64,000 nucleotides of DNA, from NCBI RefSeq assembly GCF_000179575.2, contig NC_015636.1, positions 1,093,495 through 1,157,494 on the forward strand, written 5' to 3'. A program made the translations under genes and the position numbers. Every line of letters starts with the position of its first letter. Position 1 is the stretch's first letter. Under the pieces are notes generated by a model that was given only the letters and a program-made list of their open reading frames with translations, was not told the origin of the DNA and searched no databases. Below are positions 1 to 64,000 of the stretch, one piece after another. The DNA is from Methanothermococcus okinawensis IH1. GTDB lineage: Archaea; AGJL01; Methanococci; Methanococcales; Methanococcaceae.

Positions 1-482
1 GCAAGTATTATATTAAATTTTTTTGCTATTATTTTGCTTACCCTTAAATCGTGTGTAATTCCGCAACCTTTTCCAGTATCGAGAAGTATATTATCCACGA
101 TATTAATATATTTTTTTATTTCATTTATTAGATTTTCAGCATCTTTTTCAGGATTTGAACTTAACGAGGGAACTTTAAACGCTTTTGTTATATTGATATT
201 ATAACTATTTTTTAATTTAGCAATTTCATTTGCATCCATCTTTGAATGAATTTGTATATATTTTGTTCCAGTTTTTTCTATTATATCCTTCCACTCATTG
301 TAATTATTTACAGTGGAAACAGCATAAACAGGGATATTTGCAATTTCCATTAATTCTTTCGCTTTTTCAAGAGAAATATTTCTTTTAGATTCGCTTTTAA
401 CAATTACCCCCGTGGCATTGGCATATTTCTCAACTACTTTTAACTCCTCTTTTGATTTGATACCGCATATTTTGATAAACAT
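1..482 (-). CDS. trpF: Phosphoribosylanthranilate isomerase TrpF (3' part cut by window edge)
   Basis: Catalyses the third step of tryptophan synthesis, isomerising phosphoribosylanthranilate to CdRP. The frame is open from ATG at 482 to position 1, about 160 codons. The product begins M-F-I-K-I-C-G-I-K, the N-terminal TrpF motif with the catalytic Cys. Near the window edge it carries L-L-D-T-G-K-G-C-G, which matches the TrpF barrel segment containing the catalytic Asp. An AGGGAT sequence lies a few bases before the ATG. It follows trpG by 8 nt on the same strand and is the last visible trp operon gene; trpB and trpA may lie beyond position 1. The C-terminal phosphate-binding strands are missing only because the window ends. 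Confidence 0.9.
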   Translation of the reverse strand, partial: MFIKICGIKSKEELKVVEKYANATGVIVKSESKRNISLEKAKELMEIANIPVYAVSTVNNYNEWKDIIEKTGTKYIQIHSKMDANEIAKLKNSYNINITKAFKVPSLSSNPEKDAENLINEIKKYINIVDNILLDTGKGCGITHDLRVSKIIAKKFNIIL

Positions 483-490
483 ATAAATCC

Positions 491-1126
491 CTATTTATAA
501 TTCAACGCTATATCTACAAAATTCTTTATAATTTTTAATCCTTCGGAGCTCCGAAGGAGTGAAGAGCTACAAAATCCTTTGGATTGTAAATCTTCATTTT
601 CCCATTCAGTTAATACACTTTCAGGATGGAATTGAACGCCTTCAATAGGTTTTGTTTTATGCCTTATGCCCATAATAATTTCTTCATTCGTATCAATTGT
701 AACAGCGGATACTTCGAAATCCTTAGGAACTTCAAGAACTGCGAGGGAATGGTATCTTCCAACTTTCAATGGGTTTTTAATGCCTTTAAATATGGTTTTT
801 CCATCATGCCTGATTAAACTTGATTTACCATGAACAGGAGGTATTCTGCCTACCTTTCCCCCAAATACATGAGCTATAATTTGATGACCTAAACAAACGC
901 CCAATATTGGAACATCTACATTTTTTATAATTTCTGGGCAGTTTTCAACATCCCTTTTATTATTCGGAGCTCCGGGTCCAGGTGATATAATAATCCCATT
1001 TGGATTTATTTTTTTAATCTCTTCAAGAGTTATGGTGTTTGGAACAACCTTTATCTTATCGTAAATAGAGGCATATTCTGCCAAATTCCATACAAACGAA
1101 TCCTTATTATCTATTATTAAAATCAT
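491..1126 (-). CDS. trpG: Anthranilate synthase component II (glutamine amidotransferase) TrpG
   Basis: Supplies ammonia from glutamine to TrpE for anthranilate formation. The class I amidotransferase triad is visible: the nucleophile Cys78 in G-V-C-L-G-H-Q, and His167 and Glu169 in Q-F-H-P-E-S. The K-S-S-x-I-R-H-D-G region is typical of TrpG/PabA. The start has an ideal site, GGTGAG-AAT-ATG. At 211 aa it is slightly long. Between the H-P-E-S-V-L-T motif and the C-terminal helix lies an extra stretch at about residues 176-196, rich in Ser and Leu, encoded partly by a 20-bp perfect palindrome (539-558). This looks like an in-frame insertion. It sits between trpE and trpF in the operon. Confidence 0.93.
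   Translation of the reverse strand: MILIIDNKDSFVWNLAEYASIYDKIKVVPNTITLEEIKKINPNGIIISPGPGAPNNKRDVENCPEIIKNVDVPILGVCLGHQIIAHVFGGKVGRIPPVHGKSSLIRHDGKTIFKGIKNPLKVGRYHSLAVLEVPKDFEVSAVTIDTNEEIIMGIRHKTKPIEGVQFHPESVLTEWENEDLQSKGFCSSSLLRSSEGLKIIKNFVDIALNYK
539..558. repeat. 20-bp perfect palindrome inside trpG
   Basis: TCCTTCGGAGCTCCGAAGGA is a perfect inverted repeat centred on GAGCTC. It lies within the 3' part of trpG, in a segment that the amidotransferase family normally lacks. The related sequence TTCGGAGCTCCGAA occurs at about 11332-11345, near the end of the PP-loop gene, and CGGAGCTCCGAAG occurs at 48714-48726 between genes. It is the longest member of the GAGCTC-centred palindromes spread over this window. 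I cannot tell whether it is a mobile palindromic element or a local expansion of the core motif. Confidence 0.75.
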
Positions 1127-1145
1127 ATTCTCACCTTTTTAGGTT

Positions 1146-1169
1146 CCAACCGAAGCGAAGCGAAGTTGG
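1146..1169. other. Stem-loop in trpE-trpG spacer
   Basis: CCAAC (1146-1150) and GTTGG (1165-1169) form inverted arms around a loop made of repeated CGAAG units. It is the only GC-rich patch in the 71-nt spacer between trpE and trpG. It could be an mRNA processing or stability element. A longer pairing with the outer TTCC/GGAA bases is also possible. No function is shown by the sequence. Confidence 0.4.
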
Positions 1170-1197
1170 ATTTTGGAAATCATCATATCTTATAAAT

Positions 1198-2556
1198 TTA
1201 CTCATCAATATCATGCTCTACATCCAATGCACGCATAACAGCTGCCATTTTTCTCTCGGTTTCAATATATTCATTTTCTGGAACAGAATCTGCAACAATT
1301 CCAGCCCCTGCCCTTAATCTAATCTTATTATCTATTTCTGCCATTCTTATAGCTATTGCAGTATCTGCATGATTGCTAAGTGAGAAATACCCCACAGCTC
1401 CGCCATATACTTTTCTCCGTGATTTTTCAAGTTTATCTATTATTTCCATTGCCCTATATTTCGGAGCTCCGGTTAATGTTCCAGCAGGAAAAGCTGCCTC
1501 TAAGGCATCAAACATTGTAGCACTGTCTTTTAGTTCCCCTGTTACCTCACTTTCTATGTGCTGAACATGGCTGTATCTAACTATCTCAAAGAATCTGCTC
1601 AACTTAACAGTTCCAGATTTAGATACTTTTCTTACATCGTTTCTTGCTAAATCAACAAGCATCATATGTTCAGCCCGTTCCTTCTCATCATTAAGAAGTT
1701 TTTCTGCAAGTTCTTTTGTTTCTTCCTCGGTTTTTCCAACTTTTGTAGTGCCAGCAATTGGGTTTATTTTTAAAATATTGTTCTCAACTGATGCCATTGT
1801 TTCAGGGGAGGCACCTACAACATCCTTTCCAAATTCAAGTAAAAACATATATGGACTTGGGTTGAGCTCCCTTAAATTTCGATATATTTTAAATGCGGAA
1901 TAATCGCTTTTTAATTGATATTCCCTTGATACTACAACTTGGAAGGCATCTCCACTATAAATATATTCTTTTGTTCTCTTTACCATATCCATGAAATCCT
2001 TTTTATCTGCATCGCATCCGATAATATTTGTTCCACCTTTTTCATCCACTATTTCATATTTCTTTGCCTTTTCAATAATCTTTTCGGCGTTTTTCATTTC
2101 TTCAATGGAATTATTCAACGAAAGGTAATAATATCTATTCAGTATATGGTCATAAACATAAACACTGTTGTAATATCCAAATACAGAAGGCTCTTCTATA
2201 TCTCCGCCGATATAATTGTGAATCGTATCGTAGGCAAAATATCCCAAAAAACCTCCTGTAAATCTCTCATTTGAATCTATATTCATTATTTCTTTTTTAT
2301 TTTTTATTTCAGATGCGAATATATCTTTCAATGCCTTAAATGGATTACTTTCCTTTGAAACTGTGCTATTATCTATTTTTGTATTATTTTTAATATTTAC
2401 AACAAACTCTGGATTTGAAGATATATATGTATATCTCGCTTTTGAAGGATGTTTATCCCTTGATTCTAAAATAAAAGGATATTTTCCTTCCTCCCTCATA
2501 ACACCATATAATTTCAATGGGTCGATATAATCAAACTTTTGCCTAAATAATTTCAT
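1198..2556 (-). CDS. trpE: Anthranilate synthase component I TrpE
   Basis: Chorismate-utilising enzyme that makes anthranilate with TrpG. At 452 aa it has the usual archaeal length. The N-terminal half contains I-L-E-S (residues 29-32), the conserved tryptophan-feedback motif of TrpE, and G-G-F-L-G-Y-F-A-Y-D at 101-110. The chorismate-binding domain includes the I-A-G-T (267-270) and the P-A-G-T-L-T-G-A-P-K motif (357-366). The start is ATG after GGGATAAT. It is third in the operon after trpC and trpD, separated from trpD by a 157-nt pyrimidine-rich spacer in which I see no ORF. Both the feedback motif and the upstream leader peptide suggest control by tryptophan. Confidence 0.95.
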   Translation of the reverse strand: MKLFRQKFDYIDPLKLYGVMREEGKYPFILESRDKHPSKARYTYISSNPEFVVNIKNNTKIDNSTVSKESNPFKALKDIFASEIKNKKEIMNIDSNERFTGGFLGYFAYDTIHNYIGGDIEEPSVFGYYNSVYVYDHILNRYYYLSLNNSIEEMKNAEKIIEKAKKYEIVDEKGGTNIIGCDADKKDFMDMVKRTKEYIYSGDAFQVVVSREYQLKSDYSAFKIYRNLRELNPSPYMFLLEFGKDVVGASPETMASVENNILKINPIAGTTKVGKTEEETKELAEKLLNDEKERAEHMMLVDLARNDVRKVSKSGTVKLSRFFEIVRYSHVQHIESEVTGELKDSATMFDALEAAFPAGTLTGAPKYRAMEIIDKLEKSRRKVYGGAVGYFSLSNHADTAIAIRMAEIDNKIRLRAGAGIVADSVPENEYIETERKMAAVMRALDVEHDIDE

Positions 2557-2713
2557 ATTATCCCATTTTTTACATTTAACTTATTTTTAGTGCCTACTTT
2601 TAATTTTATTTAGTTTAACCTACTTAATTTTATTTTTTTATTTTTTATTTTATTTTAAATTTTTATAATTTTATTATCTAATTTACATCTAATATAATAT
2701 TTATTATCATCTA

Positions 2714-3721
2714 TTATCTGTAATTTTGAATTTCTCTAAGTTTATTAAGCACGATTCCTTCATCGATGGCATTTTCTGCTATTTCGAGACCTTCTTTATA
2801 ATCTGATGCTACATCTGATGCATAAAGAGCTCCAGCAGCGTTTAATAGTATAAAGTTTCTATCTCCATTAGTAATCTCTGAATTTCCTTTTTTTCCTTCG
2901 AAGACGCTTATTATTCTCTTGGCACTTTCATCTGGACTATTGCATGGAATAGGCTTTGAAGGGATTAGTCCAATATCGCTTGGGTGTATTTTATATATTT
3001 TATTTCCATCTTCCTTTTTATTGTCGTTTATTTCTAAAATTGTGGAATAATTATTTGGATTTAACTCATCTAAACCATTTCCATAAACTACAAGTGCTTT
3101 TTTAACACCAAGAAGTTTTAATGCATTCCCAACTTTTTCAACCAAATCATGAGAATTTACACCTATAATCTGGTAATCAGGGTTTGCAGGGTTTGCAAGG
3201 GGACCCAATATATTAAATATCGTTTTTATTCTCAATTCTTTTCTAACAGGCATTATTTTTTTCAATGCAGGATGGTATTTTGGAGCAAATAAAAATACAA
3301 AGTTTGTTTCATCAATCATCCTTTTAGCTTCATCAGGGGTAGAATCGATTTTAATATTCAATGCTTCTAAAACATTTGCAGAACCACTTTTTGAAGTAAT
3401 GGAGACATTACCGTGTTTTGCAACCTTCTTAAAGCATGATAATAAGATAGATACAGCAGTGGAAACATTTATCGTAGAAGAACCGTCCCCTCCTGTTCCA
3501 CAGGTATCACAAACACTTCCCAAATCTACCTTAACGGCGTTATCCCTCATGGCTCTTGCAAAACCAGCAATTTCTTCGGAAGTAAAGCCCTTAGTTTGAA
3601 GTGCTGCAAGATAAGCTCCTATTCTTATTTCACTTTCATTTAAAAGGTTATTGAATAACCTGTATGCTTCTTCATAGGTTAAATCATGTTTATCTACTAT
3701 TTTATTTAATAAATCGCTCAT
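2714..3721 (-). CDS. trpD: Anthranilate phosphoribosyltransferase TrpD
   Basis: Transfers phosphoribose from PRPP to anthranilate, the second committed step of tryptophan synthesis. At 335 aa it is full length. The PRPP-binding G-T-G-G-D-G motif lies at residues 75-80, followed by S-T-I-N-V-S-T and K-H-G-N at about 100-108, all diagnostic. The ATG at 3721 overlaps the trpC stop by 4 nt (ATGA), so translation is probably coupled. It has its own site, GAGGCGAAATT before ATG. Confidence 0.95.
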   Translation of the reverse strand: MSDLLNKIVDKHDLTYEEAYRLFNNLLNESEIRIGAYLAALQTKGFTSEEIAGFARAMRDNAVKVDLGSVCDTCGTGGDGSSTINVSTAVSILLSCFKKVAKHGNVSITSKSGSANVLEALNIKIDSTPDEAKRMIDETNFVFLFAPKYHPALKKIMPVRKELRIKTIFNILGPLANPANPDYQIIGVNSHDLVEKVGNALKLLGVKKALVVYGNGLDELNPNNYSTILEINDNKKEDGNKIYKIHPSDIGLIPSKPIPCNSPDESAKRIISVFEGKKGNSEITNGDRNFILLNAAGALYASDVASDYKEGLEIAENAIDEGIVLNKLREIQNYR

Positions 3722-4404
3722 AATTTCGCCTCCACAAATGATTTAACAAATTCCTCCATATTTTTTGCTTTCATAAAACTTGTTCCTATGAGTGCCGCAT
3801 CGGCATACCTTAGAGCCAATCTTAAATCATCTATTGAACCAATACCGCTTTCACTGACAAATATTACATTCTTTGGAATTAAATCTGATAACTGTTCTGT
3901 AAGAGATACAGTTCCATCATCGAGCTCTAACTTTGAGATGTCCCTATTATTTACACCAATCATGGTGGTGTTTGTATCCTTTGCTATATCAATTTCTTCT
4001 TTATTATGGACTTCTACAAGAGTATCCAATCCATGTTCAAGGGCGTAATCTACGAATTCTGCTGTTTTATCTTTTAACAGTCGTGCTATTATTAATATTG
4101 CTCCACCTTCGGCTTCTGCTGTTTTTTCAATCTCATCCTTTGATGTGATAAAATCCTTCCTTAAAACAGGGAGCTCCGATGATGTACATATTTTTTTAAA
4201 CATATCAAAGTTTCCATTAAAGTATTTTTTATCGGTAATATATGATATTCCCGCAGCTCCTGCATTTTCGTATATTTTAAGAATGTTTAATTCATCTCTT
4301 CCTTTGAGCATATCTCCATATTTAGGAGAATGGACTTTTATTTCTGCTATAATAGGATTTAGATTTTTATTTTTTGTTTTAATAATTGAATTGGTCATTC
4401 TCAC
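3718..4404 (-). CDS. trpC: Indole-3-glycerol-phosphate synthase TrpC
   Basis: Converts CdRP to indole-3-glycerol phosphate and is the first structural gene of the operon. TIM-barrel motifs are visible: I-I-A-E-I-K-V-H-S-P near the N-terminus with the catalytic Lys, L-R-K-D-F-I, G-V-N-N-R-D and V-S-E-S-G-I. An ATG exists at 4416, but it precedes the ribosome site. The sequence GGTGGT-ATT-GTG fits the spacing used throughout this window, so I place the start at GTG 4404 (228 aa). It overlaps trpD by 4 nt. The leader ORF ends 193 nt upstream. Confidence 0.93.
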   Translation of the reverse strand: MRMTNSIIKTKNKNLNPIIAEIKVHSPKYGDMLKGRDELNILKIYENAGAAGISYITDKKYFNGNFDMFKKICTSSELPVLRKDFITSKDEIEKTAEAEGGAILIIARLLKDKTAEFVDYALEHGLDTLVEVHNKEEIDIAKDTNTTMIGVNNRDISKLELDDGTVSLTEQLSDLIPKNVIFVSESGIGSIDDLRLALRYADAALIGTSFMKAKNMEEFVKSFVEAKL

Positions 4405-4591
4405 AATACCACCCATAACTAAATTTATGTTTATTTTTTTGGATTTATAATTATTCTATTTATTAAATTATTTAGATTTATATCTATAATCATTAAATTA
4501 AAATATATAAGTTAATAATTATTGGATAATACTACGAATAACAGTATAGTTAATAATTAAAAACATTTAATATTTGCACTTAAAACTATTT

Positions 4592-4625
4592 AAAAAATTA
4601 CCACCATCTCCAAGCTACATTGGAG
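4592..4625 (-). terminator. Putative trp attenuator: hairpin plus T6 tract overlapping leader ORF end
   Basis: On the transcribed strand CTCCAA and TTGGAG (plus-strand 4608-4625) form a 6-bp stem with a 6-nt loop. The right arm contains the first TGG codon of the leader peptide. Ten bases later, directly after the leader stop codon, comes T6 (plus-strand A6 at 4592-4597). Oligo-T in the non-template strand is the known archaeal intrinsic termination signal, and here it lies between the leader ORF and trpC. A ribosome stalled at the Trp codons would cover the right arm. The mechanism is inferred. Confidence 0.55.
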
Positions 4626-4690
4626 TAGTTGTTAAAAAAAGTATCCATTTTATATATAGTTGATAGTCTTGTCCTATTGGATAATTCCAT
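4598..4690 (-). CDS. trpL: Putative trp operon leader peptide (30 aa, ends W-R-W-W)
   Basis: This short ORF starts at ATG 4690 with the site AAGGTG-CAAAT-ATG and ends at TAA (4598-4600). Its last codons are TGG AGA TGG TGG TAA, giving three Trp in the final four residues. The product begins M-E-L-S-N-R-T-R and is 30 aa long. It lies immediately upstream of trpC, the first gene of the trp operon, on the same strand. TGG is rare in this AT-rich DNA, so the cluster is very unlikely by chance. Leader peptides with consecutive codons for the regulated amino acid are classical in bacterial attenuation. I know of no established archaeal trp example. Function is inferred. Confidence 0.8.
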   Translation of the reverse strand: MELSNRTRLSTIYKMDTFFNNYSNVAWRWW

Positions 4691-4762
4691 ATTTGCACCT
4701 TATTTAACAATAAATACTATAAATACTATAAAAATTAATTAAAATAAAATATGACATTATAG

Positions 4763-4770
4763 TATATATA
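4763..4770 (-). promoter_or_regulatory. Candidate TATA box of trp operon
   Basis: TATATATA on the minus strand lies about 75 nt upstream of the leader start. A transcript starting about 25 nt downstream, near 4740, would leave about 50 nt before the leader ATG. Nearer the leader there is a tandem AAATACTAT AAATACTAT (plus strand, about 4712-4729), which could be an operator or an alternative promoter element. No TGTACA box of the TrpY type is seen. Confidence 0.35.
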
Positions 4771-4789
4771 TTTTTTTAATAATTTTTCT

Positions 4790-6067
4790 TTAAATATTTC
4801 CGCATGCATCATATATTTTTCCATTTATAATGGTATATATTGGAGCTCCTTTTACATGCCACCCCTCAAATGGAGTAAATTTAGCCTTAGATTTAAAGTT
4901 CTCACCTTTTATTGTATATTCTTTGTTCAAATCAATAATCGTTAGATTTGCCTTATTTCCTTCCCTTATCTCATTGTCAATATTAAATATTTTTGATGGA
5001 TTTTCTGAAATCAACCTTATGGCATCAAATATATTAATTATTTTCTTATTTACTGAATTTAAGGTTAATGGAACAAGGGTTTCAATTCCAGGAATTCCAG
5101 AAGGGCAATTTTCCACAGATTTGATTTTCTCCTCATAGGTATGTGGTGCATGGTCTGTTGCTATTATATCTATTTTTTTATTTATTATTCCATTTATAAG
5201 TGCCTTATTATCTTCTTTTGTTCTAAGTGGTGGGTTAAATTTCCCCATTCCTTTTAATTCCTCAGCCATATCCATATTTAAAAATATATGATGTGGTGCA
5301 ACCTCTACGGTAATTTTAACATTTTTAAATGTATTTTTTGCATTGGATATTAAATTTAGCCCCTCCTTCGTAGATATATGACAGAAATGGATATGTGGCG
5401 TTTTATTATTCAATTTATCGATTGCCTCTAAATTTTTTAGGACTTCTTTTATAGCTTCAATTTCGCTTTTTTTATCCCTTATCTTGCAGTGGTCAGTCCA
5501 ACTGGTGAGCTCATATTTTTTCAGATTTTCAGCAATTATGTCCTTATGTTCAGCATGTATCGTAAATAGTTTATCTTGGTTTAAAATATCCTTCAATTTT
5601 GAATAGTTTTTTATAAATAAGTCTCCAACGGACTTTACCATGAAAATCTTATAGGATTTTGCATCTTTTATAGTTTCCATGTAGTTATTTTCGGTGATTC
5701 CAAAATTAAACTCGATATTTATTTTACTTTGTTTTTTTCCTTCATGATATTTTTTATAGAAGAGCTCCTTTGTTGTAGTCGGCGGGTTGCTATTTGGCAT
5801 GTCTATGGCATAAGCCACACCACCGTTAATAGATGCTTCACTTCCACTTATAAAATCTTCCTTTTTAGGCTGTCCGTATCTAAAATGAACATGGGCATCA
5901 ATAACCCCACCAATAACAATTTTTCCTTTTAAATCGATTTTTTGCCCGCTATTATAACTAATATTAATATTTTTACCTATTTTTTTAATTTTATCATCTT
6001 CTATTAAAATATCCCCTTCAATGATAGTATTATTTTTTATCATTTTACAGTTTTTTAATAGCAGCAT
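4790..6067 (-). CDS. pyrC: Dihydroorotase
   Basis: Cyclises carbamoyl aspartate to dihydroorotate in pyrimidine synthesis. At 425 aa it fits the amidohydrolase-fold dihydroorotases. The metal-binding D-A-H-V-H-F-R motif lies at residues 57-63. Further metal and substrate residues are seen in I-H-A-E-H, H-F-C-H-I-S-T and [19 protein letters not shown] near the C-terminal third is a dihydroorotase signature. The start site is GGTGAA-AAA-ATG. It stands alone, downstream of gltX by about 175 nt and upstream of the trp promoter region. An allantoinase-like role is possible but less likely. Confidence 0.9.
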
Positions 6068-6243
6068 TTTTTCACCGTATATTATTATTGTAAATCCTAA
6101 AATAAAAAGATTATTGTAAATAAAAATAAAATAAAAAAGTTAATAAAATAAAAAATTAAAATAAATAACCTCCAATAATATAACTTAATATAATTAAGAT
6201 ATGCCTAAAAAAAATGAAAAATATCTAAGTTTAACTATTTTAA

Positions 6244-7914
6244 TTATTTATGTGCAAAATAACATATTATTTCATTACCCTTCTTTTCATCCACTCTTAC
6301 AAATCCAAATCTCTCAAATTGGACGATTTCATCAATATTTACTGTATTAAAGTCCTTTTCTGCAAATCCATTATGTTCTTTTGCATTGGTATCAATTACC
6401 TTTGTTTTTACTGCATTACTTACTGGAATCCAATGTATGATTTTAGCCTTATTCTGTCTTGCTATTTTAAAATCATCACTGTGATATTTTGCATATATCG
6501 TGTTATCTTCAATTTTTTCTACGGTTATATTAAATAATTCCATTAATCTATACATTTTACCTATTTCTAAATCATCGGAGACATATATATTCCCATCAAA
6601 TATGAGCTCCCTTGTTCCTAAGTCTTCTCTATCTGGGTGAGCTCTTAAATTTAAAACTCTATATTCTGCACCTTCTACTACAACCTTTTTTGGATTTTCC
6701 ACAAAGAAAAACCTTTTTGCGTCTTTATCTATTATATCTTTATTGGCTGCATAGAGATTTTCCCATGAGAACTTAACATCAGCCTGCTTTATGCCTATTT
6801 CAGTCATTAATTTATATATTGCCTCTGGTTTTATGCCCCTCCTTTTTAGAGCTCTAAGGGTTCCCAATCTTGGGTCATCCCATCCATTGTATTTTCCCTC
6901 CAAAATACCTGCATGCATTTTTGAGGTGCTTAAAACGGGTCCTTCTATCTTTAAAATACCGTAGTGTATGTATTCTGGCATTTTCCATCCAAAGTAATCA
7001 AATACATACTTTTGCTTTTCTGTATTAACTATGTGGTCCTTTCCTCTCAATACATGAGTCATACTGAGTAAATGGTCATCTACTGGAACAGAGAAATTCA
7101 TTAATGGATATACGCAGTATTTATCCCCAGTTCTTGGATGAAGTGTTTTTTCAATCCTAAATATTGGAAAATCTCTTATTGATGGGTTTTTATGGGCTAT
7201 ATCAGTTTTTAATCTAACTACTGTATTTTCGAGCTCGCCATTTAACATCTTATCCCAAAGTTCAAGGTTCCTTTCCACACCTAAATCCCTACATTGACAT
7301 GCTTGACCATTTTCTCGGAGTTTCCTAAATTCCTCAGGGTCGCATGTGCAAACATAGGCATGTCCCATTTCAATTAATTTTCTCCCATATTCGTAATAAA
7401 TTTTCATTCTATCGGATTGGATAACAACCTCATCTACTTTTACTCCGAGCCATTTTAAATCCTCTTTTATCATGTCATAGGCTTCTGGAAGAACTCTTTT
7501 TGGGTCTGTATCTTCAAGTCTTAAAATTAGTTTTCCATTGTATTTTTTTGAAAAGTAATCATTTAAAACCGCAGCTCTGGCATGTCCAAGATGTAGGGGT
7601 CCAGAAGGATTTGGTGCAAACCTCATTACAACAATATCTTTCACATTTTTTAATGCGAGCTCCTTTCTTTTTCTTGTAGTAGTTTTTGCCTCTAAAAATT
7701 CTGGTGCTATTTCTTCCAATTTTGCCTTTTGTTCTTCCAAAGTCATTGATTCAACTTCTTTTGCTATTTCCGCCACTATTTTGGAAACTTCTTTTGCTTT
7801 TACTCTTAAATCTGGATTTTCTGCCAATATTTTACCTATTACTGCCTTTGGATTTGCTTTTCCTTTGAATTTAATAGAATTTTGAAGAACATATTTTAGA
7901 ATAGTATTTCTCAA
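6244..7914 (-). CDS. gltX: Glutamyl-tRNA synthetase (archaeal type)
   Basis: Charges tRNA with glutamate. In methanogens lacking GlnRS this enzyme normally serves tRNA-Glu, with glutaminyl-tRNA made by GatDE. The 556-aa product has an N-terminal extension of about 90 aa typical of archaeal and eukaryal GluRS. The HIGH motif appears as P-L-H-L-G-H (residues 106-111) within P-N-P-S-G-P, and the KMSKS counterpart as S-T-S-K-M. A zinc-type Cys cluster (C-T-C-D-P, and C-Q-C-R-D further on) sits in between. The start is TTG with GGTGAA-ACA-TTG. Confidence 0.95.
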
Positions 7915-8144
7915 TGTTTCACCTTATTGATTTAAATTCTTAATAATATATACTTAACAATATAAAAATAATATGGATAGAATATTAAAAGTTATAAAAA
8001 TAAAATTTTTTCATATTAATTTTTATCATTTCTATATATTCATTAGCTCCTGTTAAACTTAAACTTATATTATCATTAATTACAAAAAATTTTATATACT
8101 ATATAGATATATAAAAATATTTATTTATATAAGGGGTGAAAAAA

Positions 8145-8762
8145 ATGGAGTTATCAGATGGATTAAAATATCCTATGGAGGATACTGAATGGATTAAAAA
8201 AATCATTATAGGGGGTATATTAAACATAATCCCAATTGTAAATTTTATAAGTTTTGGCTATGCCTTGGAAACCATGGAATCCATCATCATTAATAAAAAT
8301 CAAACTAATCTTCCTGAATGGGATGAATTTGGTTCTAAGTTCATAAAAGGTTTTATGGGAATAATAATATCAATAATATACTTAATTATACCAATAATAA
8401 TTATGATAATTACGACATTTAGCTATGGACATAAGAGTACAGGATTGTTTGTAAGTGGAATATCAGTTTCTGGGATATTAATGATTATAATTGGATTTAT
8501 ACTCCCAATGGCTCTTGCAAATTATGTGGCTAAGGGTAGCTTTGGGGCTGCGTTTGAGTTGGGTGAAATAATTGGTAGAATAAAATCTGTTGTTAGCGAG
8601 TATATTGTTTGCTATGTTGTAATGATAGTGTTATATGTGGTGGCAGGATTTATATCTGCTATTCCAATAATAGGTTGGATAATCGGAGCAATTTTAGGAT
8701 TTTATCTTCAATTAGTTTATGCCTATTACTTTGGAAATCTTTATACTAAGAGCTCCTATTAA
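8145..8762 (+). CDS. DUF4013-family multi-pass membrane protein
   Basis: A membrane protein of about 205 aa with four or five hydrophobic segments (around residues 22-45, 68-90, 105-135 and 150-195). The N-terminal D-T-E-W-I-K-K-I-I-I-G-G followed by I-V-N-F-I-S-F-G-Y and the final Q-L-V-Y-A-Y-Y-F-G-N-L-Y resemble the DUF4013 family found in methanogens. Function is unknown. A GTG at 8136 is possible, but GGTGAA-AAA-ATG points to ATG 8145. It is transcribed away from gltX. No neighbour indicates a role. Confidence 0.7.
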   Translation: MELSDGLKYPMEDTEWIKKIIIGGILNIIPIVNFISFGYALETMESIIINKNQTNLPEWDEFGSKFIKGFMGIIISIIYLIIPIIIMIITTFSYGHKSTGLFVSGISVSGILMIIIGFILPMALANYVAKGSFGAAFELGEIIGRIKSVVSEYIVCYVVMIVLYVVAGFISAIPIIGWIIGAILGFYLQLVYAYYFGNLYTKSSY

Positions 8763-8858
8763 TTCTTCTTTTTATTTTTTGAAGAAATATTTAAAAATAT
8801 AAATATTATTATATATTATTATTTATTTTATTATTTTTTTAATTTTATTTTTATCTTT

Positions 8859-10094
8859 TTATTTTTTAAAGTATTTGTATCCTGATGAAAGCAATGCTGC
8901 ACCTACTGCACCAATATATTGTGAATATGGCGGAACAACAATTTTTTTACCGAGTATCTCACCCAATGCAAGCACCATACCTTTTAAAAGACTGCTTCCC
9001 CCAACAAGTATTACAGGGTCTCTTACATCCACTTCCTGCAATTGTTGTTCATAAATCTGTTCTGCAACAGAATGAGCTGCTGCTGCTGCTACATCCTTGG
9101 GGTCTGCACCGCCTGCAAGAGCTGTAACCAAATCCTGGATACCAAATACAATACAATAGCTGTTCATCATAACCTTTCTCCAATCCCCTTCTGCTGCTAA
9201 ATCCCCGAGCTCCTGTATAGAAACATCCAATCTTCGTGCTGTAATTTCAAAGAACCTTCCACTTGCACCAGCACAGATACCTCCCATTGTAAAGTTATCA
9301 GGTATGGCATTGTTTAAAGATATGGCTTTGTTATCCATACCTCCAATATCAATTACGGTAGCTTCTCCTTCCTGTTTATTAGCCAAAAATGCTGCACCTT
9401 TTGAATTAACTGTTAATTCTTCCTGAACAAGGTCTGCCTTAAAATGCTCCCCAAGGGTATGTCTTCCATATCCTGTGGTTCCAATAGTTTCTATATCATC
9501 CATCTTTAAACCAGATTCTTTTAATGCATCATCAACAGCCTTTTGTGCCGATTCTATAACATCCTTTGTATATACCCATCCCTTTCCAATGATTTTGTTG
9601 TCCTGCATAATTATGGCTTTTGTTGTTGTAGAGCCACTATCAAGACCTAAACTTATACCTTCCTGTTTCTTTCTACCCAATAGTGATTTTCGCTCTACAA
9701 TTGTAGCAAGGGCTTCCATTCTTGTTGATAATTCTGATGCCTTTGTTCTCTCTGTAAATGAATACATAACAACAGGCAAATCTGTATTTTTTTGTATTAA
9801 CTTTCTTACCTCGTTTCTAACCAGAGCTCCCTCAGCACACCTAAAACATGTTGCTATAAAAACTGCCTCTGCATCGGTATTTCCCTCAATAACGGACATG
9901 GCTCTTGCAAACATGAGTTTTAAATTAGGGGATGCTACTTCAAATCCCATATGCTCATCAACTTTATTAATGTAATCTAAATCTACCTCTGGAAATACAA
10001 TTTCCCCGCCTACATCCTTTGCTGCTTTTTCAATTTCGCTTTGAACTCCACTATATTCTGGACCGCATGTTAATTCAGCTATTTTTACTGTCAT
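8859..10094 (-). CDS. Methanogenesis marker protein 15 (BadF/HgdC-type ASKHA ATPase)
   Basis: 411-aa protein with a Cys-containing N-terminal domain (A-T-C-F-R-C-A-E-G at about residues 81-89). It is followed by an ASKHA ATPase domain like the activators of 2-hydroxyacyl-CoA dehydratases: [11 protein letters not shown] phosphate-binding loop near 150, [10 protein letters not shown], the [10 protein letters not shown] motif that binds an Fe-S cluster in the activator family, and a final V-G-G-S-S-L. This two-part layout is that of methanogenesis marker 15, conserved in methanogens. A link to methyl-coenzyme M reductase maturation is often suggested for marker proteins but is not shown here. 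The start site is GGTGGT-ATC-ATG. Confidence 0.8.
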
Positions 10095-10459
10095 GATACC
10101 ACCAATGAAATTAAAAATAAAATATTAAAATAATAAATAGAATAGGTATAAATAGATTAGATGTAATATATGCTCCTTATAATCACCATATAAACATAAA
10201 TTATACTTCATATTATTATCTCTTAATATTTATTTCTTAATCTTGAATTATTAATTATTAATATTTTAAATATTATTTATAGATAATGCTTTTTATAAAT
10301 AAATAAATTTTCATTTATATTAATTTATTATTATTAATATTTAGTTACTATTAATTATCTTAATCATTATCAATTAGTATTATCAGTATTCGTTAATATG
10401 CTAAATTAAGTTATTATATAAAAAATTAAATTAATGATATAAAATTTAAAAATATAAAA
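10095..10459. other. 365-nt AT-rich divergent intergenic region
   Basis: This lies between the divergent marker-15 and PP-loop genes. I see no ORF with a ribosome site, no GC-rich RNA and no strong repeat. Several TATA-like sequences are present, for instance around 10412-10420, which could serve the rightward gene. Confidence 0.5.
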
Positions 10460-11389
10460 ATGGATAGTATGGACAATGCTAAAAACATATTAAAATGCGA
10501 AATGTGCTTAAATACTAGTGAAACATCAAAAATAATAGAATATAATGGAAAAAATATATGTATTGAATGTTATTATTCTATAAAGTATCCACGGGACTTT
10601 AAAAAAATGAAAAAAGAAATTGAATATATCTTAAAAGATAAAACGGGCAAAAATAAAACTAATAGTTATGATAAAACTAATGATAAAAACCTTAATAAAA
10701 AATATAACTGTATATTGGCATTTTCTGGTGGAAAAGATAGTGTTGTGGCATTGTATTTACTTTTGAAAGATTTTAAGGTAAATCCTTTATGCATTACAGT
10801 TGATAACAAATATATGTCAAAAGGAGCTCTTAAAAATTGTTATAATATCACTCGATATTTAAATGTAGATTGGATAGTATTAAATAGGGACTATACAGAA
10901 CTATTCAAAGATAGTATTTTAAGGGGGGAATCTCCGTGTAGAAGATGCTCTGAGCTCATAATGAGAGAGATTTGGAAGATGGCAAAAATGCTAAATATTG
11001 ACAAAATAATTACTGGGCATGAGCTCCCATTTGGAACCTCTCCATTTAAGAATTTAAAGGATAGCATTACCATGATAAGATTACTCACAGGCTATAAATT
11101 AACCGACGATGATAGGTATAATATATTAAAGGAGCTCCCATGGAAAGACCCAGAATTAGGGGGATATACCACAAACTGTTTAGTGCTTGCACCAGCTTTG
11201 AGAGAATTCCATAAAAAACATGGTTTTAGTTTTGAATTCAATAGGGTTTGTGCAATGGTGAGATATGGGTTAATGGATAGAAAAAAAGCCATGGAAGTGC
11301 TAAAATGTCCTGATGTTCCTGATGAGATATATTCGGAGCTCCGAAGGAGAGGGCTTGATTTAAAATATTATGATAATGATAAAGATTAA
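10460..11389 (+). CDS. PP-loop (N-type ATP pyrophosphatase) protein with TtuA-like cysteines
   Basis: 309 aa. The N-terminus has a CxxC...CxxC zinc-ribbon pattern (Cys13, Cys16, Cys34, Cys37). The PP-loop S-G-G-K-D-S lies at 89-94 and binds ATP for adenylation. Cys160 and Cys163 (S-P-C-R-R-C) plus Cys240 match the three-Cys arrangement that holds a 4Fe-4S cluster in the TtuA/TtcA tRNA thiolases. The C-terminal zinc finger of TtuA is absent. It is therefore probably a sulfur-transfer or adenylating enzyme of unknown substrate. No Shine-Dalgarno precedes the ATG, so the transcript may be leaderless or start at the Met at codon 4. Confidence 0.6.
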   Translation: MDSMDNAKNILKCEMCLNTSETSKIIEYNGKNICIECYYSIKYPRDFKKMKKEIEYILKDKTGKNKTNSYDKTNDKNLNKKYNCILAFSGGKDSVVALYLLLKDFKVNPLCITVDNKYMSKGALKNCYNITRYLNVDWIVLNRDYTELFKDSILRGESPCRRCSELIMREIWKMAKMLNIDKIITGHELPFGTSPFKNLKDSITMIRLLTGYKLTDDDRYNILKELPWKDPELGGYTTNCLVLAPALREFHKKHGFSFEFNRVCAMVRYGLMDRKKAMEVLKCPDVPDEIYSELRRRGLDLKYYDNDKD

Positions 11390-11469
11390 TAACGATTATA
11401 ATAGCGATAGCAATATAATAAAATAAAATGGCAATAATAACGATAATGATAAAATAATGAAGTGATATT

Positions 11470-11718
11470 ATGATAACACTTGAAATGAAAATACCTTCAA
11501 ATGAAAATATCGTTAAAAGCTTAGAGGTTGATGATATAAAAAATGGGTTAATTATAAAAACAACATACAACAAAAACTTAAAAAATTTGGAATTACTCGT
11601 AAAAACAAACACAATAGGTTCATTAAAAAATATACTTGACGATTATTTTGTTAATTACAATATGGTAATGGATATTATTGAAATAAATGAAAAAAATGAT
11701 AATAAAATAATAAAATAA
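11470..11718 (+). CDS. Small Pcc1-like (KEOPS subunit family) protein
   Basis: 82 aa with the beta-alpha-beta pattern of Pcc1/CTAG proteins. Pcc1 forms the dimeric core of the KEOPS complex that makes t6A in tRNAs. The start has GTGATATT-ATG. It follows the PP-loop gene by 80 nt on the same strand and precedes the VIT1-family gene, so a loose operon is possible. The assignment rests on size and pattern only. It contains no GAGCTC site, lying in one of the two largest gaps in that motif. Confidence 0.5.
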   Translation: MITLEMKIPSNENIVKSLEVDDIKNGLIIKTTYNKNLKNLELLVKTNTIGSLKNILDDYFVNYNMVMDIIEINEKNDNKIIK

Positions 11719-11779
11719 TTAATGAAATAAAAGAAATTAAAATTAAAATTAAAAAAAGAAAAAATAAAGGGGATATGGA

Positions 11780-12337
11780 GTGAAATTAAAAGATATATCG
11801 AGGTTAATAGAAAACTTTGATATGAGATATATAATAAGAGGACTTATTGATGGTTCTTTATCATCCCTTGGTGTTGTAATAGGAGCTAGTGGTGGAGATG
11901 TTTCTATAATAATTGCCGCAGGCATAGGGGGGGGTGTGGCTAATGGTATTTCCAATATACTCGGAGCATTAACAGCAGAAAGAGCAATTTTAGAGGGAAT
12001 GAGGTCATCACAAGAGAAGGCTCTTTTAAAGGAAGAAGGCTCTTTAAAAACCACATTATTTTACAAAAAAGCACTTAATAAAACAGCAGTTAGCGGAATA
12101 GGCGATGGGGTGTCTACAACCTTTGGTTCAGTTATTCCAGTGATACCGTTCTTATTTTTAAGAAAGGATTTAGCAGTAATTACTGCAATTATTATAACAT
12201 TGGCAATATTATTTGGACTTGGGGTATTTATAGGTAAAATATCTAAGGAGAATTTAGCAATATCTGGGCTTAAAATGGTATTGGGTGGATTAATAGTAGC
12301 ATTGATTAGTTTTACAATTGAACACATGTTTAAGTGA
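11780..12337 (+). CDS. VIT1/CCC1-type membrane protein (TIGR00267-like)
   Basis: 185 aa with glycine-rich transmembrane segments: the N-terminal I-I-R-G-L-I-D-G-S-L-S-S-L-G-V-V-I-G-A pattern is that of the VIT1/CCC1 iron and manganese transporter superfamily. There are hydrophobic stretches near residues 30-60, 95-135 and 150-180, with a charged E-R-A-I-L-E-G-M linker between. It may transport divalent metal, but the substrate cannot be read from the sequence. The start is GTG after GGGGAT. The 3' end overlaps the upstream extension of the next gene, whose true start is 12354. Confidence 0.65.
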   Translation: MKLKDISRLIENFDMRYIIRGLIDGSLSSLGVVIGASGGDVSIIIAAGIGGGVANGISNILGALTAERAILEGMRSSQEKALLKEEGSLKTTLFYKKALNKTAVSGIGDGVSTTFGSVIPVIPFLFLRKDLAVITAIIITLAILFGLGVFIGKISKENLAISGLKMVLGGLIVALISFTIEHMFK

Positions 12338-12353
12338 TAAAAGTGGTAAAAAT

Positions 12354-12857
12354 ATGAAATCCAAAGAATTACTTAAAAAACTAAAAGAAGATGCATCTAA
12401 ATTCAGCATTCATGATTTAATGAATGTAAGGTTATTTTTGGAAAAGGATATGGAGTATTTGCCAAAGGAATATAAGGAATCATACCTTAAAGACCAAATT
12501 ATATATTTTATAAATACATTGAAAGAATTGCGAAAAAAGAATGAAGAGGAATTGGAGGATTTTGAAATTGATGAAGATATATTAAATAAACTGTATAATC
12601 GAATAAATCAATTTAAAACAAACACTAAGGGAGAAGACTCATTTATCAAATTATCACATATTGTTACTCCTTATTTAATTTTTATTGCTAAAAAACCGCT
12701 TCATCCTATTGGAATGAGATTTCCCGGTGGAAAGCGTATCATTGAAAAAAACGGAATATATTACTGTCCTGTGAAAAATAGGCAAAAAAATGAATATTCA
12801 TTATGTGAATTTTGTATATGTAAGGGAATTGAAGAGCTAAAAAATAATAATAAATAA
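12354..12857 (+). CDS. DUF2115 (UPF0305) family protein
   Basis: 167 aa from ATG 12354, chosen because of GTGGTAAAAAT before it; an upstream in-frame ATG at 12318 lies inside the previous gene and has no site. The C-terminus has the family pattern M-R-F-P-G-G-K-R-I-I followed by Y-Y-C-P-V-K and C-E-F-C-I-C, a possible metal-binding Cys cluster. It is known mainly from methanogens. Function is unknown. It is directly downstream of the VIT1-like gene. Confidence 0.7.
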   Translation: MKSKELLKKLKEDASKFSIHDLMNVRLFLEKDMEYLPKEYKESYLKDQIIYFINTLKELRKKNEEELEDFEIDEDILNKLYNRINQFKTNTKGEDSFIKLSHIVTPYLIFIAKKPLHPIGMRFPGGKRIIEKNGIYYCPVKNRQKNEYSLCEFCICKGIEELKNNNK

Positions 12858-12939
12858 GAATAATAAAAAATAATTAAAATGTAGATAATTAAAATATATA
12901 AAAAAAATAATATTTTAAAGAATAATTTAAAATAGATAA

Positions 12940-14676
12940 TTACATCTTACCAGGACATTCAATGCCTAAAATATTTAATCCATTTTCTATAACTATTTTT
13001 GTGCATTCTACAAGTTTTAACCTCGAATAAACGATATTTTGGTTTTCTTCTTTTAATATCGGGCAATTTCCATAGAATCTATTAAATGCCTGTGCAACAT
13101 CAAGCATGTAAATTGCTACTATTTGCGGTTTTCTCGCATTTGCAGATTTTTCAACTATATTCGGGAATTTTAGTAATGTTTTTATTAATATCTTTTCATT
13201 ATCGATTAATTCATAGTTAAATAGCTCATTGAAATTAATATTTTTTTCATTGTAGTTATTTTCTTTATTTTCAAGAATTCTACAACATCTGGCATGGGCA
13301 TACTGTATTACTGGACATCCAACCTTTTCAAAATCAAGTGCTTCATCCCATCTAAATACCATGGGTTTTTCTGGTGAGATTCTAACGATATTGTATCTTA
13401 CAGCACCCGTAGCTATTTTATGGGCAATTTCGTTTATTTCATCCTTATCTGTTGCCACGCCTCTTTTTTTAACCTCATCAATTGCCCTTCTTTTCGCCTC
13501 CTCAAAGAGCTCATCTATACTTATAAACCTTCCCCTCCTAGTGCTCATTGAGCCCTCTGGAAGTGATATAAACTCATAAAATACGATTTCTGGCGTGTTA
13601 TAACCTAATAATTTTAAACTTGCATTTACCATTTCAGCCGTGAGTTTATGGTCTGCACCAAGTATATTGATACCTATATCGCAGTTTTTCATCTTATCGA
13701 TATGATATGCAATATCCCTTGTGGAGTATAAACTTGTTCCGTTTAATCTTGCAAGAACTAATTTTTTCTCTATTCCAAAATCTGAAAGGTTTAGTCTATA
13801 CACTTCATCTTTTTCCACTTTTCCAGTTTCCATTAGTCTTTTTATAACCTCTTTTACCATACCGTTTTTAACATAGGAGCTCTCCCATACAAATTTGTCA
13901 TGTTTAATATTGAGATTTTTTAAAGTTTCTTTAAATCCGCTTAATGCATAATTCACAGCATATTCGAATTTTTTGGTTATTTCGTTTTCTTCATTTTTTT
14001 CAGAAGCTTCCTCATATTTTTTCATTAAATCCAATATATTTTTTTCGAGCTCGGGGTTTTCATTCAAAAGTTTATTGGTTTCCACATAGACCTCACCTAT
14101 GGCATGGTCTGGTTTTTTATTTTTATCCAATTTAAATTTACTCAATCCAAATACCACTATTGCCTCCTGCCTTCCCATATCATTTACATAGTATTGAGTT
14201 TCAACATTATATCCTGCAAATTCAAGCACTCTTTTTAAACTATCTCCAACAATGGCATTTCTGCTATGTCCTATGTGTAAAGGTCCGTTTGGGTTTGCGG
14301 AGGTATGTTCCAATATTATCTTTTTGTTTTTTTCTTCCCCTTTTCCAAAATTATCTTTTTCATTCAGTATCTTTTTTACACCTTTTTTTGAATAGCTATT
14401 GTAATTTAGGAAAAAATTTATATATCCATTTACAGCCTTTATATCCTTTATTCCCTCAATATTTTCAGATTTTAAAGAATTTGCTATTTCTTCTGCTATA
14501 ACCATGGGCGATTTTTTCAATAATTTTGCCAATCTAAATGCTATGTTCGTTGAATAATCACCTAAATTTAGAGAAGGAGGCTCTTCCAATCTTATTGTTT
14601 CCATTTTTTCTTCTGATTCTCCTGTTAATTCATTTATTTTTTTATACAGTGCTTCAATTATGTTTTTTTCAATCAT
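12940..14676 (-). CDS. argS: Arginyl-tRNA synthetase
   Basis: Class I aminoacyl-tRNA synthetase of 578 aa. It has the N-terminal Add-1 domain (residues 1-100) and the HIGH motif as P-L-H-I-G-H in [12 protein letters not shown] (about 129-140). The C-terminal DALR anticodon-binding domain ends in the N-I-L-G-I-E-C-P region. Y-V-N-D-M-G-R-Q is also diagnostic. The start site is AAGTGATAAA-ATG. Divergent from rqcH across a 299-nt AT-rich spacer in which I see no Arg-rich leader ORF. Confidence 0.95.
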
Positions 14677-14975
14677 TTTATCACTTTAATTATTATAGTT
14701 ATATCATAATCTTTTTAATTTTAATTTTTAATTTTAAATTAATTAGATGTAATTTTATACTCCATTATATCATTATTATATCATTATACTTCACTATAAT
14801 TTTATATTTTTATTATAATTTTTATGTTATTTTATAATCATAATTTTATATAGATTGCACTTACTATATTACTATTAATATATATGAGGAATGAAATTAT
14901 ATTTATAATTTTAATTTAACTTATTCTATTATTATCATTGTCCATTAATCATTATTATTTATTTATGGTGAGATT
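14677..14975. other. 299-nt divergent spacer between argS and rqcH
   Basis: Extremely AT-rich. It holds the two divergent promoters, but no clear single TATA box stands out among many AT runs. I see no small ORF with a ribosome site and no structured RNA. Confidence 0.5.
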
Positions 14976-17030
14976 ATGAAAACAGAATTAACAAATGTGG
15001 ATATCCATGTCGCTGTAAAGGAGCTCCAAAAAATAATAAATGGAAAACTTGATAAGGCATTTTTAGTGGATTCTCAGGATGGTAAGGAGCTCATATTGAA
15101 ACTCCATATCCCAGAGATTGGAACAAGGGAGCTCGCCATAGGCACAGGCAAATATAAATATATTACATTGACAGAATACAGCAGAGAAAAACCAAAGAAC
15201 CCTCCATCATTTGCGATGTTGCTTAGAAAACATCTGAAAAATATAAAAATAACAAGTATAGAACAGCATAACTTTGATAGGATTGTTAAATTTACATTTC
15301 AATGGGGTGAAATAAGTTATAAATTAGTTGTAGAGCTCTTTGGTGATGGAAACATTATATTACTTGATAATGAGGATAAAATTATTCTTCCATTAAAAAT
15401 TGAAAAATGGAGCACAAGAAGAATTATTCCAAAGGAAATATATAAATTTCCTCCACAGAAGGATTTGACACCTTTCAATATAGAATATGGCGTGGCTTAT
15501 GATATATTTAAAGACGAGTTTAAAAAGGATGAAAACAAAGATACAGAATGTGTAAGGGTTATTTCAAGAATATTTGGTTTAGCAGGAATATATGCCGAAG
15601 AAATTTGTGAGTTAGCAGAAGTTGATAAAAAAATAAAAAATCCCTCTAATGAAGAGATAAAAAAGTTATTTGATGGAACAAAAATATTTTTTAATAAACT
15701 ATTCAATGAAAAGAGACCTCAAATCGTGTTAAAAAATGGAGAATACTACGATGTTACGCCGATAGAATTAATGAAATATAAAGATAAAGATTATGATAAA
15801 AAATATTATGAAGAATTTTTAACGGCATTGGATGATTATTTTTCACGGTTTATATTAAAAAAGGAGATTAAAAAGGAAGAAACAAAATTGCAGAAGATGG
15901 TAAAAAAACAGGAAAGAATATTAAACAATCAAATTGAATCCTTGAAAAAATATGAAAAACAGGCAAAAGAGAACCAGATAAAAGGAGATTTAATTTATGC
16001 AAATTATGCCCTTGTAGATGAAATAATAACGACCTTAAAATCAGCACGAGAAAAGATGGATTGGAGCTCCATAAAAAAGATAGTTAAGGAGAATAAAGAT
16101 AATCCAATATTGAGCAAAATAGTATATATTAACGAAAAAAATGGAGAAATTACATTAAAATTATCCGCAGATTATGGAAATGGACTTATTGAAAAGGATG
16201 TTTCACTTGATATAAGGAAAAATGCCTTTGAAAATGCCGATAACTATTATAGTAAATCCAAAAAGTTTAAAAACAAGATAGAAGGTGTTAAAACAGCCAT
16301 AAACCTATCAAAAGAAAAACTTGAAAAGTTAAAGAAAAAAGAAGAAATTGAAATGGAGTCCCTTAAAGAGAGAGAAGAAAAAACTATGGAGAAAAAAGAG
16401 AGAAAGAAAAGAAAATGGTATGAAAAATTCAAATGGACAGTAATAAATAATTATTTAATAATTGCAGGTAAGGATGCTACAACAAACGAAATGCTTATAA
16501 AAAGATATACTGAAAAGGACGATATAGTATTCCACACCCTTATGGAAGGAGCTCCTTTTACAGTAATAAAAATGAATGGTAAAAACATAGATGAACTTAA
16601 TGAAGATGAGAGAGAATTTTTATTAAATGAAACTGCAAAATTTGCAGCATCTCATTCAAAGGCTTGGAGGCTTGGATTGGGTAGTGCCGATGTTTATTGG
16701 GTAAAACCCGAGCAAATTTCTAAAACCGCTGAAAGTGGAGAGTATCTTAAAAAGGGAGCATTTGTAATAAGAGGCAAAAGGAATTTTATAAGAAGTGTGC
16801 CTCTTGAACTTGGAATAGGTATTGTTGAATATGACAATGAGGAAAGATTAACCACAGCACCACCAGAAACAATTAAAAACTTTAAAAAATATGTTCTATT
16901 AAAACCTGCTAAAAAGAAAAAAGGTGAATTAATAAAAGAACTTAAAATAGAGTTTAAGGAATACGGTGTGGATGATGAGGATATACTCAGAGCTCTACCA
17001 CCGGGTGAAAGTGATATAAAAAATAAATAA
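14976..17030 (+). CDS. rqcH: RqcH/NEMF-family ribosome quality control protein (NFACT)
   Basis: 684 aa with the three NFACT parts. The NFACT-N domain starts near residue 1 (V-D-I-H-V-A-V-K-E-L). A long Lys/Glu-rich coiled-coil middle spans roughly 290-480. The NFACT-R (DUF814) domain runs at about 485-610, beginning W-Y-E-K-F-K-W and including S-H-S-K-A-W and D-V-Y-W-V. Family members bind 60S/50S subunits carrying stalled nascent chains and, in bacteria, add C-terminal tails. Length fits archaeal members (about 650-690). Start GGTGAG-ATT-ATG. It carries seven GAGCTC sites, among the densest in the window. Confidence 0.88.
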   Translation: MKTELTNVDIHVAVKELQKIINGKLDKAFLVDSQDGKELILKLHIPEIGTRELAIGTGKYKYITLTEYSREKPKNPPSFAMLLRKHLKNIKITSIEQHNFDRIVKFTFQWGEISYKLVVELFGDGNIILLDNEDKIILPLKIEKWSTRRIIPKEIYKFPPQKDLTPFNIEYGVAYDIFKDEFKKDENKDTECVRVISRIFGLAGIYAEEICELAEVDKKIKNPSNEEIKKLFDGTKIFFNKLFNEKRPQIVLKNGEYYDVTPIELMKYKDKDYDKKYYEEFLTALDDYFSRFILKKEIKKEETKLQKMVKKQERILNNQIESLKKYEKQAKENQIKGDLIYANYALVDEIITTLKSAREKMDWSSIKKIVKENKDNPILSKIVYINEKNGEITLKLSADYGNGLIEKDVSLDIRKNAFENADNYYSKSKKFKNKIEGVKTAINLSKEKLEKLKKKEEIEMESLKEREEKTMEKKERKKRKWYEKFKWTVINNYLIIAGKDATTNEMLIKRYTEKDDIVFHTLMEGAPFTVIKMNGKNIDELNEDEREFLLNETAKFAASHSKAWRLGLGSADVYWVKPEQISKTAESGEYLKKGAFVIRGKRNFIRSVPLELGIGIVEYDNEERLTTAPPETIKNFKKYVLLKPAKKKKGELIKELKIEFKEYGVDDEDILRALPPGESDIKNK

Positions 17031-17140
17031 TAAATCATACCAATATAATTAAAAATAATAAGTTATGATAAATAATAAATTAAAATTATGATAAAATAAA
17101 ATAAATAAGAAATAATTAATAAAATAAATATAAACTCCAT

Positions 17141-17482
17141 TTAAATTTCAACAACATCCACTATTTCAAGAGGAATATCTTTTAAAGCTCTTCCTATTGA
17201 AGATTTTGCAATTCTCACAGCATGTTCTGGACTTTCCGCATTAAAAATCTTCATAGATAATAATATACCTACAATAGCCGTCCTTGCAACAACCAAAACA
17301 CAGTCTATTGGTTCTCCACATTTTGGACAGATGGTTAATCCAACATCTATATCAACATATTCCATATTTTTTTTGTTTAATATTTTGCCTATATTTGATA
17401 CTGCCACTCCTATGGCATCTTCGACATCTTCAACATTTTTTACTATATAGGGCGCCTGTAATGTTACATGATAATTTGTCAT
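17141..17482 (-). CDS. DUF555 (UPF0212) family protein
   Basis: 113 aa. A C-P-K-C-G motif near residue 52 could bind zinc with an unseen partner. The N-terminal [10 protein letters not shown] and the A-I-G-V-A-V-S-x-I-G pattern are characteristic of UPF0212, an archaeal family of unknown function. The start site is GGTGAG-ATTAA-ATG. It is in the same direction as the DUF357 gene and ppsA, 39 nt downstream, so it may be cotranscribed with them. Confidence 0.8.
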
Positions 17483-17521
17483 TTAATCTCACCAATTATT
17501 ATATATTTCTCGCATTTTCCT

Positions 17522-17860
17522 TTATTTTGCCAATGTAAATCTTATGTCATCATCGCCCACATTAAAAATACCTAACCGAGCTCCGGCATCTATCCAACCA
17601 TAAGCATAATTTAATGATGCGAACGCATTAACATAATCTCCTTTTTCTATAAATGTTTTTGCATCGTTAAAATAACATTCAATCATACATAAAAAATCTT
17701 CTGCAACATCATACAATAAACTTCTCTTTGGTGGAAAACCCTTTTTTATAATATTTATTGCTTCTTCTGTTCTGCTTAAATAATTATATAACTTTTTATT
17801 CGAGATGATATTGTTAATATTACTACTGTTATTACTACCATTATTGCAGTTAATATCCAT
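17522..17860 (-). CDS. DUF357 family protein
   Basis: About 112 aa. After an Asn/Ser-rich N-terminus (residues 3-20) comes a helical region with L-Y-D-V-A-E-D-F and [15 protein letters not shown], the DUF357 signature. This small alpha-helical archaeal family has no known function. GAGGAT before the second ATG favours a start at 17860, giving a TAATG stop-start overlap with ppsA and probable coupling. Confidence 0.75.
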
Positions 17861-20217
17861 TAGCATCCTCTTTTAATCTTTAAAAATGTTTTAAAAAAAT
17901 AAAAAATAATTAATGCCATTTTATAATTATTATTCTTTTTATTCCTAATGGCATCAAGAATTACCCTCTGCTCTGTTCTTGCAACTGTTTTTCTTATGGT
18001 GTCTATTGCATCGATATTTGCAGAAATGCTTGTGATACCCCATTCCACGAGTTTTTCAACAATGGCAGGCCTGCTTCCAGCCTGACCGCAGATTGAAGTT
18101 TTAACGCCATATTTTTTACAGGTTTTTATTACCGATTCTACAAGTTTTAAAACTGCTGGATGGTTTTCCCTATAATACTTTGCAACAAATTCATTATTTC
18201 TGTCTATTGCAATTGTATATTGGGTTAAATCATTTGTTCCAAGGGAAACAAAGTTAATGCCTTCTTTTATAAAATCCTCAATGATTAATGCAGCTGCTGG
18301 CGTTTCAACCATTATTCCGAATTCAATATCTTTTCCAAGTTCCAACCCAATTTTATGGGCTAATTTCTTAACCTCTTTAACTTCATCAGGACTTGTTACA
18401 AGTGGTATCATTATGTTTATATTTTTATATCCATCTTCCCTTAATTTTTTAATGGCAAGTAATTCACATCTTAAAATTTCTGACTGGTCTAAACCTCTTC
18501 TAATACCTCTCCATCCCATCATAGGATTGTGTTCTTCTGGCTCATCTTCTCCACCCTTCAAACCTCTAAACTCATCTGTTGGGGCATCCAATGTTCTATA
18601 TGTTACAGGTCTTGGATAAAATGCATCTGCTACTTTTCTAATACCTTCTGCAAATATATTTACAAGTGCATCTTCACCTTTTTCCTCCAACACCTTAATT
18701 GGATGAACCCCTGTTCCAAGAATCATGTGCTCTGCTCTTAAAAGACCTACTCCATCTGCACCAGTAGCCGCAGCTCTTTCTGCAACCTCAGGCATGGATA
18801 CATTTACCTTTATCTCTGTTGCAGTTATTATCGGAGCTCCTGCAACTACAACCTGAGCAGGTGCAGTTTCTTCTTTTTTCTTAATTTCTCCTTCATATAC
18901 AATTCCTTTTTCACCATCAACGGTTACTATCATACCATCTTTTAGAATTTCCGTTGCCCTCTGGGTCCCTACAACACAGGGTGTTCCGAGCTCTCTTGAA
19001 ATAATGGCAGCGTGACAAGTCAATCCACCGTCATCGGTGATGATAGCACTTGCCTTTTTCATTGCAGGGACCATATCTGGGGTAGTCATACCTGTAACTA
19101 ATATATCCCCATCTTTAATTTTATCTATCTCCTCGATATCGTGAAGTATTTTTACTTTTCCTGAGGCTACACCAGGTGATGCTCCAATACCTTTTAAAAG
19201 TATTTTTGCTTCGATTTCTTCTTCTGTTTTTTCTGCTTCTTTCTTTTTCTCCTTATTTAATGTTGTAATAGGTCTTGCCTGAAGCATATATACTTTTCCA
19301 TTTTCCAAAGCCCATTCAATATCCATAGGTCTCTTATAATGTTTTTCAATAAGAATTCCTTTTTCAGCTAAATTTTTAATATCTTCATCGGATAATACCC
19401 TTTTTTCCTGCATATCTTCTGGAACAGGTATCTCTTTGGTATCTCCATTTTCATCTTTAACAAACATTGTTTTCTTTTTGGCTATGTATATGTTTTTAAT
19501 TGATAAGTTGGTTTTATCGATTATATATGTGTCTGGGCTTACTATACCGCTTACAACACCTTCTCCAAGCCCCCATGCTCCTTCTATTACCATTTCATTA
19601 TAATTTTGGTTCATTGGATTTACTGTGAACATAACCCCTGCTTTATCTGCATTTACCATTTTTTGAACAACTGCGGCTAATGCTACTTGGAAATGGTCAA
19701 ATCCTTCCTGTTCTCTATAAAATACTGCCCGTGGTGTGAATAGTGATGCAAAACATCTTTGAACAGCATTTACTACATTATCAGCTCCTTTAATATTTAA
19801 ATATGTATCTTGCTGTCCTGCAAAACTTGCATTTGGTAAATCTTCTGCTGTGGCTGAGCTCCTAACTGCCACAAATATTTCTCCCCCTCCATCAATTTCA
19901 CAGAGTCTATTGTAGCTTTCAATGATGCTCAATTCCAAATCCTTAGGCATTTTTGCCGTTGTAATTAAATCTCTTGCCTTTTTTGACCTTTCTTTTAAAT
20001 CATCCGTGTTATTTACATCAATACCCTTTAAAGTTTCTCTTATTTTTTCATCTAATTTCGTTTCCTTTATAAAATATCTGTATGCCTCAGCAGTTACTAC
20101 AAATGCAGGGGGTACAGGAAGTCCTGCATTCCACATTTCACCGAGTGAAGCTCCTTTTCCACCTGCGAGATTTACATCTTTATTAGAAAGTTCGTCCAAC
20201 CATGCTATCAATTTCAT
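17860..20217 (-). CDS. ppsA: Phosphoenolpyruvate synthase
   Basis: Makes PEP from pyruvate and ATP with release of AMP and Pi, a gluconeogenic entry step in methanogens. Domain order is clear: ATP-binding N-terminal domain with G-G-K-G-A-S-L-G-E near 19-27, the swivelling phosphohistidine domain with the phosphorylated His402 in G-G-L-T-C-H-A-A, and the PEP-binding barrel with the C-terminal C-G-Q-A-G-S. It has a strong site GGAGGTAAATT-ATG. At 785 aa it is slightly long. The last 25 or so residues are Asn/Lys then Phe-rich and unlike the family, perhaps a lost stop codon. Confidence 0.95.
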
Positions 20218-20416
20218 AATTTACCTCCACTTTATTAAAATAACAATATTATATATTGAATTTATGGTTTTTAAATATATCCCTTATTCTTATATTAAAT
20301 TATTATAGTAATAATAAATAATAAGATATAGATTTTTTTACTTTCTTTTATTTTATCTTAATTATTTATCTTATTTTTATTTTTAATTTAGTTCACAATT
20401 TATGAATATATGTTCA

Positions 20417-20457
20417 ATAATCGTAATGTTTATATATATTTTAATCCATACGATTAT
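20417..20457. promoter_or_regulatory. 9-bp inverted repeat flanking a TATA box upstream of ppx
   Basis: ATAATCGTA (20417-20425) and TACGATTAT (20449-20457) are perfect inverted arms. Between them lies TTTATATATA (20429-20438), a consensus archaeal TATA box in the right orientation for ppx; its start site would be near 20460. This is the layout expected of an operator around the promoter, possibly bound by a phosphate regulator. A further single copy of ATAATCGTA occurs just upstream of ppk (about 21486-21494). The rest of the 302-nt region upstream of ppx shows no ORF. Confidence 0.55.
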
Positions 20458-20519
20458 AAGGTTATTTAAATAAATAAATATAGTATTTAGTATTTTATAA
20501 AAAATAAGTGGGTGTTATT

Positions 20520-21407
20520 TTGGAAAAAATTATCAGCGTAATTGATATAGGTTCTAATACTGTAAAACTTGTAATATATAAATATAAAAACGGTAAATTA
20601 ATACCAAAATATACTCAATCAATATATTTGAGATTATTTAATTATTTGATTAAAAGTAATTCTCCCCATGGTGAGAAATTAATTATATCAAAGAAAGGTA
20701 TTTCTAAAACAAAAGAAGTACTGGAACATTTTAAAAAGGAAGTGGATGAATATAAACCTGATAAACTTATAGCTTTTGCAACCTATGTAATAAGAGTGGC
20801 GGATAATAAGGATGAATTTTTAAATGAAATGAAAGACTACTTCGACATAAGGATATTGTCAGAACAGGAAGAAGCGTATTATTCGGCGTATGGGGCGTTA
20901 TTGAATATTAATTTAGAAAGCGGAATAATATGTGATATGGGTGGGGGAAGTTTGGAGGTATGTTCTGTAAAAAACAACGATATTGAACACTGCAATAGTT
21001 ATCCCCTTGGAACATTATATTTTAAAGACTTCTTTCCGGATGGAATATTGATAAATGAAGAAGGGGCAAGAAATAAGATTAGAAAATTTATAAAAAAACC
21101 CAGCCAAAATTTCGAAACAATGGTAGGTGTAGGAGGCAGTATAAGAGCTCTCTCAAAAATTACACATAAAAAGAAAATAGAAAAAACGGTTCTTGATAAA
21201 ACTTTGAATAAAATAAAAAATATGACACCTAATGAAATTTCTGAAAAATATATGATATCTGAAAGGAGGTCAGAAACCGTAGTTTCAGCAGCACTTGCAA
21301 TGTCTGAATTGATGAATATTTATGGTTGTAAGACTTTGTATATATCTAAATATGGTATTAGGGAGGGCATAATTTTAAAATTACTTTTAAATGGTGAAAA
21401 ACCGTAA
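20520..21407 (+). CDS. ppx: Exopolyphosphatase / Ppx-GppA family phosphatase
   Basis: Hydrolyses terminal phosphate from polyphosphate, or pppGpp in bacterial relatives. 295 aa from TTG 20520, chosen by GGTGTT-ATT-TTG; the GTG at 20508 overlaps the ribosome site. ASKHA motifs: V-I-D-I-G-S-N-T-V-K near the start, the T-Y-V-I-R segment, D-M-G-G-G-S-L-E and V-G-V-G-G-S. It holds only the two-lobed catalytic core and lacks the C-terminal HD-like domains of long PPX. It precedes ppk on the same strand. Confidence 0.85.
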   Translation: MEKIISVIDIGSNTVKLVIYKYKNGKLIPKYTQSIYLRLFNYLIKSNSPHGEKLIISKKGISKTKEVLEHFKKEVDEYKPDKLIAFATYVIRVADNKDEFLNEMKDYFDIRILSEQEEAYYSAYGALLNINLESGIICDMGGGSLEVCSVKNNDIEHCNSYPLGTLYFKDFFPDGILINEEGARNKIRKFIKKPSQNFETMVGVGGSIRALSKITHKKKIEKTVLDKTLNKIKNMTPNEISEKYMISERRSETVVSAALAMSELMNIYGCKTLYISKYGIREGIILKLLLNGEKP

Positions 21408-21546
21408 AATATAGGAAAAATAAAAAAAGAAAAAGAAAAAGAAGCAAATATAATGAAATAACTATAAAATAAATATAAAACAATAATAATCGTAAAATAG
21501 AACAATATAATGAATAAGAATAGAATAAAAAAAGATGAGGGATTAT

Positions 21547-24025
21547 ATGGATAATCATAATTCCAATCATGATAGTATGATTGATATATCGGAGCTCGTA
21601 AAAAATGTTAAGAATAGATTAAATAATCAGAATATTAAAAATTCAAATGACACCATAAATAGATTAGGTTCTGAAAAATACAATAATGATAAAACTATGG
21701 GGAAAAATACTGAGAATAAAGGCAATTCATCAAAAACTATCGGAAAATACATGGTAAAAAAAGAAGAATTAAAAAATAATAAAAATAACAATAACAGTAA
21801 TAATAATGCCAATGGCAAAAACAATAAACATGAGGTAATAGCTAAAATAGAATATCTATCAAAAAATAACGATAATAATAATTATAATGAAAATAATAAC
21901 AACAATATTAATAATAAATATGACAAAGATAATTACTATAATAACGAACATAATAATTTTGAATCGCAACTAAACTTAAATAATCCTAATTATTATATAA
22001 ATAGGGAGTTAAGTTGGTTAGAGTTTAATAAGAGAGTTTTAGAAGAATCGAGTGATGAATCAAATCCATTATTGGAACGATTAAAATTTTTGGCAATATT
22101 CAATTCAAATTTAGATGAATTTTTTATGATAAGAGTTGCAGGGCTTAAACAGAGAGTATCTGCAAATATTTTGGAAAAATCCCCCGACGGATTAACACCT
22201 TATGAACAGCTGGTGGAAATTCATAAAAAAACAAAAAAACTGCTTAAATATTCTGAATTACAATACAATATCCTTATAGACCAATTAAGAAATCATGGTA
22301 TTTACATACATAAATTTAGTGAAATAGACCATGATTTAAAACATCAGGCAAAGGAATACTTTAAAAAATACATATTGCCAGTATTAACGCCTCTTGGGAT
22401 AGATGCTACCCATCCATTTCCGCATGTTGTAAATTTAGGGTTTAACATATTAATCGAGATAAACAGTGAGGAAGGTATAAAACTTGGACTTGTGCCTATA
22501 CCTAAAAATATACCAAGATTCATAGAGATATACAATAACAATAAAAATGGCAAAAACAGTGAAAGGCACTTTATACTCCTTGAAGAGTTGATAATGGAAC
22601 ATATAAATAAGTTATTTCCACATCAGGATATAAAAAGGATGATAACATTTAGACTTACAAGGGATGCAGATATTCGAATCCAAGAGGATGAAGCAGATGA
22701 TTTACTTGAAGAGATTGAAAAAGGTCTAAAAGAAAGAAGATTTGGAAAGGCTGTTAGGTTGGAAATATATGAAAATTCTGGTAAAGGGGGAAATAAATAT
22801 CTCCAAGAATTTTTAAAGGATGAATATGATTTAGAGGATATGGATATATATAAAATGAAAATTCCGCTAAATTTAACCGATTTATGGCAACTTTATGAAT
22901 GTATAGATGATATAAATTTAAAATATAAACCATATATACCTTATTTATCATCAATTTTTGATATTGACATATTTTCTACCTTAAAATCCAAAGATTTAGT
23001 ATTATTTTTACCTTATGATTCGTTTGAACCTATTATAGATTTTTTAAACGATGCTGCTGAAAATCCTGATGTATTGGCAATAAAGATAGTGCTATATAGA
23101 ACTGGGAGGCATTCCCCAATAATAGATGCATTGAAGAAAGCCGTTAGAAATGGAAAAGAAGTTACTGCTATAATTGAATTAAAAGCAAGATTTGATGAGG
23201 AGAGTAATATATCTTGGGCAAAATGTCTTGAAGAAGAGGGCGTGCATGTGGTTTATGGAATACCTAAATTAAAAATACATGCAAAGATGATTATGGTTGT
23301 AAAAAAAGAAGATGGCGGTATAAAAAGATATGTTCATTTAGGAACTGGCAACTATAATCATACCACTGCAAAGGTATATTCAGATTTAGGTATCATGAGC
23401 TCCGATGAAATATTGGGTAAGGATGTTGAAAAAATATTTAATGCCATTACTGGTTATTTCCAACATCCCAAACTAAATAAAATATATATCCCCTCATAAA
23501 TTAAAGGAAAGGGTTATTGAATGTATAAGAAATGAGGCTAACCATGGTTCGAACGGTAGGATAATAGCTAAAATGAATTCTCTTGTGGATATGGATGTAA
23601 TTAAAGAGCTTTATCGTGCTTCTCAAAAAGGTGTTGAAATAGACTTGATAGTTAGAGGAATATGCTGTTTGAAACCCGGGATTAAAGGAATTAGCGATAA
23701 TATCAGGGTAAGAAGTATTGTTGGAAAATACCTTGAACATGCTAGGGTGTTTTACTTTAAAAATAATGGTGATGAAATTTTGTATTTAAGTAGTGCCGAT
23801 TGGATGCCAAGAAACTTCAATAAAAGGGTAGAAACAATGTTTCCCGTGGAATCTAACACCATAAAAGAGTATATTAAAGAAATATTAAACATCCAACTAA
23901 GAGATACCACAAAAGCCAGAATTATGCAACCCGATGGAACCTATATAAGAACTGAACAAAAAGACTGTAATTCTCAGGAATATTTTGAAAAGTGGGTAAA
24001 ATTAAAGGATATAAATAATATTTAA
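21547..24025 (+). pseudogene. ppk: Polyphosphate kinase PPK1, split by a frameshift at 23482-23494
   Basis: PPK1 makes polyphosphate from ATP. The first frame ends at TAA 23497-23499. The +1 frame continues without a stop from about 23483 to 24025 and carries the rest of the family. The upstream part has N-R-E-L-S-W-L-E-F-N and K-I-H-A-K; the downstream part has I-I-A-K-M-N-S-L-V-D, R-G-I-C-C-L and Y-L-E-H-A-R, the last holding the second active-site His. Adding one AT unit in the ATATATAT tract (23482-23489), or removing one base, restores I-Y-I-S-P-H-K. An Asn-rich extension of about 140 aa precedes the PPK domain. Could be sequencing error, mutation, phase variation or programmed shift. 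Confidence 0.85.
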
Positions 24026-24244
24026 ATTACATAGGTATATCAATTTTTTATTTATCTTATTTTTTATTATTTTTTATTATTTTATTTTAATGGTTTTAAA
24101 TCTTTAATGCATTTATTCATAAAATATGAACTTTAATTCTAAATAGAAAACTTTATATATATAATAAGGTATAGGAATTATCGTAAATATATTTAAAATA
24201 TATCAAGAATTATTAGTGATAATTGGCATATATAAGGTGATGAT

Positions 24245-25384
24245 GTGAAAAAAATACTGGCATTGGTATTGGGTATATGTTTAATAGTCCCAATAGTAAG
24301 TTTAGCCGGATGTGTTGGAGGAGGCAATTCTCAATCCTCCGAACAACAATCCTCTGCGAGCTCTGCTACAAAAACCATAAGTCTAAGAACCACAGGTGCT
24401 ACATTCCCTAAATATCAGATACAAAAATGGATAGAAGATTATCAAAAAACCCATCCAAATGTTAAAATTGAATATGAAGGTGGCGGAAGCGGTCATGGAC
24501 AGGAAGTATTCTTAAAAGGCTTAACAGATATAGGAAGGTCAGACCCTCCTGTTAAAAAGAGTATGTGGGATAGATTTACGGCAACAGGAGACCAACCATT
24601 ACAATTCCCTGAAATTGTGGGAGCTGTTGTTGTATCTTACAATATTCCAGAACTTGGAGATAAACCATTGAAATTAGACCCTAATACATTATCAGATATC
24701 TTCTCAGGAAAAATAAAATACTGGGATAATTCAAAAATAAAGGCATTAAATCCCGGTGTTAATTTACCCCATAAAGAAATTACCGTTATCCACAGAAGTG
24801 ATGCAAGTGGAACCACTGAGATATTTACTACATATTTAAGTGTTGCAAGCACAAACTGGCCTGATAGTTTAGTTGGAAAATTAGTTGACTGGCCTGCTGA
24901 CAAACAAGGAAGAGGAACAGCAGGAAAAGGTAATCCAGGCGTTGTAGCCATATTAAAAAATACACCTTATTCCATAGCCTATACCGAACTATCATATGCA
25001 ATTGAAGAAAAATTGCCTGTTGCAGCATTGAAAAACAAAAACGGAAAATTCGTAGTTCCAGATAGCAAATCAATTCCAGCAGCTGTTACAGGTGTCAAAT
25101 CCAAAATACCAAATCCAACAGAAGGATACAAGGAAGATTTAAAACAGATGTTAAATGCACCAGGAGATGATTCCTATCCAATAGTAGCATTCACTCATAT
25201 ATTGGTTTGGGAAAATAAAAATGGTAAGCATTACAGTCCAGAAAAGGCAAAAGCTATAAAAGACTTCTTAACATGGGTATTAACCGAAGGACAAAAACCT
25301 GAGCATTGGGCTCCAGGATATGTAGGATTACCTAAAAGTGTAGCAAATATAGGATTAAATGCTGTAAATAGTATAAAAGAATAA
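24245..25384 (+). CDS. pstS: Phosphate ABC transporter substrate-binding lipoprotein PstS
   Basis: 379 aa. A signal peptide (residues 1-22) ends in a lipobox L-A-G-C with Cys23, then a Ser/Gln/Gly-rich linker. The mature part has phosphate-binding segments T-T-G-A-T-F-P near 52, and R-S-D-A-S-G-T-T-E-I-F in the middle, typical of PstS. Start GTG with GGTGAT-GAT-GTG. It leads a pstSCAB-phoU cluster. A TATA-like TTTATATATA sequence lies near 24150, upstream of this gene. Confidence 0.95.
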   Translation: MKKILALVLGICLIVPIVSLAGCVGGGNSQSSEQQSSASSATKTISLRTTGATFPKYQIQKWIEDYQKTHPNVKIEYEGGGSGHGQEVFLKGLTDIGRSDPPVKKSMWDRFTATGDQPLQFPEIVGAVVVSYNIPELGDKPLKLDPNTLSDIFSGKIKYWDNSKIKALNPGVNLPHKEITVIHRSDASGTTEIFTTYLSVASTNWPDSLVGKLVDWPADKQGRGTAGKGNPGVVAILKNTPYSIAYTELSYAIEEKLPVAALKNKNGKFVVPDSKSIPAAVTGVKSKIPNPTEGYKEDLKQMLNAPGDDSYPIVAFTHILVWENKNGKHYSPEKAKAIKDFLTWVLTEGQKPEHWAPGYVGLPKSVANIGLNAVNSIKE

Positions 25385-25594
25385 AAATATTAAGGATAAA
25401 AAATAACAATTATTATTACTATTATTTTTCTTCTTATTTATTTTTTTAAAGAATTATAGTTTTTAAAATTTCAAAAATTTCATTAAAAATATATTAAATA
25501 AAATATATATAATAAGCATGGTAATTATTTTATGATAATTATTTATTTCTTTTAATATATATTATAATTACAAAATATATCAAGGTTGAAAATC

Positions 25595-26533
25595 ATGGGT
25601 ATTGGTGAGCTCTTAAAAAAAATAGATGATTTTAAATTGATAACTTCACCTGCAATAGCTATAGTTTTTGTTTTATTCGTGTTGATGCTTGCTGTTTATT
25701 TTTACAATGCTTTACCAGCTATTGAAAAATACGGCATAAATCTGTTTTTACAAAATATCTGGAAAGCCACAGAAAATCCAATAAATGAAGTTTATGGATT
25801 AGCGGCACCAATTTGGGGAAGCATTTACACTGCCACAATTGCAATTATAATAGCCCTTCCACTGTCAATATGTTATGCAATATTTGTAAATGATTACGCA
25901 CCTAAACAATTAAAATATCCTTTAATTATTATATCCGATATAATGGCAGGATTACCTACAATAATATATGGTATTTGGGGTGCATTTATATTGGTGCCTC
26001 TTTTAAGGGATAATTTAATGAAATTCTTATACAATCATTTTTCATTTATACCGTTGTTTAATTATCCACCGTTATCCGGATATTCCTATCTGTCAGCGGG
26101 GATATTGCTTGGAATTATGGTTATTCCATTTGCTTCGGCAATTATAAGGGAGGCTTATGCGATGATTCCATCGGTGTATAGGGAAGGATTGGTGGCATTA
26201 GGAGCTACAAGGTATGAAACTACAAAGGTTTTAATTAAATATGTAAAACCTGCAATAATGTCTGGATTTATATTGGCATTTGGTAGAGCTCTTGGTGAAA
26301 CGGTTGCAGTATCCCTTGTTATTGGAAACTCCTTTAACCTAACCTATAAGCTATTTGCCCCAGGATATACCATATCTTCCCTTATAGCAAATCAGTTTGG
26401 AAATGCCATACTATACAAATACATGACATCAGTTCTTTTCTCTGCTGGACTGGTTCTATTTGTCGTAGGTTTGATAATCAATATTATAGGTCTTTATTAT
26501 TTGAAGAGGTGGAGAGAAAATGTCACCCACTAA
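25595..26533 (+). CDS. pstC: Phosphate ABC transporter permease PstC
   Basis: About 312 aa with six predicted membrane helices. The cytoplasmic EAA-type loop reads R-E-A-Y-A-M-I-P-S-V-Y-R-E-G-L-V-A-L-G-A, matching PstC. Start at ATG 25595 with GGTTGAAAATC before it; the TTG at 25586 overlaps that site. It overlaps pstA by 14 nt, indicating coupled translation. Confidence 0.93.
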   Translation: MGIGELLKKIDDFKLITSPAIAIVFVLFVLMLAVYFYNALPAIEKYGINLFLQNIWKATENPINEVYGLAAPIWGSIYTATIAIIIALPLSICYAIFVNDYAPKQLKYPLIIISDIMAGLPTIIYGIWGAFILVPLLRDNLMKFLYNHFSFIPLFNYPPLSGYSYLSAGILLGIMVIPFASAIIREAYAMIPSVYREGLVALGATRYETTKVLIKYVKPAIMSGFILAFGRALGETVAVSLVIGNSFNLTYKLFAPGYTISSLIANQFGNAILYKYMTSVLFSAGLVLFVVGLIINIIGLYYLKRWRENVTH

Positions 26534-27401
26534 CACCAATGGTAATAATAGCAATAATTCCAGTAGCCACCATAAAAAAATTAGAATGGTTAAAGATAAG
26601 ATATTTTTAATAACTGTGGGAGCTCTAACATTAATTGCCATACTCCCACTTTTTCACATCATCATCTCAATAATTATAAAAGGATTACCAATTATCTTAA
26701 AAAACGGTTCAACATTTATATTTGGAACATTGAGTGAAGGGGGAATTGGTCCAGCAATAGTGGGAACTTTAATGCTGACATTATTGGCCACTCTCATAGG
26801 GTTGCCATTGGCTTTCTTGGCTGGGGCATACAGCTATGAATATCCCGACAGTTTTATAGGAAGAACCACAAAAATGCTCTTACAAATCATGTTGGAGTTT
26901 CCAACGATACTTGTAGGTGTGTTTGTCATGGGAATATTGGTTGTTCCTATGGGTTCTTTCTCTGCAATTGCAGGAGCTCTGGCATTGGCACTTATACTTA
27001 CCCCTTATGTTTCAGTATATACCGAAGAAGCTATGGCAGAAATACCACGAATATATAAGGAGGGAGGATATGCATTAGGTTGCACCAGAGCTCAGGTGAT
27101 ATTTAAAGTAATTACAAAAATGGCTAAAAAAGGGATATTAACTGGAATATTGATAGGCATGGCTAAGGTTTCAGGGGAAACTGCTCCGCTACTATTTACA
27201 GCGGGTGGATTGTATGAATCTTATCCCTCAAATCCTCTGGAACCTGTTGGAGCAATTCCGCTGCTGATATATACATTGGTTCAAAGCCCTTCCATAGAAG
27301 ACCATCAAATGGCTTGGGGAGCAGCACTGGTTATGCTTATTTTATTCTTGGCATTATTTGTACCTATAAGATATGCTTTAAAAGACGAAATAAAACTTTA
27401 A
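26520..27401 (+). CDS. pstA: Phosphate ABC transporter permease PstA
   Basis: 293 aa. After a short Asn/Ser-rich N-terminus come six hydrophobic helices. The EAA loop [17 protein letters not shown] is typical of PstA. It starts inside the end of pstC with GGAGAGAAA-ATG and is followed 10 nt later by pstB. It forms the membrane channel with PstC. Confidence 0.93.
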
Positions 27402-27411
27402 AAGGGATAGC

Positions 27412-28176
27412 ATGGACAATACGAATATAAAAATGGAAACAAAAAATTTAAACCTATGGTATGGAGATAAGCAGGCATTGTTTAATATAAATCTTCCAGT
27501 TCATGAAAACAAAATCACAGCACTGATTGGTCCAAGTGGTTGTGGTAAATCTACATTTTTAAGATGTTTGAATAGATTGAACGATTTAATAACTACCGTT
27601 AAAATAAACGGGGATGTTTTGTTGGATGGAAAAAATATATACGACAATGATGTAGATGTTTATGATTTAAGAAAAAGAGTAGGTATGGTTTTTCAAAAAC
27701 CTAATCCTTTTGCCATGAGTATTTATGACAATATTGCATTTGGTCCAAGGATACACGGTATCAAAGATAAAAAAACGCTTGATAAAATTGTAGAATGGTC
27801 ATTAAAAAAGGCTGCATTATGGGATGAAGTTAAAGATGAACTAAATAAAAATGCCCTTTCGTTATCAGGAGGTCAGCAGCAGAGACTGTGTATTGCAAGA
27901 ACAATAGCTGTGAAACCTGATGTGATATTGATGGATGAGCCAACTTCGGCACTTGACCCAATATCTACATTAAAAATTGAAGATTTGATGGCAGAGTTAG
28001 CTAAGGATTATACAATAGTAGTTGTTACACACAACATGCAACAGGCAAGTAGGGTTTCGGATTATACTGGATTTTTCTTGATGGGAAAACTTATAGAATT
28101 CAACAAAACAGAAAAAATATTCCTTGAACCATCCAAAAAAGAAACTGAGGATTATATAAGTGGTAGATTTGGTTAA
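27412..28176 (+). CDS. pstB: Phosphate ABC transporter ATP-binding protein PstB
   Basis: 254 aa, the standard length. Walker [10 protein letters not shown] at 40-48, the PstB-type L-R-C-L-N-R-L-N-D after it, signature L-S-G-G-Q-Q-Q-R and Walker [14 protein letters not shown] are all present. It energises phosphate uptake by PstCA. Confidence 0.96.
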
Positions 28177-28231
28177 TTAGTTTAATTATAAGTAAAACCA
28201 ATATAATATGTTAATATCAATAGGTGGTATT

Positions 28232-28906
28232 ATGACAAGAGAATTACTATATACTAAAATAGAAGAAGTAGAAAATGATGTAATGGATATGGGAACATTG
28301 TGTATGGATGCTTTAAAGGATGCTGTGGAATCATTTTTGTCATGCGATAAAGAGTTAGCAAAAAAAGTCCGAGAAAACGACGATATAATAGATAGAAAAG
28401 AAATGGAAATCGAAGAAAAATGCGTATCTATTATAGCACTTCAACAACCTGTTGCATCGGATTTAAGAACCATATTAACAGTTATTAAAATTATTTCAAA
28501 ATTGGAAAAAATAGGAGATAATGCTTCAAAAATAGCCAAAATCACTTTAAAATCAAAACTCGATGGACCTATTAAGAATGAGGTATTAAATGTAATGCTT
28601 GAATATTTAGAAAAAATGTTAAAGGACGCTTTGATATCATTTAAAACTAAAAATGAAAGTCTTGCAAGGGATGTTTATAATAGAGATAAAAAAATAGATA
28701 CATTGTATAACCAGCTTTACAGGGAAATGATTAGTTATATAGTAGAAAATCCAAAGAACACTACAAAAGCCACGGAAATTATATTTGTTGGGAAGTATTT
28801 AGAGCGAAGTAGTAATTTAGTGGCTTCAATTGGAGATAGGGTGGTATATATGATAACGGGGGAAAGAATAAAAGAAGAAGAATTTGATTTTAAGCATTTT
28901 GAATAA
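28232..28906 (+). CDS. phoU: Phosphate uptake regulator PhoU
   Basis: About 224 aa, made of two repeated three-helix units. E-K-I-G-D-N-A in the first unit and E-R-S-S-N-L-V-A in the second correspond to the conserved metal-binding E-R-x-G-D motifs. Start ATG 28232 with GGTGGT-ATT-ATG; the upstream in-frame ATG at 28208 has no site. PhoU normally restrains the Pst transporter when phosphate is plentiful. Last gene of the cluster. Confidence 0.9.
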
Positions 28907-28990
28907 ATATATCTTACTTTCCCTATCTATTAATAGAAATATAGTGATAATAATAAATAAAAATCCATAAAAATGAGGGGATGAAATATT

Positions 28991-29266
28991 ATGGAAAATA
29001 CCACATCCGCTACTGACAAAATTAATGTAGGGGATAATACTACTGATTTATCGAGGGAGGAGCTCCTAAATAAACTGGGTATTAGACCACCCTCAGAGGA
29101 TGAAATATCGGCATTAACAAAATCAGCATTTGAAAACCATAGTGAATTGGAAGATAATTTAAAAAGCGATGTATATAGTAAATTGGATTTTTTTCTATCT
29201 TCACAGGATGGTGTATATTATTATGATATAAAAATTACGGAAAACGGGTGGAATATAATAAAATAA
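28991..29266 (+). CDS. Unknown small acidic protein
   Basis: 91 aa, acidic, with a Thr/Asp-rich N-terminus, then the segment E-E-L-L-N-K-L-G-I-R-P-P-S and a C-terminal part that may be a short beta-sheet. I do not recognise the family. GGGGATGAAATATT precedes the ATG. It follows phoU by 84 nt. The next ORF starts on its stop codon (TAATG). Confidence 0.55.
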   Translation: MENTTSATDKINVGDNTTDLSREELLNKLGIRPPSEDEISALTKSAFENHSELEDNLKSDVYSKLDFFLSSQDGVYYYDIKITENGWNIIK

Positions 29267-29478
29267 TGGTTGATTATACCATAAAAATAAAATGCAAAAA
29301 ATTCCTTGGTATGATAAATAAAATAAGTTTAAATCATGTCAAAAAAGGCATCAACAATATAGTAAATAACAATGTCCCATCAGAGTATTATTTATATACC
29401 TCCAATCAGCAGAGCTCCGCTAAAAATTCAGAATATATTATAATTCAAAGTTGCATTTATGTCCATAAATACATGTAA
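29266..29478 (+). CDS. Possible coupled small unknown protein
   Basis: 70 aa from the ATG that overlaps the previous stop codon as TAATG, suggesting translational coupling. It is basic and Asn-rich with no family I recognise. There is no independent ribosome site. A GAGCTC at 29412 lies inside it; that motif is nearly confined to coding DNA in this window, which mildly supports it being real. Confidence 0.4.
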   Translation: MVDYTIKIKCKKFLGMINKISLNHVKKGINNIVNNNVPSEYYLYTSNQQSSAKNSEYIIIQSCIYVHKYM

Positions 29479-29558
29479 ATAAATATTAATAAAAACTTAG
29501 AAATATAAATATAATTTGGTATTTTACCTACCATTATCTTATTATTATTAATTACTTA

Positions 29559-31052
29559 TTATTCATTATTTTTTCTTTTCCTCCACTCCTCAATAGGTAT
29601 TGAGTATTTGTCTTCAAACTGTTTTCTATATAATGTATTGTATGTGCAGAATGGTATTATTTTATTGTCTGGCAATGCATAATGTATGACGCATCTCTGA
29701 ATCCTTTTAGCATCAAAATTATATGGGTCCATAAAATGCATACATCCAATTAAAATCGTATTAAAATGGAATTTTGAGAGGGCATTATAATCTCCCTTCA
29801 ATATTTTTATTAAAGTTTCCATAAGTTTTATATTTGATGGCATTTTTGAAGAATCTACTAAACTAGGCAGTGCTTTTGTAATCTTTAAAAGTATTTTTCC
29901 TTTTTCTATCCTAGATAGTTTATTTTTATCATTATAATTCTCATATATTTCTTTAAGAACTTCTATAAAACCTTCAACATCAAAGAATCTTGTTATAGGT
30001 ATAAGTTTATCATTTTCTACAAATACATAGGTTGCAGCTCCGCAGTGTTGGTGAGCACTCAATTTTATTACTTCTCTATTTTCCCAGAGCTCGACAAATA
30101 AGGATATTGGCACCACAAATGGCACAGGATAAAAATCATCTTTTAATATTTCTCCATCGGTCTGTTCTTCAACAAGTTTAACAAAATCTGGAATGGTTAT
30201 TCTCTGCTCCAATCTTTTGTTTTCATCGATTCTTCCAGTAAAAGAAACAGGTTGAACATTTACATTTCTAACAACATCTTTATTTTTAGCGGCAAATCTT
30301 ATTATACCCCCCATCTGGTCATCATTAACCCCTTTTACAAGTGTTGGAACCAAAACAACACTGTTAAAATTGGCCTTTCTACAATTTTCTATAACCTTTA
30401 ATTTTAAAGGCAGGAGATTTTTATTCCTTGCAATTAAGTAAGGTCTTTCTGTTAAGCCATCGAATTGCAAATAAATTGTGGATAATCCAGCTTCCTTTAA
30501 TTTCTTAATATATTCAATATCTTTTAATTTTATACCGTTGGTGGCAACTTGAACATGATTAAACCCGAGCTCCTTAGCCATTTTTATTAGTTCTGGCAAA
30601 TCTTCTCTAACGGTTGGTTCTCCACCGGCAAACTGTATTGCAGGACATGGCACATCCTCATTCCTTAAATTAATCATCATCTGTTTTATCTCTTCAACCG
30701 ATGGTTCATATACCTTTTTAGTTCTATTTGCATTTGCAAAACATATGGGGCAGTTTAAATTGCATCTATTTGTTACATCCAAATTTGCCAATACCGTTGT
30801 GGATTTGTGATTTGGACATAAACCGCAGTCAAAAGGACAGCCATCTTTAACCTCAGTATTTGCTTTTCTTATCCCATTCCCAATATATTCATATTTATTG
30901 TATCGTTTATACATTTCGCTGTCATTCCAATAAACATCTCTAAATTTTCCATGTTCAGGACATTCTTTTTCTATTATTACTTTGCCATCTTCCTCAAATA
31001 CATCTGCTTCAATTCTCTTTAAACATACAGGACATAAAGATATGGTTTTCAA
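29559..31052 (-). CDS. Radical SAM protein, tetraether lipid synthase (Tes)-like
   Basis: 497 aa. An N-terminal Cys-rich part (Cys7, Cys10, Cys31, then C-P-F-D-C-G-L-C at 72-79) precedes the radical SAM CxxxCxxC motif (Cys97, Cys101, Cys104). Next come G-G-E-P-T (SAM-binding) and a long C-terminal region. This matches the MJ0619-type enzymes shown to couple two archaeol chains into macrocyclic or tetraether lipids and earlier linked to methanopterin methylation. Start TTG with GGAGGGATTATT before it. The HTH regulator gene lies 99 nt upstream on the same strand. A paralog with another substrate remains possible. Confidence 0.7.
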   Translation of the reverse strand: MKTISLCPVCLKRIEADVFEEDGKVIIEKECPEHGKFRDVYWNDSEMYKRYNKYEYIGNGIRKANTEVKDGCPFDCGLCPNHKSTTVLANLDVTNRCNLNCPICFANANRTKKVYEPSVEEIKQMMINLRNEDVPCPAIQFAGGEPTVREDLPELIKMAKELGFNHVQVATNGIKLKDIEYIKKLKEAGLSTIYLQFDGLTERPYLIARNKNLLPLKLKVIENCRKANFNSVVLVPTLVKGVNDDQMGGIIRFAAKNKDVVRNVNVQPVSFTGRIDENKRLEQRITIPDFVKLVEEQTDGEILKDDFYPVPFVVPISLFVELWENREVIKLSAHQHCGAATYVFVENDKLIPITRFFDVEGFIEVLKEIYENYNDKNKLSRIEKGKILLKITKALPSLVDSSKMPSNIKLMETLIKILKGDYNALSKFHFNTILIGCMHFMDPYNFDAKRIQRCVIHYALPDNKIIPFCTYNTLYRKQFEDKYSIPIEEWRKRKNNE

Positions 31053-31151
31053 AATAATCCCTCCACATGATTGTATAAATAAATTTATATATATTGATAA
31101 TATAAAATAACAATATCTGATGTTTTATTCTCATATAGTTTTGATATTTAA

Positions 31152-31781
31152 TTATTTCGCTTCATCAATATCATTATTAATAACTATCTTAACAGGTAAA
31201 AATGGTATTTTAATTTCTTTCTTTTTAATTTTTTTATCAATCATTATTACTTCGTTTAATTTATTTTGAAGTCCTTTTGATAATTTTTTTACGAGCTCCG
31301 ATGGAGATACTGCTGAATATATATAAGGTTTTTTACCCAACCCTTCCTTATCCAATTTTTCCCTGCATACTATACCGTTTTTATACATATCCAAAATTAC
31401 TTCCCTAACTGTGGAAGGGTATATCCCAGTTCCATGGGCTATTTCATCCACCGTGCTTTTTCCATATTTTCTAAGGTAGATATATATCTTAGCCTTTACC
31501 TCACTTGATAAAAGGTTTGATAAATTATCTATTAACGATTTATCTATATTTTCAATGGTTTTTTTTATTACTATTGATTTATCCTTTTCCTTAATTTTAA
31601 CATTTTCCACCATTTCTTTTATTTCATCATTATTACTTTTATTATTATTTAATTTTATTTCTTCACTTTCTGTATCAATCTTATCCGTATCAAGATGTTC
31701 TGATTTATTACTGTTATCATCGTCGTTATTATTGCTGTTATTATTATTTTCATGGTTATTGATATTAGTATCCTTACACAT
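31152..31781 (-). CDS. TrmB/ArsR-like winged-helix regulator with Asn-rich N-terminus
   Basis: 209 aa. Residues 1-45 are low-complexity Asn/Asp/Ser. From about 95 there is a winged-helix domain: L-L-S-S-E-V-K-A-K-I-Y-I-Y-L-R-K-Y-G, then the helix-turn-helix T-V-D-E-I-A-H-G-T-G-I-Y-P-S-T-V, and a wing ending G-K-K-P-Y-I-Y. The C-terminus is Lys-rich. It is a DNA-binding protein of unknown target. Being just upstream of the tes-like gene on the same strand, it might regulate membrane lipid or its own expression. Start GGTGTTAAT-ATG. Confidence 0.7.
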   Translation of the reverse strand: MCKDTNINNHENNNNSNNNDDDNSNKSEHLDTDKIDTESEEIKLNNNKSNNDEIKEMVENVKIKEKDKSIVIKKTIENIDKSLIDNLSNLLSSEVKAKIYIYLRKYGKSTVDEIAHGTGIYPSTVREVILDMYKNGIVCREKLDKEGLGKKPYIYSAVSPSELVKKLSKGLQNKLNEVIMIDKKIKKKEIKIPFLPVKIVINNDIDEAK

Positions 31782-32019
31782 ATTAACACCTCGTTATAAA
31801 TATATAAATGTATGTAATTATAGTAATATATTTAGATGCATCTAAACACATATTATGTCCTTATTATTAGGTCATAATTTAATTTTTATAGTATAAATAG
31901 GTTATGATATAATATTAATTATATTAAATGTATTTTAAAAATAGGAGTATTTACATAATTATTTCTAATTATTTTATAAGATAAAATATTAAAATAAGTA
32001 ATAAGTAATTGGTGAGAAT

Positions 32020-33270
32020 ATGGTTGAATTGCTTGCACCTGCACGAGATTTAATATGTTTAAAAACTGCTATTAATTATGGTGCAGATGCAGTTTATTGC
32101 GGTTTAAAAGAACTAAATATGAGATTTACAGCTAAAAATTTTAATAGAGATGAATTAAAGGAAGGAATAAAATTTGCACATGACAATAACAAAAAATTAT
32201 ATCTATGCACAAATAGCATTATTTATGAAGATGATTTAAAAAAATTGAATGATATTTTCGATTTTGCCAATAGCTCAGAAGTTGATGCAGTAATAGTAAG
32301 TGATTTGGGAGCTATGACTGTTGCAAAAGATTATGGTCTTAGAATACATGCAAGTGTTCAAACAAATATTACAAATTCATTAACTGCTAAATTTTATTCA
32401 AAATTTGCAAAAAGGATAATTTTATCGAGAGAATTGACTTTAAACCAAATAAAAGATATTAGAAACAATTTAAAAAATGATTTAAAAAATAAAAGTAATG
32501 AAAAAAGTAATAAATGCTACCATAATTTAGAGCTCGAAGGATTTATACATGGAGCTCTGTGTGTAGCCATAAGTGGAAGATGTTTTTTAAGCTCCTACCT
32601 ATTCAACAGAAACGCAAATTGTGGGGACTGCCTTCAACCATGCAGAAGAAAGTGGAAATTAATAAATGAACATGCTGATGGCACCAATGAGATAATTTGT
32701 GAAGGAAAATACCTTTTATCTCCAAAGGACTTATGCATGATTGAGTATATACCTGAGCTCATGGAGGTATTGGATAGTTTTAAAATAGAAGGTAGGGCAA
32801 AAAATGCAGATTATGTAATGAGAACCGTTAAAACCTATCGAGAAGCTATTGATGCTGTAATTGATGGAACATATAATGAAAAAATTCCATACTTTAAGAA
32901 GGAGCTCCAAAAGGTCTATAACCGAGAATATGATACAGGGTTTTATTTTAGGGATTTAACCAATAATCACGATTTCCAGTATGATATAGAGGGCAATGCT
33001 TCACCATATAAAAAGGTTGAAATTGGAACTGTTGTTAATTTCTATAAAAAAGTTGGAGTTGCAGAGATAAAACTTATAAACGATTTAAATGTAGGAGATG
33101 ATATATTGATTATAGGCAATAAAACGGGATGTGTGGAGGAAAAAATAGAATCTATGCAAATAAACCACAAAGTCGTAAATATTGGAAAAAAAGGAGATAA
33201 TATTGGGGTAAAATTAAATAATATTGTAAGGGAAAATGATAAAGTTTTTAAGTTAATTAAGTCAATTTAA
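32020..33270 (+). CDS. Peptidase U32 family protein
   Basis: 416 aa. E-L-L-A-P-A at the N-terminus, A-D-A-V-Y-C-G and the Cys-rich C-G-D-C-L-Q-P-C-R-R-K-W segment are the U32 signatures; the Cys may bind an Fe-S cluster. Characterised bacterial relatives hydroxylate tRNA or rRNA bases or take part in ubiquinone synthesis, so RNA modification is more likely than proteolysis. A C-terminal beta domain is present (after about 330). GGTGAGAAT-ATG. Confidence 0.85.
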   Translation: MVELLAPARDLICLKTAINYGADAVYCGLKELNMRFTAKNFNRDELKEGIKFAHDNNKKLYLCTNSIIYEDDLKKLNDIFDFANSSEVDAVIVSDLGAMTVAKDYGLRIHASVQTNITNSLTAKFYSKFAKRIILSRELTLNQIKDIRNNLKNDLKNKSNEKSNKCYHNLELEGFIHGALCVAISGRCFLSSYLFNRNANCGDCLQPCRRKWKLINEHADGTNEIICEGKYLLSPKDLCMIEYIPELMEVLDSFKIEGRAKNADYVMRTVKTYREAIDAVIDGTYNEKIPYFKKELQKVYNREYDTGFYFRDLTNNHDFQYDIEGNASPYKKVEIGTVVNFYKKVGVAEIKLINDLNVGDDILIIGNKTGCVEEKIESMQINHKVVNIGKKGDNIGVKLNNIVRENDKVFKLIKSI

Positions 33271-33445
33271 TAACTATTTTATAGTATTATATATCTGCTT
33301 TTAATTATTAAGAACTTTTTTATATTATTATGGGTTATAGTATAATATTGCATTATTATATATTATTAATATTATCGATATAATAAAATAAATAAATATA
33401 TAAAAAATAAAAAATGAATAAAATAAATAAAATTTTCGTGATACC

Positions 33446-34345
33446 ATGATGAATAAAGAAATAAAAATGTCCAAATTTGCACATGTTACAAAGGTTCATC
33501 CCTGTTATAATGAGAAATTACACGATAAAATAGGACGAGTGCATTTACCAGTAGCACCAAAATGTAATATAGCATGTAGATTTTGCAGAAGAAGTATTGG
33601 GGAGGAGTCATGCTGTGAAAATAGACCTGGGGTGGCTCATCATATAATGAAACCAGAAGAGGTTGAGGAATATTTAAGAGATTTAATAAAAAAGATGCCA
33701 AATTTAAAAGTTGTAGGTATAGCAGGTCCCGGGGATAGTTTATTCAATAAAGAAACATTTGAGACATTGGAAATAGTTAATGAGAAATTCCCTGATTTAA
33801 TAAAATGTTTATCAACAAATGGTCTTTTACTTCCAAAATATGCAAAAAAACTTGCAGATTTAAATGTAAAAACCTTAACTGTAACTGTTAATGCAGTTAA
33901 GCCTGAAATACTTAAAGATATTGTAGATTGGGTTTATTATGAAGGAAAAGTTCATAAAGGTGAAGAAGGAGCAAAAATATTAATTAAAAATCAGATTGAA
34001 GGTGTTAAAAAGGCGTATGATTTAGGTTTAGTTATAAAAATAAATACCGTGCTTATACCTGAGATAAATATGGAGCATATTGTTGAAATTGCAAAAACAT
34101 TTAAAGATACAGCCTATCTTCAAAATATTATACCGCTTATACCAATGTATAAAATGGAAAATCTAAGAAGGCCTACATGTGAAGAAATTAGCAGAGTTAG
34201 GGATGAATGCGAGGAGTATTTGCCTCAGTTTAGAGCATGTAGGCAATGTAGGGCAGATGCAGTAGGATTATTATCTGAGGAAAAGCATCTTGGTGGTGAA
34301 GGGAAAGAGTTAAATATATATGATTTAAAACATTTTTCACATTGA
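33446..34345 (+). CDS. nifB: Nitrogenase cofactor radical SAM protein NifB
   Basis: 299 aa. Radical SAM cysteines Cys40, Cys44 and Cys47 in P-K-C-N-I-A-C-R-F-C. The preceding H-P-C-Y-N-E-K and G-R-V-H-L-P-V, the A-G-P-G-D-S segment, and the C-terminal C-R-Q-C-R-A-D-A-V-G are all NifB hallmarks. It is the single-domain archaeal form without a NifX-like tail. It makes NifB-co, the 8Fe core of FeMo-co. It stands 2 kb from the nif operon and on the other strand. I see no GGAA-N6-TTCC operator in the 175 nt upstream. Confidence 0.93.
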   Translation: MMNKEIKMSKFAHVTKVHPCYNEKLHDKIGRVHLPVAPKCNIACRFCRRSIGEESCCENRPGVAHHIMKPEEVEEYLRDLIKKMPNLKVVGIAGPGDSLFNKETFETLEIVNEKFPDLIKCLSTNGLLLPKYAKKLADLNVKTLTVTVNAVKPEILKDIVDWVYYEGKVHKGEEGAKILIKNQIEGVKKAYDLGLVIKINTVLIPEINMEHIVEIAKTFKDTAYLQNIIPLIPMYKMENLRRPTCEEISRVRDECEEYLPQFRACRQCRADAVGLLSEEKHLGGEGKELNIYDLKHFSH

Positions 34346-34394
34346 TTAAAAAATAAAATTTAATAATATTAATTAATTATTTGGTGGTATTAAT

Positions 34395-34667
34395 ATGGAA
34401 AGAGCAGTTATAACAGTTACTGGAAAGGATAGAACAGGAATTGTAGCAAAAATAGCAAATGCATTAGCAGAAAGCAATGTAAATATTTTGGACATAAGGC
34501 AATCTATTATGGATGGATTATTTACGATGATTATGCTTGTAGATATTTCAGAATCAAAGGAGAGTTTTGAGGTCTTAGAACAAAAATTGGAAAAAATTGG
34601 AAATGAAATTGGTGTTAAGGTAATAATTCAGCACGAAGATATATTCAAATACATGCATAGAATTTAA
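34395..34667 (+). CDS. ACT-domain protein (UPF0237 type)
   Basis: 90 aa, a single ACT domain: V-I-T-V-T-G-K-D-R-T-G-I-V-A-K-I, then V-N-I-L-D-I-R-Q. ACT domains bind small ligands, often amino acids. It follows nifB by 49 nt with GGTGGT-ATTAAT-ATG, so it may share its transcript. The ligand is unknown. Confidence 0.85.
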   Translation: MERAVITVTGKDRTGIVAKIANALAESNVNILDIRQSIMDGLFTMIMLVDISESKESFEVLEQKLEKIGNEIGVKVIIQHEDIFKYMHRI

Positions 34668-34690
34668 TTATTTTTATTTTATTTTTTATT

Positions 34691-35242
34691 TTAATTATTT
34701 TTTTCTAACTCTTCTTTTAATTCCAAGGCTTTTTTAATCCATTCTTCTGTAAATGGTTTTTCGGATGCTATCATAACTATACTTTTTCCATAAAAGGTTT
34801 TTCTAATCCTCATGCCTTCGGGAAATACTCTATTCATAAAATCAAGGAGCTTTAATATAAAATCATCTTTTGCATCGTGTATTACTTCATCCATGTCTAT
34901 TGGAGAGTCGGTAATTATTTCGAATCGTGAAGGTTGGTCTATAATATTTATTTTTTTTAGCAACTGTGGGGCGTAAGTTTCATCCTCTATTTTTAGTTTT
35001 GTTATGGTTTTTCCATTCTCTTTTTTTGTTTCTTCTATGGAGACAATATCCCTCATTTTTATAGGTTTTGATGTAGATTTTGGAAGAGCTCCGATAACAA
35101 AAAATGGTTCATCTTCCCTACAAATCATTTTTACTTCAATTAACGATTTTCCAAGTATTGTATCTTCAAGAGATGTCTGGATAATTTTATCATATATCTC
35201 TTTTCCAGCCTTATCTTTGCAATCTACATATATCTTAGCCAT
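34691..35242 (-). CDS. Probable methanogenesis marker protein 17
   Basis: 183 aa, no signal or membrane segment. Conserved-looking parts are D-K-A-G-K-E-I-Y-D-K-I-I near the N-terminus, V-I-G-A-L-P-K-S-T-S-K and F-P-E-G-M-R-I-R-K near residue 140. Length and pattern fit methanogenesis marker 17, a methanogen-specific protein reported among components tied to methyl-coenzyme M reductase activation. I assign this from memory of the family, so moderate certainty. GAGGGATATT-ATG. Confidence 0.6.
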   Translation of the reverse strand: MAKIYVDCKDKAGKEIYDKIIQTSLEDTILGKSLIEVKMICREDEPFFVIGALPKSTSKPIKMRDIVSIEETKKENGKTITKLKIEDETYAPQLLKKINIIDQPSRFEIITDSPIDMDEVIHDAKDDFILKLLDFMNRVFPEGMRIRKTFYGKSIVMIASEKPFTEEWIKKALELKEELEKNN

Positions 35243-35481
35243 AATATCCCTCTATGTTTTATATATTATTATTTAATTAAAATATTTAAAAGTTCCCTAT
35301 GTTGTAATGAATAAATTAATAAAAATATCAATAAATAAATATTATTAAATATATAATTAGATTTAGTAATTTAATTATAATTATTATATCGCTCTTAAAT
35401 ATAAAATATTTACTAAAATAAAAATCAATAAAAAGATAAAATATTTAGAAGAAATAAAAAAATAAAAAAATCGGTGATATT

Positions 35482-35964
35482 ATGGTATTAACATTATTAA
35501 AAGAGGAAAATGGACTTAGTCCTATGTTAAGGGAATTTAGGAGTTTAGTAGAAAATAACAACATAAAAAGTGTGGCATTTGTTGGTTCTATTGGGGTTTG
35601 TCAGCCCTTTGCAGAATTGTTTGGATATGCAGTAAGAAATAAAGAATGTTATTTTATCCCAGGTGGAGATTTAAATAACACTAAAAAACTTATTATTAAA
35701 GATATTGGTATGCAAATGGAAGATTTTGGAGATTTAAGGGATATAGATGCAGTGGTATTATTTGGTGGTTTAGCAATGCCAAAATATGGCACAGATATAT
35801 GTATGATTAAGGAGCTCATACAAAAACTTTCACCTAAAAAGATTGTTGGTATTTGTTTTATGGGCATCTTTAAAAATGCTGGATGGGATAAGGAAATCGA
35901 TTTTGATTATTTGATTGACGGTTATATTAAATTGAATGTATATTGCAAGGAAATTAAAGATTAA
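35482..35964 (+). CDS. DUF2124 family protein
   Basis: 160 aa, a Rossmann-like alternation with G-S-I-G-V-C-Q-P-F near residue 36, F-I-P-G-G-D and L-F-G-G-L-A-M-P near 94. It fits the archaeal DUF2124 family, of unknown function. Start GGTGAT-ATT-ATG. It is convergent with the nif operon end; the 99-nt spacer to the HypC-like gene is plain AT-rich. Confidence 0.65.
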   Translation: MVLTLLKEENGLSPMLREFRSLVENNNIKSVAFVGSIGVCQPFAELFGYAVRNKECYFIPGGDLNNTKKLIIKDIGMQMEDFGDLRDIDAVVLFGGLAMPKYGTDICMIKELIQKLSPKKIVGICFMGIFKNAGWDKEIDFDYLIDGYIKLNVYCKEIKD

Positions 35965-36063
35965 TGAAAAAGATATATAAAATAAAAAATATTAAAAAAA
36001 ATATAAAAAATAATAATAATAACTTAAAATATAAAAAATAAATTAAAAAAATAAAAATTTAGA

Positions 36064-36372
36064 TTAATAATAATGGTAATATTTAGAGAGTTTGAATAAA
36101 TGAATTAATGTCTTTTTTAAATATAAAATATTTAATTTGGTTTTAATTTTAGTTTTTAGTGATTTCATGCTATCACTAATATTTATCTCAATAGGTTTGA
36201 ATTCATAATCAAATTTATAGGAGTTATACACCATAATTTTATCCCCTATCTTTACATCATCTGTTAAAGGTAATGCCATCTCTAAAATATTTTCACCGAG
36301 CTCTACCAATGGAATCTTAACATCACATTTATAAACAAATCCTTTAATAATTCCAACCTCACCATAACACAT
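36064..36372 (-). CDS. HypC/HupF-like small protein at the end of the nif operon
   Basis: 102 aa. M-C at the start and the run L-V-E-L-G-E-N-I-L-E-M-A-L-P-L followed by V-K-I-G-D-K-I-M-V-Y resemble HypC, the hydrogenase maturation chaperone that starts with a functional Cys and has the V-K-V-G-D-Y-V-L-V-H pattern. The Pro of the HypC N-terminal motif is missing and the C-terminus is basic and Tyr-rich. It lies 41 nt after nifN with its own GGTGAT-ATT-ATG, at the place where related Methanococcus have nifX. A nif role is inferred from place only. Confidence 0.45.
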   Translation of the reverse strand: MCYGEVGIIKGFVYKCDVKIPLVELGENILEMALPLTDDVKIGDKIMVYNSYKFDYEFKPIEINISDSMKSLKTKIKTKLNILYLKKTLIHLFKLSKYYHYY

Positions 36373-36413
36373 AATATCACCTTTTTTATATATCTATAAT
36401 ATATATTTATATT

Positions 36414-37742
36414 TTATGATAATATATTTGCAATATCATTTGCTATATTCATAGCACCATTGTATCCTATCATAGGCTTTTTAGTATGGCCATATCTATC
36501 TATTACAGGGAATCCTACTCTTAATAATGGAATATCTAAGATATCAACCACATATTTTCCCCTATAATCCCCTATCAATAAATCAACAGTATGAGATTTT
36601 AAGAAATTTTGGAGCTCATATAAATCACCATCAATTATTGCTGTGTTTTTATTATTTGCAGTATTGCTTCTTTTTATCTCTTTTGCGAAATATTTAGTTT
36701 TAGTATTTGGAAGCACAGCTACAACATCCATTCCCATTTCATGAGCAAAATCCACAAGACCTATAACTTTATCAGGGTCTCCATATATGGCAACCTTTTT
36801 ATTTCTAATGATATGATTTGTATCTACCATGGCATCCAATGCATATCCCCTATCTTCCCATAATTCATCAGGTATTTCTGTGCTAAATATTTCTGATAAA
36901 ATTTTTATAAAATCATCTGTATTTTTTACGCCTATTGGATATTTTAGATTATATGAAGCTACACCAAACTTTTTTAAATATTTTCCTCCATCTACGCCTT
37001 CTATTCCAAAGGATATGGTGGCTTTTGAATTTATAGCGTTTTTAATATTATCTACTGTTGTATTGCACTTTGGATATTCTTCCTTTGGCAGTATTAATGG
37101 CCTATCCAATGCCTTTATATCTGTCAATAAATTGTATTTAATATTTAAAGTTTTGAATATATGTTCGAGCTCATGCACATCTCCCGGATTTACAATACCG
37201 GGAATTACATTAATTATTTCATTTTTAGCAGTTTTAGAAGTTTTATATATTATATCTTTGTTTTTTTCTAAAATACCTTCAATAATACTTTTTACTGCAT
37301 TGTTGTATCCATCAATATGTGTCCCAATATATGATGGTGTATTTACTGCAACAATGTTTTTATTTGGATAATTCTTTCTGATTTCTGATTTAACATCTTC
37401 TCCAATGGTTTCTATGAGTCCCGTTGTTAATACCACTATCAATTCAGGATTTTTACTAATTTCAATATTTTCAATGGCAGTATTTAAGTTGGATATACCA
37501 CCATGTATGGCATTTGACTCATAAAATCCCGTAGTGGCTATATCAAGAGGTTCTTTAAAATGTTCCACAAGGATATGCTTTACATAGTTTGCACATCCCA
37601 ATGAACCATGCACAAGTGGAACACATTTATATATCCCAATAGATGCAAATACCGCTCCTATCAATTGATTCATGTATGGGGGATTTATTGTAAGTGATTT
37701 TTTATTACCCTCTGTAATTATTTTATGGTTATATTTATCCAT
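36414..37742 (-). CDS. nifN: Nitrogenase cofactor scaffold protein NifN
   Basis: 442 aa from ATG 37742. NifK/NifN family motifs: G-S-L-G-C-A near residue 48, H-F-K-E-P-L-D-I-A-T-T, V-L-T-T-G-L-I-E-T-I-G-E-D and N-T-P-S-Y-I-G-T-H. With NifE it forms the scaffold where NifB-co matures. The ATG has no ribosome site close by. Instead GGTGAG-AAT-ATC lies 27 nt upstream in frame, at the spacing used by other genes here, so initiation at AUC 37769 (451 aa) is likely. Confidence 0.92.
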   Translation of the reverse strand: MDKYNHKIITEGNKKSLTINPPYMNQLIGAVFASIGIYKCVPLVHGSLGCANYVKHILVEHFKEPLDIATTGFYESNAIHGGISNLNTAIENIEISKNPELIVVLTTGLIETIGEDVKSEIRKNYPNKNIVAVNTPSYIGTHIDGYNNAVKSIIEGILEKNKDIIYKTSKTAKNEIINVIPGIVNPGDVHELEHIFKTLNIKYNLLTDIKALDRPLILPKEEYPKCNTTVDNIKNAINSKATISFGIEGVDGGKYLKKFGVASYNLKYPIGVKNTDDFIKILSEIFSTEIPDELWEDRGYALDAMVDTNHIIRNKKVAIYGDPDKVIGLVDFAHEMGMDVVAVLPNTKTKYFAKEIKRSNTANNKNTAIIDGDLYELQNFLKSHTVDLLIGDYRGKYVVDILDIPLLRVGFPVIDRYGHTKKPMIGYNGAMNIANDIANILS

Positions 37743-37872
37743 TATTATATTTTCGTTGGTTTTTAGGATATTCTCACCCCCTTTTTCCGTTTTTATTTTT
37801 AATATAATTATTTTTATTAATTTATTAACTTATTTTTTAATTTTATTTTCTTTAATGGCTATTTTTTAATTT

Positions 37873-39216
37873 TTATCTTATTAACTTCCATATTTTAGAA
37901 TTTATAGTCCCATATACATCTTCTGCGAAATTTACAAATCCGTCAAATCCTACATAAACCGTGCTCGGAGCTCTACCATTTATGTAGGGGATACCCATTT
38001 TATGAACCAACTCCTTGGTTTTACTATCTGATATAAACACATCTGGTCTGCATTCCATAAGTGCATTTTCCAGTTCATAGGTATTTGGATTGTCTAATAT
38101 TATGGCACCATTTGGAAGTTTTTTTATAATTTCTTCATAGTTGGTTTTATTTGCAAAGTATGTGGCAACGCCTACAACTTCCATACCAAGTTCATCCATT
38201 ATTGGACCTATATAGTTAAGAACTCTCTGAGCTCCGTGGCATAAAAATACCTTTTTACCTCTTAACTCCTTTTTATAGAACTTCAATTTTTCCTCGTTCT
38301 TTTTTAGATAGTAATTTTTTGTTTCATTTATTTTTTCTTCATCGATACCAAGTATTTTCCCAATGGTTTCTAACTCATTACAGCAGTTTTTCACACCAAA
38401 GAAATTGGAGACAATATACGGAACTTCATATACATTTTCCATCATTTTAGCAAATTGTATAGAGCTCTTCATACAATGAACAATATTCAATTTCGCATTA
38501 TCCATCACTCTTATTTTATCAATTGTGGCATTTCCAGTAAATGAGCATAATACTCTTATTCCCATTTTACTTAGCATATCTTCTATTGCATTGGAGCTTT
38601 TTACACTGAAATCTCCTATAATATTTACATCATAGGGTGAAGGATTTTTTAATTCCTTTGTAGCCACCAATTCAAAGAGTTTTTTATTTGCTATCATATG
38701 TCCCCTATTTTGGGTTTTTCCTTTAAATCCTGCACATTCAAAGGCAAGTATTGGTATGTTTAGTTTCAATTTTTTCAGCTCTTCATTAGCCTTTTTTACT
38801 GCATCATCTACATTATCCCCAATTAATGCAGGAAGGCAGGTTTCATAGACAAAAATGGCATCAGGTTTGAATTCAGTGGCAGTTTTTATTATTGCATCAT
38901 ATAATTTTTTTTCACCACCGAATATTATATCCTCTTCTTTCATATCTGTTGTAAAGCAATATGAATATGTGGATGGCCTATAATCCCACGAATAATATGC
39001 ACAACCTACATGAGAGTGAATAATATGGATTACATTTTTGATATGACTGTTTATGATAATCCTTGAACCATGAAATGTGCATGACCTCTCTGAAAAATCC
39101 CCGGGTTGTGTAGGTTCTTCACATGCTGGTATGACGGTACGGTCATTGCACTTAACAATACAATGGTTTATTCTATCTTTTCTTCCACCTATCTGATTCA
39201 ATACCTTTGTATCCAT
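37873..39216 (-). CDS. nifE: Nitrogenase cofactor scaffold protein NifE
   Basis: 447 aa from ATG 39216 (GGTGAA-TAAT-ATG; the GTG three codons earlier overlaps the site). NifD/NifE motifs: E-R-S-C-T-F-H-G near 46, H-S-H-V-G-C-A-Y near 72, Y-E-T-C-L-P-A-L-I-G-D near 130 and V-H-C-M-K-S near 250. It differs from NifD in keeping the cluster-binding Cys but lacking the exact cofactor His context. It is partner of NifN, 130 nt downstream. Confidence 0.92.
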   Translation of the reverse strand: MDTKVLNQIGGRKDRINHCIVKCNDRTVIPACEEPTQPGDFSERSCTFHGSRIIINSHIKNVIHIIHSHVGCAYYSWDYRPSTYSYCFTTDMKEEDIIFGGEKKLYDAIIKTATEFKPDAIFVYETCLPALIGDNVDDAVKKANEELKKLKLNIPILAFECAGFKGKTQNRGHMIANKKLFELVATKELKNPSPYDVNIIGDFSVKSSNAIEDMLSKMGIRVLCSFTGNATIDKIRVMDNAKLNIVHCMKSSIQFAKMMENVYEVPYIVSNFFGVKNCCNELETIGKILGIDEEKINETKNYYLKKNEEKLKFYKKELRGKKVFLCHGAQRVLNYIGPIMDELGMEVVGVATYFANKTNYEEIIKKLPNGAIILDNPNTYELENALMECRPDVFISDSKTKELVHKMGIPYINGRAPSTVYVGFDGFVNFAEDVYGTINSKIWKLIR

Positions 39217-39421
39217 ATTATTCACCCAAGTGTAGTTTTATATTTTAAAATTATAATTTTAAATAATTTTTAAATTTTGATTTTCAAGCTATTTTTTGAT
39301 TTTTTTATTTTATTAATTTTATTTTTGTAATATTCCTCTTTTAAAAAAATAAATAAAATGTAGTAAGTAATAAGTGATAATAATAAATAATAATAGGTAA
39401 TTAACTTAATTAAATAAGATA

Positions 39422-39739
39422 TTAAACCCAATTAATACCTTTTGAGATACATATTTCTTTTAATTCAGAGATAATATCTTCGGATAATCCATATTTTTTG
39501 AGCTCATCCAATGTAATTATATCATCAGGTCTTTCAAAACTACCACCGAATTCATCGGCAACATATTTTGCAACCAGTATAGGAACACCTTTAATATTGG
39601 TAATTTGAACAAACAAGTCTCCACTGTTTGGCTTACCTTCTTTACCTATATTGAAGGTGATATATGTAAATTCGTCCTCTTCTGATTTTTTCCCATATTT
39701 ATCATAATATCCTGTTCTCACAATCTTCACCTCAGACAT
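39422..39739 (-). CDS. Unknown nif-operon protein between nifK and nifE
   Basis: 105 aa from ATG 39739 (GGTGGT-AAAG-ATG). A second possible start is GTG seven codons... further in, with GGTGAA-GATT-GTG. The protein is acidic and probably soluble: an N-terminal beta-rich part with G-Y-Y-D-K-Y-G-K-K, a middle V-P-I-L-V-A-K-Y-V-A-D-E-F-G-G and a C-terminal helix pair. It has a single Cys and lacks NifX features. I do not recognise the family. It follows nifK by 33 nt in the same direction, so it is almost surely cotranscribed and may aid nitrogenase assembly. Confidence 0.65.
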   Translation of the reverse strand: MSEVKIVRTGYYDKYGKKSEEDEFTYITFNIGKEGKPNSGDLFVQITNIKGVPILVAKYVADEFGGSFERPDDIITLDELKKYGLSEDIISELKEICISKGINWV

Positions 39740-39772
39740 CTTTACCACCTTTATCCTTAATTCCCTGTGCTA

Positions 39773-41185
39773 TTATTGCTGTTTTTCATCCCATGGGATT
39801 TTCGTGTCCAATATTGTATTTACTATATCGTCAAAGAATCTCAAACTTCCCATATATCCCATTATTGGCCATCTTGCATATCCTACTCTGTCATAAATTG
39901 GAAAACCTGTCCTAACAAGTCCAATTCCCATATCCCTTGCTATTAGAGCCCCACCCCTTGGATGTCCAATAAGTAAATCTACATCTTTTTCTTTTACAGA
40001 TTTTTCAAAGTCCCAAAGGTCTGAGAACTGCACTTCTATATTTATGCCATATTCTTTTGCAATTTTTTCCATTTCTTTTTTATAAATTTTTGAAGGTGTT
40101 TGGGTATTAACTACAACAGGTTTCATGCCGATTTCACAGCAGAATCTTGTAATGGCAATTACCTGGTCAGGGTCTCCAAATATACCTACCTTTTTATCCA
40201 TTGTATAATGAATAGTATCGGCAATAGCATCCAATAATTTACCTCTTTCATCTAATAGTTCATCAGGTATGCCCTTGCCCGTAATTTTTGCAACATTTAT
40301 AATGAAATCGTCGGTATTTTTGATTCCAATGGGCACACCGTAGAAGTCAGGTATTTTAAATTTCCTTTTTAATAGTAGAGCTCCGGCTCCACCTGCGGAC
40401 TGACAGAATGCAAATGTTGCCTTGGCATTTCCAGCATCTACAAATTCTTCAATTTTGGTTCCAGCAGTAGGCTTATAAGGTATTTCTTCAAGGGGGTATC
40501 TTAAAGGCTTATATAGATTCTCACTAATATCAAATAATATGGAGAAATCTTCCCCTTCTTTTAAACCCATAATTTTAAGCATCCTTTTTATTTCCAGTAT
40601 ATCCCCGGGATTTGTTCCGAATCCTGGAATTATATTTATTTTTTTAGGTTCTACTTCTGGATTTTTTTTAGCAAAATACATTAAAAATGCCTTTGAGGCA
40701 TTATCATATCCAGTGGCATGGCTTCCTACATACGATGGGCAATGGATAGGAATTATAGGCAATTTTGCCTTTTCTTCTCCAAGTTTTTTTGCAATATTTT
40801 TCTTTGCTGCTCTGATAAATGACTCTATGTCATCTCCAATGGTTTCTGATGAACATGTTGTAATTACAGATATTACATCTGGGTTATATCTTGATACAAG
40901 ATTTGTTACCCCATCAACTAAGTTTTTCATACCTCCATAAACAGCAGCATGTTCGTGGAATGATGCAGATGCAATAGGCACAGGTTCTCTAAAATGCCTT
41001 GCAAACTGATATCTTGCATAAGTCGTGCAACCTTGACCACCTTGAATAAATGGAATGGCTCCACAAACTCCAACTGTTGCCCACATTGCTCCAATAGGTT
41101 GGCATATCTTGTTGGGGTTTATGGTTCCTTTTCTCTTCTTTTTAACATATGTTATATTACCACCAGCATCAGCAGCATCATTCAT
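39773..41185 (-). CDS. nifK: Nitrogenase molybdenum-iron protein beta chain NifK
   Basis: 470 aa, shorter than bacterial NifK, as usual for methanogens. P-cluster cysteines are in K-I-C-Q-P-I-G-A near residue 23, G-G-Q-G-C-T-T-Y near 52 and T-T-C-S-S-E-T-I-G-D-D near 110. R-H-F-R-E-P-V and C-P-S-Y-V-G-S-H are also conserved. ATG overlaps the nifD stop by 4 nt, with GGTGAA-ACA before it, so the two subunits are translationally coupled. Confidence 0.97.
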   Translation of the reverse strand: MNDAADAGGNITYVKKKRKGTINPNKICQPIGAMWATVGVCGAIPFIQGGQGCTTYARYQFARHFREPVPIASASFHEHAAVYGGMKNLVDGVTNLVSRYNPDVISVITTCSSETIGDDIESFIRAAKKNIAKKLGEEKAKLPIIPIHCPSYVGSHATGYDNASKAFLMYFAKKNPEVEPKKINIIPGFGTNPGDILEIKRMLKIMGLKEGEDFSILFDISENLYKPLRYPLEEIPYKPTAGTKIEEFVDAGNAKATFAFCQSAGGAGALLLKRKFKIPDFYGVPIGIKNTDDFIINVAKITGKGIPDELLDERGKLLDAIADTIHYTMDKKVGIFGDPDQVIAITRFCCEIGMKPVVVNTQTPSKIYKKEMEKIAKEYGINIEVQFSDLWDFEKSVKEKDVDLLIGHPRGGALIARDMGIGLVRTGFPIYDRVGYARWPIMGYMGSLRFFDDIVNTILDTKIPWDEKQQ

Positions 41186-42612
41186 TGTTTCACCTTGTAT
41201 TCTTCAAATTTATCCTCTTTTTCCTGAATTACATTCCAAACAGGATGACAAACAGCCTTGTAAATATCTCTTGCAAAATTCACAAATCCTCTAAATCCTG
41301 CATAAGGTCCTTCTTCATAACTGTGTGAATTTATTGTTGGAATTCCGAATTTTCTGAATAGATACCTTTCTTTTAACCCTACGAGCATAAAGTCAGGTTT
41401 ATACATTTTTGCCGCTTCTTCCAATTCTGGCTCATTTGGAGCATCTATTATGAGGGCATCTTTTATACCAGCTTTTTTGAGGTTTGAATTTAGTTTTTCA
41501 TAGTCATCATCATGTGAGAATGTACAACATCCCACCACATAATCAATTCCGAGCTCTTTCATGGCTCTAACCCAGTGCCAAGTTCTTGGACCTCCTACAT
41601 AGACCATACATTTTTTACCTTCAAGTTTTGACTTGTAGAAATCCAACTCTTCTTTTATTGCAGATAATTCTTTTTCTATTACCTTATCTACTCTTTCCTT
41701 AGGTATTCCCAATTTTTCAGCTATATTGTATAGAGCTTCGGTGGTTTGTTTAATTCCAAAGAATGAAACCCTTACAAATGGTATTTCAAATCCATCTTTA
41801 ATCATGTGCGCTATATATTCAGCAGACCTCTGGCAATGAACAACATTTAATTTTACATCTGGCAGTTTAAATAAATCATTTATTGAGGCATTTCCTGTAA
41901 ATGTAACAACATTATTTACTCCAATTCTTTTGAATAAATCGTTAATTACTGCAACATCCCAATCCATGTTGTAATCCCCAATTAATGCAACATCATAAGG
42001 GGTTTTTTCTTCTTCTTTTAAACATTTTTCAGGATATTCTTCTCTCTTCTTTTTTAACCATCTGTAAAACATGGTATTGAATACATGGTGACCTTTTGAT
42101 TGAGATACTCCAGCAAATCCAGGACAGTTCATTGGAAATATTGGCTTTTTTACGTATTCTTCAACTTTATCGGCTACTGCATCTATGTTATCTCCAATAA
42201 GTGCCGTAGGACAGTTGGTATATACTATCATACCATTTGCCTGTGGAAATTCATCAAAGGCTTCAATACATGTTTTTTCAAGGGTTTTTTCCCCACCATA
42301 AACAATATCTGATTCTTGCATATCCGTAGTCCAACAATATCTTCTATGTAATTCATTATCAGATAGATTTCTTCGTGTTCCCCATGCGTAAAATGCACAG
42401 CCAACAGGCCCATGTATCATATGGATTACGTCCTTAATAGGACCCCCAACCACACCACGAGCTCCTGCATATGCACAGCCTCTTTCCGTCATATCTCCTG
42501 GAACTGTATTTATATTACATGCTGGGATTATCTTTTCTTCTGGGTCATACACATAGGTATGTTTCATTCTTTCAGGGATTGGTTTATCACAATCCAGTAG
42601 TATATAAGGCAT
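41182..42612 (-). CDS. nifD: Nitrogenase molybdenum-iron protein alpha chain NifD
   Basis: 476 aa. P-cluster ligands Cys46 (R-G-C-A-Y-A-G), Cys72 (G-P-V-G-C) and Cys134 (T-N-C-P-T) are present. FeMo-co ligands are Cys260 (V-V-H-C-Q-R-S) and His430 (N-S-H-S-Y). The cofactor-pocket Gln171 and His175 in S-Q-S-K-G-H-H are conserved. All catalytic residues of a molybdenum-type nitrogenase are therefore intact. GGTGAA-ATA-ATG start. Confidence 0.97.
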   Translation of the reverse strand: MPYILLDCDKPIPERMKHTYVYDPEEKIIPACNINTVPGDMTERGCAYAGARGVVGGPIKDVIHMIHGPVGCAFYAWGTRRNLSDNELHRRYCWTTDMQESDIVYGGEKTLEKTCIEAFDEFPQANGMIVYTNCPTALIGDNIDAVADKVEEYVKKPIFPMNCPGFAGVSQSKGHHVFNTMFYRWLKKKREEYPEKCLKEEEKTPYDVALIGDYNMDWDVAVINDLFKRIGVNNVVTFTGNASINDLFKLPDVKLNVVHCQRSAEYIAHMIKDGFEIPFVRVSFFGIKQTTEALYNIAEKLGIPKERVDKVIEKELSAIKEELDFYKSKLEGKKCMVYVGGPRTWHWVRAMKELGIDYVVGCCTFSHDDDYEKLNSNLKKAGIKDALIIDAPNEPELEEAAKMYKPDFMLVGLKERYLFRKFGIPTINSHSYEEGPYAGFRGFVNFARDIYKAVCHPVWNVIQEKEDKFEEYKVKQ

Positions 42613-42684
42613 TATTTCACCTATTTAATAGCTATTTTTTATAATCCATTAAATTAATATTTTATCACTTTATTTTAATTTATT

Positions 42685-43071
42685 TTAATTTCCTATTGCT
42701 ATATCTCCGGTTTCTCCTGTTCTAATCCTTATAGTTTCTTCTGTTGGAAGAACAAATATTTTTCCATCCCCATGTTTTCCAGTTCTGTTTATTTTCATAA
42801 TAACTCCCACAACAAGGGGGACATCGGCATCTTCAACAACTATGGAAATCAACCTTTTAGGAATATATTTTAAATACAATCCCATTTCCTTTCCTTCCTT
42901 TATTACCTTCTCCATATCCACAACATCGGGCATATTAGCTGCAAAATATCCTTTCTGTTTTCCCCTACCAAAGCATTCTGTCATAGTCATGGCGGGAAAT
43001 CCAACACTGGAAAGGGCATCGGTGGTTTTCTTCACGAGATTTGGTCTTACTATTGCCATTATTTCTTTCAC
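42685..43071 (-). CDS. nifI2: Nitrogenase PII-type regulator NifI2
   Basis: 128 aa from GTG 43071 (GGTGAA-ATT-GTG; the TTG four codons upstream precedes the site). PII-family fold: A-I-V-R-P-N-L-V near the start, G-R-G-K-Q-K-G in the longer NifI2-type T-loop region, and the final K-I-F-V-L-P-T-E-E-T-I-R-I-R-T-G-E. With NifI1 it binds and inhibits nitrogenase when ammonium is added, relieved by 2-oxoglutarate and ATP, as shown in Methanococcus maripaludis. Confidence 0.93.
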   Translation of the reverse strand: MKEIMAIVRPNLVKKTTDALSSVGFPAMTMTECFGRGKQKGYFAANMPDVVDMEKVIKEGKEMGLYLKYIPKRLISIVVEDADVPLVVGVIMKINRTGKHGDGKIFVLPTEETIRIRTGETGDIAIGN

Positions 43072-43107
43072 AATTTCACCCAATTTATAATCATAATTTA
43101 AATAATT

Positions 43108-43425
43108 TTAAATTCCTTTTTCCCCAGTTCTAATGGTATAGGCTTCTTCTAATGGCTGAATGAATATTTTTCCGTCTCCAAAATTTCCTGTAAATGCGGA
43201 GGCTTTAATAACCCCTACGACTTCATCTACCTCGTCATCATCTATGGCAAGTAATAGAAGAGTTTTGGGTAATTCATCATAGTATATTTCTCCAACCTGT
43301 AATCCTCCCTGTTTTCCTCTTCCTACGGTATTTAATTTTGTGAAAGCAGGATATCCGGCTTCTTCAAGAGCATCTACTACATCATCTACTTTTTCAGGTC
43401 TAACAATGGCCTTTAATAACTTCAT
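43108..43425 (-). CDS. nifI1: Nitrogenase PII-type regulator NifI1
   Basis: 105 aa PII protein: M-K-L-L-K-A-I-V-R-P-E-K-V, T-L-N-T-V-G-R-G-K-Q-G-G T-loop start, and the closing D-G-K-I-F-I-Q-P-L-E-E-A-Y-T-I-R-T-G-E. It lies 99 nt after nifH and 37 nt before nifI2, the gene order specific to archaea and some anaerobic bacteria. No separate promoter seen. Confidence 0.94.
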   Translation of the reverse strand: MKLLKAIVRPEKVDDVVDALEEAGYPAFTKLNTVGRGKQGGLQVGEIYYDELPKTLLLLAIDDDEVDEVVGVIKASAFTGNFGDGKIFIQPLEEAYTIRTGEKGI

Positions 43426-43524
43426 TATTTCACCTTTTAAGTTTATTATTTATTAATATCGATTAATTATGGATTAGGCGTTATTGGCTAAAAATCAAAT
43501 AAGTTAATAATATTTTTTATTATC

Positions 43525-44394
<870 letters not shown>

Positions 44395-44417
44395 TTATTT
44401 TATCTAATTTTATTTTA

Positions 44418-44431
44418 GGAAATATAATTCC
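44418..44431 (-). promoter_or_regulatory. NrpR operator 2 of nif
   Basis: GGAAATATAATTCC is an exact match to the GGAA-N6-TTCC operator defined for NrpR in Methanococcus maripaludis. It lies 20 nt downstream of operator 1 and within the 5' leader of nifH. The two-operator layout matches that species, where the second operator gives partial repression. Confidence 0.85.
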
Positions 44432-44450
44432 TATTTTATTGTATTAATAA

Positions 44451-44464
44451 GGAAGTATATTTCC
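44451..44464 (-). promoter_or_regulatory. NrpR operator 1 of nif
   Basis: GGAAGTATATTTCC fits GGAA-N6-TTCC exactly. It lies just downstream of the transcription start predicted from the TATA box at 44494-44503, so bound NrpR would block RNA polymerase when ammonium is available (low 2-oxoglutarate). Confidence 0.88.
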
Positions 44465-44493
44465 TGTTTCACAATTATTCCTTGTGAGATTAT

Positions 44494-44503
44494 TATATAT
44501 AAA
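44494..44503 (-). promoter_or_regulatory. TATA box of nif operon
   Basis: TTTATATATA on the minus strand is a consensus archaeal TATA box. It predicts a start near 44472, placing operator 1 at about +8 to +21 and giving a leader of about 95 nt. Confidence 0.65.
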
Positions 44504-44830
44504 GCTTTTTATTTCTAAAATTTGAATTAATAAATAAATTAATAAATTAAAAAAATAATTTATGCTCATTAGGTGAAAATACTGAAATATAAAATATAAT
44601 AAAAATATAATAAAAAAATCAAAAATATAAAAAATATAAAAATAAATAATTAAAATTAACATATACTAAGTGATGGAACATAATTTAAAAGAAAATAAAA
44701 GTTAAATATATATTAAATAAATAATATAAACATTATAAAAGTATAAACTGTAATTAGATAATATAAAATATAATAGAGATAATAACACAATATATAATTA
44801 TAATAAAAATTAATAAAAAGGAGGGGTTTT

Positions 44831-45751
44831 ATGAAAGATGTTAAAATATTGAAAAAAGATGTGCTGGTTCCAGCAGATATTCCAGCAAATAAAAAGGAGG
44901 AATATATAAAAAATTACCTTGAATTAACAAAAAATACCGGTAGGCTAATGCTTTTTGCAGGAGACCAAAAAATAGAACATTTAAATGATGATTTTTATGG
45001 TGAAGGGATATCAAAGGATGATGCCACACCTGAACATTTCTTTAAAGTAGCTTCAAATTCAAAAATAGGGGCCTTTGCTACACAGTTAGGATTAATAGCA
45101 AGATACGGCGTAGATTATAGGGATATAAATTATATAGTTAAAATAAATTCAAAAACAAATCTTGTTAAAACCTCTCAAAGAGACCCAATAAGTAAATCGT
45201 TGATAGATGTAGCTGATGTTGTAGAGTTTAAGAATAATTCTGGCTTAAATATACTTGGAGTAGGTTATACAATATATTTGGGAAGCGAGTTTGAACATGA
45301 AATGCTCTCAGAGGCATCAAGGGTAGTATATGAGGCACACAAAAATGGATTAATTGCAATATTGTGGATATATCCAAGAGGAAAGGCAGTTAAAAACGAA
45401 AAAGACCCACATTTAATAGCAGGAGCTACGGGCGTTGGAGCATGTTTAGGGGCAGATTTTGTTAAAGTAAATTATCCTGAATGTGAAAATCCAGCCGAAG
45501 CATTTAAAGAGGCGGTTTTAGCCGCAGGTAGAACAAAGGTTGTATGTGCAGGTGGGAGCTCCACAGACCCAAAACTATTTTTGCAGAGACTCTATGACCA
45601 AATACATATAAGTGGTGCAGCAGGAAATGCCACAGGCAGGAATATACACCAAAAATCCTACGAAGAAGCTGTAAGGATGTGTAATGCAATATATGCTATT
45701 ACTATTGAAAATAAAAGCGTTGATGAAGCTTTAAAAATATATTATGGATAA
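44831..45751 (+). CDS. fba: Archaeal class I fructose-bisphosphate aldolase-like (MJ1585 type)
   Basis: 306 aa, DeoC/FbaB-type barrel. G-D-Q-K-I-E-H-L-N-D near residue 44 is typical; the Schiff-base Lys is probably in D-F-V-K-V-N-Y-P (about 220). It ends with S-G-A-A-G-N-A-T-G-R-N-I-H, the phosphate-binding region of this group. Related enzymes cleave fructose bisphosphate, while a paralog in methanogens makes the aromatic precursor ADH, so the substrate is not certain. Strong site GGAGGGG before ATG. Divergent from nifH. Confidence 0.8.
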   Translation: MKDVKILKKDVLVPADIPANKKEEYIKNYLELTKNTGRLMLFAGDQKIEHLNDDFYGEGISKDDATPEHFFKVASNSKIGAFATQLGLIARYGVDYRDINYIVKINSKTNLVKTSQRDPISKSLIDVADVVEFKNNSGLNILGVGYTIYLGSEFEHEMLSEASRVVYEAHKNGLIAILWIYPRGKAVKNEKDPHLIAGATGVGACLGADFVKVNYPECENPAEAFKEAVLAAGRTKVVCAGGSSTDPKLFLQRLYDQIHISGAAGNATGRNIHQKSYEEAVRMCNAIYAITIENKSVDEALKIYYG

Positions 45752-45802
45752 TTATTTAATTTTTTATTTTACTTTATATATTATTTTATATATTATTAAT
45801 AA

Positions 45803-46257
45803 TTATAGTTTTTTCTTTAACATATCAAAGGCTTTTTTTAAATCACCTGTTTCAAGCAATGCCTTTTCAGCGTCTTCTTTTTAAAACCTTTTTTTTCGAA
45901 AAATTCCACAGCTTCCTCAAAAAATTTTGAATTTTTTAAAATCTCCTCGGCGAGCTCTTTTTTTAATTCCATATATTCATCTTCACCCATTCCAATTCTT
46001 AAAAGTTCGCTATCTCTGAAAGGGCAGGGCTTTGTTATTTTACAGCACCACACTAAACTACCAAAGCAGGTATTTTTTCCTTCGCCTAATCTTGTTTTTT
46101 TTCCGAAATTTTCTTTTATTTTTATGAATTCCTGGGGCGTCATTTTTAATATATTTAATGCCTTATGTATCGGGCAGTTTTTTATGGGGGGACAGCAAAA
46201 GGCAAGCCCTCTTAAATCTCCTCCTCTGCATATATGAGACGGTGCATTTTTCCACAT
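45803..46257 (-). pseudogene. Methanogenesis marker protein 9, frameshifted near the C-terminus
   Basis: Eight Cys in two C...CC...C blocks ([13 protein letters not shown] and C-F-G-S-L-V-W-C-C) are the hallmark of marker 9, a methanogen-only domain probably binding Fe-S. The zero frame stops at 45838 after an odd tail T-L-K-R-H-C. From the A5 run (minus strand, plus 45878-45882) the -1 frame reads [18 protein letters not shown] and ends at 45803, a far more natural helical tail. One missing A, or a -1 slip, explains it. All Cys precede the shift, so the zero-frame protein (139 aa) may still work. GGAGGAAATTAA-ATG start. Confidence 0.75.
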
Positions 46258-46394
46258 TTAATTTCCTCCGTTTATATATTACAATATATACTGTAAATAG
46301 ATATATATGATGTATAGGGATTTTATAAGTTATATTAAGTTATATTATAAATTATACCATATATATTTTTTATTTAAAATATAAAGGTGAAATT

Positions 46395-47018
46395 ATGAAA
46401 ATACTAAATCTTGACAGCATCTCAGTAGTAATATTGGATGATGAAAAATTGAACTATACAGGTAGTGAAATAGAACCACTTTGGGCATTTAAAAAATTTA
46501 ATATTCAAAAGGATAGTATAATTGCGTTTAACGGAGCTCTGAATGTAAGTGTAAAAAATATGAAAGATTTAAAAGATATCAAAGAAGAATCTAAATATGG
46601 AGATGTATTAATAAAATCATCAAATGCCATAAATTTTATAGTGGAGCATTTTGATAACCCTGATTTAAAGATGATATATTTAAGGCAGAGGATATTGGTA
46701 TCAATAGCAAAGGAAATAATTGAAGAAATAACCAACAAAAAATTAAAAAGGAATGGAGATGATTTATATTATAATAATGGAAAATTATCTGTAAGTATAG
46801 CCTGCCGTGGAATATCTTCGGCAAAAATCCATTTAGGTATAAATGTTTCAAATATCGGAGCTCCGGATTATATCAATACTTCTTCATTAGGTGATTTAGG
46901 AATTGATATACATGATAATCAAAATATTATTGATATAATGGAAAAAATAGCCACTAAATATGGGGAAGAAATGGATAAAATAGAAAAAGATATGAGAAAA
47001 ACCATGTATTTAATTTAA
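46395..47018 (+). CDS. DUF366 family protein
   Basis: 207 aa. Pattern I-A-F-N-G-A-L-N-V near residue 43, I-N-F-I-V-E-H-F-D-N-P-D-L near 75 and L-R-Q-R-I-L-V fit the archaeal DUF366 family of unknown function; I am only moderately sure. Start GGTGAA-ATT-ATG. It stands alone, divergent from marker 9. Confidence 0.55.
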   Translation: MKILNLDSISVVILDDEKLNYTGSEIEPLWAFKKFNIQKDSIIAFNGALNVSVKNMKDLKDIKEESKYGDVLIKSSNAINFIVEHFDNPDLKMIYLRQRILVSIAKEIIEEITNKKLKRNGDDLYYNNGKLSVSIACRGISSAKIHLGINVSNIGAPDYINTSSLGDLGIDIHDNQNIIDIMEKIATKYGEEMDKIEKDMRKTMYLI

Positions 47019-47125
47019 TTAATTATTATTTTATTTATTTTTTATTTAATAATTATTTATTACTTTTTTTATTATTTTATTTTTATTATTTTTATTCTTT
47101 TTATTATTTATTATTTCATTTATTA

Positions 47126-48124
47126 TTATTTAACATCAAATCCTCTATTATTTCCTTTTGTAATTATTATATCGCCATCAATTCTATATTTATCAAAAAA
47201 TTCTTTTGAAGTTTCAACCACATTTTTTACACTATCTTTTCCATCACATATAGAATAAATTGTAGGTCCAAAACTTGATAAACCACTGTACGATACCTTT
47301 TGAAGAGTTTCCAATAATTCCTTAACAATATCTTTTTGAAGTCCCAATTCAACTTTTTTAAAACCTATATACTGCAATTTATTAACAACCTCTCCAAAGG
47401 AGGATATGTCATTTTCAATTATGGCAGGCATCATTTTCATGAGTATTAAATGGCATATTTTTTGAGTTTCATTTAATGGTATGGGGCAGTATTTTTTAAA
47501 AATATCTACCTCTTTATTACCGTAAATAGATTCTCCCTTTGGAATTGTCAAAACAACATCCCAATTAAAGTCATGCCTAAATAAAACTGGCGGAGCTCTT
47601 ACATTTTTTGATGCAGATGATGGTCTAAAATCCTCTTTATCCTTCCCTTTTCCAAATGAGTGGCCTCCATCTACTATAAAACCTCCTTTTTCAAAGGCAT
47701 TAACGCCAATACCAGATGTTCCTCCTCTACCTGTTATAGTAGAAAGGGTTTTACTATCTAATTCCTTTTGATATATCAACGATATTAATTTTCCCGTTGA
47801 AAGAGCCATCTGAGTTCCGCTTCCTAAACCGCTGTGCTGTGGTATTACACTTTTTATTTTTAAATAAATACCTTTTTCTCCGATATACTCTAAAACTTTC
47901 TTTGATATGTCGTATATTCTTTTTTCTATCTCATTATTTGTTATATTTTTATCTGTTATATTTTTGTCAAATTCTATCTCGATATCGGAGCTCTCCTTTC
48001 CTTCAATTATAAAATTTGGGTTGTTCAATGTTATACCAATACCCCCATCTACTCTACCAATACTGCCATTTAAATCTATAAGCCCCATGTGTATTCTTGA
48101 AGGAGATATTATCTTTGATTTCAT
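47126..48124 (-). CDS. mptG: Beta-ribofuranosylaminobenzene 5'-phosphate synthase
   Basis: About 332 aa GHMP-fold enzyme that condenses 4-hydroxybenzoate (or pABA) with PRPP in methanopterin synthesis. S-P-S-R-I-H-M-G-L-I-D-L near the start, the GHMP loop H-S-G-L-G-S-G-T-Q near 96, and G-R-G-G-T-S-G-I-G-V are the beta-RFAP synthase signatures. Start ATG 48124 by GGTGAAT-ATT-ATG; an ATG at 48136 overlaps the upstream CBS gene stop. It is probably cotranscribed with that CBS gene. Confidence 0.88.
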   Translation of the reverse strand: MKSKIISPSRIHMGLIDLNGSIGRVDGGIGITLNNPNFIIEGKESSDIEIEFDKNITDKNITNNEIEKRIYDISKKVLEYIGEKGIYLKIKSVIPQHSGLGSGTQMALSTGKLISLIYQKELDSKTLSTITGRGGTSGIGVNAFEKGGFIVDGGHSFGKGKDKEDFRPSSASKNVRAPPVLFRHDFNWDVVLTIPKGESIYGNKEVDIFKKYCPIPLNETQKICHLILMKMMPAIIENDISSFGEVVNKLQYIGFKKVELGLQKDIVKELLETLQKVSYSGLSSFGPTIYSICDGKDSVKNVVETSKEFFDKYRIDGDIIITKGNNRGFDVK

Positions 48125-48135
48125 AATATTCACCA

Positions 48136-48600
48136 TTAAACCAAAGCTTCTATTAAATCTCCTCTTGTAACTATGCCTACAAGTTCTCCGTTTTTAATTA
48201 CAGGTAATCTTTTAATTTTATGTTTAATCATTATTTCCGCTGCCTCATTTATTGGGGTATCCGGTGAAACAGTAATTACATCTTTTGTCATAACATCCTT
48301 TACCTTTGTTTTTAATGCCTTTTCTATATCTTCCCTAAATTCCTCTATTTTTAGTGTGGTTTTTAATGGTAATTCAATCAAGTCAAAGGGGGATGGTAAT
48401 ATAATATCAAATCTATCATCATGGGTTGTAAGTGTTTTTATTATATCGCTTTCTGATATAATTCCTACAAGATTTCTGTCATCATCTATCACAGGAGCTC
48501 CGCTTATTTTATATTTCCTAAATAATTTAATCACTTCCCTAACATCGTTATTTTGATTAACAACAATAGGTTTTTTCATTACGGATTCTACATTAACCAT
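48136..48600 (-). CDS. Two-CBS-domain protein
   Basis: 154 aa, nearly entirely two CBS domains (about 1-60 and 95-154). Each has the V-M-x-K/T-x-x-x-V start and the G-x-P-V-I/L-P-V strand, ending G-I-V-T-R-G-D-L. Such proteins bind adenine nucleotides or SAM and act as energy sensors. It ends on the mptG ribosome site, suggesting cotranscription, but no functional link to methanopterin is shown. GGTGATTAT-ATG. Confidence 0.85.
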   Translation of the reverse strand: MVNVESVMKKPIVVNQNNDVREVIKLFRKYKISGAPVIDDDRNLVGIISESDIIKTLTTHDDRFDIILPSPFDLIELPLKTTLKIEEFREDIEKALKTKVKDVMTKDVITVSPDTPINEAAEIMIKHKIKRLPVIKNGELVGIVTRGDLIEALV

Positions 48601-48680
48601 ATATAATCACCAAATAAATTTTATAATTGCTATAAAAACTGCTGTATATTTATATTTATTAATAATATATAAATACAAGA

Positions 48681-48714
48681 TATATATAATTATAATCTAT
48701 ATATAATTATAATC
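48681..48714. repeat. 17-bp perfect tandem duplication followed by CGGAGCTCCG
   Basis: TATATATAATTATAATC occurs twice in direct tandem (48681-48697 and 48698-48714), directly followed by GGAGCTCCGAAG, giving CGGAGCTCCG at 48714-48723. The unit contains a TATA-like sequence. It lies between the CBS gene and the 40-codon gene at 48812 and could duplicate a promoter or operator. This is one of very few GAGCTC sites outside genes. Confidence 0.7.
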
Positions 48715-48811
48715 GGAGCTCCGAAGTGATAATAAAAACTTATACTATGAGTTAAGTATACTTATTTAATAAATTGAATGTGATTATTAAGATTATAATA
48801 ATGGTGATGTT

Positions 48812-48934
48812 ATGAACATTGATATAATTACATATGGTGCAATCTTGCTGGCATTAATGGGTTTTGGATTAATTATTATGATTGCCATATTTTACTTTGG
48901 AGTCCTAAAAAAGAAAGAATCTACTTGCAATTAA
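48812..48934 (+). CDS. 40-aa single-pass membrane microprotein
   Basis: ATG 48812 has a perfect site, GGTGAT-GTT-ATG. The 40 codons give a short N-terminus (M-N-I-D-I-I-T-Y), one strongly hydrophobic helix (about residues 9-31) and a Lys-rich cytosolic tail with a Cys near the end. I do not recognise it; it resembles small subunits of membrane complexes in size only. Its stop overlaps the stop region of the convergent membrane protein gene by 4 nt. Confidence 0.65.
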   Translation: MNIDIITYGAILLALMGFGLIIMIAIFYFGVLKKKESTCN

Positions 48935-49161
48935 TCTTTAATTTGTAAATATAAATCATATAATATAAATGAGGATACCATAAATCCAAAGAAAAATAAT
49001 ATACTAAATAATAATAACAACCCTTCTATTAATTTAATGTTAGCATTAGGATTTACCACTCCATTAATTACCAACATAATCATGGCATATGCTATAAGTT
49101 TTAAACCTTCTAATGATGCAGTGTAAAATTTATCAAATAATATTTTAGGATGTTGTACCAT
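48931..49161 (-). CDS. Small two-helix membrane protein, unknown
   Basis: 76 aa with two hydrophobic helices (about 19-38 and 46-70) joined by a polar Asn/Pro loop. GGTGTA-TAATT-ATG supports the start. No family recognised. It is convergent with the 40-aa membrane protein; the two might act together but nothing shows it. Confidence 0.6.
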   Translation of the reverse strand: MVQHPKILFDKFYTASLEGLKLIAYAMIMLVINGVVNPNANIKLIEGLLLLFSILFFFGFMVSSFILYDLYLQIKD

Positions 49162-49726
49162 AATTATACACCAATTTAATGAATTTTTATTTTATTTTTA
49201 AATATATTTGCAAATATTTTATTGGCACATAAAAAAATTAATAATGTAGATATATAAATTATAACAATAATAATTGCAGAGGTAATAATATCTCATAATA
49301 AAATAATAATTCCTTAGGAACATAATACAGTTTATTATGGATGAATTAACTAAAATATTCTTATAAACTTAATAAGTATAGTCCAATAAAAAATATCGAT
49401 GTTATTGTTTAATCTATTTAATAGGACTAAACCTAATAGTTTTTATCATTTTTTACTTTATTTAATTCAATATATAATTTAATTTAAATTTGAATAATAA
49501 AATATAACAATATAATATAAAAACTACATTGCATACTTAATATTTAGAAACAGAAAAAAGAATTATTTAACTTACTAAAAGATTAAAGCTCATCTGTATT
49601 TATCGGTTGGTGATATTTTTATTCATATTCTCATAAATGCACCACTACAATCAACATATAATATATAATATACATAATGATGTAATAATCTTAACATATA
49701 TGAATCATAAAATAGGGGGCGGTAAT
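49162..49726. other. 565-nt AT-rich region upstream of DUF47/PiT genes
   Basis: No convincing gene. An open frame runs back from the DUF47 start to 49637, but its residues are low-complexity and unsupported by a site. A GGTGAT at about 49614 has no start codon at proper spacing. Inverted pieces AGTCC (about 49380) and GGACT (about 49430), plus the short palindrome TTCCTTAGGAA (49310-49320), are the only features; they could be regulatory for phosphate uptake. Confidence 0.45.
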
Positions 49727-50353
49727 TTGACCATTTTTTTATTTAAAAGAAAACCTGAAAAGGAAGTTATAGACCTACTAAGAGCTCATGTTTCATTGTC
49801 CATAAGTAGTATTAAACTGTTGAATGAATATATCGATGATAAGGATAATAGCAAATTGCAGGAAATTACAAAACTTGAAAAAGAAGGGGATGATATAAGA
49901 AAAAAAGTAATAATAAATCTTTACGAAGCATTTTTGCCAAGTATGAAAAAAGAATTAACATATTCCATAGAGATTCTTGATGAGGTTCTCGACAGCATCA
50001 AACATGGAGCTCTGATATATGATTTGATAATTTTTGAGCTAAATAAAACCATTAAAGAAAAGTGCAAATTGATATTAAATATATCATTGGATATGTTAAA
50101 CTCTATGTATAGTTTAATAGATGTATTTGAGAATGGAGGGGACTTTAAAAAGCATATAAAAAACATAAAAACAGGAGAAGAGGCAATCGATGATATTCAT
50201 CACGAAATTTATAGATATATGGTGAATATGAAAATAGATTCCTTTTGGGAAGGGAAACTTATGAGCGATTTCGTAGATAAAATAACTGAAATAAGCGACT
50301 ATATCGAGAATGTATCTGATGAATTTCAAATAATATATTTAAATTATCGGTGA
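49727..50353 (+). CDS. DUF47 (PhoU-like) phosphate transport regulator
   Basis: 208 aa from TTG 49727, chosen by GGCGGT-AAT-TTG. All-helical, with L-E-K-E-G-D-D-I near residue 45 and E-I-S-D-Y-I-E-N at the end, matching the paired E-x-x-G/A-D metal motifs of DUF47. These proteins pair with PiT transporters, and here pit begins on its stop codon (GTGA overlap), which strongly supports the role. Confidence 0.82.
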   Translation: MTIFLFKRKPEKEVIDLLRAHVSLSISSIKLLNEYIDDKDNSKLQEITKLEKEGDDIRKKVIINLYEAFLPSMKKELTYSIEILDEVLDSIKHGALIYDLIIFELNKTIKEKCKLILNISLDMLNSMYSLIDVFENGGDFKKHIKNIKTGEEAIDDIHHEIYRYMVNMKIDSFWEGKLMSDFVDKITEISDYIENVSDEFQIIYLNYR

Positions 50354-51249
50354 TTAATATATTTGAATTAATAGCTCTATTAAGCGGGATATACATTGCA
50401 TTTGTAATTGGGGCAAATGACACGGCAAATGCTCTTGGCACATCAGTTGGAGCAAATTTAATGGATTATAAAAAATTGGTATTGGTATTTGGAATATTTG
50501 TATTATTAGGATGTTTAAATGCCCATAAAGTAGGTCATACTGTGGGTTCTATTGTATCGGGAAATACCGTTCTTCCACTTGTTATTGCGGGATTAATTAT
50601 TACAATAATTACCTACAAAAAAATACCAATATCCACTCACCAGGTAATTGTATGTGCTTTGGTTGGATTGAATATGAGCTCAGCTGACATGGGATTGTTT
50701 ATAAAAATTATTGGGAGTTGGGTAATTTCACCAATATTAACTGCATTAATTTCATTTACACTTTATAAATTATTTGAACATTCAGATATACCAGTGTTAA
50801 AAAGAGTAGAATTAATAAAATATGGATTAATAATAAGTGGGGGACTTATAGCTTATAATTTAGGTTCAAATGACCTTCCCACAGCTCTTGGTGCAATATC
50901 CAATAGCACATATGTTTTTTTTATGGGGGGAATTGCACTTATAACCGGAGCTCTGCTTTTTGGGAAGGGAGTTTCTGAAACTGTTGGTATTAATATTGTT
51001 AAATTAAATCCCTTAGCAGCATTTGTAGCTCAGTTATCCGCAGGAATAGGGGTTTTTGTATTTACTCAGTTTGGGATGCCTGTATCTACAACTCAGGCTA
51101 TAATCGGCGGTGTTGTTGGAGTGGGATTAACAAAAGGAATTAAGACGGTTAAATGGAAGACATTGCGAAATGTTATATTGGGATGGGTTTCTGCACCGGG
51201 TTTTGCATTAATAGTAGGTTATTTAATTGAGATAATAAAATTTAGGTAA
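50350..51249 (+). CDS. pit: PiT-family inorganic phosphate transporter
   Basis: 299 aa with about ten hydrophobic segments and the two PiT signature repeats: G-A-N-D-T-A-N-A-L-G near the N-terminus and G-S-N-D-L-P-T-A-L-G near residue 180. It is a low-affinity Na+ or H+ coupled phosphate permease. The GTG at 50350 overlaps the preceding stop; alternatively GGTGAT-TAAT-ATA suggests initiation three codons later at AUA. It gives the cell a second phosphate system besides Pst. Confidence 0.9.
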   Translation: MINIFELIALLSGIYIAFVIGANDTANALGTSVGANLMDYKKLVLVFGIFVLLGCLNAHKVGHTVGSIVSGNTVLPLVIAGLIITIITYKKIPISTHQVIVCALVGLNMSSADMGLFIKIIGSWVISPILTALISFTLYKLFEHSDIPVLKRVELIKYGLIISGGLIAYNLGSNDLPTALGAISNSTYVFFMGGIALITGALLFGKGVSETVGINIVKLNPLAAFVAQLSAGIGVFVFTQFGMPVSTTQAIIGGVVGVGLTKGIKTVKWKTLRNVILGWVSAPGFALIVGYLIEIIKFR

Positions 51250-51396
51250 TATATAAATTTATAAGATATAAAATAAATATATCTGTTAAAATCTGTTAAA
51301 AATGCCTTTAAATATACCTCAATATACCATAAAAAGTAAAAATTTAAAAATTATGAATAAAAATAAAAAAGATATTAATTATTTATTTTAATTATT

Positions 51397-52743
51397 TTAG
51401 ATTTTTAAGTATTCTTTTGTTTCCCAGTCTGTTACTGAGATTCTGAACCTATCCCATTCAGCTGTTTTTAATTCTAAGAAGTTTTCCAATATATGTTTTC
51501 CGAGAGCTTCTTTTAATACTGTGTCGTTTTCTAATTCGTCAAGTGCATCTTTTAAGTTAGCTGGGACTGAATCAATACCGAGCTCTTTCTTCTCAGCTTC
51601 ACTCATTGCAAAGATATTTCTTTCAACTGGTTCTGGTGCTTCTAATTTCCTTTTAATACCATCTAATCCCGCAGCAAGCATTACTGTGAATGCTAAGTAT
51701 GGGTTACATGATGGGTCAGGAGCTCTAAATTCAATTCTTGTTCCTTTGCCTCTTGCAGCTGGAACTCTGATGATGGCACTTCTGTTTGAATTTGCCCATG
51801 CAATATTTACAGGAGCTTCGTATCCTGGAACAAGTCTTTTGTACGAATTTACTGTTGGGTTTGTAACTGCTACAATTGCCTTAGCGTGTTCTAATATACC
51901 TGCAACATAGTTCATACAGGTTGCACTTAACTGATATGGTGCATTTTCATCATAGAAGGAAGCTTCCCCATTTAACCATATACTTTGGTGACAGTGCATA
52001 CCACTACCATTCATACCAAAGAATGGTTTTGGCATGAAGGTTGCCATAACTCCATATTGTTTAGCAATCATTTTAATTGTTGTTTTAAATGTAATCACAC
52101 TGTCAGCTGTTTTAAGGGCATCATCAAATTTGAAATCTACCTCATGCTGACCTGGTGCAACTTCGTGATGAGAAGCTTCAACATGGAATCCTAAGTTTTC
52201 CAAGGCAAATACAATGTTTCTTCTGATATCTGGTGCCTCATCCAATGGTTCTAAATCAAAGTATGCCCCGCTATCAGCTGGAACCATTTTGTGTGGATTG
52301 TGTGGGTCTGGTTTTACTATGAAAAATTCTGGTTCTGGACCTACGAAGTATTCTCCATTCATTTCTTCTTTAAGTTTTCCCATAATTCTTTTTAAGCATC
52401 CTCTTGGGTCTCCTTCGAATGGTTTTCCATCTGTTCTATACACATCACAGATAACTCTTGCTACTGATTTTTCAGAAGGTCTCCATGGAAGAACAGATAA
52501 TGTTGATAAGTCGGGTTTTAATATCATATCTGAGCAATCTATGGAAACAAATCCCTCAATTGATGAACCATCAAAATATAATCCATCTGTTAAAACATCT
52601 CTTAATTCATCAATTCCTTTTTCTCCTGATTTTACTGGGTATGCTACATTTTTTGGAACTCCCAATAAATCTACAAATTGGAATCTCAAAAATTTAACAT
52701 CATTTGCCTGTATATATTCCAATGCCTGTTCAACAGTGGTCAT
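51397..52743 (-). CDS. glnA: Glutamine synthetase type I
   Basis: 448 aa. Metal and substrate motifs: F-D-G-S-S-I near 55, H-H-E-V-A-P-G-Q-H near 195, N-G-S-G-M-H-C-H and the R-V-P-A-A-R-G-K-G-T-R-I-E-F-R block. The adenylylation site of GSI-beta (N-L-Y-D-L) is absent, so it is a GSI-alpha enzyme not controlled that way. GGTGTA-ATAG-ATG. An NrpR operator lies 27 nt upstream. Confidence 0.97.
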   Translation of the reverse strand: MTTVEQALEYIQANDVKFLRFQFVDLLGVPKNVAYPVKSGEKGIDELRDVLTDGLYFDGSSIEGFVSIDCSDMILKPDLSTLSVLPWRPSEKSVARVICDVYRTDGKPFEGDPRGCLKRIMGKLKEEMNGEYFVGPEPEFFIVKPDPHNPHKMVPADSGAYFDLEPLDEAPDIRRNIVFALENLGFHVEASHHEVAPGQHEVDFKFDDALKTADSVITFKTTIKMIAKQYGVMATFMPKPFFGMNGSGMHCHQSIWLNGEASFYDENAPYQLSATCMNYVAGILEHAKAIVAVTNPTVNSYKRLVPGYEAPVNIAWANSNRSAIIRVPAARGKGTRIEFRAPDPSCNPYLAFTVMLAAGLDGIKRKLEAPEPVERNIFAMSEAEKKELGIDSVPANLKDALDELENDTVLKEALGKHILENFLELKTAEWDRFRISVTDWETKEYLKI

Positions 52744-52769
52744 CTATTACACCTCATTTATAGATTATC

Positions 52770-52783
52770 GGAAATAAATTTCC
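52770..52783 (-). promoter_or_regulatory. NrpR operator of glnA
   Basis: GGAAATAAATTTCC fits GGAA-N6-TTCC exactly and extends to CGGAAATAAATTTCCG. A TATA-like ATATATATT sits at about 52791-52800, so the operator covers the likely start site of glnA. It links glnA to the same nitrogen regulator as the nif operon. Confidence 0.88.
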
Positions 52784-53025
52784 GATTTTAAATATATATA
52801 ATTTACGGTTATGTTTTTACCTTTATAAATAATATACTCCTAATAATTATTTACCAATAAAAATAATTAACTATTATAATTGTTATGGCATTTTATAAAT
52901 AATATTATGCTTATGGTATTTGGTGATATTACTTTTATATTTTGATGATAGTTTAAAAATAATAATATAAAATTACAGTAAAATATATAGTGATAATAAT
53001 AAAATATGAGTTTTTGGTGATTATT

Positions 53026-54333
53026 ATGATTATAGTGAAAAAAACTAATGAAATAAAAGGAAATATTTATGCCCCTCCTTCAAAATCATACACACATAGG
53101 GCTGTAATATGTGCATCTTTATCCGATGGAATTTCAGAGATAAAAAATCCGTTAAATAGTGCTGACTGTCTTTCATCGGTTCATGGTGCAAGAATGCTCG
53201 GAGCTCATATAGATACAGATGATAAAAATAAATGGATTGTGGAAGGAAACAATAACAGCCCAAAAACACCTGAAAATATAATCGATATAGGAAACAGTGG
53301 AACAACTTTAAGAATATTAACGGGGATTTCATCACAGATAAAAAAGGGATATGCCATACTAACTGGGGATGAATCCATAAGAAAAAGACCTATGCAACCG
53401 CTACTCGATGCCTTGAAACAGCTTGGTATTGAAGCTTTTTCATCAAAAATGGATGGAACTGCTCCAATTATTGTTAAAAGTGGTGAGATAAAAAATAATA
53501 CTGTTAGGATAAGAGGGGATATGAGCTCCCAATTTATTACCTCATTGATGATGACTTTACCATTTGCCAAAGAAGATTCAAAGATAATTTTAACCACTCC
53601 CTTAAAATCGGCTCCTTATTTGGATATAACATTGGATGTTCTTAGCAAGTTTGGAATAACTGTTAAACCTTTGGATAACGAAAAAGATAAGGCTGAAAAA
53701 GGATTTTTTATTGAAGGTAGCCAAAAATATAAATCCTGCAATTATACTGTGGAAGGGGATTATTCATCGGCATCCTATCTTATAGCCGCAGGAGTTCTTT
53801 TAAATTCAGAGCTAACCATAAATAATTTATTTAAGGATTCAAAACAGGGGGATAAAGAAATAATAAATATCGTTAAAAATATGGGAGCTCATATTAAAGT
53901 TAAGGACGATAAAGTTATAATAAATGGACCTCATAATTTAAAAGGAGTAAAGGTAGATGTGAAAAATATACCTGATTTGGTTCCCACTATTGCAGTTTTG
54001 GGATGTTTTGCAGAAGGTAAAACTACAATATATAATGGAGAGCATGTTAGATTGAAGGAATGCGATAGATTAAGTGCCTGTGCAAAAGAATTGTCAAAGA
54101 TGGGGGCAAAAATAACAGAAAAACCTGATGGTCTTGTAATTGAAGGGGTTGGAAAATTAAAAGGTGCAGAACTTGAAACATATCATGACCATAGGCTTGT
54201 AATGGCTTTTACAATTGCTGGAATGATGGCAGAAGGTGAAACAATAATAAGAGGAGAAGATGCTGTTAAAATATCGTTTCCTAACTTTGTAGATGTTATG
54301 AAGTCTATTGGGGCAAATATTACATGTAAATAA
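53026..54333 (+). CDS. aroA: 3-phosphoshikimate 1-carboxyvinyltransferase (EPSP synthase)
   Basis: About 435 aa from ATG 53026 (GGTGATT-ATT-ATG; an upstream in-frame start has no site). P-P-S-K-S-Y-T-H-R near the start, G-N-S-G-T-T-L-R near 87, G-D-M-S-S-Q-F near 165 and E-C-D-R-L, D-H-R-L-V-M-A near the end are the EPSP synthase signatures. It feeds chorismate to the trp pathway. Divergent from glnA. Confidence 0.95.
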   Translation: MIIVKKTNEIKGNIYAPPSKSYTHRAVICASLSDGISEIKNPLNSADCLSSVHGARMLGAHIDTDDKNKWIVEGNNNSPKTPENIIDIGNSGTTLRILTGISSQIKKGYAILTGDESIRKRPMQPLLDALKQLGIEAFSSKMDGTAPIIVKSGEIKNNTVRIRGDMSSQFITSLMMTLPFAKEDSKIILTTPLKSAPYLDITLDVLSKFGITVKPLDNEKDKAEKGFFIEGSQKYKSCNYTVEGDYSSASYLIAAGVLLNSELTINNLFKDSKQGDKEIINIVKNMGAHIKVKDDKVIINGPHNLKGVKVDVKNIPDLVPTIAVLGCFAEGKTTIYNGEHVRLKECDRLSACAKELSKMGAKITEKPDGLVIEGVGKLKGAELETYHDHRLVMAFTIAGMMAEGETIIRGEDAVKISFPNFVDVMKSIGANITCK

Positions 54334-54422
54334 AATATTTTTATCTTAAATGACATAATAACATTACATCACCATGTATTATTTTATATTATTATTTTTA
54401 ATTAACATTAAAGAGTGATAAA

Positions 54423-55439
54423 ATGAAAATAAAAAGTTTTTTAAATTATTTGAATGAAAACAACATAAAAAAGGCGGTAATTTTAAAAAAAGAAAATATA
54501 AATTATTTTTTAGAAAGATATCCTCCAACATTTTCGATTTTAGTCTTTGATGTAAAACATGATAGGGCTGTTTTGAAAGTTCCAAAATTGGAATATAGGG
54601 GAGCTCTGACATATAAAAATAAATACCTTGATATTGAGTTATTTGAAAAAATTGAAGAGGTATTTAAGGGATGTGATGGTGTTGAGGATTCTCTTCCGTT
54701 AAAATTCTTAAAATATCTTGATAATTACAAAATAATATCTGATAAAATAAGAGAAATGAGAAGAATAAAAAACAGTAAAGAAATAGGATTAATCCAAAAG
54801 GCAGCTAAAATAAGCGATAAGGCAATTGAACATGCAACAGAACTTATACTAAATACTGATAAACCCATCACTGAATGTGAGCTCGCCGCAGAAATCGAAT
54901 ACATCATGAAAAAGGAAGGCAGTATAAAACCATCATTTGATACCATAGCTGTTTCAGATAAAAAAACGGCATTACCCCACAGTATGCCTTCCAGTAATAC
55001 TATTAAAAATATACTTTTAATGGATATCGGAGCTGTTTATGAAGGTTATCATTCTGATATTACAAGAACTGTCATTTTAAACCAAGATAAAAGGTATAAA
55101 GATATATACAACCTTGTTAATAGTGCAAAAACTGAGGCAGAAGCATATCTTAAAGAGGGAGTTTCAGTAAAGGAGCTCGACTCAATAGCAAGAAAATCTA
55201 TGGGAAAATATGAAAAATATTTTATTCATTCATTGGGACACGGCGTTGGTGTAGAAATCCACGAAGAACCAGCAGTTTCTTCAAAGGTTAAAGAAGATAT
55301 TATTTTAAAAGAAGGTATGGTGATTACAATAGAACCAGGTATTTATCTTGATGATTTTGGAGTAAGAATTGAAGATTTATACCTTGTTAAAAGAAATGGA
55401 TTTAAAAAATTGAGCAATGCAAAAATAATGGAGTATTAA
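54423..55439 (+). CDS. pepQ: M24-family aminopeptidase (Xaa-Pro dipeptidase-like)
   Basis: 338 aa. The creatinase N-terminal domain (1-110) precedes the pita-bread domain. Metal ligands are visible: Asp in M-D-I-G-A-V-Y, Asp in H-S-D-I-T-R-T, His in H-S-L-G-H-G-V-G, Glu in I-E-P-G-I-Y and Glu in R-I-E-D-L-Y. It probably cleaves X-Pro peptides. GTGATAAA-ATG start, 89 nt after aroA. Confidence 0.88.
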   Translation: MKIKSFLNYLNENNIKKAVILKKENINYFLERYPPTFSILVFDVKHDRAVLKVPKLEYRGALTYKNKYLDIELFEKIEEVFKGCDGVEDSLPLKFLKYLDNYKIISDKIREMRRIKNSKEIGLIQKAAKISDKAIEHATELILNTDKPITECELAAEIEYIMKKEGSIKPSFDTIAVSDKKTALPHSMPSSNTIKNILLMDIGAVYEGYHSDITRTVILNQDKRYKDIYNLVNSAKTEAEAYLKEGVSVKELDSIARKSMGKYEKYFIHSLGHGVGVEIHEEPAVSSKVKEDIILKEGMVITIEPGIYLDDFGVRIEDLYLVKRNGFKKLSNAKIMEY

Positions 55440-55579
55440 CTTTTCAATAATAATATAAATTAACTAAATATATAACTATATAGATATAGCATTAGATATA
55501 GTATGGCATAATCATAATATTAATCTATTATAAATTACATAAAGATTATAAAACTAAATTTTTTATTATTTTTTATTTT

Positions 55580-55813
55580 AAAAGTATCTCTCGACGATAA
55601 CACCCTATCTTCATCCTTGGCAAAAGCCATGTCTGAGGGCTAACCCACGCCGAGAGCGATATAGGATTTTTGCTGTATCGTGCTCATCCTAAGGGAGAAT
55701 TCCCTATCACACGACTCGCCCAAAAATCCATTAAAAATTATACCTTCAATTTCGAACCCGCTATCATTGCAAGGTCATCCATGAGCTCCATGTAGGTCGG
55801 TTTATTGAAGGCA
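55580..55813 (-). ncRNA. Candidate structured RNA in a GC-rich island
   Basis: About 230 nt, much more GC-rich than the surrounding intergenic DNA, without a long ORF. Stems (plus coordinates): 55743-55750 with 55804-55811 (8 bp, perfect); 55664-55672 with 55721-55729 (9 bp); 55588-55596 with 55648-55656 (9 bp); hairpins at 55692-55705, 55618-55629 and 55637-55646. The third stem has a G-U pair on the minus strand but an A-C mismatch on the plus strand, favouring minus. A TATA box sits about 26 nt upstream of the minus 5' end and T-rich DNA follows its 3' end. It lacks the RNase P GAGGAAAGUC core and SRP motifs. UGAU/GAUGAG around 55680-55712 and a following ACA recall an archaeal H/ACA unit. 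Confidence 0.7.
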
Positions 55814-55833
55814 TATTATATTATATTAATTTA

Positions 55834-55844
55834 GTATATATATG
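55834..55844 (-). promoter_or_regulatory. TATA box of the candidate RNA
   Basis: On the minus strand CATATATATAC lies at the right distance (about 26 nt) from the first base-paired residues of the GC-rich RNA at 55811-55813. Confidence 0.5.
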
Positions 55845-55910
55845 TTATTATTTATTATATTATTTTTTATAATTTTATAATCTTGTAATTAATTTTACAT
55901 TTGGAAATTT

Positions 55911-56840
55911 CTATTTAACATTTAACATATATTCAATAGCTTTTTTCGCCTTTTCTATTATTTCATCATCCAATGTAATTTCATATTTTTCTTCAACTAA
56001 ACATTTTTCAACTTTTTCAAGAGTTATCTGTTTCATAGGTTCGCATATAGCATCCTTTCTAAGTGGTATTAATTTTTTTGTTTTTCCAAGCTTTTCAAGT
56101 TCAATTTTTAACCTTGTTATCATGTCGCATTCTGTCCCAATAACAAACTCATCATTATCGGAGCTCAGGACATGTTTAACCATACCACTTGTGCTATAAA
56201 TATAATCTGCAATATCCTGAACTTCTGGATTACATTCGGGATGCACCAATACCTCAGCGTTGGGGTATTGTTTTTTAATATTTACTACATCATCAACTGT
56301 AAATTTTTTATGAACATAACAGTGTCCATCCTCGGGTATGCCTATAATTTTTTTATCTGTTCTTTTTTTCACATAATACCCAAGATTTTGGTCTGGTCCA
56401 AATAATATTTCATTTTCTTCAAATGAATTTACAATTTTATCCGCATTTGCCGATGTGCATGTTGCATCTGCAAGAGCTTTTGCTGAAGCAAGAGTATTTA
56501 CATATATAACAACTTTTGCGTTAGGATGTTGCTTTTTAGCATTTTCTATTATCTCAGGTGGGAGTTGATGTGCCATAGGGCATTCTGTATTTATTATTTC
56601 AGGCATCAAAACCTTTTTATCTTTATTAAGTATCTTTGCAGTTTCTGCCATAAAATCTACACCGCAGAACACAATAATATCTGCATCAGTTTCCTTAGCT
56701 TTTATACATAATTCCAATGAATCGCCCATAAAATCGGCTATCCTTTGTATTTCTTCTGGCTGGTAATTATGTGCCAATATAATAGCATTTTTCTCTTTTT
56801 TTAATGTGTTTATTCTCTCCACAATATTTGTAATATCCAT
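55911..56840 (-). CDS. nadA: Quinolinate synthase
   Basis: 309 aa. Condenses iminoaspartate with dihydroxyacetone phosphate for NAD. Triplicated NadA pattern: A-H-N-Y-Q near residue 22, F-C-G-V-D-F-M-A-E-T near 82 with the first cluster Cys, C-T-S-A-N-A near 130-135 and the late G-T-E-C-D-M and C-E-P-M-K cysteines. GGCGATATT-ATG. Monocistronic. Confidence 0.95.
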   Translation of the reverse strand: MDITNIVERINTLKKEKNAIILAHNYQPEEIQRIADFMGDSLELCIKAKETDADIIVFCGVDFMAETAKILNKDKKVLMPEIINTECPMAHQLPPEIIENAKKQHPNAKVVIYVNTLASAKALADATCTSANADKIVNSFEENEILFGPDQNLGYYVKKRTDKKIIGIPEDGHCYVHKKFTVDDVVNIKKQYPNAEVLVHPECNPEVQDIADYIYSTSGMVKHVLSSDNDEFVIGTECDMITRLKIELEKLGKTKKLIPLRKDAICEPMKQITLEKVEKCLVEEKYEITLDDEIIEKAKKAIEYMLNVK

Positions 56841-56952
56841 AATATCGCCTATTTATGATTATATATTTAAAATAGTAATAGAGGATTATACTAAAATAAT
56901 ATTAAAATAAAAAATATGTTATATTATTTATCATTATCTTTTTTATTAGTTT

Positions 56953-57585
56953 TTATTTTTTATTCAAAACCTTTAAACATTCGATTACCATCTTTTTTGA
57001 TATTTCATCAAGGGTATAGGGTGTTATTGGCTCACCATCCCTTATAAATCTTCCAGTTCCAACAACAATATGCCCCTCTTCTTTGATGTTCATATATTGG
57101 ACTGGTCCATTAGCATATTTTGCATCGGAAACTTTAACTTTCTCGTCAATTCCAAAAACTCCATTAGTCCCTATGGTTTTTATACTATTTTTTTCACAAT
57201 ATTTTAGTATTCCTTTTCTTATAGGCGCTGTATCCCCACCGGCAATACATACAATGGCAACATCTCCTTTAATAAGGTTAAGATTATTTAGGGTTATATT
57301 CTCAGCAACTCCAACAACTCTATCGCTAAAAAACCTCTCTGCAAATTTAACCTTATATTCTCCAACTTCTCCGCCATACTTTCGGTGGATTATATCATTT
57401 TTATCAATTTTTGCATTATCGAATACATATATCTTCTGAGCTCCGCCTCTATGAACTTCGAGCAAATCCATTACAACTCTAATTCCCAACCTTCCACATC
57501 CAATTACTGAAACTTCTCCCTTAGGTATTAGCTTTTTTTCTAAATCATCTACATTTTCTCTCTGCATTCTCTCAACCTTATGCAT
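56953..57585 (-). CDS. ThiF/MoeB-type nucleotide-binding protein
   Basis: 210 aa. V-S-V-I-G-C-G-R-L-G-I-R is the Rossmann dinucleotide loop, followed by V-F-D-N-A-K-I-D-K-N-D and I-H-R-K-Y, the ThiF/E1-like adenylation region. There are only scattered Cys and no CxxC zinc pair as in MoeB. It could be HcgE, the ThiF-like step in Fe-guanylylpyridinol cofactor synthesis, but no hmd/hcg genes are visible. It is 33 nt downstream of the DUF1786 gene on the same strand. Confidence 0.6.
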   Translation of the reverse strand: MHKVERMQRENVDDLEKKLIPKGEVSVIGCGRLGIRVVMDLLEVHRGGAQKIYVFDNAKIDKNDIIHRKYGGEVGEYKVKFAERFFSDRVVGVAENITLNNLNLIKGDVAIVCIAGGDTAPIRKGILKYCEKNSIKTIGTNGVFGIDEKVKVSDAKYANGPVQYMNIKEEGHIVVGTGRFIRDGEPITPYTLDEISKKMVIECLKVLNKK

Positions 57586-57618
57586 CTAAATTTATTCTTA
57601 TTTTAATCAATGGATATT

Positions 57619-58650
57619 TTATTTTTCACCAAAATTATACTCAAAAGCCTTTAAAAGACCTACACATCCCGTAATCATCACATCTCCACCGGGATAGGCA
57701 TATTTTCCATACTTCTTAAATAAACTTCTATTTGGTCCTGCAATTAATATATCCTCAGGATTTATTTTATCGACAACTGCTGCACCATGCCCGTTATCGT
57801 TGAATATTTCTTCGTTGATTAAGGTTCCATTTGAAAGTTTATCAACAATATTTTTTAATTTTTCAGGTGTTAATAATTTCGTGTGGTGTTCAAATATTCC
57901 TTTTACCTCACCATCTTTAATGGAAACCCCCAAAGTATGTCCGTTTCCAATATCAAGACCCACAAATTCATTTATATTATTTTCAGTGGCATAATTTAGT
58001 ATTCCACATATAGATGCTATCTTACTGTCCATTACAAATCCTTTGTAGTTATTTTCATTTAATGTTTTTAGTATGCTTTTAAATCTTGAAAATAAAGATA
58101 AATTGCAACTATCATTATCTAAAAATAAATATTCATAGGGATTTGTAGTTTTTTGCAATTGTTCCTTAAAATATTTAAATCTTGTAATTCTATCACTTTG
58201 CCCCTTAACAAAACCGTGGTCTTGACAGGCAACACACACAAAATCAGGTTTAAATTCTTTACCAAATGCATTAAAAATATTTTTTAGCATGTTAAAATCT
58301 AAATCTCTAAATATGATATTTGGATTTTTTATTTCGTCCTTTATAATTATTCCTTTTTTTACAACTTCATCTAAATCGTCTCTAATAGTTTTTGCCGCTC
58401 TTTTGGAGATTTCAACCTTAAAACCTTTTTGAATATGATTTTCGATTGCCTTATTTACTGGACCTCCCCCCATTATTTTTCCATCTATTCTTAAATCTTC
58501 GTTCATGTTTCTTATATTATTTGCAATCATGCTTGTTGGTGATGGGAGTATTAATTTTATGGCATTTTCTATGTTTTTTCTGTTTTTTTTAGTATTGAAA
58601 TAGATTATATCCTGAGTGCCCTTCCCAATATCTATGCATAATATGTCCAT
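57619..58650 (-). CDS. DUF1786 family (ASKHA-fold) protein
   Basis: 343 aa. L-C-I-D-I-G-K-G-T-Q-D at the N-terminus and V-G-L-D-I-G-N-G-H-T in the second half are phosphate-binding loops of the actin/hexokinase fold; V-A-C-Q-D-H-G near 150 and P-G-G-D-V-M-I-T-G near the end match DUF1786. Sometimes annotated as related to pyruvate formate-lyase activation, without proof. GGCGATATC-ATG. It forms a probable two-gene unit with the ThiF-like gene. Confidence 0.7.
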   Translation of the reverse strand: MDILCIDIGKGTQDIIYFNTKKNRKNIENAIKLILPSPTSMIANNIRNMNEDLRIDGKIMGGGPVNKAIENHIQKGFKVEISKRAAKTIRDDLDEVVKKGIIIKDEIKNPNIIFRDLDFNMLKNIFNAFGKEFKPDFVCVACQDHGFVKGQSDRITRFKYFKEQLQKTTNPYEYLFLDNDSCNLSLFSRFKSILKTLNENNYKGFVMDSKIASICGILNYATENNINEFVGLDIGNGHTLGVSIKDGEVKGIFEHHTKLLTPEKLKNIVDKLSNGTLINEEIFNDNGHGAAVVDKINPEDILIAGPNRSLFKKYGKYAYPGGDVMITGCVGLLKAFEYNFGEK

Positions 58651-58744
58651 GATATCGCCTATATTATATATTAATAATTACTAAGTGATTTGTTGATATG
58701 TGCCATATTATATTATTAATATTTAATTATTTTAGTTTATATTC

Positions 58745-59317
58745 TTAAATAACTCCTTTGGTGCTTATAATACCTTTTCTCTCATCAATACGAGTGGCAT
58801 TATCAAGTGCTATACCAAAAGCCTTAAATAGTGCTTCTATTTTATGATGTTCGTTTTTTCCAATAACTTCAAAATGTATATTCAAGTTTCCATTGTTTGC
58901 GATAGATTCAAAAAAATGGATTATATTTTCAGTTGAGAGCTCACCCACCTTATCTCTATGTGGCATATAGTCTCCAACAACATAAGACCTTCCACCCAAA
59001 TCAATTGAAACCATGGCTCTTGCTTCGTCCATTGGAACAATAGCCCATCCAAATCTTTTTATATTTTTCTTTTCAATTTTGTTAAGTGCCATTCCCATAC
59101 AAATGCCGATATCCTCAACAGTATGATGGTCGTCCACTTCTAAATCCCCATTAGCATTTAAATACAAATCAAAAGAGCCGTGTTTTGCAAAGGATGATAA
59201 CACATGGTCAAAAAAAGATATTCCTGTATTTATGTCATATTTTCCAGTGCCATCTATATTTATCTTTAAATTTATATCGGTTTCACCCGTTTTTCTTTTA
59301 ATTTCAAAAACCCGCAA
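58745..59317 (-). CDS. hisB: Imidazoleglycerol-phosphate dehydratase
   Basis: 190 aa, single-function HisB. The paired metal motifs H-H-T-V-E-D near 63-68 and H-H-K-I-E-A near 155-160 are intact. Start TTG with GGTGGT-ATC-TTG. Histidine genes are scattered here, with hisG 2.7 kb away on the other strand. Confidence 0.96.
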
Positions 59318-59479
59318 GATACCACCATTTTTATTATTTTTATTATTATTTTAAACTTTTATTATCTTATTACCATCTTATTATGGTTGTTATTTTTATT
59401 ATTTTATCTTTTTTATTTATCTCTTTTATTTTAATTTTTTATCTTTATATTTTATTTATTTTTTAATTATTCTTTTATT

Positions 59480-60838
59480 TTACTTTTTAAGCTGTTTTCC
59501 AACGATTTCATCAACTTCTTTTAAAAATTCATCTAAATGAATTTTTGGAACTCTGGCACCAGATGCTACATTATGTCCTCCTCCATTTCCTCCAAATTTA
59601 TATGCGATTTTCATTGCTTCTGAAAGGTTTAATCCTTCATTTACAAGGTTTTTGTTGCCTCTCGATGATATTTTATAATATTCCCCCTCTTCATAAATAC
59701 CTAAAACTGGCTTATCCTTCACAAATAATGATGCTATAATACCTACCATGCCTTTTTTTCCAAAGAAGTATTCTATATTATTTAGTGAGTTTATTTGAGT
59801 ATTTCTTATCTCCTGTATGATTTCCTCCTTATATTCGATGTAAATGTCCTTTGCAATGTTTATACATTCGTCATCCTCAACCGCAGCTCCGATACCAACT
59901 GAACCCAATCCTTTTCTACCGCATGCATTTAGGAGCTCCGATAGATAAAATGCATCATCCACTTTATGTTTTATAACATATCTATCTACAATAATGTCCT
60001 CTTCCTTTTCTACATACGGCATAAGTGCAATTTTCAATTTTTGCCTATCCTCTTCATTAAGGTTTCTTTTTTCTGGGTCTATATTTAGTTTTTTCAAAAA
60101 ATTAATGATTTTTTCTTTATTGTTGAGCTCCCTAATATACGGTTGAGTGTTGTATAACATGGACTTCCAAACGGGTAAATCATAGCAATTATAGATTATA
60201 TCCTTTAAAATACCTGTTAAATACCTATGTTCCCGAGCTTCGTTTATTATATATTTGTTCATTCCAGAGAATGGTTTATGTTGCATATCACCGATAGCCC
60301 CAGTAATTGCCAAAGCACTCAAATCATAAAAACCGAATTCTCTTGCAACCAAATAACATACTCCACTTGCAGAAATTTCCTTAGCCCCATTTATGCCAAG
60401 AATATGGGCGTTTAATTGATAAATTTCCTTAACTTCCAAATCATTTATTACAGGCGGATGATGGTCTAATATAATAGCATTCAATCCTTGATTTAATATA
60501 TCATTTATACGGGAGCTCCCCATATCACAAAATATATACAATATATTGTCTTCATTGTTATTGTTGTTATTATCGTTATTATTATATCTATTATTATATT
60601 CTTCACCAAGTTTATCCACAAATTCCTTTGATAAATATTCTACGATAGAAAGATGAAACTCCTTATTTAATCTATAAAGCATTTTTATAATCAGAGCTCC
60701 GGAGGTTAGTCCATCTGTATCGTGATGTGTAATTACTCTAATCAACCCATTATGATTTTTAATCCTTTCTGTAATCTTCTTTAAAATAGACCTATATCTC
60801 TGAATACTTTCCTTGTCCTTAAATATATTTGTTATCAT
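59480..60838 (-). CDS. DHH-family phosphoesterase (archaeal RecJ-like)
   Basis: 452 aa. DHH motifs: T-H-H-D-T-D-G near 39-45, I-F-C-D-M-G near 107, L-D-H-H-P-P near 124 and a DHHA1 C-terminal domain with G-G-N-G-G-G-H-N. Size suits the archaeal RecJ-like/GAN nucleases tied to the replisome, though related oligonucleotidases are possible. An Asn-rich insertion (about residues 84-98) sits between motifs. The site before ATG is weak (GGGATTTTT). Confidence 0.75.
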   Translation of the reverse strand: MITNIFKDKESIQRYRSILKKITERIKNHNGLIRVITHHDTDGLTSGALIIKMLYRLNKEFHLSIVEYLSKEFVDKLGEEYNNRYNNNDNNNNNNEDNILYIFCDMGSSRINDILNQGLNAIILDHHPPVINDLEVKEIYQLNAHILGINGAKEISASGVCYLVAREFGFYDLSALAITGAIGDMQHKPFSGMNKYIINEAREHRYLTGILKDIIYNCYDLPVWKSMLYNTQPYIRELNNKEKIINFLKKLNIDPEKRNLNEEDRQKLKIALMPYVEKEEDIIVDRYVIKHKVDDAFYLSELLNACGRKGLGSVGIGAAVEDDECINIAKDIYIEYKEEIIQEIRNTQINSLNNIEYFFGKKGMVGIIASLFVKDKPVLGIYEEGEYYKISSRGNKNLVNEGLNLSEAMKIAYKFGGNGGGHNVASGARVPKIHLDEFLKEVDEIVGKQLKK

Positions 60839-61182
60839 AAAAATCCCATTAATCGTTATTAACTAAATTTTACGCTTATTTACAATATTTCAATTATATC
60901 TATTGTTTATAATATGTATAATATAAATATTTGCCATGCAAGGAAATAATTTTTTAAAAATCTTAAAATTTCCTAAGCATTAAAAAAATAGGATAATAAT
61001 ATATAATATAAATATAATAATATAAAAAATTATAAAATTATAAATAAAAATGTAAAAATAGATGATAATATATTTTCATATAACCACAGTATAAACTGTG
61101 TAATATCATTCATTAATATATAATATCTCATATAATATGGCAATTAAATAATAATTAAATGAATATTATTGGGCATATAGCA
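60839..61182. other. 344-nt AT-rich intergenic region with two inverted repeats
   Basis: An imperfect inverted repeat at about 60937-60980 (arms AGGAAAT and ATTTCCT, 20 nt apart) and the hairpin CACAGT-ATAA-ACTGTG at 61085-61100. The latter could terminate the AMMECR1 transcript. No gene or RNA recognised. Confidence 0.5.
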
Positions 61183-61800
61183 TTACTGACAACCAGAATA
61201 CATAGTTTTTTCTACAACTTGGGAATTTGGCTTTATTTCTTCAAATATCTGTGCTTGGAATGAATATATATTTACATTACGCTTTAACCAAGTATCTGGT
61301 GGCATACCTGCTTTTAAACACAAATTTGCTAAATATTGGGCAACATCCCAATTAAATTCAACTGGCACTTGTGGCAATAATAATCCCCTATATGCCCCAT
61401 ATTCTATAATCAGTCCATCCCTACCAATTTCTATTTTTTCTAAATATTCGGTGGGGTCATCCACTTCTATTAATTTTGGAACAGTCAATATGCTAACTTC
61501 AATAACAATTTCATCCAGTTCGCTTAGGCTTACAGGGGGAAATCTTGGGTCACTAACTGCTGCACTTATTGAGGCCTCTTTTAATGCTTCAATTAAGGGC
61601 ATTACAGGTTCAGGTATTCCAATACATCCTCTTAAATTATGTTCAGGATAGGTATGTAAGGATACAAAAACCCCTCTTGGTTCATTAAATTTTTCAGGAA
61701 AATCACAGAGTGTCGTATCTTTACCTGTTAAATAATTTTCAATAACTGTTCGTGCAAATTTAACTGCAAAAGTTCCTTCTTCAAGTGTTAATTTCTCCAT
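61183..61800 (-). CDS. AMMECR1-family protein
   Basis: 205 aa. L-R-G-C-I-G near residue 56, then A-A-V-S-D-P-R-F-P-P and E-V-S-I-L are the invariant parts of the AMMECR1/Memo-related family. Function is unsettled; bacterial and archaeal copies often sit by radical SAM or Memo genes, none of which is seen next to it. GGGGATATT-ATG. Confidence 0.88.
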   Translation of the reverse strand: MEKLTLEEGTFAVKFARTVIENYLTGKDTTLCDFPEKFNEPRGVFVSLHTYPEHNLRGCIGIPEPVMPLIEALKEASISAAVSDPRFPPVSLSELDEIVIEVSILTVPKLIEVDDPTEYLEKIEIGRDGLIIEYGAYRGLLLPQVPVEFNWDVAQYLANLCLKAGMPPDTWLKRNVNIYSFQAQIFEEIKPNSQVVEKTMYSGCQ

Positions 61801-62050
61801 AATATCCCCTTATATTTTTATAATTTATATAATTATACATTATATTTTTATCTTTTAAATAGTTATTATATTATATATTTATCATATTAAAGTAAAGAAT
61901 AAAAGATAAAAATAAAAATAAATAATAAAAATAACTGATAAAATTATAATATACAAAATAATATTTTATTCTTACATTTATTAATATGTTATTATTATAT
62001 GCTGTTTCCATATATCTACATTTTATTATATATAGTATTGGGTGATATTT

Positions 62051-62917
62051 TTGATTTTACTTGCATTACCAAATAAAGGAAGGATTTCAGAACCTATCAA
62101 TGAAATTTTAGATAAATCAGGATTAAAAATGACTGTTCAAGGGAGGAGTTTATTTGCTAAAACTGTTGATGAAAATATAAATGTAATGTTTGCCAGAGCT
62201 CGCGATATTCCTGAGTTTGTTGCAGATGGTGTAGCAGATGTTGGTATTACAGGATACGATTTAATACTTGAAAGGGGCGTTGAAAATAAAATTGAATTCT
62301 TACTCGATTTTGAATTTGGAAAGGCAAATTTAGTAATTGCATCACCTGAAAATTCAAATATAAATTCTATCAACGATATAAAGGATGGAATGAAAATAGC
62401 AACGGAATTTCCACACCTTACAGAGAAATATTTAAAAAGCAAAAATCTTAATTTGGAGATTATAGAGCTCAGTGGGGCAACAGAAATTGCACCATTTATT
62501 GGTGTTGCAGACCTTATAAGCGATTTAACATCCACAGGAACAACATTGAAATTGAATAGATTAAAACCAATAGAAACAATAGTTTCATCCACTACGAGAT
62601 TAATAGCAAATAAGAATAGTATAAATGACCCAGAGAAAAAGGTAAAAATAAATCAAATAGTTTCAGGAATAAAAAGCGTTCTTTATGCTCAAACAAAAAG
62701 ATTAATTATGATGAATGCCCCCAAAAACAAAATAGAAGAGATAAGAAGTATTATACCAGGCATGAGCGGACCTACAATTTCAGAGGTTTTATCAAATAAT
62801 GGTGTTGTAGCAATACATGCTGTAATTGATGAAAAAGATGTGTTCCATATTGTAGCTAAATTGGAGGAGCTCGGTGCTAAGGACATACTTGTAGTGCCTA
62901 TTGAAAGAATTTTATAA
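62051..62917 (+). CDS. hisG: ATP phosphoribosyltransferase (long form)
   Basis: 288 aa from TTG 62051; GGTGAT-ATTT-TTG excludes the GTG at 62042, which lies in the site. First step of histidine synthesis. L-A-L-P-N-K-G-R at the start, D-V-G-I-T-G-Y-D near 60-70 and [13 protein letters not shown] loop near 160-170. The last 75 aa form the PII-like histidine-binding domain of the HisZ-independent long form. No His-rich leader ORF was found upstream. Confidence 0.94.
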
Positions 62918-62976
62918 TTTTTCACTTTTTTTAATTTATATTTTAATTTTTTATTATTATTTTATTTTTCATCTAC

Positions 62977-63837
62977 TTATATCTTTTCGATATATTTTAA
63001 AATCTCCTCTGGAACATCCACAAAATGCATGATGCCCCTAAATTGTGGCGTAATATTCATCTCCAAAATATATGGTTTGTTGTTTTCGTCAATCAATATA
63101 TCAACGCCTACAATACCCGCACTTACTTTTTTTACAGATTTTAAAACCATATTTTTAACTTCTGCATCTAAATCAAACCTTTTAATTTCTGCACCAAGGG
63201 AATAATTAGCCCTCCAATCGTTCTTTGGAATCCTTTCCATAGCCCCTATAATTTTATCGCCAACAACAAGAGCTCTTATGTCATGTTTATATGGAATATA
63301 TTTTTGGATGAATATCTCTCTTTTATTGAATTTTAATATCTCAAAAATATTTTTTAATTCATCCATGCTACCTATCCTTAAAACACCATTACCATAACCG
63401 CCGTATATTGGCTTTACAACTACTGGAAACTCAAAATTATTATTTTTTAATGTATTTTTTATATTTTCGAAATCGCCCGTATAGGTTAAAAATGATTCTG
63501 GCATGAGCTCCTTTAATTTTATATATGTTAAGTATTTATTTTGACAAACTTCTATACATTCCGATGAGTTGATTATTTTTATATTATTTTCATTAGCAAT
63601 GCTTTCAATATATTTCAATGCATAAATACCTTCTAACAGATAATCCCTCTCCACTCGTGATATGATTAAATCATAATCGTAATTATTATTTTTATTATTT
63701 TTTAGTCCAAAAACAACATTTAATGAATCTAAAAAGGATACATCATGGTTATCCTTTAATTTTTCGTAAATCATCATGTTTTCAGGTGTTTTTTTATGAC
63801 AAAGTATAGCAATTTTAATATTACCACCTACAAGCAT
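62977..63837 (-). CDS. ATP-grasp glutamate ligase, MptN or CofF type
   Basis: Up to 286 aa. RimK-like ATP-grasp fold: V-V-K-P-I-Y-G-G-Y-G-N-G near the middle is the ATP-binding loop, followed by I-Q-K-Y-I-P and the final D-I-L-I-D-E-N and L-E-M-N-I-T-P metal-binding residues. Methanogen relatives add alpha-glutamate to tetrahydromethanopterin (MptN) or F420 (CofF); I cannot separate them. ATG 63837 lies inside the upstream gene and has no site, whereas GGTGGT-AAT-ATT suggests an AUU start at 63819. Confidence 0.65.
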   Translation of the reverse strand: MLVGGNIKIAILCHKKTPENMMIYEKLKDNHDVSFLDSLNVVFGLKNNKNNNYDYDLIISRVERDYLLEGIYALKYIESIANENNIKIINSSECIEVCQNKYLTYIKLKELMPESFLTYTGDFENIKNTLKNNNFEFPVVVKPIYGGYGNGVLRIGSMDELKNIFEILKFNKREIFIQKYIPYKHDIRALVVGDKIIGAMERIPKNDWRANYSLGAEIKRFDLDAEVKNMVLKSVKKVSAGIVGVDILIDENNKPYILEMNITPQFRGIMHFVDVPEEILKYIEKI

Positions 63838-64000
63838 TTTACTTTAATACTTTCTAAATCTCCGCCCATTTTGTAGGATAATTTAACATTTAATATTCCA
63901 TTATCAATTATTGGATTTTTTATTGGAATTATTAAAGGTGGATTTAGCATAGGGGTGCTTCCAGCAATTATTTTTTCGTTTAATTCTGTATAGGTATTTA
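63828..64000 (-). CDS. C-terminal end of an unknown gene (cut by window edge)
   Basis: The minus frame is open from the window end to TAG at 63828-63830. The 57 visible residues include P-M-L-N-P-P-L-I-I-P-I-K-N-P and end I-K-V-K-C-L. It reads like a beta-rich, possibly secreted or surface protein, but no family is recognised. Its stop overlaps the site of the ATP-grasp gene, so the two are probably one operon. Confidence 0.55.
   Translation of the reverse strand, partial: NTYTELNEKIIAGSTPMLNPPLIIPIKNPIIDNGILNVKLSYKMGGDLESIKVKCL

Follow-up and report, generated by a model that had tools for sequence, protein, structure and literature searches.

Does an archaeon sense tryptophan by translating a short leader peptide ahead of its trp operon? 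This question is raised by a 64,000-nucleotide stretch of the Methanothermococcus okinawensis IH1 genome (NC_015636.1, positions 1,093,495 to 1,157,494; hereafter the window), in which a short ORF ending in a cluster of Trp codons precedes trpC. Ribosome-mediated attenuation is a textbook bacterial mechanism. Searches of open-access literature, a scope outside which most subscription papers lie, including the older archaeal trp work, turned up no description of an archaeal leader-peptide attenuator; a passage of one tool paper says, and there without an example, that uORFs act by attenuation in archaea too. Known archaeal trp control consists of repression by TrpY and activation by Tar, with no leader peptide mentioned (PMC6737238).

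The leader ORF (MELSNRTRLSTIYKMDTFFNNYSNVAWRWW, then the stop; 4598..4690, minus strand) has 30 codons, starts with ATG and ends in AWRWW followed by TAA. A candidate ribosome binding site, AAGGTG (4696..4701, minus), lies 5 nt 5' of the ATG, and the candidate regulatory codons, TGG AGA TGG TGG (4601..4612, minus), encode Trp27, Trp29 and Trp30, with the TGG codons at 4612-4610, 4606-4604 and 4603-4601 and the TAA at 4600-4598. Directly 3' of the stop there is a U6 tract (T6; 4592..4597, minus), a candidate termination site. The original prediction had described the ORF, the spacing of AAGGTG, the TGG AGA TGG TGG TAA end and the T6, all of which match to the base. It had also named trpC as the next gene on the strand, heading trpCDEGF, and this was confirmed by profile matches for trpC, trpD, trpE and trpG and by sequence for trpF, with trpB and trpA following.

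The leader ORF is separated by 193 nt from trpC, the first structural gene (3718..4404, minus; NF001376 TrpC, E = 3.4e-104). Alignment with relatives indicates that trpC likely starts at the GTG at 4404, which has a GGGTGG ribosome site, rather than at the ATG at 4416 of the mechanical ORF. On the same strand follow trpD (2714..3721; TIGR01245, E = 4.3e-110), trpE (1198..2556; TIGR01820 / NF010087), trpG (491..1126; TIGR00566) and trpF, which is cut by the window edge (1..481), starts with MFIKICGIKS at 481 and was recognised by its sequence alone. The genes trpB and trpA, also recognised by sequence, lie beyond the left edge of the window on locus L097, and the operon trpCDEGFBA is complete. 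Upstream of the leader is pyrC, encoding dihydroorotase (6067-4790, minus), and the gap between pyrC and trpC measures 373 nt. Note that pyrC occupies this place only in the window and in genomes G015-G017, while G018, G019-G021, G023 and G033 have other neighbours there; the leader therefore travels with trpC and not with the upstream gene.

AT-rich DNA is rich in short ORFs, and the motif TGGNNNTGGTGG alone is not rare (28 places in the genome, against 18 for the reversed control in a pattern search), so the weight rests on its position, frame and conservation. Among the 1468 window ORFs of 8-60 codons, the leader ORF is the sole case with at least three Trp in its last four codons. In 5000 dinucleotide shuffles of the 373-nt intergenic region, such an ORF never appeared on the operon strand (0/5000), and ORFs with at least two Trp in the last four codons appeared in 0.08%. 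With the same arrangement present in 11/11 operon-bearing genomes, the idea of a chance ORF without function is practically negligible, and already refuted unless the alignment is an artefact.

This conservation was established by TrpC searches of 36 Methanococcales genomes, with their upstream DNA. All 11 genomes in which trpC heads the trp operon, which are also those with adjacent trpC and trpE genes, have a leader ORF with two or three Trp codons at its end. They comprise three Methanothermococcus (including the window's genome, G000), one genome of a further genus (G033) and all seven genomes of genus g2, which we infer to be Methanococcus. The original prediction had proposed to look upstream of trpC in relatives for conserved Trp codons with varying flanks, and this check was passed strongly. 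The leader ORFs of G029 (MESSDIKRTKISNIYKMDSFFSNHSNVAWRW) and G023 (METVSDINRAKISNIYKMDSFFNNHSNVSWRWCGFL) are homologous to that of the window, and those of G033 (MRISGKMNTNKNVYKIIRKNHAFLYAPILKWGWCF), from another genus, and of the seven g2 genomes, ending in VVLFQWWQ, VVLFQWWH or VVLSQWWH, are analogous. Three unlike leader types can thus be distinguished by what precedes the stop: AWRWW, AWRW or SWRWCGFL; KWGWCF; and VVL(F/S)QWW(Q/H).

In every leader-bearing relative two Trp codons (as WRW, WGW or WW) stand near the end of the leader. What is kept is the reading frame with its ribosome site, its start and its two or three Trp codons; the rest of the peptide drifts. The relatives have a GTG/GGTG core ahead of the leader start; in G033 there is an AAGTGA farther away. 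Nonsynonymous codon differences are at least as many as synonymous ones, and the N-termini are unlike; an open frame would be expected by chance across each N-terminal part with a probability of 0.03-0.13. The stop may follow WW or W immediately or come two to four codons later, and lies 135-273 nt from the trpC start across the genomes. Keeping frame, start and Trp codons while the peptide drifts is what would be expected if the Trp codons alone matter.

Within each genus, conservation covers the last 8-20 residues and leaves the N-terminus variable, a pattern that could also be explained by a TnaC-like arrest of the nascent peptide (with an FFxNxSNVxWRW or VVLFQWW end) by free tryptophan rather than by codon starvation. 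Against this, the leaders of the two genera have only Trp in common, and G033, whose TrpC is 89% identical to that of the window, has a quite different peptide. Third codon positions are conserved as strongly, which may reflect the RNA, and TnaC turns on a catabolic operon, the wrong sign for a trp operon. We consider such an arrest very unlikely.

Where the trp genes are split, no Trp leader was found upstream of the examined trpC or trpE genes, which covered most of these genomes. In the TrpE tree one branch (support 100/100) divides the leader-bearing from the leader-less rows, so the simplest account is a single loss of the leader, along with the break-up of the operon. In six genomes, the regions ahead of hisG, pheA and ilvB showed no similar leader, so the leader is not a general device in these archaea. 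Widening the search to the phylum brought up the same 36 genomes, and a scan of viral contigs for trpC gave no match.

Some features of these loci deserve a separate comment. The TrpC and TrpE of G033 (L015, L045) are 89% and 88% identical to those of the window (window 1198-4416), though from another genus, while G023, which belongs to the window's own genus, has a TrpC and TrpE only 82% and 74% identical to the window's. The closeness of G033 suggests, from these sequence comparisons, either transfer of the operon or an ill-fitting genus boundary. Its leader is very unlike that of the window despite the close TrpC and TrpE, and its operon (L099) has two additional ORFs (2059-2847 and 2944-3276) between trpG and trpF, absent from the window's operon. 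The TrpE of G023 sits on a long branch. Finally, a TTAGTG motif follows the leader stop at a distance of no more than about 25 nt in 11/11 genomes although the leaders differ, with TTAGCG in three species and TTAAGTG in the window at 4577-4583; the loci in the relatives are L014, L015, L016, L021-L023, L027 and L030-L032.

The end of the window's leader can fold into a hairpin (ACTACTCCAA / TTGGAGATGGT; 4603..4629, minus) of 10 bp with one bulge, which consists of CTCCAA/TTGGAG (6 bp) and, past one bulged A, ACTA/TGGT. It pairs the sequence just 5' of the Trp codons with the Trp codons themselves, so that it overlaps the first two and also the initial base of the third, and has an energy of -10.9 kcal/mol; an equally good fold is found in only 0.3% of 4963 AT-rich 40-mers from the window. 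The 6-bp hairpin originally noted at the first TGG is therefore present and was understated, the full structure having 10 bp and reaching the third TGG. All 10 pairs are kept in three close relatives, with two pairs varying between C-G and U-G and no double (compensatory) change among them, and the sequence of this hairpin was found in three genomes, solely ahead of trpC. A separate hairpin spans the Trp codons of G033, and every leader type has a hairpin at this place. In the window's genus a single hairpin lies over the Trp codons, and a clear antiterminator or competing hairpin is not evident.

The leaders of genus g2 can form a 7-bp hairpin 1 between the first Trp codon and a stretch after the stop; its pairs are nearly invariant, without covariation. 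About 14 nt beyond it lies hairpin 2 (5 bp), with compensatory G-C/A-U and C-G/U-A changes. In the pair count for the g2 hairpin all 72 cells are paired, and 12/500 shuffles reach its covariation score. Beyond the hairpins comes a U4-U5 tract, some 46-61 nt past the leader stop. If the 3' strand of hairpin 1 paired with the 5' strand of hairpin 2, the result would be an alternative 2:3 pairing, which overlaps hairpin 3:4 and would reproduce the bacterial switch. In this alternative 97% of the cells are paired and one pair is compensatory; it is broken in G021 and weak, at -0.6 to -6.1 kcal/mol, where the hairpin that it would have to displace has -4.4 to -9.7 kcal/mol. The classical 1:2 / 2:3 / 3:4 switch is thus attractive by eye and is weakened by the energies and the one broken pair. 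A covariance model of the g2 element gave one match per genome, upstream of trpC, in 7/7 genomes (E<1e-17), and no further significant match elsewhere.

As an alternative reading, the conserved element could be a DNA operator or a small independent gene, with trpC transcribed from a downstream promoter under a TrpY-like repressor. TrpY represses trp in Methanothermobacter (PMC6737238), where tryptophan control of the operon (trpEGCFBAD) is exerted by a DNA-binding repressor at TRP boxes in the promoter; moreover, CTCCAA-N6-TTGGAG is palindromic, and TATA-like stretches lie between leader and trpC. However, the palindrome is missing in other genera, whereas the in-frame Trp codons are kept, and it is placed inside the ORF, well downstream of the TATA-like element of the predicted promoter upstream of the leader (ATATATATA; 4763..4771, minus). 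The compensatory changes of the g2 hairpin are of RNA type. The TRP-box core TGTACA is absent from 10/11 leader upstream regions; the single copy, in G020 (L031), is found in the spacer 3' of the leader, about 180 nt upstream of the matched start of trpC. Taken together, we regard an operator or independent gene as very improbable.

A ATATATAT element, similar to that of the window and followed by TATAA or CATAA, is found 60-154 nt before the leader start in most leader-bearing relatives, and is not evident in G033, G029 and G018. The TATA-like stretches on the other side of the leader occur 80-130 nt after its stop in the window and its relatives (CTTATATA at 4504-4511 in the window) and may, judging from their letters, represent a second promoter belonging to trpC. 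Upstream of the leader, G033 (L015) carries near-identical direct repeats (CGGAGTGAGCGAAGCGAACGAAGAGCAACGAAATGCGAAGCATTTCGTCTAAT) and G029 (L014) similar GAGCGAAGCGAGG-type stretches.

The sequence comparison leaves a Trp-responsive leader peptide as a well-supported reading of the element. How would it act on the operon? In the four genomes of the window's leader type (4/4), 3-7 nt separate the last Trp codon from the start of a T5-T6 run. As 7% of the shuffles also have a T5+ run no more than 12 nt away from the last Trp codon, such a run is not rare by itself, and the U-tract counts mainly through its conservation; U4-U6 tracts also stand at conserved places between leader and trpC, and U-tracts are common in this DNA. 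Termination in M. maripaludis depends on U4-tracts and on the nuclease aCPSF1, which binds them (PMC8716108). FttA, the same factor, cuts U-rich RNA, with a preference for U-rich stretches that lie 30-36 nt behind the 3' end (PMC11616081), and ribosome-polymerase coupling and access of aCPSF1 have been proposed to be mutually exclusive (PMC8116511).

We therefore think it probable that a translated leader peptide senses tryptophan for trpCDEGFBA by ribosome-mediated attenuation built on archaeal termination. In support of this, a leader accompanies the operon in 11/11 genomes, in three unlike sequence types, and the tree matches a single loss of it with the break-up of the operon; in the window's type the spacing from Trp codon to U-tract is kept while the stop moves; and a hairpin covers the Trp codons in every type, with compensatory changes in g2. 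Several observations count against it: the TATA-like stretches between leader and trpC, through which trpC may have its own promoter; the distance of the g2 U-tract from the leader stop; the g2 alternative pairing, weak and broken in G021, together with a hairpin 1 that lacks covariation; and the lack of a comparable leader at hisG, pheA and ilvB.

Under attenuation, transcription would start at the upstream promoter and the leader would be translated. With ample Trp-tRNA, the ribosome would pass the Trp codons, reach the stop and leave; the hairpin over the Trp codons could then form, the U-tract would be exposed, and aCPSF1/FttA, together with that tract, would halt RNA polymerase ahead of trpC. 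Under a shortage of Trp-tRNA, the ribosome would wait at Trp27-30 and hold the hairpin open, and its mRNA channel would cover the U6, which lies 6 to 15 nt beyond the A-site codon. With the termination factor barred in this way, the polymerase would read through into trpC. A specific version of this, in which the stalled ribosome of Methanococcaceae directly hides the U-tract from aCPSF1/FttA, would be a factor-based attenuator without competing hairpins and would place such control in both prokaryotic domains; we hold it tentatively, at a little under even chances. Note that the g2 U-tract lies beyond a stalled ribosome, so masking alone would not suffice there; regulation would have to rely on the hairpins or on a loss of coupling, and the mechanism may differ between genera.

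A leader that senses tryptophan could also act after transcription, with stalling or release of the ribosome on it changing mRNA cleavage, mRNA stability or translation of trpC instead of termination. This would predict the leader ORF and its Trp codons equally; aCPSF1 is a ribonuclease, which cuts U-rich RNA (PMC11616081), and the window's genus shows no evident antiterminator of bacterial style. Nevertheless, the distance between leader stop and trpC start is far for translational coupling, and termination is suggested by the four genomes that have a U-tract immediately behind their Trp codons. We consider a post-transcriptional action unlikely, albeit the most credible of the alternatives.

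As occurs with the bacterial trpL and other trp attenuators (E. coli, Salmonella, Sinorhizobium, Corynebacterium), the archaeal element has, ahead of the first trp gene, a short ORF that carries clustered Trp codons and is preceded by a ribosome site, a hairpin over these codons and a U-tract downstream. It differs in the archaeal polymerase and its probable termination by U-tract and aCPSF1/FttA, and in having the Trp codons at the very end of the ORF, beside the U-tract. The initial statement that the design equals bacterial trp attenuation is well supported as regards a Trp-responsive leader and went too far as regards the switch, given that mutually exclusive terminator and antiterminator structures are not clear in the window's genus and that the sister genus has two stable hairpins with a weak alternative pairing. 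By analogy, the element would work as bacterial trp attenuators do; to count as one of them strictly, it would need competing hairpins and proven control of readthrough. Bacterial TnaC and T-box leaders likewise sense Trp or Trp-tRNA in a leader RNA, but TnaC responds to free Trp and T-boxes bind tRNA directly without translation. Searches of eight loci with Rfam (E up to 1), including the bacterial Trp leader and T-box models, returned one unrelated sub-threshold match. Tar (TK0271) of Thermococcus kodakarensis also controls trp genes in an archaeon, but is a protein activator of aromatic operons.

The leader is placed where bacteria have a similar sensor, which suggests that archaea too use stalling of a Trp-starved ribosome to switch the operon on. 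If true, this would be a conserved archaeal counterpart, in which translation controls transcription termination at a natural archaeal site, and would bear on tryptophan sensing in archaea without a known trp repressor. The leader would then be a natural reporter for transcription-translation coupling, and the tractable M. maripaludis would offer a direct test of the proposed mutual exclusion of ribosome coupling and aCPSF1/FttA.

Follow-up and report, generated by a model that had tools for sequence, protein, structure and literature searches.

A predicted three-hairpin box H/ACA guide RNA of Methanococcales with putative targets in functional centres of 23S rRNA

Taken together, the comparative and target-pairing data suggest, with a probability of about 0.93, that a GC-rich island in the genome of Methanothermococcus okinawensis IH1 is the gene of an archaeal box H/ACA guide sRNA with three hairpins (H1, H2 and H3), whose predicted targets are 23S U2576, U2626 and U1997. 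The observations that carry this reading are: a conserved, covarying fold; the strand of the RNA; a promoter-like box; pairing that is the best available in the organism's own rRNA; a change of the H1 guide together with its target; and the presence of a nop10 gene. Transcription, RNP assembly and the formation of three pseudouridines would be the consequences.

The island lies in a stretch of 64,000 nucleotides, here called the window, on a contig of 1,662,525 bases; the genome has 2 contigs and 1,677,455 bases in all. It covers about 230 nt on the minus strand (55814-55585), the first stem starting at 55812 and the last ANA box reaching 55585. In 100-nt intervals its GC content is 0.41-0.49 (55600 to 55799), against 0.10-0.14 in the flanking intervals (55450-55549 and 55800-55949). 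No listed open reading frame of at least 60 amino acids in the window overlaps 55580-55844. By Pfam, the neighbours are an M24 peptidase on the plus strand (ending at 55439) and NadA on the minus strand (55911-56840). The minus strand of 55570-55820 folds at -76.2 kcal/mol (z -3.45), a value as good being found in 0 of 200 shuffles; the plus strand of the same region, at -61.2 kcal/mol (z -2.91), also beats its own shuffles. A sequence-only reading had described a structured GC-rich island of this length with three long stems enclosing inner hairpins and a TATA box 26 nt upstream of the minus-strand 5' end, and each of these elements is present as described. It had also held that the island is no tRNA, RNase P RNA or SRP RNA, which agrees with the Rfam search of the whole window, where every family stays below its gathering score.

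Table 1. Putative features of the guide RNA gene, in window coordinates
Feature	Positions	Strand	Basis or remark
TATA-like box ATATATATAC	55834-55843	-	centre about 26 nt from H1
Hairpin H1: H/ACA motif, 9-bp lower stem, pocket, kink-turn pattern	55742-55812	-	covariation, coordinates
H1 5' guide AAACCGA, pairing with 23S UCGGUUU 3' of target U2576	55797-55803	-	target scans; AGCCGA/UCGGCU in G025, G034
H1 3' guide UUCGAA, its UCGA pairing with 23S UCGA 5' of U2576	55751-55756	-	target scans
H1 ANA box AUA (ACA in many relatives)	55739-55741	-	alignment, coordinates
Hairpin H2: H/ACA motif, lower stem GGAUUUUU/AAAAAUCC, kink-turn pattern	55664-55729	-	covariation, coordinates
H2 5' guide GGGCG, pairing with 23S CGCCC (A-loop)	55717-55721	-	target scans
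H2 3' guide CAGC, pairing with 23S GCUG	55672-55675	-	target scans
H2 ANA box AUA	55660-55662	-	alignment, coordinates
Hairpin H3: H/ACA motif matching the third motif of HgcG/Pab40	55588-55656	-	Rfam match, covariation, coordinates
H3 5' guide GGGUUA, pairing with 23S UAACCC	55641-55646	-	target scans
H3 3' guide GUUAU, pairing with 23S GUAAC	55597-55601	-	target scans
H3 ANA box AUA	55585-55587	-	alignment, coordinates

The architecture of all three hairpins is that of an H/ACA motif (Table 1). In each, a lower stem of 8-9 pairs is followed by a two-stranded pocket and an upper stem, and all three covary. Each upper stem carries a putative kink-turn pattern, GA opposite NNNGA; across the alignments of the hairpins (A1-A3), the UGA on the right never varies, and the GA on the left is invariant or at least 90% conserved. 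The distance from pocket to ANA box, counted by eye, is 15 nt in H1 and 14 nt in both H2 and H3, within the 14-16 nt of H/ACA hairpins. The three boxes, AUA in the window, all read ACA in genomes G014 and G016. The likeness to an H/ACA guide that the earlier reading had seen is thus borne out; its restriction to one part of the RNA was too cautious, the features being found in every hairpin. Of the Cbf5-Nop10-Gar1-L7Ae set, the search covered Nop10, and its gene was found in this genome. The H1 of the window has one additional unpaired U adjoining the target. RNAalifold on 12 homologues gives 53 pairs, in 22 of which one or more sequences have both partners changed; it also pairs the two guide strands of H1 (invariant columns 22-24 with 69-71), partly closing the pocket, which counts against the H/ACA reading.

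Covariation was scored against 500 shuffles of each alignment. For H1, 93.5% of cells are paired in alignment A8 (29 distinct of 34 sequences) and 7 of 17 pairs are changed on both sides, with a covariation score of 0.254 against 0.149 in shuffles, reached by none of them. For H2, alignment A7 (31 distinct of 32 sequences) gives 94.8% paired cells, 13 of 15 pairs changed on both sides and a score of 0.576 against 0.231 (0/500). As A7 and A8 were fitted to the structure, they are biased towards it. Among the MAFFT alignments, A5 of H1 (24 sequences) scores 0.238 against 0.146 (0/500), and A3 of H3 (28 sequences), with 82.6% of cells paired, scores 0.373 against 0.221 (0/500). The number of pairs changed on both sides is a weak measure in these two alignments, the 5 pairs of H1 being equalled in 40 and the 12 of 19 pairs of H3 in 23 of the 500 shuffles. 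Further pair types show no clear excess over shuffles, which reach the observed number in 493 (H1, A5), 255 (H3, A3), 485 (H2, A7) and 490 (H1, A8) of 500 cases. When the pairing partners are slid, every covariation measure drops in all three hairpins.

The alignments differ in their composition. A1-A3 exclude sequences identical to another row (among the solitary H3 hairpins, L038 equals L035), and A3 is without L164, the solitary H3 of G028. The H1 seed A5 is without five of the 29 rows of A1 (L020, L021, L023, L024 and L099), all of which are back in A8. The H2 alignment A2 (31 rows) was misregistered in the lower stem; the H2 model was built from 11 of these rows (A6), and the counts were made on A7, which was fitted to that model.

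The paired columns also indicate the strand. In the H/ACA-paired columns, cells with G-U outnumber those with A-C by 47:2 in H1, 36:8 in H2 and 61:24 in H3, and on the plus strand each G-U would become A-C. In 35 of 36 sequences, all except G031, the centre of a TATA-like 8-mer lies 22-34 nt upstream of the H1 stem; the set of 8-mers was picked after the sequences had been read, and its background of 1.6% refers to random window positions and must run higher in AT-rich intergenic DNA. Since all three hairpins covary, G-U far exceeds A-C and the box is kept in 35 of 36 sequences, the minus strand is taken to be the RNA. The proposal of a structured minus-strand RNA gene is upheld by these data, as is its expectation of compensatory changes in related genomes.

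The pockets were then compared with rRNA. In each hairpin, the two guide strands can pair on both sides of a UN in rRNA, as in known H/ACA guides. The scan covered the uridines of the organism's own rRNA, namely its single copies of 16S (L062) and 23S (L064), and scored pairing on both sides of the pocket, where each side could skip at most one guide base. The highest-scoring sites were: for H1, 23S U2576 (UCGA-UG-UCGGUUU, 4+7 pairs), a score reached by 0 of 500 shuffled pockets; for H2, 23S U2626 (GCUG-UU-CGCCC, 4+5 pairs), reached by 7 of 500; and for H3, 23S U1997 (GUAAC-UA-UAACCC, 5+6 pairs), reached by 9 of 500. When each genome's pocket was compared with its own 23S fragment (the match and up to 1.5 kb per side, without 16S), the same site ranked first in 24 of 24 genomes for H1, 23 of 23 for H2, G012 having no H2, and 13 of 14 for H3, where the miss is G002, whose fragment does not contain that stretch of 23S; the H3 scan covered hairpins other than the solitary ones described below. 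The cross-genome H2 pocket had been trimmed to the favoured register, so the scan of the organism's own rRNA is the sole open test for H2. That register is supported by G025 and G034, in which the pockets of both H1 and H2 adjoin the upper stem directly (by eye).

The pairing of H2 is short, and two other sites, 23S U1021 and U1061, lie within 2-4 kcal/mol. Pairing at U1021 needs an A beside the upper stem, where six rows of A2 (L020, L021, L023, L024, L030 and L097) have C, and U1061, a conceivable alternative, scores more weakly than U2626. For H3, a 16S site was also considered: GGUUAGC and GUGUUA seem antisense to 16S GUAACACGUGGCUAACC, but spacing by hand puts a G at the target position, and the scans favour 23S U1997.

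Counting in the E. coli 23S gene, from anchors that we take to be a length of 2904 and a sarcin-ricin loop at 2654, places U2576 at E. coli 2504 and U2626 at 2554. The annotated gene used (L167 1610-4879, E. coli Nissle, NZ_CP007799) has 3270 bases, 366 above the assumed 2904. Because these surplus bases defeated counting for the third site, U1997 was assigned to E. coli U1915 through its motif and the available text of PMC2584109. U1997 lies in helix 69, U2576 in the peptidyl transferase centre and U2626 in the A-loop. The control used two pockets, the Rfam consensus for HgcG's first hairpin and the third pocket, on the 23S fragment of G040, where they pick sites 571 nt apart; the published targets of Pab40.1 and Pab40.3, L2588 and L2016 (PMC4652768), are 572 apart.

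The H1 guide changes in step with the rRNA in G025 and G034. At the fifth pair of its 5' guide, 24 of 24 genomes keep pairing: 21 have rRNA U opposite guide A, these two have C opposite G, and one (G031) has a G-U wobble. Put as motifs, rRNA UCGGCU in G025 and G034 goes with guide AGCCGA, and rRNA UCGGUU goes with AACCGA in 21 of 22 genomes and with GGCCGA (G-U) in 1 of 22. UCGGCU is also found in the rRNA of G040 and G042, so C may be the older state of the rRNA. At the seventh pair, only 15 of the 24 are paired (A-U in 9, G-C in 6), and 9 are unpaired. The rRNA opposite the H2 guide is identical in 24 genomes of the order; the guide variants of G006, G009 and G011 (GGGUG and UAGU) have U in place of C and would still pair by way of G-U, as judged against the rRNA of other genomes. 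The co-change evidence from G025 comes from one contig. The 23S of G034 (L088, contig C5) has C, not U, at the E. coli 1915 site, although this genome has an H3 hairpin (L033). Only 82% identical to the query, that contig is possibly foreign, which makes G034 less useful for the H1 co-change.

If the RNA acts as its architecture suggests, each hairpin would bind one set of Cbf5, Nop10, Gar1 and L7Ae: L7Ae would sit on the kink-turn, and Cbf5, together with Nop10 and Gar1, on the ANA box, the lower stem and the pocket. The pocket would then pair with both sides of one 23S uridine, and Cbf5 would isomerise the unpaired U to pseudouridine. By this route H1 may direct the modification of U2576, H2 that of U2626 and H3 that of U1997.

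Modifications at these three positions are described in other organisms. E. coli 1915 is reported as m3-pseudouridine (PMC2584109). The pseudouridine at E. coli 2504 is made by RluC (PMC11194073), which addresses the same site as H1 would but is a stand-alone protein without a guide RNA. In yeast, pseudouridine 2923 is made with snR10 (PMC7277114, PMC9045821) and corresponds to E. coli 2554, since yeast 2921 and 2922 are matched to 2552 and 2553 in PMC2584109. snR10 is thus an H/ACA guide for the site predicted for H2, but it is a eukaryotic snoRNA, likened here by function and not by homology. Neither the literature covered (mainly the main texts of open papers) nor the available text of PMC5539422 reports H1, H2 or any archaeal guide for 2504 or 2554. 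Within that scope, the guides H1 and H2 would be the new elements; the three-hairpin H/ACA build and an H3 guide of HgcG/Pab40 type are known. The analysis accordingly predicts two archaeal pseudouridines, at the positions of E. coli 2504 and 2554, together with their guides.

The closest known RNA is HgcG. The Rfam search that the earlier reading had proposed, run permissively on 55440-55910, finds HgcG (RF00064, Pab40, H/ACA) on the minus strand at 55871-55580 over model positions 1-276, with an E value of 1.3e-08 and 36.4 bits, under the gathering score of 77; of four matches in all, the second best has an E value of 0.79. HgcG is also found on the strand of the RNA in 11 of 18 homologous loci (E at most 0.01). 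With stricter filters it matches in 37 of 61 genomes at E at most 1, above the cut-off only in G040 and G042. A match at G000:C2:593685-593833 (15.7 bits) was dropped, as this stretch reads by eye like tRNA and 5S genes. According to reviews, a single hairpin is usual among archaeal H/ACA sRNAs, and two or three are rare (PMC7991803, PMC3608112).

That the island is a plain HgcG/Pab40 orthologue, hairpin for hairpin and with the same three targets, is nevertheless very unlikely. The match covers the full model, Pf7/Pab40 of Pyrococcus/Thermococcus is likewise described with three hairpins (PMC2584109), consecutive and with kink-turns, and its third hairpin has an H3-type pocket which, judged by pairing, would share the target L2016, equivalent to E. 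coli 1915 (PMC4652768). The other two hairpins part company: the same text gives L2588 for Pab40.1 and L1932 for Pab40.2, whereas H1 and H2 pair best at the equivalents of E. coli 2504 and 2554. U2568, the organism's own equivalent of L2588, lies 8 nt upstream of the U2504 equivalent and is absent from the four best sites of H1; in G040, it is this position 8 nt upstream that the HgcG consensus pocket picks. Moreover, neither the H1 nor the H2 model has a match in G040 or G042, the genomes with HgcG above the cut-off. Consistent with this lack of an H1 match, pseudouridine between 2588 and 2612 of Thermococcus kodakarensis 23S is reported only at 2589, 2592 and 2607 in the available text of PMC6138745, from which the U2504 equivalent (about 2600 by our count) would be unmodified. 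In M. jannaschii, a related H/ACA motif is described for L2015 (PMC4652768). It is presumably the solitary H3 of G028; there the H3-type hairpin would stand alone and H1-H2 apart, in contrast to the single gene of the window.

Another possibility would be an H/ACA RNA that mainly chaperones assembly of the large subunit at helix 69, the strand of the peptidyl transferase centre and the A-loop, modification being secondary or absent. The three sites lie in functional centres and are addressed by a single RNA, and loss of snR10, the yeast guide for the U2554 equivalent, is reported also to lower pre-rRNA processing (PMC7277114). This role is nonetheless quite improbable: the spacing around the target uridines and to the ANA boxes suits a modification pocket, and H1-H3 without H2 occurs, as does solitary H3, so linkage of all three hairpins is not required. 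A 3' UTR element of nadA, whose frame lies about 97 nt upstream on the same strand, is a still remoter explanation. In the window and in six further loci, a NadA frame precedes the RNA in the same orientation, at a distance of about 1 kb in one of the six (L006); but NadA is found in only 7 of 32 loci, all 7 of one genus (flanks of mostly 1.5 kb, one locus being just 501 bases long), and elsewhere the RNA persists with a TATA-like box of its own. The probability of chance structure in a GC-rich patch is close to nil, given that 34 of the order's 36 genomes have a match to the H1 model, that as many have one to the H2 model, and that the hairpins show compensatory changes. Under the guide reading, a more far-reaching proposal is conceivable and rather doubtful: the one RNA could serve as a joint checkpoint of the large subunit that modifies and holds helix 69, the peptidyl transferase strand and the A-loop, in turn or together, as an RNA-guided counterpart of RluC at U2504 and with an H1-H3 copy travelling between genera beside a metal-ATPase gene.

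Every one of 41 genomes yielded some match in a DNA search at E 10, many of these matches being short and due to chance; near-full-length matches occur in 18 genomes, the organism's own among them, and further genomes have partial ones. For H1 and H2, 160 genomes were searched with the models; 36 of these (G000-G035) share the genus, family or order of the window by kinship. Of the 36, all but G008 and G025 have an H1 match (34) and all but G008 and G012 an H2 match (34); in G025, H1 adjoins H2 and is seen by eye though missed by the model, and in G008 the model searches find neither. Outside the order, matches are weak and occur in 1 of 124 genomes for H1 (G116) and 4 of 124 for H2 (G057, G081, G090 and G127); those in G116, G057 and G081 were read and are without the conserved guide core.

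Within the order, which we take to be Methanococcales, the kinship data separate two families, presumably Methanococcaceae and Methanocaldococcaceae. In the former, all genomes except G012 and G008 have H1-H2-H3 as a single locus. In the latter, H1-H2 loci are without H3 (12 of 12 examined), and a solitary H3 lies elsewhere in 11 of 14 genomes. In G028, H3 is solitary and H1-H2 forms a separate locus. An H1-H3 arrangement is the second locus of G010 and the only one of G012. As judged from these arrangements, the putative H/ACA hairpins are modular, standing as H1-H2-H3, as H1-H2 with a solitary H3, or as H1-H3; the family thus presents H/ACA hairpins as modules that are joined, split and duplicated.

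G012 (L019/L049) is a one-contig genome without an H2 match, which makes it a natural test case for the pseudouridine predicted at the equivalent of E. coli 2554. Methanococcus is genetically tractable and, together with the G012 variant, makes the predictions testable. Outside the window, the same organism has a decayed-looking H1 copy without H3 at G000:C2:874051-874109 (L095). With its flank, this copy matches the H1-H3 locus of G010 at 89-91%, and the organism therefore seems to have lost a second guide gene. The H1-H3 gene and the metal P-type ATPase region that follows it are 98.4-99.5% identical between L048 (G010, 1442-2915) and L049 (G012, 1440-3218), which belong to two genera. Upstream of about 1440 the two loci do not match, and G012 has an extra ArsR-like frame (gene names by eye). 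Judged from this sequence identity, the shared segment looks like a recent transfer that carried the guide RNA.
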